Below, piece after piece: positions 1-64,000 of a stretch of DNA of 64,000 nt. The DNA is taken from NCBI RefSeq assembly GCF_030867095.1, contig NC_081824.1:303568956-303632955 (forward strand), written 5' to 3'. Made by a program: the position numbers and the translations under genes. Source of the DNA: Alligator mississippiensis. Lineage: Eukaryota; Chordata; Crocodylia; Alligatoridae. How positions within the stretch are numbered: position 1 is the first letter of the stretch; every line of letters starts with the position of its first letter. The notes beneath the pieces were generated by a model. It saw only the letters and a list, made by a program, of their open reading frames with translations, was not told the origin of the DNA and did not search any database.

Positions 1-1273
1 TTGGGAGCAGAGGGGGGGATGTGGGAGCCTTGATGAGTTATGCTTGTCCCAAAATGCCTTCCCTCTGCTTCTTGTGTGAGAAAACACATCTCCCTTCTGC
101 TTCATTCTGCTTTAACCTTGGGTGTTTGTCATGCAGTGAGATGTGCTGATTTCAGTGTCTCAAGCACATCAGTTTCCCTCACAATGAAAGGAGCACTTCA
201 GAAGTTTTGTAAAGAAAATGCAAAGCATCCCTTTCAGTATTGTCTATTAAAGAGCTAATGCCATCACTTCTTGACAGGTAAGCAGATGCTGGGATTAGTC
301 TTCCATGCTCCTACAACACAGAAGAGCGATGAAGAAGGGAAACTATCATCTTCAGAACAGCCAGTGAAGATGGGGCTTCTCCAAATAGGTAGATTCAACA
401 CCAGCTGCCCTGGTTCTGTGCTGCCCCCCATACTATTCCTGGCCTAAGAAATGTTCTAGCTTTGTGGCCAGAGACGGGAGGATGGCTGGAATGCACAATT
501 ACTTGGGTATTCTCAGCTGGTATAAGGGGTTATGCAATTTATATATGCAATGGTATAGGGGGCTATATTAGATAGGCCAGCCAAACTTGCAGTTGCTGTA
601 CTAAAGGAGCCTCAAATGGAGAGAGGGAAAATGTATTGTCCCTCCTCTACACCTATCAATAAAGGCCAAACAGTGCAGCTGGGCACCCAGGGCCACTGCC
701 ACACACAGGGGTAGTGGCAGCTTCCAGTTGCCACCGAGCAGCTGGCACAATCATGCAGCTATGGCAGCAGCTGTTTTTCAGTCCCCTCACCCCTGCTCCA
801 AGTCAGCACCAGGGTTGCCCCATCTTAGTTATGCCACTATCTGTCACTCAAAAACATTTTACACATCTGTAGCCAAGTTATTTCTTGCTGAAAAGATTTA
901 TAATAGCAGCTGGACTTTTTTCAATGGCCTGTAATACCCTAATATCCTTTGAACTTTCAAGTCTCATAGGAGATATAGCTTAATGAATCACACTTAGCGT
1001 GAACATGACCCTCTGCATCACTTCAGACAACCAACAGGACAACACACAAAACGGATCCTCTATGCAATGAAGGTTTGTGCACTTCTGCATGCCCCAGAAG
1101 ACTAGGAGAAACTTTAGGCCTGAATACAAGGGTGGATCCAGCATGGGCGTAGTGTTGCAGTTACACCCCCCGCCCCTTCATTCCTGCTCCACCCAAATTT
1201 TAAATCCAAGTAATTGGGAGAGCAGTGGCATTTCTATTCAGGCAGTGCTGACCAGAGACACTTGATAGCATGG
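1..1273. other. Unclassified sequence, no gene recognised
   Basis: Short open frames occur here (for example 40-258) but none has a recognisable domain, a compelling coding pattern or splice-site support. I see no TIR, LTR or LINE tail. It may be intronic or intergenic host DNA or very old repeats. Confidence 0.5.
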
Positions 1274-1281
1274 CTCCTTAT

Positions 1282-1818
1282 TAGGGATCTAAACATCTTG
1301 AGGAGGCAGGCAGCTGATTTCACAGGGCAATCAGGGATCCAATGGCTATTTTCATGGGCTGATAGCAGCAGATTTCCCCTCCCGCTCCAAGGGCCTCTGA
1401 TTGGCCAAGGGGCCCCAGTGGCTCCACCCCCTCACCACTGATTGGTTGCAGGGGCTGTCTGCCATACAACCCTGCCCCTTATCTGTCATGTGGCCCCACC
1501 CCTCATCACCAATTGATGGAGAGGGGCAGGGCTGCATGACAGGCAACCTCTCAGCCAATCAGTGCTAAGAGGTGGGGTGGGAGCCATCTTGGACTTCCCT
1601 TCATGCTGGTAGCCCTCCCTCCCCCCACCCTTTACAGGCTGTGCAGCTGGGCCACAGCATCGTGAGGACTGCTGGCTGTCTCTGGGGAGCCAGCATTTTA
1701 TTTTGAGTAACCTGGGGATTTTTTTGTGGATTTTGCAGTCGTTGCCTGATTTCACATGCAATGCTGGATTTTGCAATTTCCACAAAATCCACAAAATCAC
1801 AATTTCAGTAGATCCCTA
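1282..1818. mobile_element. Short hAT-like non-autonomous DNA element (537 bp)
   Basis: The left end reads TAGGGATCTA and the right end is its inverted complement TAGATCCCTA, fitting the YARNG start of hAT TIRs. It is flanked by an 8-bp direct repeat, CTCCTTAT (1274-1281) and CTCATTAT (1819-1826), 7 of 8 matching, as expected for hAT insertion. The interior is GC-rich with several ATTGG/CCAAT motifs and no transposase frame, so it is a passive element. Confidence 0.75.
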
Positions 1819-1826
1819 CTCATTAT

Positions 1827-2492
1827 CAGCTCCCTGATTCCTGCTAATCACTCTCCACTCCACAGGTGTGAATGACCCTCTCTTCTTTTTAACAATCTTG
1901 ATGTTCCACTATTTAAGCTACCCTTTCTTCTGCAATTTGCTGTCTGTTAGCCATTCCTGGTAATGTCTCTCAGCTATTTTACATCCCTGCAAACTATTTT
2001 TACCTCTAGCTAAAAACCTTAATTCGTATGTAGTAATATTAACTCAGGTGTAGAAAAGATCAACAGTGAAGTACTGGGGGAACTTAAAAGATGTTCAAGA
2101 AGGCTAGATTTTGTTTCTCGAATCTGAATAAGAGACACATTTCACTATAATGACTACAGGACTAATGTCACACTATATTTTCAGTAGTTTTTAGTTTGTT
2201 GTGTTTTTTAAACTTTATATATAATCTAACAAATTATTGCACATTCCAATAGTTATACCTGGTTTTGCTTTGATCTCTGAATAATATAGTGCTACCAACC
2301 TAGAATATTAGTAAAGCTTCTAATTTCCCTTTAACTGGAGAAAAATATTTTCCATTATGATGTGCCACACCATATGCACCCCCCTTTTCAAAATCCTAGA
2401 TCCGCCTATACCTGAATGTGCCAGTACAAAAGGGACTGCACAGCAAGGACAGGGCCTTATGGAGGCTTAGTGACCCAGATGTCTACTGTAAA
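1827..2492. other. AT-rich unclassified sequence
   Basis: No open frame of note, no TIR and no LINE tail seen. Looks like neutral non-coding DNA. Confidence 0.4.
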
Positions 2493-2730
2493 CAGGGCTG
2501 TCCATAGGAGGGGTGAGTCATGGCAGCTGCCCTAGGCCCCATGCTTTGGGGGGCCCTGCAGAGCCAGGCGTGGCCCCTCCTGCAAGGCTGGCCTAGTGCT
2601 GGTGACTTGGTGCCACCACTGATGCCACCACCACCGGCTTCGCATCCATCTGCTCGCCACCTCCCCGCCCCTCCCCGCCACTGCCACCGGGCTCCGCACA
2701 GGTTGATTTGCCCCGGACCCCGCACTGTGT
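2493..2730. repeat. GC-rich repeat fragment, possible hAT-like element
   Basis: It starts CAGGGCTGTCCATAGGAGGG, and the segment GGCAGCTGCCCTAGGCCCC is roughly complementary to TTTGCCCCGGACCCCGC near the right end, so it resembles an imperfect inverted repeat. A 133-codon open frame (2520-2921) is rich in Pro and Ala only because of base composition and is not called as a gene. No clear target duplication. Confidence 0.35.
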
Positions 2731-2921
2731 TAGGGTTACCTCTGACTGTAAAAGTCTGGATTACTATTCCATCCTGGTCAGGAGGTTTTGGGATGAGCCC
2801 TTACTCCACAGAGTACCCCATACACAGCTCAAGTAATAAAAGGCAAGGGGAGATTTCACCCACAGTTAATAGAACAACTACCACCAACCAAATTAAAATA
2901 AAAAGACAATCTGGTGTCTAG

Positions 2922-3675
2922 TAGGAGTGTATGAAAAGAGCTGTATTCGATTCAGATTCAGCCTGAACTGGGGACAGTGATTCTATTCATTGATTTGGAT
3001 CACTATCCCTGATTCAATTCGATGCTGATTCAGCCATTGCACAGCTTTAAATGTTTTTTCTACATACCTCGAGGTACCAGGCATGGTTCATGAACACTGC
3101 AATGCTGGGGCAGATAGAGCATCCCACAGGAGTGCGGGGGGGGAGGGGTGCATGCTAAGTGGTGAACCCAGAAGTGGATCAGAAGTACTTTCAGTCCACT
3201 TCCAGGACCTCCAGGGAGCATGCAGCCCCCCCGCAGCCCCTGGCTCAGTGATCAGCTGTGGGGGGACCCCAGGTGCCACTCCAGACCCAGGAGGCACCAG
3301 TAGCTGAGCCGGAGGAGCAAGGGGGGGCCCCCAGCGCACTCCCCAGTGGATTCAGAAGTGGACCAGAAGTGCTTCTGGTCCACTTCCAGGTCTGCTGCTA
3401 AGCACACTGGGGATTCCGCCATGCTCCTGTGGGATGCTCCATCTGCCCCACCATCTCAGCATTAATGAGCCGCCTGGTATGTAGAAAAAACATTTAAAGC
3501 TGTGTCTATGTCCGAATCACCTAATCTTTCTGAATCTCTCTGAATCAATTCAGAGGGTTCCAATTCAATTTGGAGAGATTAAAGGGTCTCCTGATTCGAT
3601 TTGGATTCAGAGATTCAGCTACCGAATCAGGCTGAATTTCAACTGAATCAGGGACTGACGCTTCACACAGCCCTA
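2922..3675. mobile_element. Foldback hAT-like element, copy 1 (754 bp)
   Basis: Ends are TAGGAGTGTATGAA and the inverted TTCACACAGCCCTA-type terminus. The 8-bp flanks GTGTCTAG (2914-2921) and GTGTCTTG (3676-3683) match at 7 of 8 positions, indicating hAT-type integration. The body is a long imperfect palindrome: outer arms full of GATTCG/GAATCA words, and inner arms around GCATCCCACAGGAG (about 3119) and its complement near 3425-3440. No transposase. A second copy in the same orientation lies at 46582-47336. Confidence 0.75.
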
Positions 3676-3683
3676 GTGTCTTG

Positions 3684-5220
3684 CTCCAATTTATGACAAT
3701 CATGAAACAGAAGTCATTTAAATAATGTTTCTTACCAAGGGCTTTAGGGCAGCTAACTGAATTATAACTAATCTTTACAATTACAATATCTATATAATGA
3801 ATGTGGTTTTTGTAACTTCGGTGACCTTTCTGTTTCATTTACTGTTGATTCTTCAATCACTCAAAGAGGATGACGCTGAATGAAGAACAGAACAGGATAC
3901 AAAAGAGCAGCAGATATCTGGCTAGGAAGAAAACAAACTATGTGCAAAGGTGGCACAAATGCCTTCAGCTGTTTTGATATGAACTGTTCAGACCTTTTTT
4001 CATTCCAACTCATTCTCCTTCCAGATCATTCTCCTTGACTCACTTCCCCTCATAACAAACTGCCAACCATAGCAGCTAATTGTGTTACTGTGCTTTATCC
4101 AGTATAGAGTAACTGCTCTTCTGCATTGGTAGGGGTTTTAATAGTCGCATACAACTAAACTAAACAAGTAAGTTAATTGTAGATGCTAAATTGTAGATTC
4201 CCATCACAGAAGAGCAAGTGAATAAATACACCCTGTTTGGCCAGGACAGTCCCAGATTTCAGAGGCCAGTCCCACCTGGCCAGTGAAAATTAAAACAGGC
4301 ATCTCAGGCACAGGGCAGGTAGGCAGAGCAGCATGAGCTATGAAATAGAAAGCCCTAACAGAAATAGGTTAACTTGATTTCTGGAATGACCATTTTTCAC
4401 ATAACTAGATTTCACATTGTCCCATATGGTTACCCTACCTATAAATTGAGGGGCATTTAAACTTAATAGTCAGGCAAAATCATGTACACTCCCTTCAGAG
4501 TTTTACCTCCTCTTCCTGCCTTCAAAGCAGATGTGTGGTGAGCTTATTCACTGTCCAGGCTAGAAGTGGGAAGGGGGAGAGGGGGCAGGGCCAGCAGAGC
4601 AGGGGGACATGGTTCACCAACCACTGTTGTGGGATGGGGGGAGGGGGAAAGGGGGAAGGAAGTCTTACCTGTCTGCTTTCTGCATGCTGAAGGCAGCAGG
4701 TGCTGCTTCTGCTGCCATTGCCACTGCTATAGCAGCATTGGCTTTGGCAACAGCAGCGCCACAGTGTGGGATGCCTGGGAGCTGTGGCTGGTGCCCCATT
4801 TGCTTTCCCCCACTCCCCCTCCCATATGTTACTGAGAGCAGGGCTGCATCTCTATGGCAAATACTCTCCATGTGGGTGAATGAGCATTATTCTGCTCCCC
4901 TCCCTGTCCCCCCACATATACTATAGGGTATTGGGCTGTATTACCGTGCTTCTATGGCTGAGCAACACAGGGCTTCCCCTGCCATGGCAAAGACTTCTGG
5001 GGAAGAGATTCTGGTACCCCCTCATAGTCAATACCTAGTGCTGGTGCCCTGCTCACTTCTGCCAATTATACTACTGCTTCAGAGGTCCCCCTACAAGTAG
5101 CATGGTGCAGCAGAACTGCACAAATTCAACCTGCACAGCATGTAGGTCAGATCTGTAGCAGCAGCAGAACATTGGCTAGCGGGGTCGCCCTGCTTTACCT
5201 GTGGCAGGTTAGGGTGTTAT
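3684..5220. other. Unclassified sequence with possible old repeat remnants
   Basis: Around 4215-4440 the words GGCCAGGACAGTCCC and ATATGGTTACCCTACC resemble the ends of old hAT-like repeats, but no boundaries can be fixed. The 4566-4926 stretch is GC-rich with overlapping Gly/Pro/Ala-rich open frames and no recognisable domain. Confidence 0.35.
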
Positions 5221-5224
5221 GTCT

Positions 5225-5360
5225 TGTGTTGTGTCAGGGTTGATTGTGTAGTTTTTCTAAAAGGTTAGACAGTGGATCTGTATAGGATGTTTTGGATTGA
5301 GATGATCCTCTAGACCTCTGGGAGGTCCCTTCCCCTCCTTTTCTATGATTCTGTGATTCT
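5225..5360 (+). mobile_element. Old CR1 3' end fragment
   Basis: The words GATGATCCTCTAGACCTCT, GGAGGTCCCTTCC and TCTATGATTCTGTGATTCT are the typical CR1 3' UTR and its 8-bp microsatellite-like tail. Only the last ~130 bp are present, so the copy is heavily 5' truncated. It has diverged from the younger CR1 copies in this window. Confidence 0.75.
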
Positions 5361-6884
5361 CTGCATGCCAGCACAGAATGGGTAGGGCAAAACAAGCACA
5401 GGCTCAGAACTGAACGAATGAGTCCTAGGAAGGAATGAGCCTCCTATTCCAATGCCACCTGAGGTTATTAAGCCACCACTTGCTGCAACTCCTGCCATGG
5501 GGAGAGAAGCAACTCTAAGGTAGCTATACAATCTGGGTAGTTTTCTGATTTTCTCGATTCCTTTAAATGCTGCATGATTACTGTCTTCTTTATTTGTATT
5601 ATCTACTCATGCTCTGCAGCTCTTGTGCATAAAGGGTCAGAAGATAAGTATAGATGCAAGGGGCCTAAACCCACTAAACAAGGTTGCTGGCACCCAGAAA
5701 ATTCTTTTAGCCAGCTCTGCATCATGCCATCAAGATGGGATCTCTCTGATACCCTCTCAGGCATGTCTCCTCAGTGAGGCACCCCAGCTCATCTTGACAG
5801 TCTGCAGTCAGCTTCCTTCTCACTGTCCTCCTTCCACTGACAACCCTTCTGACTGTGTAAAGACTGGATACCAAGGATCCAGAGCAATTCCTGTAATTTG
5901 TATTTGGTGATAACTGAATGGAAGCACTGCATTGCATATAACCTGACTTGGACTCTATCAAGCAGCACAAATTAGTAGTCTAAGTTCTCAGGTGATTTAA
6001 ATCAGTATAGCTTTATTTGAAGCTGTGTGACCTAATATGTCATTAATACACACACTACCTTGTTCCAGAGTTTTCTAGAATTTTGCTCATTTAACTAGTG
6101 AGATTGTGGGTTGACAACTCATTGCTTCAGATTGACGCTATAAAAAAAAAAACCACATTTAGACTTGGCATTGCATGCAGCTATTCTAAACTGCAGCCAG
6201 CAAATATGCACACACTCTAGATTTTTTAGTATTATATCAAAAGGAAGCAATCATTTTTATACTCCCTTTCAGAGGCAATTGACCTATATATTGCCAATGA
6301 TGCTGAACTGTGTTCACTTTGGAGACCTGTAAACTTGTCAGTCATCACCAAACAAATAAGGTGTGACCAAAGTAAATTGCATTTAAACTAGTCTCTGGAG
6401 GGCAGCCAATATCCTGTTTGAACCACTCTATACCAGGTCATTTTATTCTGTGTGTTTTTTTCTCATTAGAGGCATGATTTCACACCTATTGAAGTCAATG
6501 TAGTTTGTAACTCCTTTCAGTTAGACAGCTCTGGCCCTATTTGGGAAAATGTCTCGCCTTACATTAGAAGTGAAAGGCAGTGGTTGAAAGGCAGCTGGCA
6601 TGGTAAGATCATTGTCACGCTGGCCAAAAATGTGCTTGTATCCTTGTACAAACAAGGATACAAGGTCTTAGTGCTGTTTATGAATGAAGTTGCTTTATAG
6701 TTAACAGAAGGCCTTAAGAGCTCTGATTGCATTGTTTTGCTTCATTTCAAAATCCTGAAATGCTGTGAATGGTAAGGATTGGTCTAAAGGTTCTCACTAT
6801 GAGCAAGCAGGCCTTGTTGGGTCATTTGTGGTCCACCGTGTTTGTAAAGATAGCACTCCATGTCATGAACCTAGGCACAGAACT
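5361..6884. other. Unclassified sequence
   Basis: No open frame with a recognisable domain and no clear repeat boundary. An A-run at 6142-6151 is the only simple tract. Confidence 0.4.
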
Positions 6885-6890
6885 ATGTTT

Positions 6891-7219
6891 AAGGGCATCT
6901 ATGCAGGTGCTGGACGTCTGCTCTGATACATACTAATTATCATTCACTGGAGCAGACTCCATTAATTAGTCTAATTAGCATGCTCCAGCAGTCTCTGCAT
7001 CACATCTGTTTAGCATCCCCATGCTTCAAAATGGTGGTGGGGGCGTTTTAACTAAAGCTTGTCAAACGAGCTTAAGTTAAGTTGTTCCTGCTGCCATTTT
7101 GAAGTGCAGGATGCTGAAAACACTCAACGCTGCATGCACTTTAATTAGAATGGCTCTTGGAGCTGCTCTAATTAAAGTGCCCCCGCCCCCCCATCCCAGA
7201 ACACGTGTATAGACACCCC
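6891..7219. mobile_element. Short TIR DNA element (329 bp)
   Basis: The left end AAGGGCATCTATGCAGGTG pairs imperfectly with the complement of the right end (ACACGTGTATAGACACCCC). A 6-bp direct repeat ATGTTT flanks both sides (6885-6890 and 7220-7225). The middle has inverted words (AATTAG, CAAAATGG/CCATTTTG). No coding capacity; probably a hAT-like MITE. Confidence 0.6.
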
Positions 7220-7225
7220 ATGTTT

Positions 7226-10200
7226 CCAGAAGAAAGGAATATTGACACACATTTTGTTTTAACAAAGTTAGAGAGAGCAAGAGAATTGTTTTAAGGTTCA
7301 ATCTTGCAAGAGTAAAAACAAGCTCTGCTGGTGCTGAGTGCCCTCAACTTCTGCCTCAAATACTATAGGATTGGATCCTAAGAGATACTGGCAAACCCAA
7401 GCTATAGAGATCCTGATTTCTTTGTCAGAGTGAGCTACAGCTAAGAGAGTAAGTCAGATGGGACACATTTGCCATTCTATTTTTAACCCATATTTTTTAC
7501 TTTCTTGTGATGTCACTCCCCAAAATATGCCACCTACATCCTAGTCAAGGAAAGAGCAAGGGCGATCTTGCATTAGCGTGGGTAACATAAACATGAAAAA
7601 TAAATATCCTTAAAAAAAACATACAATGCTTTTTGTACTTGGATAACTCAAATGTGAAGTTTTTTTATATATACCTTGTCTGATGGGAGCCACACTGGCA
7701 GTAAGGCCCATGTTCAGGGCACTGATCAAAGGCATGTAAAAGCATGAGGCCAAGAGGAGTGCCAGGACAAGAACTGTGACCAGTATCCACCTCCCTATGC
7801 CTGGCTCATGCTATGCCTGGCTCATGGGTAGTTCGGCAGTTTGCTTCAGGGGACTCTTAAGTGTAATAATTTTTAGTCCGTGGCTTCTGGTGCCACCAAT
7901 GACATCCTTTTCCCATCCCACCTCACTGTAACAGTGGAGGAGATGCTGGATTTTTCATTCGCAATCCAGGTGTCCCCTCCCCCTGTGACAGATGAATGAA
8001 TAAACCTACTGAAACAGGCCTTGATGTTAATAACAGTGTAAGATATCTTATTCCAGTCGGATGCATTTTTCTTAATTAGCCTTTTTGTGGAGATATCATA
8101 ATATGCATAAATAATCTATATTTTTGACACATGGGAAAAAGAAAAAAAACTTTCTTTTAAAAACAAGATTTCTAATAATGTCCCTACTAAAGAGTCAAAA
8201 TAACTATCATGTTTCCCCCCAAATTTAATAAAAAACCCTGGAAACCAGATGGGCAAGGAGCTCACAAGTTCATGGTCACTGACCTGTCCCCAGAGGGCTC
8301 ATTGAATTCAATGAGCTTTCTTTTGGTTTCATGTACTAGTTTCTAAAACTGTATGGAAAGGAGATTGTCAGAGAGGTGCCAAATTTGGGACTAAAAACAC
8401 TCGGTGAATCTGGTTCTTTAGCATGCTGCCTGGGTCTTATGCCATTGTCAGTGCTTGATGCAATGGAATGAACAATAGGGCCTCTCAACTGAATAATCTT
8501 TCTAAAGCTCGTCTGGAAGAAGCTTCTGTGGTAACTATGGTCATGGTCTATGATAAAGACAAAATTTTAAGTCCCTGCAGTTACCATAAACAACCATTAC
8601 TAATGGAAAGTATGCTGCTAACAGAAAGTAAGCTGACAAACAGACAAGGCTAAGCTATATTTTCTAAGTGGAGCCCAAGGTAAAGCAGTATATAAAGGCA
8701 CCATGGCTGCCAAAATTATTGGCAGCATTTTGTTGCAGATCAGCAAGCACAACTTGTGCAGTAAGGCTGCTGCATCCCTTTTGCCCAAGGATGAGCAAGG
8801 ACTGTATCTGCTCAAGGAAATGTGAGAGGAAGGCTCTCTCCAACATTTCTCCCACCTTTCCCCTGTACCTTGGTGCAATCCTGCCCTTAATCTAATAAGA
8901 AAATGGATGGGTTGCAAAGACACGATTCTGTTTTGGCAAACATAGAGTTAAAAACTGGGGCACACCCAGCTGATCAAGCAGCAGGCCAGAAGAGCTACTA
9001 ATGTGCAGAAGCAGAGACGCTTTCTAGGAGAGGATTGGTCTCTGAATCCAGAGTGGGAATGTATGGTAAACTGATGTTAGCTGTGCTGTGACCGCTTTGC
9101 CTGAGAGAAGTGCTTGGCTGACCAACTGTTGTTTTAGGTTGAGTTTTCTTGCCATCCTACATGGATACATAGTTGAAAGGATGGGGAAAAGTCAGATCCT
9201 TCATCTTCTTCTGATATCAGTGGGAGCTGATAGTACTTGGCACTTCAGGAAAAAAAATCAGACTGTTCTGTCTTAGTAGCATTTATGTCCCCAAACCATT
9301 AGTTCCAGTGAAAGTTTAGTTCTTCATCAGTGTTTAATTTGTCAGCAATAGAATATTTTGAAGAAGAATACCTGTTTCTTCTTATTTTTCCTAAGAGGCA
9401 CCACATTCTAGCAATATTAAAGGCAGGGGGAATCAAGCTGGGTGAAAAAAGCAAGCTGATTTTTAAGAAGTTGGGTGGGGAGGGAATCCTAGAAATGCTA
9501 CAAAAAGTTAAAGGCAGATTGCTGCTATTCTCCCAGCTGGTGAACAGCCAACTGAAGGCCAAACCCCACACCACTTATTAAATTGTAGCTGTACCATTTG
9601 CAAAAAGAATCTTCATTTGAAGAATCATCTCCTGACAGCAACAAAGCAGCATGTTTGTTTATGAGACCTTGCTATTCAGAGGAAAAATCTGAATATGCTC
9701 TGAGAACAGGATAAAAAAAAAGTCTTCTGAGATTCTGTGTATGGGAGAAGGCTTTTTACTCAGCAGGTTGCACTCTTCACTACTAAAAGCTTTTTAATAT
9801 AAGAAACTCAGTTTAGATGTCTAATACATGAAAAAAAGTGCTTTGGGATAGAAGCTAATTAAACACCTCTGCTATCACTTTTCTTAGCAACAGTTTCTTC
9901 CAGTGAATCTTCTTGTACTATAACAACTTAAATTATAAAATGAAAAATACCATTTTATTTAGATAAAAGAGGAAGTGTGATCCAAAAGGTGTGAAAAAAT
10001 ACACCATTTTTATGCAATTTCTTCTGCTTTTGCATATGTATCAGATTACATAATGTATACCAACTGAACATCATCTTTTTTATATCTATAAGGCAATTTT
10101 TCAGGGCTACAATTTCCCACAGGCCAAGTTTACAATCTCACTGTAACCACTGTGTCCTCCAAACTGATCATTAGCAACTTTTGGATGCAATTACTGAGAG

Positions 10201-11290
10201 TGTGAGATACAGAGAGTTCCTTTTTGGGTCCTCTCTCTTCTAATGTGGCATAAGACATTATAATCCTTTGATCCTAATTACATACTACCTCTTAAGGATT
10301 GTGCGGGGGAAAACAGTCAAACCTATTTCTCCGAAATATGAAATATATATATTGTATTAGTAGTAGTACTTCTTAATGAAGCAGTTCATGCTTCCATTTG
10401 AGATGATCCACAAGAAATTTGTTGTTTTTTTTAAAGCTATTTACCATGCAGCACCCTCTCTCATGCTTAACCACAAGTTGCACCTGTTTGAAAAAGCTGA
10501 ATCCCAATAAAGGAGACATGACACATGTCAAAAAAACACCTCCTTTAGAACCTCCCTCCCTACAGACTTTCCCAAAAACTTTCCTTAGACCCTCCTTGAC
10601 TGCGCAAGGAGCAGTTAACTGTAAATGCATGGATAAGCAACAAATGCTGCTTTTTAATTCTTATACCAGGCACTCCAAAAACATCGTTATTGTCTTAGAA
10701 ATATGATCTAAATTTATAGATAGCCATTTTAATGTGTCTAGTATGGCCACCTCTTGGGCAGTGAGAATATTTGAGTTCAGCCTCCCATATATTATGTTTG
10801 GCCCCCAGTTAAGACTGATGATACAAATATTCCAGAAACTTGTTTCAAAACAGTACTAGCAAGATACTACAGTTGCTTTAAAATTTCAACAAAGTTGTGA
10901 ACATTAAAACATGGAATGAGAATGCAGATATATAAATTTGAGAAGCTTCCTATTCAAAAAGACTATATACTTACCTACTTGTTTTTGTGGAAAGCGTTTG
11001 TACAAACAACTCTGAGGAAATCAAACATTTTAATCATAAGCCAATATTTTAATAGGCATTAATTTAAAGTAGACAAATTCCTGAAGATGAAAGGCTTCCC
11101 CCCCCCCACATGTGGAATACTAAGCTGCATAAATTAGCAGGGAAGAGTCTTTAAGAAAGTCACTTTAATTAATACATTGGCCAAAGGTAGGCAAGCACAC
11201 TGCTGAATCCAGAGAGAAAAATATCAGAAGAGATACAAGCACTAATTCTGTCCTGTAACATTGACAGTGAAGCAGTTTTCCACAGATATT
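7226..11290. other. Unclassified AT-rich sequence, no gene recognised
   Basis: Several 60-100 codon open frames occur (for example at 9330-9581 and 10419-10706), but frames on opposite strands overlap and none shows a family motif. No LINE tail, TIR pair or LTR was found. A CCTGGCTCATG word is tandemly repeated near 7800-7826. This may be intronic or intergenic DNA. Confidence 0.4.
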
Positions 11291-11291
11291 T

Positions 11292-11587
11292 CTATAGGTC
11301 TTCACTCTTTACTCTCCGAAGGTTTGGCAACTGCCAATCCTTCCATATTATGGTATATGCATGAGAGATCAGATCAACCAGACCTTTGCTGCATATGCCT
11401 AGGCAGGAGTACGGAGGAGTGGAGGCTGCCCAGACCTTCCATCCCCATTTCAGGGCATTGAGACACAATCCAAAGGTCAGACAGAGTCCAGATGTTTGGT
11501 GCCCCCATGGCTGTAGTTGTGTAATCATCCAGGAATTGAATGCAGGTCTCCTGTGTGGCAGACAAGGATTTGACCACTAAACCACAG
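11292..11587 (-). mobile_element. tRNA-Gly-derived SINE (minus strand)
   Basis: On the minus strand the segment ending at 11529 from about 11587 matches tRNA-Gly(GCC) closely: A-box-like TGGTTTAGTGG, anticodon region CTGCCAC, and B-box-like CATTCAATTCC. The acceptor stem no longer pairs, so this is not a functional tRNA. Downstream on the minus strand the body contains CTGACCTTTGG and CTGAAATGGGGAT, reminiscent of the conserved MIR/CORE-SINE middle. The 3' limit is uncertain. Confidence 0.6.
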
Positions 11588-11599
11588 GGGACTCCACTC

Positions 11600-12140
11600 T
11601 TTGAAGAGAAAAGAGGAATATTCACAGGAATATCTGAGATGATTACCCTGTTGGGAGCTATACTGCAGAGCGCCAGCTCTAGTCTTGAGGTGAGGAAAGC
11701 ACTAGTAATGGCAAATAGGAGAAATGTATATAAGTGGCACTGCTCAAGTAGATTGTTATTTAATCAATTGCCCTGAGATGATATTATCTTTTGCTCTGTT
11801 TCAACCCTGTATCCTTCACACTAATGTAAATTTTACTTTTCTTACCTACTAATAAACTGTACTATTATTAAAACAACTTTACAACTGGTCAAATAATTTA
11901 TGGGTCTATTACTACTCAAAAACACCTGTATAATTCAAAAAAATAATTCCATTGTTATCTATGTAACATGAATCGGATGCTAGACCTGTTGTATCGGATT
12001 TTTCAAAATAGGGTTTTTTCCCCACTTGTTTATCCAAAATCTTATGAGAACATGAAAGGCCTGGGGTACACGTGAATTTTCACAGTTTGACTTGAACGTA
12101 AGTTTTAAGCTCATGTAATTAAACCAGTGCAAAAGCCCAT
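11600..12140. other. Unclassified AT-rich sequence
   Basis: No gene, TIR or LINE tail recognised. Confidence 0.4.
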
Positions 12141-12144
12141 GGAG

Positions 12145-12676
12145 ACAGTTGGGTTTGTGTGGTTGTTGTTGATATAACTCAGCCAGGATACCACAGCACC
12201 CTGTGGTACTGTGAGATCTTTTTAAAGGCACCATGGAGTGCTGTAGGGCAGTGGTTCCCAATCTGTGGTACGGGTACCACCAGTGGTACACTGACAACCT
12301 GTCAGTGGTACACATTAACCAATTTATTATAATAAATTTATATGACAAAAATTTGCTGGTCGTAGTTAAGGTTGAACTCAAACATTTGCTGGTGGTACTT
12401 AAGGTTGTATCATTTTAAATTGGTGGTGTGCAATCTGTCAAAGTTTGGGAACTGCTGCTGTCCACACCCAATTCACAAGGTAAACCTAGAGATTTCAAAT
12501 AGGAATCCTTTGTGTCAGAAACATTCTGGCCTGCTGAGGTCTTTCTGAGTCCTTTGCAACAGAGAATTGCTCTAGTATTTTTCCATAGTCAAAAAACCAA
12601 GTGAAATTATTTTTGAAATGGGGTACTCCTAAATTCAGAAAAGTGCCTTGAATCTAAAAAGGTTGAGAACTGCTGA
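12145..12676. mobile_element. Old hAT (Charlie-like) repeat region surrounding a younger copy
   Basis: The right boundary AAAAGGTTGAGAACTGCTG is the inverted form of the classic hAT terminus CAGCAGTTCTCAACC. The left flank contains words of the same type (ACCCTGTGGTACTGTGAGATC). A second, separate hAT element (12249-12457) lies inside. No transposase frame remains. Confidence 0.45.
12249..12457. mobile_element. hAT-like MITE (209 bp)
   Basis: It begins CAGTGGTTCCCAA and ends TTTGGGAACTGCTG, an inverted pair typical of hAT termini. The interior has repeated GGTGGTAC/GTACCACC words. The 8-bp flanks CTGTAGGG and CTGTCCAC match only at the first four positions, so the target duplication is decayed or coincidental. 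Confidence 0.65.
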
Positions 12677-12699
12677 TCTAGCTTATGAGAGTTCCCAAC

Positions 12700-13690
12700 T
12701 TATTTGTGCTAAAGTAAGCCCCTCTTACAAATCAAGCAGTGTTTTGGGCTGGTTAACTAACTTGGGTTTAGGCTGAACAGTGAAACTTTGTCAGTGCCCT
12801 TCTCCCTGCCATCCTCACCCTATCTAATTTTATAAAGTCAGGAAATACAGATGCCAGGTTCTGCTGCCTAAAGAAGGCACTCAACTGCAGTAACTGGCCC
12901 TATAATGCTTGTTTGACACCATCTTAGTCTTAGTAGTGGACAAGATCCTGACAAACTGAATACTCCTGAAGTGCCTACTTCCCCCAATATTATGAACTTC
13001 GGCTGAGAGCTGGAAGCCTTTAGCATCTTTTTGGAGACTCTTAGCAGCTTTAAGAATCGGGTCAAAAATCTCTAAGGATCACCTGCTCTCACTGACTTCA
13101 TTAAGGATGTCTAGTGTTAAGCATTTCTGAAAGCTCTGGAAGGGGAGGTAGTGATAGATCTGTCTTCTTGGTTCTGCAGTCTCTACTGAACTGTCAGTGC
13201 AAACCTAGTGCTCTTCCCACACCAGTTTTATTTTCCCCCTGTCTATGCTTGGCATCAGAATTTCACTTGTACTTTGAGACTCTGCGTATTTTAACACCTT
13301 TTCTTTTGTAAATCTTTAGTTTTGGTTTGTCCATGCCAGCTTTTCAGTTTCTTTTGAGGCAATGAATGCCTGATATCTTGATTCTGTTTTGTCAGAGCAT
13401 CTGCCAGCCTTACCCTGACTTCCATTGTTTTCAGGGCAGTGTTGCTCTCTTGTGTACTCTTTCGCCAGAGTGTATTCCTGAAAATGCTATTGGCACTCTT
13501 TCAGAGTGGCCCTTTCTCTTCTCATTCTACTTTTCAAGCCACTACAGTTCTGACAGGCTGTCAGTTATGCTCTAGGCACCTCCTTGAGCTTCTGGTTATG
13601 TTGTTCAAGATTCAGGGTTGCTGAGTTTTGTGGCTATTGCCCAAGCAACCAAAAATCATCAAGCATTAGCTGCATGCCTGCCTTGTCCAT
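12700..13690. other. Unclassified sequence
   Basis: No recognisable gene or repeat boundary. Frames at 13114-13624 are short and overlapping. Confidence 0.4.
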
Positions 13691-13694
13691 AGCA

Positions 13695-14345
13695 CATAGA
13701 ATCATAGAAAATGTGAGTTAGAAAGGACCTCAGGAGGTCATCTAGTCTGACCCTGCTCAAAGCAGGACGAGCCCCAACTAAATCATCCCAGCCAAGGCTT
13801 TGTCTACCCAGGTCTTAAAAACTTCAAAAGGATGGAGATTCTACAACCTCTCTGGGTAACCTGTTCCAGGGTTTTACTACCCTCCTTGTGGGAGAGTTTT
13901 CCTATTGCTCCTTGCAATTGCTCCTTGTTCTGTCATCTGCCACCACTGAGAAGAGTCCAGCTCCAAATTAAATAAGCCTAGTTCCCTCAGCCTCTCCTAA
14001 TAAGTGATATGCCGTAGCCCCCTAACCATTTTCACTGCCCTCTGCTGGACTCTCTCCAATTTGCCCACATTCTTTCTGTACTGGAGGACCTGAAAGCAGA
14101 CACAATACTCTAGATGCGGCCTCACCAGTGCCCAATAGAGGGGAATAATCACTTCTCTGGGTTTGCTGGACTACTAACGTGCTTCTACTAATGCAGCCCA
14201 GTGTGCTGTTAGCCTTCTTGGCAAGAAAGGCACACTGTTGTCTCATAGTCAGCTTATTGTCCACTGTAACCCCCAGGTCCTTTTCTGCAGAGCTGCTACT
14301 TAGCCAGTCGATCCCCAGCCTGTACCAGTGCATGGGATTGTACCA
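13695..14345 (-). mobile_element. Old CR1 3' fragment (minus strand)
   Basis: The left end AGAATCATAGAAAATG, then GAAAGGACCTCAGGAGGTC, is a CR1 3' UTR read on the opposite strand. Further right, the minus strand encodes eroded RT C-terminal motifs (EKDLGVTVDNKL, near 14240-14310; a [17 protein letters not shown] remnant upstream of it). Frames are broken throughout. It is 5' truncated near 14345 and clearly older than copies A-F. Confidence 0.8.
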
Positions 14346-14399
14346 GTGCACAGGCTTACCATTTTCCTGATTTGGTTTAGTGTACTCACCTGGAATAGG

Positions 14400-16780
14400 T
14401 TTCGTGGCATTCACAGTGTCTTTCCTTACCATGTTTTTGTAATTCTTGTCTATATGTTGAAAGAACTCACAGAGACTTAACATGCCAAGACTAAAAACAT
14501 ACAAACCTTCCAGCCTACACTGAAGATGCAAGTTTCTGCCATGCTAAGAGCTTGTTGCTCTTTATGCCCCTGGTCCCTCTTTTTGTCCAAAATGTTATCC
14601 AATGCAAGCTCTCAATCACTCAGCATTATGCCATGAAATTACTTTGATTATAAAAGATGCAAATAAGGCAACATGATCACACTATGCAAGGGCCTGCTTC
14701 CAATTAAATCTATGGGAAGACTCCTATAGACTTCAGTTGGGACTTCAGACTGTTGGTCAATAGACTACCACATGTGGCTGTAATATGGTATTAAAATGGG
14801 TCATAGCCTCCTGAGTCCCTTGTCTCCCTTGGCTGAAGGCAAAATTTTTATAATAACAAGTTTCAGCAGGCAAGAACAGTAAGGGCTTTCTCAAGGGAAC
14901 TGTCATTTCTGTTAGGAGATCTGACGGGCTATAAATTAGAAGTATCATTTACATCCTCCCTTGGATAATGCCTGAAGTTCAACTTGTTGCACTGGACTTC
15001 CAGTTCTAAGCATGTGCTGCTCCATCATTAGTGCAATTGACTTAGAACGTAAGCTGGAAAAAAATGCAGCAGAGATGCAGGCCAGCCATTTGGTAATGAG
15101 TTTGCCTGAAGGTACTCTGTGATATACGTAGAGCTGTAGCTAAATCCCACAGTGACTTATGCTTAAGGATATGAGCAGTGATGAAGACCTGTGCTCACTG
15201 CAGTATATCAAGTTTAAGTCTGCCTGAAAGGTTCTGGGAAATTAGTGAGTAAAATGTTGGCATTTTACTTTAAGACCCATGATTTGAATAGAAGATGTTG
15301 CCCTTAATAAAATATACTTCATAGCTGCTCCTAGTAAATCACTGAGGAAATGGCGTCTGCACAAGAAAGGAAGCCTACAACTGAGCTCACTAGCAGACTT
15401 GAATCGCCTCTTGCTTCAGTCTTGAGTTTCTTGGCCGACAGCCCATGTTGTCATTCAGTCTTCATACCAACATGTTTAAGAAAGCATCTTCTATATAGAT
15501 ACACTGCAGATGCTCAGACTGTAGAGACCTGCCCATGTAAGTTTTGTTGCAGTTAAAACGGCTCTGCTTTGATTTTCAGGTAGTGTGAATCAGGAGGGAA
15601 ATTTTAAATCTCTCTTTGCCAGCAGTTTGCTAGATTCCTATAGAACATATTCATGATGAAGCAACAAAAGTTGGAAGAAGAACATCACTTTTTCCTGTCA
15701 AGAGGTGCTGGAAAGTTATTGTCTATCAGAACAGGGAGCAGAATCATGACACCCTATCATATTATTATGTGCATTCTTCTCAGAATACGTGCCAGTCATG
15801 AGTTTAAAAAGAGTGAGCAGCGATATAGTAGCACTATGCAATAATACACCAAATCTCTGTGTGCTACAGTCATGAATCATATTCCAAAAATATATATACC
15901 CCTGCTTTGTATGCATGATGAACATGAATCCTCTTGCTACACATACAAGATGCACACACACCCATGAGTTAATTGCAAGGGATTTGTCCGCAGGGTTGCA
16001 AATAGCCACGTTAAGAAAGAACCTTGAGCTGTTTTTCTTTTCATCCAGTCTTTAAGAAATAAATTGTCCAAGTTTCTGTGGGGCTCATAATTAGTCCCTT
16101 AATAATAACAATATTACTGATTATTTTTCCCCTTTAAAATGTGATTTAATTTCAATGCAAGCATTTAAAAAATACTGTTCTGTAAATAAAGGCTTTCTTT
16201 ATCCTATATTTAGCAAAGTCCATTCCACAGGTGATTTGGAGGGATTCTTTTCAAAAGTGTTCTAAAACCACCTATCAGTAATCTTCACCTACAATGGTTC
16301 TTGCTAATATTGCTGTGTCCTTGCCTGGATGAATCTTTAAAGCATTTCTGTTTTTGACACCGCTCTGAAACAAACATTATGGTTGAGGATCCTGTGACCA
16401 TGAGGACGTGAGGTTGAAATCATTATTCGGGGTAATTTAAACACTGGGGTAAAAGCTCAACACTGAGATGGAAAGCAGGGATCCTACTGCAAACGTTGTA
16501 CTGTAGAACTGGTCAGGTAACAACTTTTCATGGAGGAAGCAAGGGGGGACAGGGTGGCAACGGTTTTTTGTAAGAGAAATTCTACAGTATGTTTTCTATC
16601 CTTCCACAAAAAACAAGGGGGATGGGGGTGTTGTCTTTCCCCAACTGTATAACACTTCCTCAGACAGTACATATGTGACCAGAATTTGTAGTACAAATGT
16701 TTAGATACTAAAGAAGGTTGTGAATATTTGCTTTACACCATGTAAAATAAAAAATGGTTCCTCTGTCTAACCTGTAGAAG
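14400..16780. other. Unclassified AT-rich sequence
   Basis: No gene with a recognisable domain, no TIR pair and no LINE tail were found. Confidence 0.4.
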
Positions 16781-16785
16781 GATGG

Positions 16786-16900
16786 CCAAATAGTTGGAGC
16801 ACTATCCTAGGACATTGAGTGGGATTCCATTGCCTGCTCTGCCACATGCTTTCTGAATGACTTGGGGCAGTGCCAGTCCAGTCTGACCTAAGTAGCTCTC
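16786..16900 (+). repeat. MIR-like (CORE-SINE) remnant
   Basis: The order of words TAGTTGGAGCACTATCCTAG, GGGATTCCATTGCCTGCTCT and GAATGACTTGGGGCAGT matches the tRNA-like head and core of MIR elements (gtggttagagcact, gggttcaattcc, tgaccttgggca). Ancient and diverged. Confidence 0.55.
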
Positions 16901-17689
16901 CTGAACTTCAGAGCAGGAAGCTGACCCCAAGCCTTACTTGCCTTTTAGCCTTCCCCTTCTTGCAGTACATTTGGAAATTATTAGATCATGCAAACTTTAA
17001 GTATAAGAACATTCTTAACAGCAATCCCATAATTCCCTATTCTTGACTCCTGGCTCTTCTGCACCCCACTTAGAGTCTCTACTGGAAGTTAGCTGTGGTA
17101 TTGATGGCCTAGGAAAACTGGACTGGGAGGTCCTATTTTCATGAAGGAAAAATCAAAGAACCTGTAACCTGGAAACTTGCCAAACAGACAAAGAAACACT
17201 GAACTCTACACACTGTTAGAACTTAGAGTCCATGGAAAGCAGAGGCACCCTAACACAGTAGCCAGGTGCGAGTCCAAAAGGATAAATTCTACTATGGCTG
17301 TGATATCTGAACCTAATGTCTTTCGAGGTTTGATTTGCATTGCATAGTTTAAAGGTTTTTATACACTCTGGTTGATGGGAACCACGATAGGCACCAGATG
17401 CTTGAGCTTTTTGAGATTATACACCAGAGCATGTGCTATGAAAACAAAATGTTGGTTCCTATGATCTAGACAGTATTCAGATTTGGAATATCAGTGAAAT
17501 AGTCATAGTAACAGTATGATCAACTTGCTGATCTGCTTATCCCCCTTTTTATACAACAACATTATTGTGCCTGTATGTTGCATGTTAGAAACATACTGTA
17601 ATTTGGCTACTGTAACCAGCCAAACGCTTTTTAAATGTTCAAATGTGCTGATTAGTAAAGTGGCTTTGTGCCTGACAAATTAAATTTCA
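16901..17689. other. Unclassified sequence
   Basis: Nothing recognised between the SINE remnant and the first CR1 tail. Confidence 0.4.
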
Positions 17690-18093
17690 TAGATTTCATA
17701 GACATTAGGGCTGGAAGGGACCTCGGAAGATCATCGAGTCCAGCCCCCTGCCCAAAGGGCAGGACGTCAGCTGGGGTCATAGGATCCCAGCAAGATAAGC
17801 ATCCAGTTTGCTCTTGAAGGTGTTCAATGAAGGCGCTTGAACAACCTCTGGTGACAGGCTGTTCCAGACCTTGGGGGCTCGGACAGTAAAGAAATTCTTC
17901 CTTATGTCCAGCCTGAAACGATCTTGTAGTAGTTTGTGACCATTCGTCCTCGTCATTCCTTGGGGCGCTCTGGTGAACAAACGTTCCCCTAGATACTGGT
18001 GGTCACCCCTGATAAACTTGTAGGTGGCCATCAGATCACCCCTGAGCCTGCGCTTTTCCAGGCTAAAGAGCCCCAGGGCTCTCAGCCTGTCAT
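17690..18093 (-). mobile_element. CR1 copy A, 3' part (split by copy B)
   Basis: Read on the minus strand this is the end of ORF2 (stop near 17777) plus the 3' UTR, with the tail TTTCATAGATTTCATAG at 17690-17702. The protein words LGERLFTRAPQGMTRTNGHK and PEVVQAPSLNTFKSKLDAYL nearly match copy F. The copy breaks at CCTGTCAT (18087-18093) and resumes at 23005, where CTGTCAT is repeated and the reading continues into CGTAGGG, exactly as in F. Confidence 0.92.
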
Positions 18094-18184
18094 AGATTCA
18101 TAGATTCATAGATGTTAGGGTCGGAAGGGACCTCAATAGATCATCAAGTCCGACCCCCTGCATAAGCAGGAAAGAGTGCTGGGT

Positions 18185-21178
18185 CTAAATGACCCCAGCT
18201 AGATACTCGTCTAACCTCCTCTTGAAGACCCCCAGGGTAGGGGAGAGCACCACCTCCCTTGGGAGCCCGTTCCAGACCTTGGCCACTCGAACTGTGAAGA
18301 AGTTCTTCCTAAGGTCCAGTCTAAATCTGCTCTCTGCTACCTTGTGGCCATTGTTTCTTGTAACCCCCGGGGGCGCCTTGGTGAATAAATCCTCACCAAT
18401 TCCCTTCTGTGCCCCCATGATGAACTTATAGGCAGCCACAAGGTCGCCTCTCAACCTTCTCTTGCGGAGGCTGAAAAGGTCCAGTTTCTCTAGTCTCTCC
18501 TCGTAGGGCTTGGTCTGCAGGCCCTTGACCATACGAGTTGCCCTTCGCTGTACCCTCTCCAGGTTATCCGCATCCTTCTTGAAGTGTGGCGCCCAGAATT
18601 GCACGCAGTACTCCAACTGCGGTCTGACCAACGCCCTATAGAGGGGAAGTATCACCTCCCTGGACCTATTTGTCATGCATCTGCTGATGCACGATAAAGT
18701 GCCATTGGCTTTTCTGATGGCTTCGTCACACTGCCGGCTCATGTTCAACTTGGAGTCCACTAGGACTCCAAGATCCCTTTCCACCTCCGTGCCACCCAGC
18801 AGGTCATTCCCTAGGCTGTAGGTGTGCTGGACATTTTTCCTCCCTAGGTGCAGCACTTTGCATTTCTCCTTGTTGAACTGCATCCTGTTGTTTTCTGCCC
18901 ACTTGTCCAGCCTATCCAGGTCTGCCTGCAGCTGTTCCCTGCCCTCCGGCGTGTCCACTTCTCCCCATAGCTTTGTGTCATCTGCAAACTTGGACAGAGT
19001 ACATTTCACTCCCACGTCCAAGTCGCTGATGAAGACATTAAAGAGTATCGGTCCAAGGACCAAACCCTGCGGGACCCCACTGCCCACACCCTTCCAGGTC
19101 GAGACCGACCCATCTACCACGACTCTTTGGGTGCGACCCTCTAGCCAATTCGCCACCCACCGGACTGTACAGTCATCTACATCACAGCCTCTTAATTTGT
19201 TCACCAGTATGGGGTAGGATACCGTATCGAAGGCCTTCCTGAAGTCCAGGTATACGACATCCACCCCTCCCCCTGTGTCCAGGCGTTTCGTAACCTGGTC
19301 ATAGAAGGAGACTAGGTTGGTCAGGCACGATCTGCCCGCCACAAACCCATGCTGGTTTCCCCTCAGCATAATTTGGCCTGCCGGGCTCTCACAAATGTGA
19401 GCCTTGATAATTTTTTCAAATACTTTACCAAGGATGGAGGTGAGACTGACCGGCCTATAGTTGCCCGGGTCCTCCTTCCTCCCCTTTTTGAAAATGGGGA
19501 CCACGTTAGCCCTTTTCCAGTCCTCCGGGACTTGGCCTGTGCGCCACGAGCATTCGAATATTCCCGCCAGTGGCTCTGCAATGACGTCGGCCAGTGCCTT
19601 CAGCACCCTGGGATGGAGCCCATCCGGGCCTGCCGACTTAAAGGCATCCAGTTCTTCCAAGTGACTCTGCACCACCTCAGGATCTACGCATGGAAGTCTG
19701 GCGCCTTGCTGCTGCCTCTCTACAACCCCAGTGAGAGACCTGTCGTGCCCCTCGCTTAGGAACACTGAGGCAAAGAACTCGTTGAGGAGTTCAGCCTTGT
19801 CCCCTCTATCTGTCACCAATTGCTTCTGCCCATTTAGCAGGGGTCCTATTCCTCCCTGGGCCTTCCTTTTACTCCCTATGTATCTAAAAAACAATTTCTT
19901 GTTGTCCTTTACTTGGGTTGCCATCCTCAGCTCCATGGTAGCTTTGGCCCGCCTAACTGCCTCCCTACAAGCACGAGCAGAGGAGGTATATTCATCTTTA
20001 GTGATCTCACCCTGTTTCCACTTTTTATGTGCTCCCCTTTTGGCCCTTAGGCTGCCCTGGATTTCTCTGGTCAGCCATGGAAGCCTCCTGGCCCCTTTCC
20101 CTCTTTTGCCTCGCTCGGGGATTGTCTTGCTTTGTGCCCAAAGGATCGTTTCCTTTAGGCACAGCCACCCTTCTTGGGCACCCATCCCATCAAAACTCCT
20201 ACTCTGCAGTGCTTCCTTGACTAATCGCCTGAGTGCAATGAGATCAGCTTTCCTAAAGTCTAGCACTTTCACCCTACTAGTTACCTTTCCCACTCGCCGT
20301 CTTATGTTGAATTCTATCATAGGTGATCACTGTCTCCCAGATAGCTACCGATTTGGAGGTCCCCTATCATGTCATCTCCCGTTGCCAATACCAGATCCAG
20401 TATGGCATTCCCCCTAGTGGGACCATGCACCTCCTGTGTCAGGTGGAGGTCCTGTACACAAGTTAGAAACCTGCGTGAGCGATGGGACCTTGCTGTCTGC
20501 GTCTCCCAGCAGATGTCCAGGTAGTTTAGGTCCCCCATGACTACCGCCTCTTTAGCTTTTATGGTCTCCGAGAGTTGCCTCAGGAGCCCCGCATCTATTT
20601 CTTCCCCTTGGTGTGGGGGTCTGTAGCAGACCCCTACCACCAAATCCCTTTCTCCTTGCCCCCCATGTAGCCTAACCCACAATCCTTCTACTTCCTCAGC
20701 CTCGGATTCTGTCTTGATGAGGGTTGATGTATATTGCTCACTGACATAAAGTGCAACCCCCCCCCCCTTTCTTCCCCGACCTGTCCTTTCTGTACAATCT
20801 ATAGCCCTCAATATGTACCGCCCAGTCATGGGATGAATCCCACCAGGTCTCTGTTAGCCCCACTAAGTCATAGGTGTTTAGTGCAAGCAGGAGCGCTAGT
20901 TCATCCTGCTTGTTCCCCATGCTCCTAGCATTAGTATATAGGCACTTGAGCCCTGCGACTGGCGCCTTTGCTGCCCCCCTGCTCCCAGTCCCATGGGGCC
21001 CATTGTTTCTTACCTTCTTGTTCCTTACCTGTTCTGTTGTGCTGGCCTCCCCATGGCTTTCAGGTTCCCAATGTTCTCCTTCTTCAAGCTGGGCTGTCCT
21101 TGTGGGTGCCACATGGTTTGGTGGTCCACAGCTTCCCCTGCCCTCGTACTCCCCTCCCCCCGACGAGCCTAGTTTAAA
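18185..21178 (-). pseudogene. CR1-B ORF2: AP endonuclease and reverse transcriptase, two frameshifts
   Basis: In CR1 elements ORF2 nicks DNA (APE-type endonuclease) and reverse-transcribes the element RNA at the nick. Here the protein is spread over three frames. 21178-20738 carries the linker and endonuclease start (LYTNARSMGNKQDEL, TETWWDSS). 20829-20317 carries GVCYRPP, VVMGDLNYLDI and GDSDHL. 20320-18185 (711 codons) carries the remaining linker and the RT ([39 protein letters not shown], catalytic KFADDTKLW) and the C-terminal thumb-like region. The first break lies at a run of 12 C (plus strand, 20756-20767); the second is a small deletion after GDSDH. GVPQGLVLGP differs from GVPQGSVLGP elsewhere. 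The frame is open from the ORF1 slip site without an AUG. Inactive as it stands unless the C-run is a sequencing error and the second break is repaired. Confidence 0.9.
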
Positions 21179-22233
21179 GCCCGCCGGAGGAGATCCGCCA
21201 ACCTAGAAGAAAACACACGCTTACCTTTGGGGGACAGGTGAAGCCCATCCCAGCTGAGCATGTCCCTCGTCGTGATGTGCGGGTCATGGTCCAGGAAGCC
21301 GAAGCCTGCCTCGAGACACCACTGCCGAAGCCGCCAGTTGGTCTCTCTGATGCAGTTCTCCTGCCGTCTTCCTCGTCCGGTCACTGGTAGGATGGAAGAG
21401 AAAACCACCTGGGCACCGAACTCCTTCAGCACGCCGCCCAGAGCACAGTAGTCCGCCATCAAGTGATCGGGGGTTCTCCTGGCCGCATCATTAGTACCCA
21501 CATGGACTAGGACCATGGGGTAATAATCGGTGGGCTTGATCCTGGCCTGGATTACCTCCGTCACATCCCGAATCTTTGCTCCAGGGAGGCAGCATACCTC
21601 TCGTGCCGAGGGGTCCTGGCGACAGATGGGTCCTTCCGTACCTCTCAGGATGGAGTCTCCTATGACGAGCACTCGTCGCCTCTTCCTCTGGGTCATCGTG
21701 GATCTCTTGATCTGTTTGGGGTGTGAAGAACGTGGTGTTTCTTCTTGCCCAAGGGTGTCCTCCTCCCCTTCCATCTCCTGCAGGGTCGCCAGGGCCTCGT
21801 ACCTGTTCACCAGTCGGACTGGAGAAGCTGGTACCGGTTCTCTGCGTGCCGCTCCGGTCCTGGCTGTGACCGTCTGCCACTCTGCTGTGGAGGGTATTCC
21901 CCGGGGTGCTTCTTCCTTTGGTGCCTGGGCCTGCAGGGAAAGGAAATAACTGTCAATTTCATCCTCCGCCTCCCTGATCCCCCTCAGCCTGCTAACCTCC
22001 TCCCGGAGCTCCCTCACCTGCGCCTCCAGGGCCCTAAGACGGGCACCTGCTGGACAGGTGTGGGGGCCCCCAATCTCTGCTCCCCCCGGCCCTGCTGGGG
22101 ATCCCCCACAGGCCAGGAGGTAGGGGGACACCGGCTCCCCCATGGGCTTGGTCTGGGTGGAGGCCTCAGACCTGCCCCGGGTAGCCTTGTCCCCCTGGGC
22201 AGAGGCACTAGCAGTACTCCTCGTAGACACCAT
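21169..22233 (-). CDS. CR1-B ORF1 protein with SGNH/GDSL esterase domain
   Basis: Product of about 354 residues. I chose the AUG at 22233-22231 (MVSTRSTASA) because it aligns with the ORF1 start of copy F; the frame is open further upstream to 22353. Residues about 85-125 form a predicted coiled coil (RLRALEAQVRELREEVSRL), followed by a charged linker. Residues about 188-354 are the SGNH hydrolase fold seen in CR1 ORF1: catalytic block GDSILRG (Ser194), HVGTND (Gly246, Asn248) and DGLHLSP (Asp329, His332). Family knowledge: such proteins bind RNA and have esterase activity whose role in transposition is unsettled. The frame is intact. It ends CGG CGG GCT TTA AAC TAG, placing a slip heptamer directly before the stop. 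Confidence 0.9.
   Translation of the reverse strand: MVSTRSTASASAQGDKATRGRSEASTQTKPMGEPVSPYLLACGGSPAGPGGAEIGGPHTCPAGARLRALEAQVRELREEVSRLRGIREAEDEIDSYFLSLQAQAPKEEAPRGIPSTAEWQTVTARTGAARREPVPASPVRLVNRYEALATLQEMEGEEDTLGQEETPRSSHPKQIKRSTMTQRKRRRVLVIGDSILRGTEGPICRQDPSAREVCCLPGAKIRDVTEVIQARIKPTDYYPMVLVHVGTNDAARRTPDHLMADYCALGGVLKEFGAQVVFSSILPVTGRGRRQENCIRETNWRLRQWCLEAGFGFLDHDPHITTRDMLSWDGLHLSPKGKRVFSSRLADLLRRALN
21172..21178 (-). promoter_or_regulatory. Candidate -1 ribosomal frameshift site in CR1-B
   Basis: In the ORF1 frame the minus strand reads GC[T TTA AAC] TAG: heptamer U_UUA_AAC in the phase needed for tandem -1 slippage, directly before the ORF1 stop. A -1 shift enters the ORF2 frame, which stays open from here into the endonuclease domain. 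Ten nt after the heptamer comes a G-rich tract with four G-runs (GGGGGGAGGGG, then GGGCAGGGG; 21161-21134) that could form a G-quadruplex. A CTCGT/ACGAG stem is also possible. Confidence 0.65.
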
Positions 22234-22483
22234 TCTACAAGCTGCTGTTTGTAGACCTGCGCGGTGTCTACGCCCTACCCCTACAGGAGTCCCACTCCTG
22301 GCCCTCCTGGCCCGCCCTCCGGCGCGAACGCCCGCGCAAACGCCGGCGTGCACTTACAGAGCGCGCCTGTTTGCGCGCTCTGTTCGCGCTGCGCGGCTCG
22401 GGAGCGCGGCTCCCTACCGGCTCAGCTATATGGGACCCGGGGGGCTTCCCCTCCGGATCCGGCTCAGCTGCGCCGGGTCCCTC

Positions 22484-22494
22484 TGCCCCACTTA
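22484..22494 (-). promoter_or_regulatory. Splice-donor-like site in CR1-B leader
   Basis: The minus strand reads CCGAAGGTAAGTGGGG, a near-perfect 5' splice consensus (AAG|GTAAGT) within the leader, upstream of ORF1. No acceptor was assigned. Copy F has G|GTAAGC in each of its leader units. Confidence 0.4.
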
Positions 22495-22563
22495 CCTTCG
22501 GGGGATCAGCTGCTGCTGCCCCCGCTGCTGATTCCTCTGTTGTTGCTGCTGCCGCCGCCGCCT

Positions 22564-22664
22564 CCGGTCAGTCAAGAGATCCACGATGACCCAGAGGAAG
22601 AGGCGACGAGTGCTCGTCATAGGAGACTCCATCCTGAGAGGTACGGAAGGACCCATCCGGTCAG
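22564..22664 (+). repeat. 86-bp inverted copy of ORF1 in the CR1-B 5' region, with flanking 8-bp repeat
   Basis: Plus-strand bases 22572-22657 are the exact reverse complement of plus-strand 21625-21710, the ORF1 part encoding the IGDSILRG active-site block. The inserted piece is bounded by the direct repeat CCGGTCAG (22564-22571 and 22657-22664; the last inserted C is shared). The copy is in antisense orientation with respect to the element transcript. Confidence 0.9.
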
Positions 22665-22749
22665 TTGGTTGGTAAGAAGGGCACACATGCGTGCGGGACA
22701 CACGTGTGCTGCCTCCTTTCCTTCCCACTGCTGGTTCCCGAGTGCTGGG

Positions 22750-22820
22750 AACTACGTCACTCCGTGGCTTTAAAGCCCGCGGTTTGAATTACCCGCCCCG
22801 CTCCAACGGCCAATCAGACG
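22750..22820 (-). promoter_or_regulatory. Putative CR1-B internal promoter
   Basis: Read on the minus strand, in order: inverted CCAAT box (GATTGGCC, about 22818-22809), GC box GGGGCGGG (22799-22792), TATA-like CTTTAAAG (22775-22768) and a CRE-like TGACGTA (22759-22753). The spacing resembles an RNA polymerase II promoter, with start expected near 22740. This is inference from motif order only. Confidence 0.45.
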
Positions 22821-22928
22821 CCCCGGTCTACCCGGAAGTGCCTGCCGGCAGTTCTGCCTCTACGCTCCTCTACGCTACGCTCCCCCGCTGGGGGGATCCG
22901 CTGCCACAGGAGCCTGATCCCCCAAGGG

Positions 22929-23804
22929 TTAGCCCCGGGGGTGCCCCCTGGCCTGGGGGGACAGTCCCCTTCCTAGCCCTCCCTGTTTGCGCGCTCTGTT
23001 CGCTCTGTCATCGTAGGGTCTGCTTCCCTGACCTCTGATCATGCGCGTGGCTCTTCTCTGGACTCTCTCAAGCTTCTCCACATCCTTTTTGAATTGTGGA
23101 GCCCAAAACTGGACGCAGTACTCCAGCTGCGGCCTCACTAAGGCCGAGTACAGGGGGAGAATGACGTCCCGGGATTTGCTTGAGAAGCATCTATGGATGC
23201 AAGCCAGCACTTTGGTCGCTTTACTAGCAGCAGCATCGCACTGCAGGCTCATGTTCATCTTGTGGTCAATGATGACCCCCAAGTCTCTTTCTTCCATAGT
23301 GCTAACCAACATAGCACTGCCGAGCCTATAAGGATGCTGCGGGTTTTTCTTCCCAAGGTGGAGAACCTTGCATTTATCGGCGTTGAACACCATCAGATTC
23401 TCATCCGCCCACTTGCTGAGCCTGTCCAGGTCAGCCTGGATCACCCGCCTGTCTTCTGGCGTGGATGCTTTGCCCCAAAGTTTGGTGTCATCGGCGAACT
23501 TGGCCAGTCCGCTTCTGACTCCAGTGTCCACATCGTTAATGAAGATGTTGAACAGTATGGGTCCAAGGACAGAGCCCTGGGGGACCCCACTGGTCACAGG
23601 ACACCACGATGAGTGACTTCCATCAATTACTACCCTCTGGGTCCGACCCCGGAGCCAATTTTCCAGCCAGTGGATCGTGGGGGACCCAAGGCGACAATTG
23701 GCCAGTTTCTCCAAGAGACGATCATGGGACACCAGATCGAAGGCTTTTTTGAAGTCAAGATATATGACATCAATCTCATCTCCCTTGTCCAGGTGATAGG
23801 TCAC
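22929..23804 (-). pseudogene. CR1-A ORF2 fragment, RT domain fused by chance into copy B
   Basis: A 291-codon open frame on the minus strand; roughly residues 1-265 are CR1 RT including the FADD catalytic box and the region up to RMIRGQGSRPYDD. The last ~25 residues are read from the 5' leader of the inserted copy B and are not part of the LINE protein. The rest of A's ORF2 lies at 18093-17777. Copy A lacks the endonuclease and ORF1 (5' truncated), so it cannot be active. Confidence 0.85.
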
Positions 23805-23862
23805 CTGGTCGTAGAAGGAAATGAGATTGGGAAATGAGATTGAGATTGGTCAAGCAAGAAAA
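23005..23862 (-). mobile_element. CR1 copy A, 5' part (RT-coding)
   Basis: Continuation of copy A beyond inserted copy B. On the minus strand the open frame from 23804 encodes the RT core: [34 protein letters not shown], catalytic [11 protein letters not shown] and NADKCKVLHLGKK, nearly identical to copy F. After RPYDD the frame runs into the 5' end of copy B. Near 23820-23850 the motif AAATGAGATTG is duplicated, just before the copy ends (5' truncation at about 23862). Confidence 0.9.
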
Positions 23863-23971
23863 TTAAATTTTAATTTTAAAAATAAATTGTCTTGCTCGCC
23901 AATTTTGAAAATTTCTGTGGAATTTTATGTTATTTTCAAATACCAAGATGGCTTGTTTAACCTGAATCATG
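23863..23971. other. AT-rich spacer between CR1 copies A and C
   Basis: About 110 bp of A/T-rich sequence (AAATTAAATTTTAATTTTAA) matching neither CR1 copy. Probably the original host sequence between two insertions. Confidence 0.5.
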
Positions 23972-25629
23972 TCAGATTCATAGAAGTTAGGGGCTGGAAG
24001 GGACCTTACAAGATCATCAGGTCCAGCCCCCCTGCACTTGGGCAGGAAAGACTGCTGGGGTCAGATGACCCCAGCAAGGTGCACATCAAAAAGTTTTTTT
24101 AAAGATTGCCAGGGTAGGTGACTGTACTACCTCTGGAGGGAGTCTGTTCCAGGCCCTCAGCACTTGAATTATAAAGAAGTTTTTCCTTATGTCCAATCCA
24201 AAGCGATCTTCAATCAGTTTGTGCCCATTGTTTCTTGTCTTCCCCTAAGATGCCTTAGTGAGCAGATGCTCCCCACAGGCCCTGATGTACGCCCCTAATA
24301 TACTTATAGGCTGCTACCAAGTCCCCCCTAACCCTTCGCTTCTCCAGGCTGAACAGCCCCATGTCTTTCAGCCTCTCCTTGTATGACCTGTTCTCCAGAC
24401 CTCTAATCATGCTCATGGCCCTCCTTTGGATTCTCTCCAGCTTCTCCACATCCTTCCTGAAGTGTGGCACCTAAAACTGGATGCAGCACTCCAGCTGCAG
24501 TCTCACCAAGGCCAAGTAGAGCAGGAGGATGACATCCTTAGTCTTGCTTGAGATGCATCAGTAGATGCCATGCTAGTGTTTGATTTGCTCTGCCAGCTAT
24601 GGCATCACATTGGTGGCTCATGTTCACTCTGTGGTCTATCATGACCCCCAGGTCTCTTTCACTGTGGCACTGGCAAGTGTAGAACTGCCAAGCCTGTAAG
24701 TGTGTTGCAGATTATTTCTCCCCAGATGGAACACTTTACATTTCCCCATGTTAAACGTAACCAGGTTATGATCCGCCCACCTTGCAAGCCTGTCCAGGTC
24801 AGCCTATATCCCCAGCCTGTCCTTGAATGTGACTGCACTCTCTCATGATTTGGTGTCATCCGCAAACTTTTAATACCCAAATCCAAATCATTGTTGAACA
24901 TGTTGAAAAGCACTGGTCCAAGTACTGACCCCTAAGGGATATCACTGATCACCTTCCACCATGACGACTCAGTTCTGTCAATTAGTAACCTTTGGGTCCT
25001 ACCACGGAGCTAGTTACCTAGCCACCAGACTGTGAAGTAGTCAAGACCGCATTTTCCCAATTTGACCATGATGATGTCATGAGAGACCAGGTCAAAGGCC
25101 TTTTTGAAGTCCAAATATATGACATCAACCTCATTTCCCTTATCCAGGTGGCGAGTTACCTGATCTTAGAAGGAAATGAGGTTAGTCAGGCATGACCTGC
25201 CTGCAATGAAGCCGTGCTGGCTGTCCTTTAGAATACTGCCTTCTGTTAGCGTATGAATAATGAATTCCTTGATAATTTTTTCCAGGATTTTACCAGGGAT
25301 TGAGGTCAAACTGATTGCCCTGTAATTCTCTGGGTCCTCTTTGCTCCCATTCTTAAAGATAGGCACCACATTGGCCCTCTTCCAGTCTTCTGGGACCTCT
25401 CCCAAGTGCCACAAGTCCTCAAATAGCTTTACCATAGGTCACACAATGATATCGGCCAATTCTTTTAGCACTCTCGGATGTAGTTAATCCAGTCCTGCTG
25501 ACTTGTAGATATCCAGCCTCTCTAGGTGTTCCCCCACAAGATCTTTGCCAACTATGGGAGGGTGATCACCCCCACCTTAATCATCTTGTATCCTGTCAAG
25601 CAAGCGAACACCCTTGGCCTGGTGGAAGG
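23972..25629 (-). mobile_element. CR1 copy C, 3' two thirds (old, split)
   Basis: The minus strand carries a 3' UTR (tail at about 23972-23985, TCAGATTCATAGAAG), then degenerate ORF2. Recognisable pieces are MPHFRKDVEKLERIQRRA (24470-24420), LFNMFNNDLDLGIKS (near 24910) and an RT N-terminal part at 25435-25166 (DWKRANVVPIFKNGSKEDPE, DSQHGFIAGRSCLTNLISF). Many frameshifts show it is older than copies A, B, D and F. It continues at 25892-26431 and again near 33480. Confidence 0.85.
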
Positions 25630-25891
25630 TCAAATAGTCACAAACTCCTCCAAGACCATTTTAGGCTGGAAGTAAGGAAGAACTTCTTTACTGTCTGAGC
25701 CCCCAAGGCCTGGAACAGACTGCCACCAGAGGTGGTGCAAGCACCTACTCTGGACTTCTTTAAAAGACGTTTGGATGTTTATCTTGCTGGGATCCTTTGA
25801 CCTCAGCTGACTTCCTGCCCCTGGGGCAGGGGGCTGGACTCAATGATCTTCCGAGGTCCCTTCCAGACCTAATGTCTATGAAATATATGAA
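25630..25891 (+). mobile_element. CR1 fragment K (3' end only), inserted in copy C
   Basis: Plus-strand ORF2 C-terminus and 3' UTR: words GGCCTGGAACAGACTGCCAC, CTTGCTGGGATCCTTTGACC and CTTCCGAGGTCCCTTCCAGA, ending ATGTCTATGAAATATATG. On both sides the minus-strand copy C continues (left, VFHQ-region complement; right, ACCAACGCAAAGTATTTG), so K interrupts C. About 260 bp, strongly 5' truncated. Confidence 0.85.
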
Positions 25892-26431
25892 ATACCAACG
25901 CAAAGTATTTGTTTAGGAGTTCGGTTTTCTCCTGAATGTCAGTTAGCAGCTGTCCCATTTCATTCATCAGAAGCCCTATGCTTCCCTTCTTTTTTTTTTT
26001 GACTTCCTACATATCTAAAGAAGGATTTTTTGTTGTCCTTGTTTCTGGTTGCCAATTTGAATTCGGTTTCTGCCCTTCCTTTTCTAATATACTCCCTACA
26101 GGTGCAAATGATTGCTGTGTACTCCCCTTGGTAGTAATTTCTGACTTCCATCACTTATAAGCTTCTCTTTTCAATATCAGAAGGTCCATGACTTCCCTAT
26201 TGAGCCAAGGGGGTCTCCCAGCCCTTTTGCTGCCTTTCTTATGAAAAGTAATGGACTTCCTTTGTGCTCCAAGAATCACTTCCTTGAGGAATGACCATTT
26301 TTCTTGTATGCCTTTCCCCATTGGACCATGGTCCCACAGGGCCTTGCCAACCAATTTCCTAAGCTTGTGGAAATCAGTTTTCCTAAAATCAAGTATTTCT
26401 GCCCTACTGACTGATTTCCCTGTCTTATTCA
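25892..26431 (-). mobile_element. CR1 copy C, linker-coding part
   Basis: Continuation of copy C. The minus strand encodes the ORF2 linker between endonuclease and RT: KLATRNKDNKKSFFRYVGSQ (about 26070-26000) and SVSRAEILDFRKTDFHKLRK (about 26430-26360), in two or more frames. It stops at CCCTGTCTT where the 3' tail of copy D begins; matching sequence resumes near 33480. Confidence 0.85.
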
Positions 26432-27086
26432 TAGATGTTAACTGCAGAAGGGACCTCAATAGATCATCGAATCTGACCCCCTGCATAGGCAGGAAAGAGT
26501 GCTGGGTTTAGATGACCCCAGCTAGATGCCCATCTAACCTCTTCTTGAAGACGCCCAGGGTAGGGGAGAGCACCACCTCCCTTGGGAGCCCATTCCAGAC
26601 CTTGGCCACTCTAACTGTGAAGAAGTTCCTCCTAATTTCCAGTCTAAATCTGCTCTCTGCTAGCTTATGGCCATTATTTCTTGTCACCCCCAGCGGCGCC
26701 TCGGTGAGTACAGCCTCAACAATTCCCTTCTGCACCCCCATGATGAACTTATAGGCAGCCACGAGGTTGCCTCTCAACCTTCTCTTGTGGAGGCTGAAGA
26801 GGTCCAGGTGCCCCAGTCTCTCCTCGCAGGGCTTAGTCTGCAAGCCCTTAACGATATGAGTGGCCCTTCTCTGGACCCTCTCCAGGTTATCCGCATCCTT
26901 CTTGAAGTGTGGCGCCCAGAATTGCACGCAGTACTCCAACTGCGGTCTGACCAGCGCCCGACAGAGGGGCAGTATCACCTCCTTGGTTCTATTTGTCATG
27001 CACCTGCTGATGCATGATAAAGTGCAGTTAGCTTTGCTGATGACTTCATCACACTGATGACTCATATTCATCTTGGAGTCCACTAG
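26432..27086 (-). mobile_element. CR1 copy D, 3' part (B-type subfamily, inserted in C)
   Basis: The tail TTATTCATAGATGTTAACTG (about 26428-26447), then minus-strand ORF2 C-terminus over 26508-27143: SKMNMSHQCDEVISKANCTL, YCVQFWAPHFKKDADNLERV, VVLSPTLGVFKKRLDGHLAG. It belongs to the same subfamily as copy B. It breaks at CCACTAG (27080-27086) where copy E is inserted, and resumes at 27420. Confidence 0.9.
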
Positions 27087-27419
27087 ATTCATAGATGTTA
27101 GGGTCGGAAGGGACCTCAATAGATCGAGTCCGACCCCCTGCATAGGCAGAAAAGAGTGCTGAGTCTAGATGACCCCAGCTAGATGCATATCCAACCTCCT
27201 CTTGAAGACCCCCAGGGTAGGGGAGAGCACCACCCTGGGAGCCCATTCCAGACTTTGGCCACTCTAACTGTGAAGAAGTTCTTCCTAAATGTCCAGTCTA
27301 AATCTGCTCTCTGCTAGCTTGTGGCCATTATTTCTTGTAAACCCCAGGAGCGCCTTGGTGAATAAAACCTCACCAATTCCCTTCTGTGCCCCCGTGATGA
27401 ACTTATAGGCAGATGAGTT
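27087..27419 (-). mobile_element. CR1 copy E, 3' fragment inserted in copy D
   Basis: A second B-type 3' end (ATTCATAGATGTTAGGGTCG at its tail) of about 330 bp, covering the 3' UTR and the last ~80 codons of ORF2 in broken frames. Copy D sequence flanks it: GGAGTCCACTAG on the left and CTAGGACTCC on the right, with CTAG repeated, so the event is an insertion. Heavily 5' truncated. Confidence 0.88.
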
Positions 27420-28217
27420 CTAGGACTCCAAAATCTCTTTCTGCTTCTGTGCTACCAAGCAGGTCATTTCCTAGGCAGTAGGTGTGCTGGCCATTTTACC
27501 TCCCTAGGTGCAGCACTTTTCATTTCTCCTTGTTAAACTGTGTTCTATTGTTTTCTGCCCATTTGTCCAACCTGTCCAGGTCTGCCTGTAGTTGTTCCCT
27601 GCCCTCTGGTGTGTCCACTTTTCCCCACAGTTTTGTATCATCCGCAAATTTGGACAGTGTACACTTCACTCCCTCGTCCAAGTCACTGATGAAGACATTG
27701 AAGAGTATCGGTCCAAGGACCGAGCCCTACAGAACCCCACTGCCCACACCCTTCCAGGTGGATACCGACCCATCCACCACCACTCTCTAAGTTCAACCCT
27801 CTAGCCAATTTGCCATCCACCGGACTGTGTTATCCTCCAAGTCACAGCCTCTTAACTTGTTCACCAGTATGGGGTGGGATACCGTATCAAAGGCCTCCCT
27901 GAAGTCTAAGTAGACAATGTCAACTCCTACTCCTGAGTCCAGGTGTTTTGTAACCTGGTTGTAAAAAGAGACTAGATTAGTCAGGCATGATCTATCTGCT
28001 ACGAACCCGTGCTGGTTTCCCCTCAGCATAATTTTTCCTGCTGGGCTTTCACATATATGAGCCTTAGTAATCTTTTCAAAGACTTTGCCAAGGATGGAGG
28101 TGAGATTGACTGCCCTATACTTGCCTGGATCCTCCTTCCTCCCCTTCTTGAAAATAGGGACCACATTGGCCCTTTTCTAGTCCTCCGGGAACTGGCCTGT
28201 GCGCCACGAGTGTTCAG
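27420..28217 (-). mobile_element. CR1 copy D, RT-coding part
   Basis: The minus strand encodes the RT palm and fingers in broken frames: FIPIFKKGRKEDPGKYRAVN-like text, DIVYLDFREAFDTVSHPILV and VADRSCLTNLVSFYNQ. At 28164 the frame starts at the complement of GGACCACATTGGCCC; at 28217 (CACGAGTGTTCAG) it is broken by copy F and resumes at about 33137. Confidence 0.88.
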
Positions 28218-28458
28218 AGTTAGACACGGGAGCGGCGAGAGACACGCGGGTGAAAGCTTGCTGCGCCCCCGCTCCCCCGAAGCCCCCCAGAAACCCTCCA
28301 GCAGCCGCGGAGCCCCCCGCTGACCCCCAGCGCAGCCGGGGTAAGCGGGGCCCGTGGAGAGAAGGGGCTAACCCCTTAGTGTGTGTGTGGGAGGCGGCAG
28401 CTGAGTGGAGCCGGGCCGGGTCAAGCCCCGCCCAGGCCCCTACTTGGCCCAGCCCCCC

Positions 28459-28496
<38 letters not shown>

Positions 28497-28645
28497 GGGG
28501 GTACTCACCAGCCCCCCTCCAGTAAGGCAGGGTCCCCCAAATCCTGGGCAGGGCCCCCGTATTTGCCTTAAGAGCAGCTTCCTCGACGGCAGGCCCACTG
28601 TGCATGCGCGCAGTTTAAAAGGGCCCGCCGACCGGGAAAAAGCCC
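28218..28645 (+). repeat. CR1-F 5' leader unit 1 (tandem, period 428 bp)
   Basis: Starts AGTTAGACACGGGAGCGGCG; about 245 bp of it recur at 28646-28890 with few changes, including GCAGCCGGGGTAAGCGGGGC and AAGGGGCTAACCCCTTAGTG. Its distal part (28463-28645) has a GA microsatellite (28462-28493), a GCATGCGCGCA word and TTTAAAA at 28614-28620, 26-32 nt before the start of unit 2. This looks like promoter sequence preceding a transcript start. Confidence 0.8.
28462..28493 (+). repeat. (GA)n microsatellite in CR1-F leader
   Basis: About 16 GA repeats within the first leader unit; absent from the second unit, which reads GGGAGCCACGCG there. Confidence 0.95.
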
Positions 28646-28650
28646 AGTTA
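28614..28650 (+). promoter_or_regulatory. Putative promoter at the CR1-F monomer junction
   Basis: TTTAAAA at 28614-28620 sits 26-32 bases before AGTTAGAC (28646), which is the first base block of both leader units. Position and GC-rich context suggest a TATA-like box plus transcription start. Copy B has TTTAAA in its leader too. Inference only. Confidence 0.4.
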
Positions 28651-29032
28651 GACGCGGGAGCGGCGAGAGACGTGCGGGTGGAAGCTCGCTGCGCCCCCGC
28701 TCCCCTGAAGCCCCCCAGAAACCCTCCAGCAGCCGCGGAGCCCCCCGCTGACCCCCAGCGCAGCTGGGGTAAGCGGGGCCCGTGGAGAGAAGGGGCTAAC
28801 CCCTTAGTGTGTGTGTGGGAGGCGGCGGCTGAGTGGAGTCAGGCCGGGTCAAGCCCCGCCCAGGCCCCTACTTCGCCCAGCCCCCCAGGGAGCCACGCGA
28901 ACAGGCTGCACAAACAGGCACGCTTCTCTGCCGGCGCGTGAGTTAGCGTGGAGTTCGTGCGGGAGGGCGCCAGACCCTGCCTGCACACCCCCCAGGGTAG
29001 ACAGTCCCAGCTGTAGCCAGCCTACCAGAGGC
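28646..29032 (+). repeat. CR1-F 5' leader unit 2 and ORF1 5' UTR
   Basis: Repeats the opening of unit 1 (AGTTAGACGCGGGAGCGGCG) up to the word CAGCCCCCCAGGGAG near 28890, then diverges (GCCACGCGAACAGGCTGC) toward ORF1. It contains a splice-donor-like G|GTAAGC at about 28769. Very GC- and CpG-rich. Confidence 0.75.
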
Positions 29033-30130
29033 ATGACACGGATGGGCACGCGCCGCACCCCGAGGGTCCCCTCGGGCTCCGCGGCCCCCCCCTCTGGCAC
29101 CTCAGAGACAGCCACCCAGATGGAGCCCCTGGTTCCGGGCTCCACGCAGACGGAGCCCCTGGCTCTCGGCTGCGGGGGCTGCCTGTCCCTTTTTCAGGCT
29201 CTGGGACCTGGGAGCATGGCGACCTCCCCTTGCGGGGTCTGCTCCCTTTTGGGGTCTCTGGCACGCCAGCTGGAGGAGCTCCAGGCCACAGTCCACAGAC
29301 TGCGTGCCATCAGGGACTGCGAGCAGCAGATAGACTCCTACTGCCAGGCCCTTCTCCCCCGGGAGGCAGAGGGTAGATCACAGTCTCCCTCCAGGCCAGA
29401 GGAGGACTCTGGGACCTCCTGCTGTGTCCAGCCAGGGGCATGGACCAAGGTGGTCAAGGGCCCTAAGGCCCGCCGCACCAAGGCCCCACCCCCGCCACAA
29501 CTGAGCAACAGGTATGCACCTCTTGCTGCCCCAGCAGAGCCTGCTGAGTTGCCGGCCCCCACAGGCAACATGGGCCCAACTGCAACTCCCGCCCCTGCTC
29601 TCCCCAAGACAAAACGTAAGGTGTTTGTTGTGGGAGACTCCCTCCTGAGGGGGACAGAGGGGCCAATCTGCCACCCTGACCCCTTAGCCCGGCAAGTCTG
29701 CTGCTTCCCAGGGGCCCGCATCCGGGACATTGCAGAGAGGATCCCCAAGCTCCTCAAACCCACAGACCGCTATCCCATGCTCCTTATTCATGTGGGCACC
29801 AATGACACGGCTCGGAGCACTCCCAGCCAGGTCATGAGGCGCTACAGGGATTTGGGAGCGGGGCTTAAGGGTCTGGGGGCACAGGTGGTGTTCTCGTCGA
29901 TCCTCCCAGTCTCAGGCTATGGGCTGAGAAGGGACAGGAGGATCTATGTGGTCAACCAAAGACTGCGGCGCTGGTGTCGTCAGGAAGGCTTTGGCTTTCA
30001 TGACCACAGCCCGCTCTTTGGCGAGAGAGGCAGCGAGCTGCTGGGAAGAGATGGTCTCCACCTCTCTCCCCTAGGGAGGAGGCTCTTCTCAGCCAGACTG
30101 GCTGACCTGCTCCACCGGGGTTTAAACTAA
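29033..30130 (+). CDS. CR1-F ORF1 protein with SGNH/GDSL esterase domain, intact
   Basis: 365 residues from the AUG at 29033 (MTRMGTRRTPRVPSG); the frame is open upstream to 28811 but the homologous start in copy B supports 29033. Near residues 45-70 there are two CX2C pairs (CGGC and CGVC) that might bind zinc; copy B lacks them. A coiled coil follows (LARQLEELQATVHRLRAI, about residues 75-100), then a proline-rich linker. The SGNH hydrolase domain shows GDSLLRG (Ser203), HVGTND (Gly255, Asn257, Asp258) and DGLHLSP (Asp340, His343). In the CR1 family ORF1p is thought to bind element RNA and to have esterase activity. The last codons are CGG GGT TTA AAC TAA, giving the slip heptamer described at 30121. 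Confidence 0.93.
   Translation: MTRMGTRRTPRVPSGSAAPPSGTSETATQMEPLVPGSTQTEPLALGCGGCLSLFQALGPGSMATSPCGVCSLLGSLARQLEELQATVHRLRAIRDCEQQIDSYCQALLPREAEGRSQSPSRPEEDSGTSCCVQPGAWTKVVKGPKARRTKAPPPPQLSNRYAPLAAPAEPAELPAPTGNMGPTATPAPALPKTKRKVFVVGDSLLRGTEGPICHPDPLARQVCCFPGARIRDIAERIPKLLKPTDRYPMLLIHVGTNDTARSTPSQVMRRYRDLGAGLKGLGAQVVFSSILPVSGYGLRRDRRIYVVNQRLRRWCRQEGFGFHDHSPLFGERGSELLGRDGLHLSPLGRRLFSARLADLLHRGLN
30121..30127 (+). promoter_or_regulatory. Candidate -1 ribosomal frameshift site joining CR1-F ORF1 to ORF2
   Basis: ORF1 codons read GG[T TTA AAC] TAA, so the heptamer U_UUA_AAC is in the correct phase and abuts the stop. The same heptamer in the same phase serves as the -1 slip site in coronavirus replicase genes. 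A -1 shift reads TTT AAA CTA AGC and continues in ORF2 without a stop. Ten nt later come GGGGG (30138-30142) and GGGGG (30145-30149), and an exact 8-bp stem CTGCTGGC/GCCAGCAG (30161-30168 with 30190-30197). TTA is an odd Leu codon in this GC-rich frame, where neighbouring Leu codons are CTG/CTC. Confidence 0.65.
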
Positions 30131-33042
30131 GCCCGCTGGGGGACGGGGGCACGACCGCCACTGCTGGCCCGCTGAGCAAATCTTGCAAAGCCAGCAGATC
30201 ATGGCACTCAAGGGAGCCCGCCCCAGCCCCAGCCCTGGTAAAATCTGTGGGCAAGGAAGGAGCCCCCCAGGGGGCGCTTGCCTGCCTGTACACAAATGCC
30301 AGGAGCTTGGGGAATAAGCAGGAGGAGCTCATCCTCCTGCTCAGTGCGAACAATTACGATGTCATAGGGATCACGGAGACCTGGTGGGACTCCACCCATG
30401 ACTGGACCATGGGGATAGATGGCTATACCCTGTACAGGAGGGATCGTGTAGAGAAAAGGGGCGGGGGTGTAGCTCTCTATGTTAAGGAAAGCTACGCGTC
30501 CCTGCAAGCCGATATTGGCGACCAGGGTGGACGGCTGGAGACCCTCTGGGTTAAAATCCGTGGGGAACACGGCACAGGGGACACAATGGTGGGAGTCTAT
30601 TACAGACCTCCCACCCAAAGTCCTGAGCTAGACCAGGAGTTTGCCCAGGAACTGGCTGAGGCAGCTTCCTCCAGGACCATGGTTGTCATGGGTGACTTCA
30701 ATTACCCAGACATCTCGTGGGAGGATCGCTTAGCAAAATCTGAGCGGTCGCAGAGCTTCCTCTCGTGCGTGGATGACCTCTACCTGACTCAAGAAGTCTA
30801 TGGACCAACGAGAGGCAAAGTGCTGCTCGACCTGGTGCTGGCTACTGGGGAGGACCTAGTCAGCGACCTAGTGATCGATGGGAAGCTGGGTGACAGCGAC
30901 CACAAGCTGATCACCTTCACCATCCGCCGAAAAGCTGGCAAGTCGGTCAGCAACACGCAAGTCCTTGACTTCAGGAAAGCCGACTTTGACAAGCTCAGGA
31001 GGCTTGTCAGTGAGGCCCTAAGGGACTGTGACCGCAGGGAGAGGGGAGTTCAAGAAGAGTGGTTGCTCCTCAAGGGAGCGATCCTCAATGCACAAACTAA
31101 GTCTATTCCATCTCGGAGGAAAGGCAGCAAGAGGGCACAGCAGCCCCCCTGGCTCTCCAGGGACCTAGCAGACCTCCTGAGGCTAAAAAGAAAGGCCTAC
31201 AAAGGATGGAGGATGGGAGTCACCTCCAAGGAGGATTATTCTGCACTGGTCTGGTCCTGTAGGGAGCAGACCAGGAAAGCCAAGGCTGCAACTGAACTCC
31301 AGCTAGCTTTGAGCATCAAGGACAATAAAAAGTCCTTTTTCAGATATGTGGGGAGCCGGAGGAAAAGCAGAGGCAACGTTGGACCCCTGCTGAACCAGAT
31401 GGGGCAACTGACAACTGACGCCCAGGAAAAAGCCAACCTATTAAATAGGTACTTTGTGTCGGTCTTTCATCAGCCCCATGGGACGCCCGTGCCTGCTACA
31501 GGGCCGGGAAGTCCGGGTGAGGGTGATCCCCTGCCCTCCATTAATGCTGACTTTGTGAAGGAACATCTTGAGAAGCTGGATACCCTCAAGTCAGCTGGCC
31601 CTGACAATCTTCACCCCAGGGTACTCAAGGAGCTGGCGAGCATCATAGCCCAGCCTCTAGCGCGGATCTTTGAAAACTCTTGGCGCTCTGGTGTAGTGCC
31701 TGAAGACTGGAAGAAGGCCAACGTGGTGCCTATCTTCAAGAAAGGGAGGAAAGTGGATCTGGCTAACTATAGGCCCATCAGCCTGACTTCTATCCCGGGG
31801 AAGATCTTAGAAAAGTTTATTAAGGAGGCCATCCTTAATGGACTGGCCGACGCCAACATCTTAAGGGATAGCCAGCACGGGTTTGTTGCGGGTAGGTCTT
31901 GCTTGACCAATCTCATTTCCTTCTACGACCAGGTGACCTATCACCTGGACAAGGGAGATGAGATTGATGTCATATATCTTGACTTCAAAAAAGCCTTCGA
32001 TCTGGTGTCCCATGATCGTCTCTTGGAGAAACTGGCCAATTGTCGCCTTGGGGCCCCCATGATCCACTGGCTGGAAAATTGGCTCCGGGGTCGGACCCAG
32101 AGGGTAGTAATTGATGGAAGTCACTCATCGTGGTGTCCTGTGACCAGTGGGGTCCCCCAGGGCTCTGTCCTTGGACCCATACTGTTCAACATCTTCATTA
32201 ACGATGTGGACACTGGAGTCAGAAGCGGACTGGCCAAGTTCGCCGATGACACCAAACTTTGGGGCAAAGCATCCACACCAGAAGACAGGCGGGTGATCCA
32301 GGCTGACCTGGACAGGCTCAGCAAGTGGGCGGATGAGAATCTGATGGTGTTCAACGCCGATAAATGGAAGGTTCTCCACCTTGGGAAGAAAAACCCGCAG
32401 CATCCTTATAGGCTCGGCAGTGCTATGTTGGTTAGCACTATGGAAGAAAGAGACTTGGGGGTCATCATTGACCACAAGATGAACATGAGCCTGCAATGCG
32501 ATGCTGCGGCTAGTAAAGCGACCAAAACGCTAGCTTGCATCCATAGATGCTTCTCAAGCAAATCCCGGGACGTCATTCTCCCCCTGTACTGGGCCTTAGT
32601 GAGGCCGCAGCTGGAGTACTGCGTCCAGTTTTGGGCTCCACAATTCAAAAAGGATGTGGAGAAGCTTCAGAGAGTCCAGAGAAGAGCCACGCGCATGATC
32701 AGGGGTCAGGGAAGCAGACCCTACGATGACAGGCTGAGAGCCCTGGGGCTCTTTAGCCTGGAAAAGCGCAGGCTCAGGGGTGATCTGATGGCCACCTACA
32801 AGTTTATCAGGGGTGATCACCAGTATCTAGGGGAACGTTTGTTCACCAGAGCGCCCCAAGGGATGACGAGGACGAATGGTCACAAACTACTACAAGATCG
32901 TTTCAGGCTGGACATAAGGAAGAATTTCTTTCCTGTCCGAGCCCCCAAGGTCTGGAACAGCCTGCCACCGGAGGTTGTTCAAGCGCCTTCATTGAACACC
33001 TTCAAGATGAAACTGGATGCTTATCTTGCTGGGATCCTATGA
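30127..33042 (+). CDS. CR1-F ORF2: AP endonuclease-reverse transcriptase, uninterrupted
   Basis: Target-primed reverse transcription enzyme of the LINE. The frame is open from 30106 to 33042. The first AUG (30409) lies inside the endonuclease, so I place the coding start at the frameshift point; other programs may start at a GTG (30247). Numbering from 30247: endonuclease motifs LYTNARSLGNK (Asn17), GITETWWDS (Glu44), VVMGDFNYPD (Asp150, Asn152) and GDSDHKL (Asp218, His219); a basic linker with KSFFRYVGS; RT with [53 protein letters not shown] and the FADD box (665-668); then the C-terminal region ending DAYLAGIL. About 931 residues, a normal length for CR1. Cys-to-Trp in NADKWKVLHLG and Thr-to-Pro in FFPVR may reduce activity. 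Confidence 0.92.
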   Translation, partial: LSPLGDGGTTATAGPLSKSCKASRSWHSREPAPAPALVKSVGKEGAPQGALACLYTNARSLGNKQEELILLLSANNYDVIGITETWWDSTHDWTMGIDGYTLYRRDRVEKRGGGVALYVKESYASLQADIGDQGGRLETLWVKIRGEHGTGDTMVGVYYRPPTQSPELDQEFAQELAEAASSRTMVVMGDFNYPDISWEDRLAKSERSQSFLSCVDDLYLTQEVYGPTRGKVLLDLVLATGEDLVSDLVIDGKLGDSDHKLITFTIRRKAGKSVSNTQVLDFRKADFDKLRRLVSEALRDCDRRERGVQEEWLLLKGAILNAQTKSIPSRRKGSKRAQQPPWLSRDLADLLRLKRKAYKGWRMGVTSKEDYSALVWSCREQTRKAKAATELQLALSIKDNKKSFFRYVGSRRKSRGNVGPLLNQMGQLTTDAQEKANLLNRYFVSVFHQPHGTPVPATGPGSPGEGDPLPSINADFVKEHLEKLDTLKSAGPDNLHPRVLKELASIIAQPLARIFENSWRSGVVPEDWKKANVVPIFKKGRKVDLANYRPISLTSIPGKILEKFIKEAILNGLADANILRDSQHGFVAGRSCLTNLISFYDQVTYHLDKGDEIDVIYLDFKKAFDLVSHDRLLEKLANCRLGAPMIHWLENWLRGRTQRVVIDGSHSSWCPVTSGVPQGSVLGPILFNIFINDVDTGVRSGLAKFADDTKLWGKASTPEDRRVIQADLDRLSKWADENLMVFNADKWKVLHLGKKNPQHPYRLGSAMLVSTMEERDLGVIIDHKMNMSLQCDAAASKATKTLACIHRCFSSKSRDVILPLYWALVRPQLEYCVQFWAPQFKKDVEKLQRVQRRATRMIRGQGSRPYDDRLRALGLFSLEKRRLRGDLMATYKFIRGDHQYLGERLFTRAPQGMTRTNGHKLLQDRFRLDIRKNFFPVRAPKVWNSLPPEVVQAPSLNTFKMKLDAYLAGIL

Positions 33043-33136
33043 CCCCAGCTGACGTCCTGCCCTTTGGGCGGGGGGCTGGACTCGATGATCTTCCAAGGTC
33101 CCTTCCAGCCCTAATGTCTATGAAATCTATGAAATG

Positions 33137-33460
33137 TCTATAAATATTCTTGCCAGTGGCTGCGCAATGACGTCAGCCAGTGCCTTCAATACCCTCGGAT
33201 GGAGCTCATCCAGGCCTGCCGACTTAAATGTATCCAGTTCTTCCAAGTGACTCTGCAGTATCTCAGGGTCAACGCTTGGTAGTCTGGCGCCTTGCTGTTG
33301 TCTCTCTACAATCCCATTGTGAGACTTGTCTTGCCCCTCGTTTAAGAACATTGAGGCAAAGAACTCATTGAGGAGTTCAGCTTTGTCCCCTCTGTCTGTC
33401 ACCAATTGTTTTTGCCCATTCAGTAGCGGTCCTATTCTGCCCTGGGCCTTTCTTTTCCTC
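33137..33460 (-). mobile_element. CR1 copy D, 5'-most part
   Basis: Continues copy D on the minus strand: an open frame from 33405 carries LVTDRGDKAELLNEFFASMF-like and HLEELDTFKSAGLDELHPRV, matching the copy B linker/RT start. D is 5' truncated at about 33460, just before a pyrimidine-rich tract (TCCTTTCCTTTTTTCCTTCC). Confidence 0.88.
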
Positions 33461-33479
33461 CTTTCCTTTTTTCCTTCCT

Positions 33480-33690
33480 TCTTTTATGGTAGACAGAGAA
33501 AGTGATCATCTCATGGTAACTGTCACCTAGTTTCCCTTCAGTCCTCAGGTTGCTCACTAGGTCATCTCCTTTGGCCAGAACCAAGTCCAGGAGGGCCTTA
33601 TCCCTGGTTGGCCTGTAGACTTCTTGAGACAGAGCTCTTCAATGCATGTCATTTAATGCTGACTCAGAAAAAGTAAAAAACCTGCATATC
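33480..33690 (-). mobile_element. CR1 copy C, endonuclease-coding remnant
   Basis: Words AAGTGATCATCTCATGGTAACT, CACCTAGTTTCCCTTCAG, CTCACTAGGTCATCTCC and AGAACCAAGTCCAGGAGGGC, read on the minus strand, match the end of the CR1 endonuclease (…LLDLVLA…DLVS…KLGDSDH). This is precisely the piece expected after copy C stops at 26431, so C is split by D and its passengers. Strongly eroded; the 5' end is uncertain. Confidence 0.75.
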
Positions 33691-33884
33691 AGTAGCCTTC
33701 TTTCATAATCTCTTGAAATTCTTCTTCAGCTTTTCTTTGCCCAGTTTTCCAGCCTGAATTACTATTTGCCTTTTCTACAAAAGATTGACTGATTTATTAT
33801 CAGTAGCAAAATTATCCACCCAAGTTTCTGGCTAATTTCCTTACTTCACAAAAAAGTTGAAGAAATGAACTAAGTTTCTATAAA
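33691..33884. other. Unclassified AT-rich spacer
   Basis: Between the CR1 nest and the solo LTR; nothing recognised. Confidence 0.4.
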
Positions 33885-33889
33885 GTATT

Positions 33890-34652
33890 TGTACTGGCCG
33901 GGAGCGATCCGGGCCCTTTTTCGCGCCGCACAGGCTATGGCCAGCAGCCCGGGCACACTGGATCGGAGAAAACAGGCGATGCGCTAGAATTAGTCACGGA
34001 TGCTTAGTGGTTGATTCAAGATTGTTTACTTACACCGAAGATGGCCGCGGTGTAGGCTGGACAGTTTCCCAGGCACAGCTCCGATTAAATCCTCGTTTGA
34101 GGACTACGACAAGCTCGGGTCTCTCCCACGGAGTTGTTGAGGCTCCGTGGATCCTTTTTGCGCGCAGGGAGAGGGATACGTCGAGGATTGCGAACGGCGA
34201 CGGGGAGAGGCTAGAGGCTGATCAGACCTCTGTTGCCTGCTTGAAATGCGCTGGGTCCGATAGGCTCCGCAGCGCTTAGAGATCTTCACACAGTGTGAAG
34301 TCTCCTCCTCCTGGTGTTTGTGGAGTCCTCCAGCTTGGGCGGAAACCACTCAAGCTTTTTATACGGCTAGCAAGCCAATCACTAGCCGCCACGTGTGAAT
34401 AATTTAGAACTAGCCAATGGTGGGGCACAAATTTGAATGCGAATGGCGGGAACTCCTTGCAACATGCATTTCTGTGCTGCAACAAAGAAATGCACCCTGC
34501 AAAGAAAGCTACTGGTGGCGGGAATTCTTTTGCACTGGGGTTCTCCTCTGCAGCAGAAAACTCCACCGTTCAAAGAAGCTGCAATTTAGCGGGAACAATT
34601 TAGCAGTGCCGAAGCACTCACAAAACAAAAATCACACCCTTGGGTTGTGACA
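33890..34652 (-). mobile_element. Solo LTR of an LTR retroelement (763 bp)
   Basis: Begins TGTACTGGCC and ends GGTTGTGACA (TG...CA), flanked by an exact 5-bp direct repeat GTATT (33885-33889, 34653-34657). On the minus strand it carries ATTGG boxes (near 34420 and 34380) and CGTATAAAAAGC, a TATA box (about 34365-34355), followed by a GC-rich leader, so transcription would run leftward. No gag or pol frame is adjacent, consistent with a solo LTR left by recombination. It could be of endogenous-retrovirus or Gypsy type; the sequence does not decide. Confidence 0.8.
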
Positions 34653-34657
34653 GTATT

Positions 34658-35305
34658 CTCTTTTTCCTTCAGAATTCTATTTGGCTATATGCTATCCCAC
34701 AGGCCTAAACAGAAGCCAATGGAAATTAAATCAAAGAACACCTATAGTAACATAATGTTAATCATTTAAATTACCTACACAAATAAAGCAGTTTGGAGGT
34801 AAATCTGAAATTCTAATCTAACTATCCTTCATGTGTTCTGTTGAGCAGTGTCACATCATGGTGTAAAAGTATACCCTCCATCAGTCAGAGACTCATTTGG
34901 TACTTAAGGCAGAAGGATAAATCCAAAGCCAGTGTTTCAGCTTAAAGTCTGAATTCCCTTTCAGCATTTCTTTTTTTCCTCTGGAGTAAATCATGTCCTC
35001 AATACTTTATTCTACCATCTTTCATTAACATGAAACTTAAGTGGAATCTCATTGCACCCAACTCATACACAATTTCTCAAGGAAGTTTGCAACAAAAATA
35101 AAATGTGAGGAATGACACTGATAGGGAGGAAGTGGTTAAGACAAGCAGTTAACATTATTTTTTCTCCAGGGAAAAATTCAAGGCCTACACACACAAAAAT
35201 GGAGGAAAAAACCCCCTGCCAGATGCATGGTAAATTCTTAGTGAATCAGTCACTTGATGATAGATTAGTCTATAGGCGTTGTAGGCTAAAGCTCTGTCTA
35301 CAGTA
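34658..35305. other. Unclassified AT-rich sequence
   Basis: No gene or repeat boundary recognised. Confidence 0.4.
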
Positions 35306-35307
35306 CA

Positions 35308-35460
35308 GATAGGGGTAGATAGCCATGTTAGTCTGAAGACAATCACAGATACACACTTTTATAACCTAACTAAATAAGATATAAAAAAAGAGCACAAGCT
35401 TTCATGAACCCAAGTTCTGAAGTGATACTGGGTTCACAAAAAACTTATGTATGCATGCTT
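35308..35460 (+). mobile_element. Penelope-like terminal fragment
   Basis: GGTAGATAGCCATGTTAGTCTGAAG followed by GAGCACAAGCTTTCATGAACCCAAG resembles the terminal repeat of reptilian Penelope-like elements (tagccatgttagtctg; aaagctttcgtg). Short and eroded; no coding part. Confidence 0.45.
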
Positions 35461-35489
35461 TCACGCTCACTCTCATTCTCTCTCTCTCA

Positions 35490-35491
35490 TG

Positions 35492-35526
<35 letters not shown>
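35490..35526 (+). repeat. (TG)n microsatellite
   Basis: About 18 TG repeats with one C interruption, preceded by a short CT tract (35468-35488). Confidence 0.95.
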
Positions 35527-35697
35527 ATCTTATTTAATTCTTCTATAAAGGTGCCTATCTAACCTGCATTCTGACAATACAGATGGTACCACATTGAGTG
35601 GATAACCAAGGGCTGACACTCATCTGACATCATTACTAATAAAATCATTCTGTGCCTCCAGAGATATTATTTTTCCTACACAGCCATGTTGGCCATG

Positions 35698-35886
35698 TAG
35701 GGTTGTCAGCCCTCCCAGATTGGCTAGGAGTATACCGGAATCAGCATCAATCTCCTGGTGACTGTTGAAAGCAATCCAGGAAATTTTAATAGGATATTTT
35801 AAGAAAATAAATTCAATTAATGACATTACATCACACTGGGGAATAAAAATCTCCCAGAATAGCTTCAGTCCGAGTTAGCAACCCTG
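35698..35886. mobile_element. hAT-like MITE (about 189 bp)
   Basis: Left end TAGGGTTGTCAGCCCTC; right end GAGTTAGCAACCCTG is its imperfect inverted complement. The flanks GGCCATGT and GGCATGTG agree apart from a one-base indel, a possible 8-bp target duplication. No coding capacity. Confidence 0.6.
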
Positions 35887-36494
35887 GGCATGTGTTGACA
35901 AAACGGGGGCCTTAAATTGAAGCAGTGGGTTTTTAAAAACACCACTTCAATTTAGGGTGAAGTAAACCCCCGTGTCACGTACACCCGTGTCTTACCTGCC
36001 TCTCTGGCAGCAGGGAAGGGAGGGCAAGCTACCGGCGGGCAGAGCGGTCCCAGGTGGCACCTGCCCACAGGCACCCAGCTCAGGCAGTCCTGGAGGGAGA
36101 CTGCAACCGCAGAGGGAAGGACCGGATCCCCACACAGCTAATGCAGGCAGACAGGCTCCAGGGGGAAAAAAAAAACAGATTGGCTCACCACTTTTTTTTT
36201 TTTTCCCTTTGGTGGAGCCTGCCTTCCCAGGCTGCTGCCAGGCTGCCTGCAGAGCCCCTGAGCTTCACGGAGCCTGGTGCTTCACTCTGTGGCTGTAGGG
36301 CAGCAAACTAAAACTCCTCAGAGGTGTTTTAGTTTGCTGTACCCAAAAGTCATTTAAGGCACATTACACCACCGAATATGCTACAATGGCTGGAATTAAT
36401 GTGCCATATGCTGCCGACTCACACAAATACCAACATAATTAAAGCGGTGCTAAAGTATTTAACCCACTTTAAATTGCCGTCCACACATGACTCT
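35887..36494 (-). mobile_element. TIR element family X, copy 1
   Basis: The two ends, GCATGTGTTGACAAAAC and the complement of CCGTCCACACATGAC, form imperfect TIRs. Its body, read on the minus strand, matches the element at 63676-64000: GAAGCACCAGGCTCC, GCAGGCAGCCTGGCAGCAGC, AAACTAAAACAC/CTC and TAATGTGCCTTAAATGACTTT. It contains an A-run next to a T-run (36168-36205). Non-autonomous; overlapping GC-rich frames are not genes. Confidence 0.65.
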
Positions 36495-37115
36495 CATTTC
36501 ATCTACACATACCCCCTATGGCCATGTGGTACACCAAGAGTGTATCAGTTATTTTCAGTGCCACTGTGTTCTGAGAAATTTGGACAGGAATACATGACCA
36601 ACTTGTGCACTGAATAAGCCAGGAGTCTTGTGGGGAGGAAAAAAGTGCAGGGTCATGTACTTAAAAACTGGATCATAATGTCTACCTCTGGTGGACTGAA
36701 TTAAGGTAGAACAGACTGCCTTAATTTGGAATGGGTATACTGGTATTTCCTAATTTTTGAATGTTTAGCTTTGTAATATAAACATTCTTTGTGTGTTTAA
36801 AAATTCTAGTTAAAAAAAAATAGAAATTCTATAATGTGGAAACATATCAATCCACCTAGATCTTCAACAGGATACATGGAACTTTTGGATCCAGTGTACA
36901 AACCTTTGTTATTGGGTAAATAGAGTAACTGTAAATAGTTTGTAGGTTGTTACCTAAAATGTGGACCATCAGTAGAGGAGAATGAAAAGGGTACTTTACC
37001 AGTAGACTTCACAGGCAGTTTATGACAGGAGAGGAATGCTGAGTCGAGTCTCCTTGACTGGCCAGTCCTAATCTTTACCTGACAAGACTCTTCTTCTCAA
37101 TCCCTGACTCCCTGC
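36495..37115. other. Unclassified AT-rich sequence
   Basis: No gene or repeat recognised. Confidence 0.4.
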
Positions 37116-37117
37116 CC

Positions 37118-38303
37118 AGCTAGATGAGGGTGTTGGGGTGGATGTCGTCTTCCTGGACTTTTAAGAAGGCCTTTGACATGGTTTCCCACCACATTCTCTT
37201 AAAAAAACTAGGTGACTGCGGCATTGATGCCTACCCAGTCAGATGGGTGGTAAATTGGTTAGATGGTCGCACCCAGAGAGTAGAGGTGGATGGGTCATTT
37301 TTGACCAGGCGGGATGTGGGCAGTGGAGTCCCCCAGGGCTCAGTCCTGGGGCCTGTACTGTTCAATATCTTTATCAGCGATCTGGATGGGGGTGTGGAAT
37401 GCACGCTATCCAAATTTGCTGATGACACCAAGTTGTGGGGTGAGGTGGGCACGCTGGAGGGGAGGGACAGAATCCAGCTAGATCTAGATAGGTTACAGAG
37501 GTGGGTGAATGAGAATAGGTTGGTATTCAACGCAGACTATTGCAAGGTGCTGCATCTAGGGAGAAGGAACCAGCAACACACCTATAGGCTGGGGAACACC
37601 CTTCTTATCAACACGGTGCCAGAAAGAGATCTTGGAGTCATTGTTGACCCCAGGATGAACATGGGCCACCAATGAGAGGAAGTGGTCAGTAAGGCTAACT
37701 GCACCTTGTCATGCAACTACAGATGCATCACAAGCAGGTCCAGGGAGGTGATCCTTCCCCTGTATGTGGCCTTGGTCAGGCCACAGTTGGAGTACTGCAT
37801 CCAATTCTGGGCACTGCACTTCAAGAGGGATGTGGCTAGCATCGAGATGGTCCAGAGGAGAGCTACTCACACGGTCAAGGGGCAGTGGGGCAGGCCCTAC
37901 AAAGAGAGGCTAAAGGGCCTGAACCTATTCAGACTCCACAAGAGCAGGCTGAGAGGGGATCTGGTGGCCATTTACAAACTCACCAGGGGGGACCAGCAGG
38001 AATTGAAGGAGGCTCTGTTCCCCTGGGCACCACCTGGAGTTACTAGGAATAATGGACACAAATTGCTAGAGAGAAGGTTCAGGCTGGACATCAGAAGACA
38101 TTACTTTACAGTTAGGGCTGCCAGGTGGGCTCCCAAGTGAGGTGGTACTCTCTCCTACCTTGGGGGTCTTCAAGAGGAGGCTGGACAGATATTTGGCTGG
38201 GGTGATATGACCCCGGCACCCGTTCCTGCCTGGGGCAGGGGGTCGGACCTGATGATCTGTTTAGGTGCCTTCCGACCCTAAGTACTATAATGCTATGATA
38301 CTA
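37118..38303 (+). mobile_element. CR1 copy G, 5' truncated
   Basis: Plus-strand CR1 starting within the RT (GATGAGGGTGTTGGGGTGG) and ending with a 3' UTR GGGGTCGGACCTGATGATC and tail TACTATAATGCTATGATAC. It groups with copy H (GVPQGSVLGPVLFN, KLGDCGIDAYPVRW). About 1.2 kb. Confidence 0.9.
37124..38140 (+). pseudogene. CR1-G ORF2 fragment (RT and C-terminus)
   Basis: Two frames. 37124-37675 covers FKKAFDMVSH, GSGVPQGSVLGPVLFN, the catalytic [11 protein letters not shown] and VPERDLGVIVDPRMNM, then hits a stop (CACCAATGA) where relatives have a Cys codon. 37682-38140 covers SREVILPLYVALVRPQLEYC, QFWALHFKRDV and RNNGHKLLERRFRLDIRRHY. A single-base insertion in GACTTTTAAGAAGG near 37160 shifts the start, and the last ~40 codons fall out of frame at 38120. 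A dead copy. Confidence 0.88.
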
Positions 38304-38523
38304 GTCCCACTTTCTCTGAATCCCAATTTTCCTGCTCTCTTAGCTCCCAGCCCCAATCTCCATCCTCTCAACAAAGTTTGATCTCTGCATGCAGCCCCAT
38401 TTCCTTCTTCTTTCCAATCTCTCCTTGTCTAATTTCAATATGCAAGTCTAGAATTAGAAGGTCTGATGTGTGTGTTGGCGTGTGTGCATGAAGAGTCCAT
38501 TTTCCTTCCGCTTCTGCCTTCCC

Positions 38524-38565
<42 letters not shown>

Positions 38566-39162
38566 TTTAACTAAAAGCTACAAATGCATCAAACAATTCC
38601 TGTTCCTTCAGGACTCTAAAAATGAAGTGACAGTCTTTTCCTTTGAATAAATAAAATGCATTACACTTCCACTGCTTGGAGTAACTGATCCTACATACAC
38701 TTCCATCAGTAAAGTTGCTGAAGCTTAATAAGCTAGGAGCCATCGAATAAATAAGAGTTGCAGGATGGATTCTGCGTTAAAATTTGTAATGGCAGAAGTG
38801 AAACCGTACTAGATGTTGTGTGGACAAGAGGTAATTTTACACCTATATTGAAGGCTACCCTTCTAGAAGGGGCACTTTGAAGAATGATTGTGCTTGTTCA
38901 TTCAGCTGCTTTCCAATTCATAGAATTTCAACCATTTAACATACAGTGAGGACACTCAAAATTAATTCCATTTCTAGAGATATTACCAGCTCTAGCCATA
39001 TTTATCTCTGACACCTCAGAATATTGCTAAACCCAGAAAGAACTTGAAAATATCAGCAGAACATATTCTAATAGCAAGAATAATTCCATCCTGGAAAATT
39101 AGAGACAGACAGACAATCAAATAGACTTCTCTTTAGCTGAATTAAAAGGTTGGGGAGCAAGG
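38304..39162. other. Unclassified sequence with a (GT)n microsatellite
   Basis: The GT tract runs over 38527-38563 (about 18 repeats). Otherwise AT-rich sequence without recognised genes or repeats. Confidence 0.5.
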
Positions 39163-39163
39163 C

Positions 39164-41936
39164 TAGGGACAGACATTCAGAAATCCAGAGCCTTAATTGA
39201 TTCAATCTGTGCAGGTTAATCTAACCTGCACAGATTGAACCAATTTGCAAGTGGACAAACATCCACTTTTGACTCCGGAAATCCAGGCACATGCCTACAG
39301 TGGGTCAAGCCAATAGCCAGGGGGGGCTAGAGTGAGCCCTCAGCTGGAGGGAAACTAAGTTGAGGGAAGGGGTTTGGCCAGGCCCAGGCAGGCCTGAGTG
39401 TGATTGGAGAGGGGTTTAAACCCCCACCCTGGCCTGCAGGGACCCCAGCCCAAGTGTACCTGGAGGGGGGGGGGAAGCAGCCCCTGTCAGGGGTCCCCAG
39501 CCCCCTCACCTCTGCACACTCGCCACTTGGTGTGAGAAGTGGGGGTGGGGCCAGACACTGGTAGCCTGAGGAGAAGCAGGGATTTAATGCCCCCGTTGCA
39601 GTAGGGGGAAGGGGACAGCATGGGCACCAACAGGCTTCATTTGTGCTCCTGGGGCCACTCACTGAGGGCCATGGGGGCCAGGCACTAATAGCCTGAGGGG
39701 AAGGGGGGAATTTAATTCCCCCATTGCAGGCAGCAGCAGTGAGGGCACCAACACACCCCAGGTCGAGTCCCTCTGAAGAGCAGCCAGCTCGCCATGGGGA
39801 GGGGGGATGTAGCCTGGCTGCAGGGAGGAGGGATGTGACCTGGCTACATGGAGTAGGGGAGCCTGACTCACCACTGCCTCTCACTGTGGTAGTGCAGACC
39901 AGGCTGGGTGGCCCTAGGGGGCGGGAGTCAACGCCCTCCTCCTCCCACCTCCAACCCCATGCACCGCATGGCTACAGCATGGCTCCCTGCCTCACCCAGC
40001 AGCAGCAGTGAAGCAAACTATCATGGCAGGAAGAGGTGAGGCACCTGTCACCCACTGCCTGTTTGGGGCAGGCTGCTGTGGGCCAGTCACTGCCTACGCC
40101 CCTGGGCTGCAGGGCCAGGCTGGCCCATGCTATGGTGATCTATTGCCTCCCTATGCCACTGCCCACACCCATGGTCCACAGCAGCCTGCCCCAAGCACCC
40201 AGTGCTGCTGCAAACAAGTGGCATGTGACAGGTGCCTGACCTCTACCCAGTTCCTGGCTTTAGACCCCAGCCAGGCTGTGCCCAGCACAGGAGATAGGAA
40301 GCCCAGTGTGGGCCAATTACCCCCCCATACTCCTTCCTCAGCCGGCCCACTGACTGAGCAGGAGGTGTGGCCACGTGATTAGCCCAGCTCCTGGCTCAGG
40401 CAGGGGAGTAAAGCCCTCACCACAGCCTTCTCTGCAGCTGGGAGCCAGGCTGATCACCAAGCCATGCCCCATACTCAGCTGGCAGGCCAGCTGAGGAGAG
40501 AGTCGGGGGGGAAATAGCCCCTGCTGTGGACTTCCCACCCCCGGTGCCAGGCACAACCTGGCTAGGGTCCAAAGCCAGGCAGAGGGGCCATTTTTCCACC
40601 CACTCCCTTCTCAGCTGGATTGCTGGCCAAGCAGGGAACATGGCCAGGTGTTCAGCCTGGCTCCTGGCTACAGGGAAGCTTTGCTCCTCTGCCTGAGCTC
40701 AGCTAATCACCCAGCCACACTCCCTGCTCAGCTGTTGGGCCAGCTGAGGAGGGAGTCAAGGGGAAATGCCCCCCATGCCCCAGCCTGGCTTTAGACCTGG
40801 CACAGGGGGTGGGAAGCCCAAGTTTGGGCCTGTTTCCCCCCACACACACACACCACTCCCTCCTCAGCCACCTACCAGATATGGAGGGGGCATAGCCAGA
40901 TGATTACCCCAGCTCCCAGCTCAGGTGAGGGAATGCATTCTGTGACACCCGGCTGGCAGGCTGGCTGAGGAGGAAGTGGGGAGGAAAAATGGCAGCCTTC
41001 TCCCTCTCCCTCCCCCACCCTCATTGCAGACACATGCTGCATCCTAGGAGCAGTGGAGCAAGCACAGCCCCAGTACTGCCATTTTGCTGTAGCTGACTTG
41101 GTGGGGGGCAGAGCATCAGGGCTGCCCAGCACCTCCTGGCCAGAGCTGCAGCCTAGTGCCTTGTCCCTGGCCCTGCTGGGGAACCAGGCCCACTGAAGCT
41201 CCCTGTGAGTGTCAAGCAAGTCCTCCCTGCTGCATGGCCAGAGCCAGCCCCCACTGCCCATCAGCCCTGCCTAGCACAGCCTCTGTAGCTCCCAGGCCAC
41301 TCTGCCCACCAGACTGTGGCAGGGCTGCACTACTGCTGACACAGGAGGAGGGAGGGGGCTCACATCCTAGGCTGCAGTTCCCCCACCCCAGACTGTTCTG
41401 CAGTGTGGGGCACCCCAGTTGCAGCCCACAGGCCAGCAGGTCCTGTGAGGCAGCTGAGGAGCAAGTGGGTGGGGAGGGAAATGCCCACCCTGTGCCCAGC
41501 AGAGGGTGGAAGCTGCCAGTGAGGACTTTGCTCCCCTTCTTCAGCTGGGAGCTGAGTCAATTCCCTGGCAGAGGAGGGGGTAAGGCAGGGGAATCTGCCC
41601 TGCTCCTGGCTGCTGGGAATGGAAAAATTCCTACTGGCAGCTGGGGCCGAGGCCAGCCCTGCTCCATTGGAGCAGGGAGCATAGCCCAGAGCTGAAAAGC
41701 ATGCCAGGATGCTGGAGGACTCTGGTTTAACTTAAACCAAGAAGGGGTTTGGGACAGAAGTTTCATAAACCGGCTTTATACAAATCAGTTAAGTCTGATA
41801 CTATATTCAACTAGGTTTATCTTAAACCAGTTTCAGCCATTTTGAAACTGGTTTATGTGCACTGAACTTCTGTTTTGTTACAGGTTTAAACTGGTTCCTG
41901 ACCACTTAAACCAGTTTATGTGTAACTTCTGTCCCT
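39164..41936. mobile_element. Large GC-rich TIR element (about 2.8 kb), possibly composite
   Basis: Left end TAGGGACAGACATTCAG; right end AACTTCTGTCCCTA is the inverted match (TAGGGACAGA shared). Near the left end is a local palindrome, AATCTGTGCAGGTTAATCTAACCTGCACAGATT (39206-39238). The right 200 bp are AT-rich with repeated TAAACCAGTTT words. The middle (39.3-41.7 kb) is GC-rich with degenerate repeats of CAGCTGGCAGGCCAGCTGAGGAG-like blocks. No transposase was recognised; the open frames there (for example 39327-39884, 41156-41695) are low-complexity Pro/Ser/Gly text. No clear target duplication. Confidence 0.5.
40400..41000. repeat. Degenerate tandem GC-rich blocks
   Basis: Units with CTCAGCTG..GGCCAGCTGAGGAG(A/G)GAGT, followed by GGGGAAAT(A/G)(G)CCCC and GGTGGGAAGCCC-like text, recur near 40310-40350, 40470-40530, 40720-40760, 40855-40880 and 40950-40990, some inverted. 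Periods vary between roughly 130 and 250 bp. The block looks like a minisatellite expansion inside the TIR element. Confidence 0.45.
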
Positions 41937-42295
41937 AGCACTAGGGTGAGAGGGTCTCCACAGAATTAGTTGCTTCAGTTTTCTTGGCATCTAAATGGTT
42001 TTTCTATGTTTGACAATAATAGGCCATAGGGGATTTTTTTTTCCTTTTTTTAGTTTGCAGCTTAATGTATTCTAAGAAGCATGAATTGGAGTGTGGCAAA
42101 GTTATTAGCTTGTAGTCAAAAGTAAATGCACAGCAGTGTTTCAGAATATGTTGATGCGCAACAAACACTTTGCTGTTTTTTAGGATGAGTTGAGAGATTA
42201 ATTCCTTTTAAATCTTTTAGACATCTGTAATAGTAGTTTTCTTCCATCACAGCACTGCAAAAAAGGGATTTCTATAAGCAGACTTCCTTCCACAA
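41937..42295. other. Unclassified AT-rich spacer
   Basis: Between the TIR element and CR1 copy H; nothing recognised. Confidence 0.4.
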
Positions 42296-42296
42296 T

Positions 42297-44488
42297 ATGT
42301 TTTCCAAGTGTACTGGTCCAAAAGTGCTCGACCACCTAGGTAATAGCGATCATCATCTGCTGGAATTCACCATCCAGCGCAAGGTGGCGAAAGCCTTCAG
42401 CAAGGCAGCAGCCCTCGACTTCAGGAGGGCAGACAAAAATGAGGTAAGAAAACTAGTGAGGGAAGCACTGAGGTCCCAGAGCTGGAGGGAGTTGACTGTC
42501 CAGGAGGAGTGGTCGCTCCTTAAGGAGATGATCCTCCAAGTTCAAAGGGAAGTAATCCCTACACGAATCAAAGGGGGCAAGAGGGTGCAAAGGCCCCCAA
42601 GGCTCACCAAAAGCATCCAGGAACATCTCCAAACAAAAAGGAGGCGTACACCCGTTGGAAGGGAGGGGCCATCACAAGAGAGGGCTATACCTCAGTAGCT
42701 CGGGAATGTAGGGGGGAGGTCAGGAAGGCCAAGGTGGAAATGGAGCTGGGACTAGCGACCCAGATCAAAGACAGCAAGAAGTCCTTTTTCAAATACATAG
42801 GGGGGCAAAAGAAGATGCCAAGCAACGTGGGGCCTCTGCAGGACACGCTAGGAAATCTGGTCATCTCACCTGACGGTAAAACTGACATATTCAACAATTT
42901 CTTTGCCTCCGTATTTCTGAGGAGAGACCCAGATATCTCCCCCACTGGCCCCCCCACAGGCCCTGTGGGTGGCACACCCAGGCCTAGCGTTAATGAGGAC
43001 CTTGTCAGGGAACTTCTGGAGGGACTAGATGTACTTAAATCCACAGGTCCTGATGATCTCCACCCCAGAGTGCTGAAGGAACTAGCTGGGGTCATTGTGG
43101 GACCTCTGGCACAGCTCTACGAGTACACATGGTGCTCTGGCGATGTGCCGGAGGACTGGAAAAGGGCCAATGTGGTCCCCATCTTCAAAAAAGGGAGGAA
43201 GGAGGACCCAGGAAACTATAGGCCCGTGAGTTTTACCTCGGTCCTGGGGAAGCTTTTCAAAAGAATCATCCTGACACATGTCCAGGAAGGGCCAGCAGGG
43301 GAGGTTATGCTCAGGGGCAACCAACATGGGTTCATTAGGGGCAGGTCTTGTCAAACCAACTTGGTGGCCTTCTATGGCCAGGTCACCAAGTCCTTGGATG
43401 CAGGAGTCGCAGTGGATATAGTCTTTCTGGACTTCAGGAAGGCCTTCGACACGGTCTCTCACCCCATTCTCAGTAAGAAACTGTGAGACAGCAGTGTTGA
43501 TGCCTACATGGTCAGATGGGTCACTAACTGGCTGGAGGGCCGCACCCAGAGGGTGGTGGTGGCTGGGTCTTATTCGCCCTGGAGGGATGTGGGCAGTGGG
43601 GTTCCCCAGGGCTCAGTTCTTGGGCCTGCACTATTCAACATCTTCATCAATGACTTGGGTGAGGGGGTAGAAAGCACCCTGTTTAAATTCACAGATGACA
43701 CTAAGATGTGGGGTGAAGTGGGTACGCTAGTAGGAAGGAACATGCTGCAAGCGGATCTAGACAGGTTACAGGGGTGGGCCGAAGAGAACAGGATGGGGTT
43801 CAACACTGACAAGTGCAGGGTGCTGCGCCTGGGGAGGAAGAACCAGCGGCATACCTACAGGCTGGGGAACTCCCTTCTCGCCAGTGTCGAGACAGAAAAG
43901 GATCTTGGAGTCATTGATGCCACAATGAACATGGGCCGACAAAGTGGGGACGCGGTCAGGAAGGCCAACCGTACCTTGTCATGCATCCACAGGTGCATCT
44001 CAAGCAGGTCCAAGGAGGTGATCCTCCCCCTCTATGTGACACTGGTCGGGCTGCAGCTGGAGTACTGCATCCAGTTCTTGGCGCCACACTTCAGGAGGGA
44101 TGTGGCCAATATGGAGAGGGTCCAAAGGAGGGCCACCCGCATGACAAGGGGTCAGCAGGGCAGGCCCTATGAGGAGAGGCTAAGCGACCTGAATCTGTTC
44201 AGCCTCCAAAAGAGAAGGCTGAGAGGGGATCTAGTGGCAGTCTACAAATTAGTCAAGGGGGACCAGCAGGCAATGGGAGAGTCCCTGTTCCCGCGAGCAC
44301 TCCCAGGAGTTACAAGAAACAACGGACACAAGCTAGCAGAGGGTAGTTTCAGGCTAGACATTAGGAGGCACTATTTCACTGTCAGGGCGGCTAGGATCTG
44401 GAACCAACTTCCAAAAGAAGTGGTGCTGGCTTCTACCCTGGGGGTCTTTAAAAGGAGGCTGGATGAACATCTGGCCAGGGTCATTTGA
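42297..44488 (+). pseudogene. CR1-H ORF2, three frame segments
   Basis: 42297-42698 carries NSDHHLLEFTIQRKVAKAF and the basic linker. 42734-43486 carries KKSFFKYIGGQKK, RANVVPIFKKGRKEDPGNYR, IRGRSCQTNLVAFYGQ and DIVFLDFRKAFDTVSHPI, ending at a stop in AAACTGTGA. 43508-44488 carries RTQRVVVAGSYSPWRDVG, GVPQGSVLGPALFN and a catalytic box reading FTDDTK instead of FADDTK, and continues to the normal C-terminus (FKRRLDEHLARVI). Two frame breaks and the altered catalytic box make it inactive. Where other copies have LGVI-D(P) it reads LGVIDATMNM with a codon lost. Confidence 0.9.
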
Positions 44489-44575
44489 CCCCAGTAGTCT
44501 TTCCTGCCACAGCAGGGGGTCAGACTAGATGATCTGCTCAAGTCCCTTCCGACCCTACCAACTATGAAACTGAAA
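42300..44575 (+). mobile_element. CR1 copy H, 5' truncated in the endonuclease
   Basis: Starts at the end of the endonuclease (GGTAATAGCGATCATCATCTG = GNSDHHL), contains the linker, RT and C-terminus, and ends AGGGGGTCAGACTAGATGATC...CCGACCCTACCAACTATGAAA. About 2.3 kb; the same broad subfamily as G, and fairly well preserved. Confidence 0.92.
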
Positions 44576-46573
44576 ATACCAAGTTCTTAGTTTTCTATCA
44601 ACAGAAAAAGTAAGTCAGTTGGGGGGGGAGTGTTACCTCAGTAAGTAAATTTTGGTCCTAAATCTGTTCCTACGTAGGGAAGCAACTAAATGTGTAATAC
44701 AGTCACACTGAATTTAGCATGTGTTTTACTGATCTCTTAAGTTGACTTCAATGGGGCTTAAGCACATGTTTAACTTTACACATGTGCTGATATGTTTTCC
44801 CAATAGGGAATTAGGAACGAAAAGCTCCAGCTGTTTCCAGAGCTGTTTTATTTGTTAGTATGCATTTAAAAACCAAATGTTTACATCACTTAAGACAGTT
44901 CAATAGGTCGTTAAGTAAATGATACACATCCACTACCTGCATCTTAGAGAAGCCAGTTTCTGAAACTCTGGCAAGACTTGTAATGTTTTCCACTAAGCTA
45001 AAGACAGACATGGCCCATGGAGCCTTAAATCACTAGAGTAAAATATGGCTAAAAAGTGCTAAAGTAAGTGCCCGTATATAATGACATTTTGCCAGCTCTG
45101 TCTAAATAAGTTCAAAATACCCGTTCCATAACACTATTCATATAAGCTGTGGTTTTCACAGATCAAAGAGCAGTTTTGATAAATGAAGACAAAATTGTCT
45201 GTCACAGCATTTCTTATAAAAAGGCAATTAGACAGCTCCAACTTCTAACTAGATCTTCCTCTCCCTTGCAAATCATTTGCTGGTCACAATTCCATTTAGC
45301 ATCAGTTGAAAACCATCACCAACCATCTAATTTATATAATTAAACAAACAGTGCCCAGCTTCACCCTCAGTTATGCTAATACATCCATTTGTTTTAAGTA
45401 GAGTTGCACTGCTGCATCCACATGTTTGTGTCTTATGATCACGTGAGAAGACAGAAGATAAACTAAGTGTTTGACTTTTCCCAGTCTCCCCAGCTAATTT
45501 TTCAGGCAGATCAAGCAGCCAGGAAAGATATTGAGTCTCTGTCCCTTATAAGCTCCCTTAGTTTTATTATTTGTGATTTATTTCGTTTCCTCTATCAAGA
45601 AATACTTAACAATACTACAGAAGCAACCTCTTCCCTATTTATACTATCAAGAGCACTTAACTATAAAGTGACAAGGAACAGAAGTGTCAGGAACTTTGTT
45701 TTACAGTGGGGGCTCCAGGAAGTGTCAATCCTGCCACTTCTTGAGGCCAGACTCCAGTCCCAGATGCAGAAATGCTGAGGGAAAGTATTAAAGATGCTGT
45801 ATATATCTATGCAAAACTGTTTCTCTGTTAGGACTGTACAGAACAGATATTTTGTAAAATATTAATGAATCAATAAAAATTATACTACATATTTTAAGTC
45901 ACGGAAAGACATGCCTATAGAAAGGAATACTACTATATCTGGTTTATTTTAATTTTAATATTAAGAAAATCATGCCTCCTCTTCTTGTCCAATAAACTCT
46001 GTTAAAACCTTGCTGTGGAAGAAGATGAATAAAAATGTTTCTCCCTTTCTTTTAAATGTAACTACATTTTGTCCCATTCTCCTTATTGCTCTGAGAAGTA
46101 GCTCAAAGTTCAGGCCAAATCAAAACTACAAGAGACAGGCCAGTCTGAAGATTCATGACAAAGAAAATAACCCCTTTCTCTAAGTTTTGTTAGAGTTTGT
46201 AAAGAGTATGTGGCATATCTCTGCTCTACTCATTTCCATGTATTATTTCTTTGTTCTCAAATTTTGTATAAACCCCAAAATACATAGACTATTCACTTGG
46301 GCAAAATGTTATAGCACTGATCTATAGGTGATCTATAGAACACTCTTTATCCATTGATCTCCAAGGATTTTACAAAACAGGAGGCAGTCAGATAGGATGA
46401 TGACTCTATCCCCCTTGCTACATTAGCTCTTTCTCAGTGATAGCTGACCATCCTGGAAAACCTTGTACCAACAGTGGGTTCCATTTGTGACCTGGCTGCC
46501 ATCATGGGCTGCCAGTCCTCCCTGCTGGGCAATTCCCAGCTCCCCCACCCCGAACCCAGAACTGCTAGAGGTT
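44576..46573. other. Unclassified AT-rich sequence
   Basis: No recognisable gene. Around 44700-44790 the text CTTCAATGGGGCTTAAGCACATG resembles an old, widespread amniote repeat, but no boundary can be set. A short frame at 45467-45778 has no domain I recognise. Confidence 0.4.
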
Positions 46574-46581
46574 GTGTGCTA

Positions 46582-47336
46582 TAGGGGTGTGTGAAGCGGG
46601 CCCTATTCAATTTGGATTCGGCCAGAATCAGGGACAATGATTCGATTCATTGATTTGGATCACTGTCCCTGATTCGATTTGGCCGAATCCAAATCTGAAG
46701 ATTTGATGCTGATTCGGAGAATCAGAGATTCGGCCATAGCCACATCTTTAAATGTTTTTTCTATGTACCTCAAAGTACCAGTGCAGATTGTGAACACTGC
46801 AATGCTGGGGCGCATGGAGCATCCCACAGGAATGCAGGGGAGCCCTCCATGTGCTCAGCAGCGAAACCAGAAATGGACCAGAACTACTCCCGGTCCACTT
46901 CCAGGTCTGCTGAGGAGCACGCAGGGGACCCCCTGCACCTCCCCCCCACTCAGTGATCAGCCACTGGGGATCCCTGGGTACCCCCCACAGACCTAGGAGG
47001 CAACAGTCACCAAGCCAAGGGGACGTGGGGGGGCCCCCAGCACGCTCCCCGTGAACTGGGGACTCACCCATGCTCCTGTGAGACATTCCATGCACCCCAG
47101 CATCGCAGTACTCATGAGCCTCCTGGTAACTTGAGTTATGTAGAAAAAACATTTAAAGCTATGTCTATGTCTGAATCGCCAAATCTTTCTGAAACTCTCT
47201 GAATCGATTGAGGGTTCCAATTTGATTAGAGAGATGAAAGGGTCCTCTGTTTCAGTTTGGATTCAGAGATTCAACCACTGAATCAGGCCAAATCTCCACC
47301 AAATCGAATCAGGGACGAAAGCTTCACACAGCCCTA
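46582..47336. mobile_element. Foldback hAT-like element, copy 2 (755 bp)
   Basis: Begins TAGGGGTGTGTGAAGCG and ends CTTCACACAGCCCTA, exact inverted termini over about 14 bases with one mismatch. It matches copy 1 (2922-3675) along its length and in the same orientation, including TTTAAATGTTTTTTCTA-type inner arms and the GATTCG-rich outer arms. Target duplication not preserved (GTGTGCTA versus GTAACTCA). Confidence 0.75.
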
Positions 47337-47344
47337 GTAACTCA

Positions 47345-49065
47345 TTTGGAATATAGATGCTGAAAGAAACCCTTTGATTTAAGCACTTCTAAATAGCAAG
47401 TACCCTATCAAGTTGAACACTTCATCCACACTACTAATTTACTAAATTCTACATCTCTATGAGCTGCATATCGTGTGCCACTTACCCACATTTCTGGTGA
47501 CAATGCAGTGGCCGATCAATGAGACAATCCAGATTTTGTGTGCTTTTACAAAATAATGAAAATTCAGCCAAGGAGATTTTAGAGGTGTACCTCCTGTTTC
47601 CATACAGCTTCTCAAAAAAACATAATTGAATCCATAGCAGTCATCCCCAAAATCCTTCTTCTCTACAATATTAGCTGTCATTACAATAAGCATATTAGAA
47701 CTTGTCATGATGTTTTCATTATAGCTCTACTAAATATGAATCTTCTTGTGACCTCTCTAGTTTCTCTGACTCTCAAAATACTTTTCTTTCTTTTTTCCCC
47801 TATTTCCCACAGGGGACTGGTTTATTATTTTATTACATGAAAATTCAGATAAGTAATAAAGAGCCTTTTGTCTGTGAATATAGTTTGCAAAACTACTCAA
47901 AATTATAGGTTTCAGTGATGCATAAACTTAAGCTCTCATTTCACAATTTCCTGCTAACAACTAAGCAATTCAGTCTCTGACCTGATTCTCTAAATGCCCT
48001 TTATAATGCCCCCACACCAGATCCATAATTTCTAAACACACAAGAATTTCTTGCTTGTTTGCAATAGTTCCCTAAGTAAATCTTAAACTATCTTTACATT
48101 CATTCCAAGGAACACATTCATGTATTGCAGAGGTGCCAGATGTGTACCATAGCTTGCTCTGAAACTCAGGCAGTCATCTTGCTCTTTATGCTCACCATAG
48201 CTGAAAACAAGTTAAAGGTTCCTGCCTTGTTCCCCCACCTCAGTTCAATGACTTCACAGTCTCTTTTAATGGGCATATACTCCTATGAGGAGCTACGCTT
48301 TGTAGGCAGGTGCCACTGTCTGGTTAGGAACATTTTAGTAATAGGTAACTGTGAAAGACTAGTTGCATGGAAAGTTCCAAGATAATAATACAAAGGGATT
48401 CATCACCAGAAAGAGGATGGCCAAAACATGCTGTCCTATAAATATATGGATAGATGTAACTTAAAAGTTAAAGAGGAATTATAAAAAGGAGATGGTCTAA
48501 GAGCTGATTATAAAATATGGGAAAAGAGAGATTAGTAGCACCATTATAGTATTAACAAGAACAGCAGAGCAGGGTAATGCCAGAAGAAAAAAAACAGCTT
48601 GTAGCTGGTTTTATTCTCCTCTACATTGCCAAAATATAAAAGCCCCTAAGATCACTTATAGTTCTGGGGAGTCATTTATGTGGCCTTTGAAGGCTGTGGT
48701 CTCAAATTGTTCCTTTGTTGATTCAGATATTGATCAGCTTACAAGCTGTTCTAAGCAAACATGAAAGGAAAACTATCATCTTTTGGGAGCAAAGAAATAT
48801 ACTATATAAAGCAACATTTCTAGAGTTTACATTAGAACCAGATGTTCCACTCAAACATATTTGTGGCCAGGGATTACTGCAAGCATCTAACTGCTATAAA
48901 GGGAAAAACTCACATTGCAGACCACAGGAAAAAATGTTACTTTAAGAACATTTTTTCTTAAAGTAGAATGAAGAGTGAAGAATTTATAATGTTAGGTGTC
49001 TTGTACGTATGACTGATTGGGACCACAAATACAGAGCATTATGCAAGCGAGGAAACATATGTGAC
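47345..49065. other. Unclassified AT-rich sequence
   Basis: No gene or repeat boundary recognised. Confidence 0.4.
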
Positions 49066-49069
49066 TAGG

Positions 49070-49335
49070 ACTCCTGGTCTGGACACTTTCCAAACCATAC
49101 CACAGACATCCTCTCAGAGGCTGGGCCAATCAGTTATATCCCAGTTTTTAAAAGACTTAGGTACCTCCAGGTATTGAACTGGGGCCTTAATCTCCCTATA
49201 GTTCGGTTTCCCTCATCTCTATAAAACTGGGTTAACAAAGTTTCACGATTTTCTTTGGGAGCCGTGAGAATGCAGTTATTAGTATCTGCAAGTGGCTCAG
49301 ATGACAGGCATGAGTGCTATGGAAAACTCCAAATA
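49070..49335 (+). repeat. MIR-like SINE remnant
   Basis: The order GGACTCCTGGTCT, GGTTTCCCTCATCTCTATAAAACTGGG, then TTGGGAGCCGTGAGAATGCAGTT, with GTGCTATGGAAAACTCCAAATAAA at the end, follows the MIR core and 3' end layout (cagtttcctcatctgtaaaatgggg...). Diverged, boundaries approximate. Confidence 0.55.
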
Positions 49336-50056
49336 AAATGTTTTTAAAATGCCTCAGCAATGTATTCTAAAGATGATGAAAATGACCAATTTCATGTTAA
49401 ATATATTTGTATTTCATGAAATACATATGCAATCTGAGGATAATACGAGTTAGCCAGAAACATACTAAAGCTGCCAAAAGCCACAAAAAGTTCATCCTAA
49501 AGACAATCTTGCTTCTGAGGAAAGAGGAAGTCCTTATTTTAGCTGGGGTGGATGGGGCTTTTAATACCTGGGGGTATTTCACGTTCAAATATCATTCAGA
49601 TTACTATCTCTCTTTCTTGTTTGGGGTACCTAAACTAAATTCTGTGCAGTTCGGAGTGTACCTGTCTATTGAACAGAACTGTGAAAAAACAGGGTCCTGA
49701 ATTGACATTAAGTTTCCACGTGTCATTTTTTGATGAGTTCTCTCCAGAGTACATAGCCAAAGTTTTTCTCATCTCTGTTGCAGTGTGTGCCTTAATCTGG
49801 CTATTTCCCTTTACTCTAGAGGTGCTTGTGTTTTATTGACAGTGTTTGTCTGTAGTTGTAAACTGCTGATGTCTGTAGTTGTAAAATTCCAATGGATCCC
49901 TGGAGAACAATAGACATGTAAACTACTTATGAATTATTTTTATTATCCATGTTCCCTAAATTCCTCCAGAGCTAGCCTGTAACCAGTTCAAATCTTCAAA
50001 CCATTTATCTTAAGATAGTTAACAGCAAATAGTAAAATAGCTCTTTTACCAATACA
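49336..50056. other. Unclassified AT-rich sequence
   Basis: Contains a 97-codon frame (49407-49700) with no domain I recognise; otherwise no feature. Confidence 0.4.
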
Positions 50057-50123
50057 TGGATGGATGGATGGATGGATGGATGGATGGATGGATGGATGGA
50101 TGGATGGATGGATGGATGGATGG
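50057..50123 (+). repeat. (TGGA)n microsatellite
   Basis: About 16-17 uninterrupted TGGA units, a perfect tract and probably length-polymorphic. Confidence 0.97.
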
Positions 50124-52569
50124 GTACTGCCTGTGGAATAAGCTAAAGTTACCCTTTCAGCCTACCTTTACTGGATCATCACATATACTAAGGGACATAT
50201 TTTCATAGAATTGTTCTGACCCCCATAACTAAGCTATGCAAAATATGTATAACCACATTGTAGACATGACCTCACGTGTGTGCAACAATGAGGTAGATGC
50301 ATGTGCAAAAACATAATTGTTTCATGTGTCACCCAAGTTATACAAATAATACAGAAATAATTGCTTGTTATCTGTCCTTTTCAAATAATATGTGACCCAT
50401 CATTGTTATTCAAGCACTATTTCTTCTCAGGACTCTGGCTGCAAGTGCTTGGATTGGGCCTTACATGTTCTTGTGGTCTAGCACCTACAATCTTCTATCT
50501 CTGCTAAGTGGGAATTTGCTACATCCAAAGTAATCACAACCTGTAACCTCTATGCTGAGCATTTTTTACTAAGCTTATTTACTATGCTGCAGTTAAGCAA
50601 ATGTACAGGTCTCAATTCTGCCCTAATTGAAGTTAAAAGCAAAGCTTCCTATTGACTTCAAGATCTGTGGCAAGCTCATAGTCATTAAGAAAAAAATAAT
50701 GTAAATGAAATACCATTTAATTACATTTTTTTCTATAATGCATGTGAAAGGGTAAGATTTAGGAAGATGGAAAACTGTTCAAGAAGTAAAGAAGTTGTAA
50801 GTTTCAAGGCTAACATAGTCACAGCCAATGTTATTCTTTGCAAAACTCCCTGCTTCGCTTACCTCCTTTTAATTAACCTATTTCTGTCCTGGCCAGTATG
50901 ACCTGACAGAATTCAGTGCCATCATCCAATTATTATGTCTTAAAACCATTTATGGTAATGCTTGTAACCATTGCTGGTGTATGTTTTTCCTGTAGCTAGG
51001 CTAATACTAACATATGAGTGAGGATAGGAAGCAGATGTGGAATAATAGGAATGGGGTGGGAGGCTGGGATTACAGTTAAAGTACAGCCCACTGAACAGCT
51101 TGATAAAACAAAGTGGCTGATCCACTTCTGTCCCTGTGCTTCTGTTGCTGAGATGTCTAAATACAATCCTAAGGGCCAGAGACAGCACAATCGGCAGAAC
51201 GCTAAATTCTTATCTTCTAAAGTACAGATTTAAAATCCCCTCACAGACAACGATAAACAGGCCACTGCAGCATAACAATAAACTTGCCTCTTAAACCAAG
51301 TCCCCTCCCTTTTTCAAAAAAAAATAAAAATCTGCAAATAAACCTGATAAAATTCAGGAACTCTTGATAACACACAGAGATCCCCAGTGCATGTTGGGTT
51401 GAAAGCTACAGTGCAGAAACACTTATTTTGCCCAGCAAAGCCTTTATCTTCTGTGATTTTAATAACATTTTGACTCAAATAGCAGTCTCAGAGTGCAAAA
51501 AGATAGTGACTGATCTATTTAACCACCAAATCCCCATCTTTCATAAAACATGCAGGCTTGGGTTAGGGCAAAATTGAGCTCAAGTTGTTCTTAGTCCTGT
51601 GGAATAAATTCTAACCAAAATGTTACATAAATAGAATAAGACAAAAACATAAGAGAATAGAAGAGTAAGAGAAAGGAAATGGAAGAAAAAATGTTAAAGT
51701 AATACATTTATTAGAGTTAACTTGAAACTCTTCTAAAACTAAAAATATGGTTGATAACTAGAGGCCAGTGGTGCAATGAATGGAGAGCTTTTCTCAACAC
51801 TGACTTTCTTTAAAATGTTCCAAAATTTCATATCAAACAAAAATTATTTGCTACAGGAGATCAGTATAAATATACGTCAAACAACCAAGGATACAGTCAT
51901 ATAACAGTGCAGGAGGAAAGAGAAAACTAGACAAAAAAATAATCAAAACCACCTTCTGTCAAGGAACTGAAACAGCAGCACAATCAAAACTGTAGATCAA
52001 GAAAATAAAGTATATTTGGGCTGCTTTTCTTCCTTGGTTTCCTTTGTACTGTTTCAACAAAACAGATATGCCAGTGACCCTCCACCCCTTGTCACTTATA
52101 AGCAGCACAGAGCATCTACTCACAAACAACAGACAACATGATTGGTGTGGATAAAGGATATAGATAAGCTTTCTGTTCTGCAGCCAAAGAGTACAAGCTC
52201 CATTATAATGACACATTTGAAGCAGAGCACAGTTGATCTTTAGATTCATTGCCAAAATATTTGCACTGCTGATTATTTCAATGTGTGACTGTTGGAACCT
52301 CCTTCCTCACTTCTATGTGAATATTGTAGATATTTTCCAAGCTTCCTACTGTGAAGCCATGCTGGTGTGAATTGCAGCTGATGCATAGTGCTAAACTGCA
52401 TGCCACACCTGTGATGTAAATGGAGACCTAGAAGTTGTACTGTCTTATGTGAAGGAATTTATACTTTACCAGGATTCTCCCAAGCTTGCTATCTTTGACT
52501 TGCTTATGGACATTATATTACAGGAAAACAAGTTTAGGAAAAGTAAGTCCTGGATTGGATCATGATCTC
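50124..52569. other. Unclassified AT-rich sequence
   Basis: No gene with a recognisable domain, and no TIR or LINE tail found. Confidence 0.4.
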
Positions 52570-55345
52570 ATATTACAATAATGGAGACCTGGTGGGACTC
52601 CACCTATGACTGGGCCACAGGTATAGATGGCTATACCTTGCACAGGAGAGATTGTGTGGGCAAAAGGGGCAGGGGGGGTATCTCTCTCTGTCAAGGAAAG
52701 CTACACTTCCCTGCAAGCTGACATTGGCACCCAGGGGGGATGATTGGAGACTCTCTGGGTCAAAATCCATGGCAAACAAGGCACAGGGGACAAAATGGTG
52801 AGGGTCTACTACAGACCTCTTAGCCAGGATCAAGAGCTTGACCAGGAATTTGCCAGGGAACTGACTGAGGCTGCACACTCCCAGTGCATGGTTGTCATGG
52901 GAGATTTCAACTACCTTGACATCTCATAGGAAGAACACTCAGCCACATCCGAACGGCCGCAAAGCTTCCCCATGTGTGTGGATGAGCTCTATGTGACTCA
53001 AGAGGTCTATGGACCGACGAGAGGCAAAGTGCTGCTCAGCCTGGTACTGGCAATGGGGGATGACTTAATCAGCAACATAACGATTGAAGGGAAGCTGGGG
53101 GACAGCAGCCATGAGCTGATCACCTTCACCATCTGCCGTAAAGCAGGCAAGTCAGTCAGCAAAGCAGAAGTCCTTGACTGAAGTCCTCGACTTCAGGAAA
53201 GCTGACTTTGACAAGCTCAGGAGGCTTACTGGTGAGCCCCTAAGAGACCACGACCCAAATGGGAGGGGTGTTCAGGATGAGTGGTTGCTCCTCAAGGGAG
53301 CAATCCTGAAAGCACAAGCAACGTCTATCCTGTCTCGGAGGAAAGGCAGCAAAAGGGCACAGCAGCTCCCTTGGCTCTGCAGGGAACTAGTGGACTTCCT
53401 GGGTCTAAAAAGAAAGGCCTATAATGGATGGAAGGCTGGATCCACCCCAAAGGAGTACTCTGCACTGATCCAGACCTGCAGGGAGCAAACCAGGAAAGCC
53501 AAGGCTGCAACTGAACTCCACCTAGCTACTAATATCAAAGACAATAAAAAGTCCTTTTTTAGATATGTGGGGACTCAGAGGAAAAGCAAGGGTAATATTG
53601 GACCCCTGCTAAACCATATGGGTCAACTGACAACCGATGCCCAGGAAAAAGCCAACCCACTCAACAGGTATTTTGCGTTGGTTTTTCACCAGCCCCAAGG
53701 GACAGCCCTGCCCAATATGGTATGGGACAGCCAGGGCAAGGGAGAACTATTACCCCACATCAATGTTGACCATGTCAAGGAATACCTTGAGAGGCTGGAC
53801 ACCTTCAAGTCAGTTGGCCCAGACAGCTTACACCCCAGGGTACTTAAGGAACTGGCAAGCATCATAGCTCAGCCCCTGGCATGGATCTTCAAGAATTTGC
53901 GGCATTCAGGTGAAGTGCTTGAGGATTGGAAAAAGGCCAATGTGGTTTCTATCTTCAAGAAAGGGAGGAAAGTAGATCCAGGGAACTACAGGCCTATCAG
54001 CCTGACCTCCATCCCTGGGAAGAACTTGGAGAAAATCATCAAAAAGACCATTCTTGACAAACTGGCTGAAGGCAACTTCTTAAGGAATAGGCAGCGTGTG
54101 TTTGTTGTGGGTAGGTCTTGCCTGACCAATCTCATCTCCTTCTATGACCAGGTAACATATCACCTGGACAAGGGAGAAGAGATTGATGTCATATAACTCA
54201 ACTTTAAAAAAGCTTTTGATCTTGTATCCCACAATCGTCTTACAGAAAAACTGGCCAACTGCAGCCTTGGCTACATCACAGTCTGCTGGCTGGGGAACTG
54301 GCTTCGAGGTCGGACCCAAAGAGTGGTAGTTCACAGAAGTCAATCATTGTGGCATGCCGTGACCAGTGGAGTCCCCCAAGGCTCCATCCTCGGGCCTATC
54401 CTTTTCAACATCTTCATTAATGTGGACATTGGTGTCAGGAGCAGGCTGGCCAAGTTTGCTGATGACACCAAACTTTGGGGTAAAGCGTCCACACCTGAGG
54501 ACAGGATGGTGATCCAGGCTGACCTTGACAGGCTCAGGAAATGGGCAGATGAAAACCTGATGGCCTTCAACTCTGAAAAATGTAAGGTACTCCACCTTGG
54601 GAAGAAAAACCTGCAGCATACTTATAGGCTTGGCAGTGCTATGCTTGCTAGCACCACAGCCGAAAGGGACTTGGGGGTCATGATTAACCAGAAGATGAAC
54701 ATGAGCCACCAATGTGATGTGGCAGCTGGCAAAGTGAGCAAAACTCTGTCTTGCATCCATAGATGATTCTCTACCAAATCCCAGGATGTCATCCTCTCTC
54801 TGTACTCCGCCTTGATGAGGCCACAGCTGGAGTACAGTATCCAATTCTGGGCTCCACAATTTAAAAAGGATGAGAAGCTTGAGAGAGTCCAGAGGAGAGT
54901 CACATGCATGATCAGAGGGCAGGAAAATAGGCCTTGTGGTGAGAGGCTGAGAGCTATGGGACTCTTCAGCCTGGAAAAGCACAGGCTCAAGGAGGACCTA
55001 GTGGCTGCCTATAAGTATATAAGGGGTGTACATCAGGATCTGGGGGAACATCTGTTCACCAGAGCACCCCATGGGATGACAAGGTCAAACTGTCACAAAC
55101 TTCTCCAAGACTGCTTGAGGCTGGACATAAAAAAGAACTTCTTTACAGTCCTAGCCCCCAAGATCTGGAATACACTGCTGCCAGAGGTGGTGCAAGCACC
55201 TACACTGGATTCCTTTAAGAGTCAATTGGACTTTTATCTTGCTGGGATCCTGTGACCCCAGCTGACTTCCTGCCCCTGGGGCAGGGCGCTGGACTTGATG
55301 ATCTTCCGAGGTCCCTTCCAGCACTAATGTCTATAAAATCTATGA
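52570..55345 (+). mobile_element. CR1 copy I, 5' truncated in the endonuclease
   Basis: Starts at the endonuclease (GGAGACCTGGTGGGACTCC = ETWWDS) and runs through the linker, RT and 3' UTR (GCTGACTTCCTGCCCCTGGG, CTTCCGAGGTCCCTTCCAGC), with tail TCTATAAAATCTATGAAATC. It is closest to copies C and K and related to A/F, but has several stops. About 2.8 kb. Confidence 0.92.
52580..55255 (+). pseudogene. CR1-I ORF2, degenerate
   Basis: Endonuclease pieces are METLWVKIHGKQGTGDKMVR and VVMGDFNYLDIS (52744-52929, then a TAG) and ELYVTQEVYGPTRG (52972-53181). 53174-54196 carries the linker (KSFFRYVGTQRKSKGN) and RT start, ending in a TAA at VI*. 54323-54766 carries [25 protein letters not shown] and CKVLHLGKK, then a stop in HR*. 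54812-55255 carries the C-terminus (LGEHLFTRAPHGMTRSNC...YLAGIL). A short tandem duplication (CCTTGACTGAAGTCCTCGAC) near 53171 shifts the frame. Multiple stops: a dead copy. Confidence 0.9.
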
Positions 55346-56040
55346 AATCTATGAAGTCATGCACAAGAATCAAAGAACAAGTTCCAATATACTACAAAAT
55401 TTATGGGTTCAGAAAGATGTTTAGATTGGTAAAAAATATTGATTCAATTAAAACCTTTTAGAAGCTTTAAGTAAACAGATATCATTCCCTGGCAATAAAT
55501 AAATGTTTAAATTTGTTAACACAAATTCACTACCAGATTTCCTATACATTCTAGGACCCAAACAATACGAAATATGAATTCTGTGGGATGGGAGTTAGGG
55601 GCAATGTCAATTGATATTGTTAATAATCATAGAAACAATTATTTTATTCTAAACCTAAATAAAGATTTTCACTGGAAACAGGGAAAAATAATTTCTCAAA
55701 CCACTCTTTGAGTCTTTGTCAGGTATTCACAGCCATCCTCTGACTAGCTTTCCTAGTAGGGCCTGTTTTGGTTTTTTTTTAACAAATATTAAATTTGCGG
55801 GAAAATGAAGTTTTGGGCAAAATTATTTGTGAATGAGACAGAAAAAGGGCAAACAATTCTCAAAACATCATACTATTTTAACATTTTTAAATGCAATATT
55901 TCATTTCAGAAATATCAAAATGTTTTGATTTTGAGAGTTTGAAACACTTTTATTTAAACAGATTTTTTTTTGTTTGTTTAAAAACTGACCTCTATTTAAA
56001 ACAAAAAAGCATTACCATATTTACTCAAATTAAAAACAAG
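55346..56040. other. Unclassified AT-rich sequence
   Basis: No gene or repeat boundary recognised. Confidence 0.4.
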
Positions 56041-56790
56041 GTCCCATTCCACCCCTCCCCCCATTCAACATGGCGAGGTGCCTAGATTTGAGTACAAAGT
56101 GGGAGGGGAGGACAGCCAGCCACTTCAGCTCCGACTAGGGGTTGGAGTCAGAGCTACAACAGCCACCTACTCCCCTGCAGCCTCTGCTCCCCATTGCCTG
56201 CCCCCTTCAAGTTCTCCCCCCATCTTTAGCTTACTGTCAGTCACAGCTCCAGCCCCATTCTGGTATAGGGCATGGAGCACAGCCTGGCCACAGAGCAGCT
56301 GCAATGTTGGTAGCATCTCCAGCATCCTGGAGCTACCACCACTGCAGCCACTGGCCTAGCCAGAACTAGACCTAGCCTGTGCTCCATGCCCCAGGCCAAA
56401 ATGGGGCCAAAGTTATGCCTGATAACAAGTTGAAGAGGGGGGAGAAAGGCTGCATGGGGCAGGTGAGAAGGCAGAGGCTGCAGGGGGGAAGAGGAAGTGG
56501 GGACAGGCAGCACAGGTACTGTAGGGGGGGAAGGTGCCAGAATGCACAGGCACAAGGAAGCAGGAATGGAGGGGAGATGTGGCAGGGATCACAGGCACCA
56601 TGGGAGGCAGGAAGAAAATGCCGGGGGGTGGAGCAGGCAATGGAGGTGGCAAAAACCATGGAGACAAGTAGGGGGAGTAAGGGGAGCAGTGAGGCCACAT
56701 GCCCACCCACCCATCCCCCTGCCACTGCTTTTCCCACTGCAGGTGGGAGGAGGAATGAATTTAAGACAACCCTCTAACAAATTAGATTCT
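56010..56790. repeat. GC-rich island, possible TIR repeat
   Basis: Flanked by TTACCATATTTACTCAAAT on the left and GAATTTAAGACAACCCTCTAA on the right, words that recall interspersed repeats beginning 'accgtatttactcgaatctaagacg'. Internally purine-rich on one half (GGGGGGAAGAGG) and CAG/CCT-rich on the other. Overlapping 90-150 codon frames on both strands are low complexity and not called. Confidence 0.4.
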
Positions 56791-57475
56791 ATACATGAAA
56801 AATATAACAAATTTATAAATTTTCCATGTATTGACTCTGAATTTAAGATGGTCTCCCAATTATTAAAATCAACTTGGATTCAGGTAAATTTGGTAAATAG
56901 CCCCAGAAATTTAACAAGAACCAGTTCAGTTCAGGCCAAACAAAATGTTTTGGGTTGACAGAATATGAAAACTTTCCATTTTTCTTTAACTTTGTCCAAA
57001 CAAAACTACCTTTCAAATATTCTCATTCAGTTTGTGCTGAAGTCAGCTTTTTCCAGCTTTTTCCAGTTTTTTCTTCATTCACAAAAACAAAAAAATTGAT
57101 TATGCTCCTCAATTTTCTAGCGTAGTTTTTAAAGAGAAATGCACACCTTCACTGTCTTCATGGGCAATATTGAGTTCTTGCTTGATATGGATTGCTCGTG
57201 AAGTCTGCATGTCTTGAGCTTCGTATCTCTCAATGGATATTGAAGAAGGTGACTTAGGACAGCTGCAAGTTGTATAAAGGGCAATTCTCCACTCAATGAG
57301 AGCAACAAAATTGGTCTCAATTTATTTCTATGCCAAGGAGTCACAGCCATGCATCCAGCTGGTTGTAATTTTCCAAGAGAGGAACTGCCAGCCCTCCCTG
57401 ATACTCTGTTTAAAGAATACCCATGTTTAAGTAAAGCTTTTTATTTTCCTATCCTAGACAAATCTGGCAAGTAAT
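56791..57475. other. Unclassified AT-rich sequence
   Basis: No gene or repeat boundary recognised. Confidence 0.4.
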
Positions 57476-57479
57476 AACA

Positions 57480-57695
57480 CTTAGCACATGCAGAATATTT
57501 TTCGTCTGTAAATCTCAAAGCACTTTACAAAGGAAGATAAATATAATTCTATCTATACTTTACAGCTGCAAAAATTGAAGCACAACGAGAAAATGTTTGT
57601 CCCAGGTCGCAGAGAAGCTCAGCAGCAAACCAGCATCAGACCTCATGTCTCCTAATTCCAAGCTAGTGCCCTGTCCACTGGATACTACTGTCTTT
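57480..57695 (-). repeat. MIR-like SINE (minus strand)
   Basis: AAAGCACTTTACAAAGGAAG, TTTACAGCTGCAAAAATTGAAG, CCCAGGTCGCAGAGAAGCTC and CAGACCTCATGTCTCCTAATTCC, then AGTGCCCTGTCCACTGG, are the antisense of the MIR 3' region, core and tRNA-like head in order. Diverged but nearly full length. Confidence 0.65.
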
Positions 57696-57709
57696 CAAAT
57701 GGCTTAATT

Positions 57710-57885
57710 CAGGGGTCAGCAACCTGTGCCCAGCAGCCAGATCCAGGCCATGGATGTGGGGCTTCAGCTGCAAACATTCTCCTTCTTCCTCTATGGGGAC
57801 AAGTGGCAGCAGCCAAGTTTTAGCTAGCCCTCTGACCTGGGGTGACTCATTCCCACCTCTACCTGAAGAAGGTTGCCCACCCCTG
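57710..57885. mobile_element. hAT-like MITE (176 bp)
   Basis: Ends are CAGGGGTCAGCAACC and the inverted GGTTGCCCACCCCTG. The 8-bp flanks GCTTAATT (57702-57709) and GATTAATG (57886-57893) match at 6 of 8 positions. No coding capacity. Confidence 0.75.
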
Positions 57886-57893
57886 GATTAATG

Positions 57894-58446
57894 AACAACC
57901 ATCAGAGAACTGATGAACAGCTTATGAACAAAACATTGGTAGAACATTGTTATGCACTCAAGTGAGCCCAAGTTTCATCTAATGGCTGTAGTCCTTATGA
58001 AGTTGGTGCTTTCAGTCTAATTACAGTCTATAGAATGCTCCACCAAAAACCTGCTCTCACAAATGACACAATTAGTAGCTATCTTAACAGATAGCAAAGG
58101 TTAAGCAGGCATCAAGATGTAATTACTTCCTCACAAATAGAGGTGGACCTGTAAGTTTAGGTTGAGATATATTAGAAAGTGTGTGGGGGGTGTTATTGCA
58201 ATGGCTAGAGCTGCACCTTCACAATTTAGTTATTTATGACTACTGTATCCAGATATGCAGATAAGTGAAAGAGAAAATGACAAATTCTACATCATGTCTG
58301 TGACTTAACACTGAAAGCACATGAGGCTTTCACTTACAAAGTTTAAATAGCTTGCATTCAGATACCACATCAAAAAACGCAATTCCAAGCAGATGACATT
58401 CAAACTGGCAGCAAACAGGACCCAAAGTTAAAAGACCACTGATTAG
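57894..58446. other. Unclassified AT-rich sequence
   Basis: No gene or repeat boundary recognised. Confidence 0.4.
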
Positions 58447-60115
58447 TCCATGCTTTAGGGTTGTTGGTTGTAGCTGTGTTGGTCTTAGGCTATAGGCAGA
58501 CAAGACTCTTTACGTAAATGTGGTATCTGTTATTAGGGTTGTTGGTTGTAGCCATGTTGGTCTAGGGACATAGGGAGACAAGGCTCTTTGGGTAGATGTG
58601 ATATCTTTTATTAGACCAACTAAATAGTAGGAAACAAATTCTTTGCAAGCCATCAGACACAAATACCCTTCTTCGGGCATTGGGAGACTCTGCTGCTGTT
58701 GTGTTCTCCAAGGTAGAAATCTTTGATTTCCATCACAAATTCAACAATCATCACCCCTCTATCAAACTCTCTCTTGAATACTCCAACACCAACATTTCCT
58801 TTTTAGACACCATGAACAATATCCAAAATGTTAAAATACAAACCACCATATACAAATAAATGAATGCACACCAAAAATCCATCAAAGACAAAAATATTCA
58901 ATTACGTGTGGGTGCCCACTTCTCACAAGACAATCACTCCATCTCTGATCTCACAGTTCTATCCTTAAAGGGAACTTACAAAACACCTTTCATAGATGAG
59001 CCTCTGAACTTCATAAATCTACTGGATACAAAAAATTATGGACTTAATATAGACATTGGATTTATGACACATTACAACCTGCTTGATATCTGACACACCA
59101 GGTAACCTGCCTCAAGCCAACCACTTGCATTCCTTCACACATTACCCTCTCTTCTCCCCCTTCCCTCCTATCTCTACCCATTGTCTTCCAAACTTCCATG
59201 CTGGCTCTGGATTTAGGACCCAGATACCTTGTTCCTCCGCCCAGGATCTTTCCATTTGATAACAGGCAAATTTATTTATACACAGTGGTAACAGAAAACA
59301 AACAATACTAGCAATCAAGCAATCTATATATCTACCAATCCTAAGGCTGTCATCAGAGTCAAGATGCATCTGGCCAGGATGCAGGCTTCACTCTGAAGGC
59401 TCTGTCTTAGGTGTCAGATGTCAGCATGTCAGCAGACTGGAGGTGAGATGCCGAGGCCCATCCTCCCCCGCCCCCATCCCCCCAGTGAGGTGTATGAAAT
59501 GGGCTGGTGGTATGTCCTCTGTCCATGGAGGCCTCAGGGGATGGGGCCAGGGACCCTCTTGATCTGGTCCCATCCTATCTCATGTTATGGAACAGTGTGG
59601 TACATGCCTCCAATTTCTCAGGCTATTTATCCTTGTTTGTTAGATGCCCTCTCTGCCTTAAAGGCTGTGAGAACTGTGTGACTTTATGACCAGGCCTTTA
59701 GAAATCAATTAACCCTTGCTGCTACCCTGGACTATTGTTCTAATGCATGTATCTTTTATCAACAAGCCAGTTCCCAAAAACAAATCTCTAAATACCATTT
59801 TCTAGCCATCATTCAACTCATCTGCATTTTCAGACTTCTTGTTATATTTTAGCTTCTTTTCTACCACACAACAGCAGCAGAGTCTCCTAATGCCTGAAGA
59901 AGGCTGTTTGTGCCCAAAAGCTTGCAAACAACTTTTTTCAAATTATTTAGTTTGGTCTAAAAAAGATATCACATCTACCCAAAGAACCTTGCAGATCTTT
60001 TATTAGACCAACTAAATCTAATTTGATATTATTTTAATTTTTAATTAATTTTTTTAAATTACATTTTAAATCAACTATTAGTTCATCTAACTACCCAAAG
60101 AACCTTGTCTGCCAC
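58447..60115 (+). mobile_element. Penelope-like element, internally deleted
   Basis: The 5' side has two tandem copies of TAGGGTTGTTGGTTGTAG...AGACAAG(A/G)CTCTTT (58452-58513 and 58537-58592). 58579-58703 and 59867-59991 form a ~125-bp inverted repeat (CTTTGGGTAGATGTGATATC; GAGACTCTGCTGCTGTTGTG and complements). Between them is a decayed Penelope-type protein. The termini with a 'CCTGAAGAAGG...AAAAGCTTGCAA' motif are characteristic of reptilian Penelope-like elements. The segment 59140-59860 looks unrelated to the coding part. Confidence 0.75.
58711..59093 (+). pseudogene. Penelope-like RT end and GIY-YIG-type C-terminal remnant
   Basis: In one frame 58726-58857 reads DFHHKFNNHHPSIKLSLEYS and ...SFLDTMNNIQNVKIQTTIYK, followed by a stop. 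This resembles the Penelope RT end 'SFLDT...TTLYRKPTD'. Then 58860-59093 carries LRVGAHFSQDNHSISDLTVL and LLDTKNYGLNIDIGFMTHYN, matching the end of the endonuclease region ('LFDT...GLN...GFLTHY'). The intervening part (rest of RT and GIY-YIG core) is missing, so it is a relic of an internal deletion, not a functional gene. Confidence 0.7.
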
Positions 60116-61612
60116 TGCTTAATCCACCACTTTACCTGTCTTCCCAAGTTTCCCATATTTAATCAAATGGGACATTAAAATTCTAGGTTTTACATACCAT
60201 AACAATGAAAAAAATATATACATTTTGACAAATGTTCCTGGACGGGGAAAAGCTGCTAAACTGTTGAGTGAATTGATGAAATGTACAAAAGTGTCTTGTA
60301 GAATTAGTATAGTATAAAGTCTAGTTCTTTAAGCAACACCTGACATAAGTTTTCTAAATGCATTCAGATTTTTCCAGTATATTGTTGTATATTTGTGCGT
60401 ATTGTCCTTGGCAGTAAGTTGCAGCAAGAGACAGAGTAATATCCTCCACACCTTTTCACATTAAAAAAAGGGCTTCAGACCACACAGACAAATGAATAGT
60501 TGGAAACAGAGAAAATGAAAATCAAGAGAAAACAGAAAAGAATGTTCAATCGAGTTCTATAATGCAGGGCTGATAGCGGTAGCTTAGCATAACTATGGTT
60601 TCACACAATAACAGCATTCAGAATATGTAGTATGATTGATTCAGAACAGAGAAGAAATAAGTATATTGAAAAGTAAAAGCTAAGTTGTGATATCTAATCA
60701 GAATGCTAATGTAAGGTATGAGACATTATCAAAACACATCTATTACCTAATGCATATATATAAAACCAGTTTCAGAGAGAGAGCTCTATCAACAGGATGC
60801 ACAACAGTTCCTCCCTTTTTTAATTTAATTCTGTAAAAAGTTCACTGATTATAAAGAAGCTTAAAAGATTTGGAGTAAAGTGGCCTTTGATTATTTCTGA
60901 TACTACAGCTGGATCTGAATAAGTAAAACTCTGAGCCCAGTCATTACAGTTGGGAACAGACTGCAAGATTGGGGAACTTTATAGTAAAAATATAGTGTCA
61001 TGTTTTTGCACACTTGCCACTGTACAATTGTGTGTGTCTGATTGTGGAGGTGCATGTATATTTTAAAGCATAAAATCTAGAAGAAATGCTTTTACCCTCC
61101 GATGATGGGAAAAGAGAAAAGAAATGATTACTTGGTAAGGAAATTCTCCATATAAGTTTGATTCTGCTATGTTTCTAACCAACCTATCATATCCTTCCCT
61201 ACTACCGTGCTGCAATTCTTTAACTAATTTTATATCTGTTCTGAGTACAAAATTGTTTTAGACAAGACCAAGCCATCCCCCAGATGCCTCCCATAATGCC
61301 TCCAGTCACCCATGAATCTCTCATCATCACAGTCCACTAGGACAAGATTCAAAAACATGGATTTAGACTGTGCCAAAAGAATTGCTGTGGTAGGCAACAC
61401 TGACTATCCCCCTCCCCACCCCAAATGCCCATGAAGCCCATTCTTAGCTGATAACTAAGGTCAGCTCTAAGAAAAAAAAGGGCAGAACATGAACCAAAAT
61501 TGTGAAATTGTGGCATGCTCCACTGTTGTGCTGAGTACCTAGGTCCACATTTGTAAAGCATTTTAGATGTTTGTCCTCTCAAGTTTTGCAAGACCTAGTG
61601 ATTTAGAAACTT
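60116..61612. other. Unclassified AT-rich sequence
   Basis: No gene or repeat boundary recognised. Confidence 0.4.
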
Positions 61613-61826
61613 CAGGGCTTGTCTACGTGGCCTCTGTGATGAACCCAAAAGCACAGCTAAGCCGCACGCCCCACTCAACGCATGCCAAAATACAGAAATT
61701 TAGGTAACATTGACTGTTTTGTATGGCTTTAAGCATGTTCCTAAAGCCTCTCTGAGTCTCTGTATTAGGCCTTCTTTTGGGGAGATGCTTCAGGACTCAC
61801 CATGGAGGCAGTGTGGATATGCCCTG
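61613..61826. mobile_element. hAT-like MITE (214 bp)
   Basis: Left end CAGGGCTTGTCTACGTGGCC; the right end, complemented, reads CAGGGCATATCCACACTGCC, an imperfect TIR of about 20 bp. The flanks AGAAACTT and AGTTTCAT match weakly (4 of 8). About 30 bp further right another TAGGGTGTGTCTACATGG terminus (61858) begins, whose partner I could not find. Confidence 0.6.
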
Positions 61827-61839
61827 AGTTTCATGCTCA

Positions 61840-63674
61840 GAAGTGATTTAGGCACTTAGGGTGTGTCTACATGGAGTCTTGGGGGCTACAGGGAAGGAAC
61901 TCCCTCCAGAACGCACTGCCCATCCACTCCTGGGAACCAATCACTCAAATTTGCAGTCTTCCGATTCTCAGTCTGTTCCATTTTTTTAAAGAAAATTGAA
62001 GACCCTTAATTTGGCATTCATTCTGAGACTACATAATATACGATGAAATAATCCGTTCTGAAATCTTTTTAATGGACCAAAAATGATGCAGAGAAGACTT
62101 TGGAACTGTGACTAGCTCCCATAAAATTGCTCACTCCCAAACAATGATGTGCAGAGGGTGAATGATTCCACAAAGACACCAATTGCTGTTTTCCTTCCCC
62201 GGGCAACAGCTACTCTCAGAACATCTGAGAGTATTAAGCCACCTTGTCAACTCCAAACCACCTGCTTTTGCTATTTGCTTTTAATTCCATATGCCTTACA
62301 GCAATAGGCATGTTCCCTGCTTTTGTCCCCAAACCCTCTATGAGTAATGGGTTTATATGCTAATTCACATAACTTCAATATAATGAATGGCACAGGTAGG
62401 AATAGAAACACTGGTTATATGTTTAGTGAGAAAGATCCCTAGTCTATTGAAAATAATGATTATTTATACTATATAAATTGGTTTTCTGCCAAAAAAACCT
62501 TTAAAGGAAAATGCAATGAGAATCTTATTCTCCCAGTGAATATCGGTATTCAATATATCAAAATAATAATAGATATAACCTCCGATATTTGCCAGGTAGA
62601 AACTACCTTCTAATCCTGAAAACACTTACGCGCATTACATTCACTGTGCATAAAGCTAACTGTCTGCATTAACAGTTGCTGGACTGTGTCCCTCACTCGC
62701 AAAAATAAATACAATATATGAATCACCAAGGGCCAGATCCTAATCAATCCCTTAGGTGACTAACAGGACTTAGGCATCTAAGTCACAAAGAATGATTGAA
62801 ATTGCCCCTGCTCAGCAGCTACAAAACCACGTAGGTGCATAGATTGAGTAAGCTCCTTGTTTTAGTCCTCAAAAACCAAAGTATAACCTGGGAGAGCGGG
62901 AGGTGTCTACAGTGTACCATGAGAGCAAGGGCTCCCTTTAAATATGTGGTTGTTGACTATACTAATTCAGTGAAGCCCCAGCTCTGGTCAGACCCCTCCC
63001 TGGAGTTGAAATGGCCATAATTTATGATACTTTTAAAACTAGTGCTAGACACTTAATAACGAGATGACTGTTCCAGTAGTCCATTCATTATGAGAAATCT
63101 ATCTTTAGCTAAGATTCACTAACTTCAGAAACTCACCAAAGCTCAGCTTATCCCCCACGTCTGTGCCTCTTCTAATAACTGTGGGCAGTCAGAATAGACT
63201 TTTGCCGGTGCAAGTGGAACTTTTGCTGTATGAAGTAAGAGATTTGGCAAGGAAACACCTCATAGAGATTACAGACTACCTTTCTAAAAGTGATTATTGC
63301 TTTGGGATGCCTCCTTTTTAAGGCAGCAGACATGACATGCTTTAAGAGTTCTCATTTTCAGAAGTGCTGTGTAAAATCAAGCCCCTTTCAGTTCTTCATG
63401 TCATACACCCAGAATCACTACTGATGTTGTAAGTGTTAGTATAATCATGTATGTACCTAGGCATATAAATATACATAAGCATACATAGTAAGATATAATG
63501 TACCTTTCACAGTGTCAAACAGAAAAGAATAAAAGAACTCATACAGCTGAAAACAACAATCATGTAAAGGCAAATTGTTAGACAGAAATCTATTAGATAT
63601 ATGTAAATAGACAAAGTAGAGCACCAGAGACAGTCACAAGTACTCTTTTTGTTTAAATTACCATTGTTAGGCTC
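61840..63674. other. Unclassified AT-rich sequence
   Basis: Contains the isolated terminus TAGGGTGTGTCTACATGG (61858) and, near 62735-62800, GGGCCAGATCCTAATCAATC with ACTTAGGCATCTAAGTC, which resemble old amniote repeats. No gene recognised. Confidence 0.4.
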
Positions 63675-63675
63675 T

Positions 63676-64000
63676 AAGGGTGCTTGTAGATGACACTTTA
63701 AAGCGGGTTAAAGCAGTTAAATGCCTTTTCCACTGCTTTAATGGCATTGCTGTTTACACATTCGGTGGCATGTTGCACATTAATTCCAGTTGCTGTAGCA
63801 CATTCGGTGGCGTAATGTGCCTTAAATGACTTTGGGATGCAGCAAATGACTGGGCTGCTGCAAACTAAAACACATCCAAGGAGTTTTAGTTTCCTACTCT
63901 ACAGCCATGGAGGGAAGCACCAGGCTCCATGCAACTCAGGAGCTGTGCAGGCAGCCCATGCAGGCAGCCTGGCAGCAGCCCGGAAAGGCAGGCTCCACAG
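63676..64000 (+). mobile_element. TIR element family X, copy 2 (cut by window end)
   Basis: Starts TAAGGGTGCTTGTAGATGAC and contains ACTTTAAAGCGGGTTAAAGC, AATGTGCCTTAAATGACTTT and GCAGGCAGCCTGGCAGCAGC, matching in order the complement of 36494-36180. Its right half lies beyond base 64000. Confidence 0.65.

Follow-up and report, generated by a model that had tools for sequence, protein, structure and literature searches.

A candidate -1 programmed ribosomal frameshift site at the ORF1-ORF2 junction of CR1 retrotransposons in Alligator mississippiensis

How do ribosomes that translate a CR1 LINE reach its second reading frame when the first one ends in a stop codon and the second one lies in another frame? 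The question is raised by a CR1 copy, called the focal copy here, that lies in a 64,000-nucleotide stretch of the Alligator mississippiensis genome (the window). A preliminary description of this DNA interpreted the junction of the two ORFs as a -1 programmed frameshift site. The features of the focal copy that bear on this interpretation are as follows.

28600..33150, plus strand: focal CR1 LINE copy, the stretch used as query, with approximate ends (~28.6-33.1 kb)
29033..30130, plus strand: ORF1, from the first in-frame ATG to the stop, with a GDSL/SGNH esterase domain and the C-terminus ...RGLN
30121..30127, plus strand: slippery heptamer T_TTA_AAC in ORF1 phase, unchanged in 30/30 family copies fetched
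30128..30130, plus strand: ORF1 stop codon TAA, abutting the heptamer
30106..33042, plus strand: ORF2 from stop to stop, in the -1 frame, 978 codons, encoding an endonuclease and a reverse transcriptase

The Pfam scan identified an esterase domain in the focal ORF1 (PF13472, 46.2 bits against a cut-off of 32.9), and the solved structure closest to this ORF1 is the ZfL2-1 esterase (4c1b, E 1.6e-32, alignment A1). According to the available text of PMC3905857, the same domain is found in the ORF1 of esterase-type CR1/ZfL2-1 elements. The focal ORF2 carries PF03372, PF14529, and PF00078 in the Pfam scan, that is, an APE endonuclease followed by a reverse transcriptase. With an esterase in ORF1 and an endonuclease and reverse transcriptase in ORF2, the focal element is an esterase-type CR1 LINE. 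In protein searches the top match of ORF1 came from A. mississippiensis (94% identical), and homologues of ORF2 came from birds, turtles, lizards, and the alligator. Repeats resembling TCTATGAAA are present near 33115-33145, in the 3' end region of the focal copy.

The ORF1-ORF2 overlap in two CR1 families

The focal ORF1 ends with GGT TTA AAC TAA (30119-30130). ORF1 and ORF2 overlap by 25 bases, and T_TTA_AAC lies inside this overlap in the phase that suits -1 slippage, immediately followed by the stop codon. The -1 frame is bounded upstream by a TGA stop at 30103-30105. The junction coordinates, the phase of the heptamer, the abutting stop, and the open -1 frame from 30106 to 33042 were all found as the preliminary description gave them. 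In the ORF2 frame the Asn of YTNARS is codon 64 and the Glu of TETWW is codon 91. Glu91 aligns with the Glu of the L1 endonuclease in a match that starts after Asn64; the Asn is presumably a catalytic endonuclease residue as well. The string TTTAAAC occurs 22 times on the two strands of the window against 9.9 expected, so the string by itself means little and its position matters. The junction is the only site across the focal ORF1 at which an in-phase slippery heptamer of the pattern tested was found.

A second, diverged CR1 family is represented in the window by a broken copy on the opposite strand.

21169..22230 (start approximate), minus strand: ORF1 of the second CR1 copy, ending ...RALN
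21172..21178, minus strand: second-copy slippery heptamer T_TTA_AAC, with TAG as the next codon
20738..21202, minus strand: 5' part of the second copy's ORF2, in the -1 frame; it reads without a stop across the heptamer into the endonuclease, and farther downstream the copy is broken

The ORF1 of this family is 44% identical to the focal ORF1 over 362 residues and ends with CGG GCT TTA AAC TAG. It contains one in-phase slippery heptamer (same pattern tested), and that heptamer is located at the same place as in the focal ORF1. In other words, an X_XXY_YYZ heptamer in 0-frame phase lies within the ORF overlap in both families. A further copy of the second family, in the flank of L015, displays an identical heptamer and stop. 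In the 50 kb beside the window, CR1 ORF2 fragments are present at L032, L033, and L035, and tblastn found no ORF1 match there; inspection upstream of the longest of these fragments (L033) revealed no junction.

Copies of the focal family were collected from the rest of the genome. The ORF2 search of the 2.35-Gb genome yielded 323,288 candidates, 47 of which were scored. All 47 are 97-100% identical, with 36 lacking an internal stop and 11 having one; the family is thus a young CR1 family. Thirty of the 47, including the focal copy, were examined. All 30 retain TTTAAACTAA with the heptamer in phase, an agreement that is weak evidence because the copies barely differ (a mean of 0.67 of 30 copies differing per column of the 420-column junction alignment). 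The search query started 15 bases ahead of the heptamer and so was biased towards copies that are intact there. The junction reads GCT TTA AAC TAA in 29 of the 30 copies, so the C-terminus of the family is ALN; the G before TTTAAAC is private to the focal copy. Through this private C-to-G change at 30120 the focal copy also gains GGGTTTA, another in-phase heptamer, which immediately precedes and overlaps TTTAAAC.

ORF2 start codons and termination-reinitiation

Translation of ORF2 from a start codon of its own depends on where AUG codons occur in its frame. Two positions are relevant in the focal family.

30409..30411, plus strand: first ORF2-frame AUG of the focal copy (codon 102), ATG in 6/30 copies
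30586..30588, plus strand: first ORF2-frame AUG in 23/30 family copies (codon 161)

It had been proposed that the ORF2 frame has no AUG until 30409, past the endonuclease Asn and Glu, and that ORF2 consequently cannot use its own AUG without losing the endonuclease. The first part is accurate for the focal copy, but the family is more varied, as the AUG at 30409 is shared by just 6 of the 30 copies and one copy (L016, the sole such case among the 30) has its first ORF2-frame AUG already at codon 16. Codon 161 comes after both Asn64 and Glu91. In the second family there is no AUG in the -1 frame before the endonuclease Asn, and the first Met follows this Asn (TNARSM). Neither family in the window thus conserves an AUG ahead of its endonuclease. 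Among the ORF2 models of birds, turtles, and lizards, however, many carry such an AUG, ~8-33 residues ahead of YTNA. The argument from a missing ORF2 start codon is accordingly family-specific.

One alternative to frameshifting is that ribosomes terminate at the end of ORF1 and restart nearby on ORF2, at an AUG where one is present and at a non-AUG codon in the families described here. The available parts of PMC2881922 and PMC5972666 report such termination-reinitiation for the LINEs SART1 and L1. Like CR1, these elements have a bicistronic RNA and an ORF2 whose translation depends on ORF1, and the touching of ORF1 and ORF2 at the CR1 junction, together with the AUG before the endonuclease in many bird, turtle, and lizard models, is in keeping with the same mechanism. 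The CR1 junction nevertheless differs from that of SART1 and L1. The stop contexts TAAGC (focal) and TAGGC (second family) are without a UAAUG-type stop-start overlap, and an ORF2-frame AUG near the stop is absent in the second family and in 29 of the 30 focal-family copies, so that neither the stop-start overlap nor the close start codon of SART1/L1-type reinitiation is found. Furthermore, reinitiation leaves unexplained why TTTAAAC is retained in exact phase and why the -1 frame is open all the way back to the heptamer. Reinitiation could serve in those bird, turtle, and lizard ORF2s that bear an AUG but could hardly operate at an AUG in the two families here, and as an account of this junction it appears unlikely.

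Conservation of the junction between families and in other animals

Related elements of other animals were compared through the proteins that they encode. The C-terminus is LN in 42 of 59 ORF1 homologues and RALN in 40; the set covers turtles, birds, a lizard (Salvator), and poison frogs. A motif test picked out 38 homologues that extend to the esterase end, and 37 of them finish with LN; the sole exception is an ostrich model (P0123). A frog model that stops short (P0157) was not matched by the motif test and is outside the 38. In an alignment of 18 ORF1 sequences with a mean column identity of 30%, whose rows were chosen after the ends had been seen, R362, L364, and N365 are invariant.

In the other frame, the peptide FKL is found upstream of the endonuclease in 37 of the 63 ORF2 models that have at least 60 residues there, or in 30 of 50 when the 13 models from a search whose query held FKL are set aside. 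The 37 FKL rows are not independent because 32 of them come from one stork (Mycteria); ibis, duck, crane, godwit, and wall lizard contribute one each. The 26 models without FKL mostly carry, by our reading, foreign upstream exons. An LN-stop and an FKL in overlapping frames would force TTTAAAC, and in this way bird and lizard models imply the heptamer at the protein level. D, G, K, T, S, and E, the residues that follow FKL, all have codons starting with A or G, which fits an abutting TAA or TAG because a stop at that place requires it. At residues 4-6 after FKL, G is present in 29, E in 31, and G in 32 of 34 rows; GEG at these residues would place a G-rich stretch at the same offset as the G tract of the alligator families described below.

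These observations point to the same signal in related CR1s of birds and lizards, and perhaps of turtles and frogs. For birds and lizards they come from gene models, in which the LN end and FKL were not read from one DNA, and for turtles and frogs they cover the ORF1 end only. No CR1 loci of other animals were found in scans of viral contigs, genome contigs, phages, and plasmids. Two of the models have features of their own. An ibis model (P0001) includes GFKLKDSGVRVQ as a second unit with a further endonuclease start behind it, and possibly represents another family with the same junction. A lizard-like ORF2 model (P0006) begins with a Met that immediately precedes GVG, the counterpart of GEG in the alignment; provided that the spacing is kept, an AUG would be located ~9 nt after the heptamer in that family.

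Is the heptamer conserved beyond what the proteins demand? The two alligator ORF1s share 165 identical residues, 162 of them with degenerate codons, and 73 of these 162 are codon-matched. For conserved Leu residues the codon matches in 7 of 20 cases, and the TTA of the junction is among the seven. From the heptamer onward, ungapped identity between the two families is 9/10, then 7/10 and 6/10, and beyond ~30 nt it is 1-4/10, which is about chance, with gaps contributing there. The linkers that follow can hardly be aligned, yet the frame and its openness are kept in both families; open linkers alone are weak evidence because many shuffled sequences are open as well (659/2000 for the focal linker and 92/2000 for the second-family linker). 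The heptamer is thus retained at the nucleotide level between two diverged families, beyond protein constraint. Outside this genome, conservation beyond protein constraint is suggested by the protein models.

The same data bear on the two remaining alternatives. The RALN peptide might be conserved for a function of its own, with the heptamer as an unused by-product, and the 40 of 59 homologues that end in RALN, as well as the invariant R, L, and N of the 18-sequence alignment with its preselected rows, are what such a function would produce. However, selection for RALN does not fix TTA, which, as the preliminary description remarked, is an unusual Leu codon (2/42 Leu codons in the focal ORF1 and 1/30 in the second-family ORF1), and it does not account for FKL in the other frame. 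We regard this explanation as quite improbable. Shared ancestry with too little time for decay, or chance, is already disfavoured and the least credible of all, because the near identity of the 30 same-family copies that would speak for it is not matched between the two families, where synonymous sites are largely randomised and identity falls away within a short distance of the heptamer.

Downstream sequence and the frameshift model

Frameshift sites may be assisted by downstream sequence, and three features were considered as stimulators.

30138..30149, plus strand: G tract GGGGGACGGGGG, candidate stimulator, starting at +11; its position matches the GEG peptide of bird and lizard models
21151..21161, minus strand: second-copy G tract GGGGGGAGGGG, which likewise begins at +11
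30161..30197, plus strand: 8-bp stem (30161-30168 with 30190-30197), present in the focal copy and unaligned in the second family

The preliminary description had noted a G tract 11 nt past the heptamer, which is indeed located there, and a perfect 8-bp stem. The stem exists in the focal copy, but its perfect pairing does not extend to the family: position 30196 differs in 28 of the 30 copies, in which a G turns a U-A pair into a U-G wobble, and the stem has no aligned counterpart in the second family. The 120 nt downstream of the focal heptamer gave a folding z of -1.81, with 10 of 200 shuffles folding equally well; the second family gave +1.58, and 40 smaller downstream windows ranged from -1.7 to +2.3. 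No shared or significant downstream structure was found when nested folds of both families, free of pseudoknots and quadruplexes, were compared with shuffles. A comparison of 29900-30500 with Rfam gave no hit at E values up to 1. The proposal that the stem, or the minimum-energy fold of the focal copy, serves as stimulator was therefore rejected, as the folding is not significant and is not shared between the families. The G tract at a fixed +11 is the best candidate, and it may act through RNA or through a bound protein. In the second family the G tract continues as GGGGGGAGGGGAGTACGAGGGCAGGGG, which fits a simple G-quadruplex motif.

The best explanation of the junction is that it is probably a -1 programmed ribosomal frameshift site. 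The earlier interpretation gains support from the second family, from codon retention, and from the LN and FKL ends of protein models, and the heptamer, whose loss or change of phase in relatives would have spoken against it, is in place and in phase in the 30 copies, the second family, and the L015 copy. In this model, ribosomes on CR1 RNA would finish ORF1 at U_UUA_AAC with a stop codon next in line. The majority would terminate there and release the ORF1 (esterase) protein. A minority would slip back by one base on the heptamer into the -1 frame, cross a variable linker (~35-100 residues in the families seen), and continue into the endonuclease and reverse transcriptase. The product would be an ORF1-ORF2 fusion made in a gag:gag-pol-like ratio, with a linker whose sequence and length vary while its frame is kept. 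What the sequence shows is the phase, the abutting stop, the open -1 frame, and the retained heptamer; that ribosomes slip there, how efficiently they do so, whether the fusion is cut later, and that the G tract acts as stimulator are inferences.

How does this junction compare with known systems? According to the available part of a frameshift review (PMC5009743), U_UUA_AAC ranks with the heptamers at which mammalian ribosomes shift most readily and is the site of IBV, in agreement with the earlier remark that it drives coronavirus frameshifting. The CR1 junction has the same heptamer in the same phase as coronavirus and other U_UUA_AAC sites. It differs from the coronavirus sites in that the stop abuts the heptamer and that no strong conserved structure was found by a model without pseudoknots. 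As in gag-pol of retroviruses and LTR elements, the end of the first ORF would link an upstream protein to a downstream polymerase in the -1 frame. However, CR1 is a non-LTR LINE, and the Pfam scan found no protease family in the focal copy, so the CR1 fusion might stay uncut. The gag gene of HeT-A, a non-LTR telomeric element, is said to need a frameshift (PMC5009743, available part), but HeT-A encodes no reverse transcriptase and is thus not a case of ORF1-ORF2 coupling.

The preliminary description had called for a literature check on whether frameshifting at this heptamer is described for CR1, and no such description was found. The word "frameshift" does not occur in the available text of PMC3905857 (on the ZfL2-1 esterase) or of PMC4120745, and CR1 does not occur in that of PMC5009743. 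Among titles and the starts of abstracts, none describes CR1 frameshifting; this search did not extend to the founding descriptions of CR1, which may mention the overlap. The junction would thus be an instance of an established recoding device in a kind of element for which no description of it was found, and its novelty is provisional.

Few LINEs have a known strategy for making two proteins from a single RNA, and in those it is reinitiation. A broader proposal, which we consider evenly poised between true and false, is that an ancient cassette (GC U_UUA_AAC UAR with a G-rich element at +11) couples ORF1 and ORF2 in all tetrapod esterase-type CR1s in a gag:gag-pol-like ratio, and that crocodilian lineages, having no back-up ORF2 AUG, depend on it wholly. 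If frameshifting does take place, the fusion protein is a prediction that can be searched for, and a single heptamer offers a testable handle on the ORF1:ORF2 ratio. Were such a frameshift deeply conserved in a retrotransposon that is dominant in birds, crocodilians, and turtles, LINE expression would come near to the gag-pol strategy of retroviruses.
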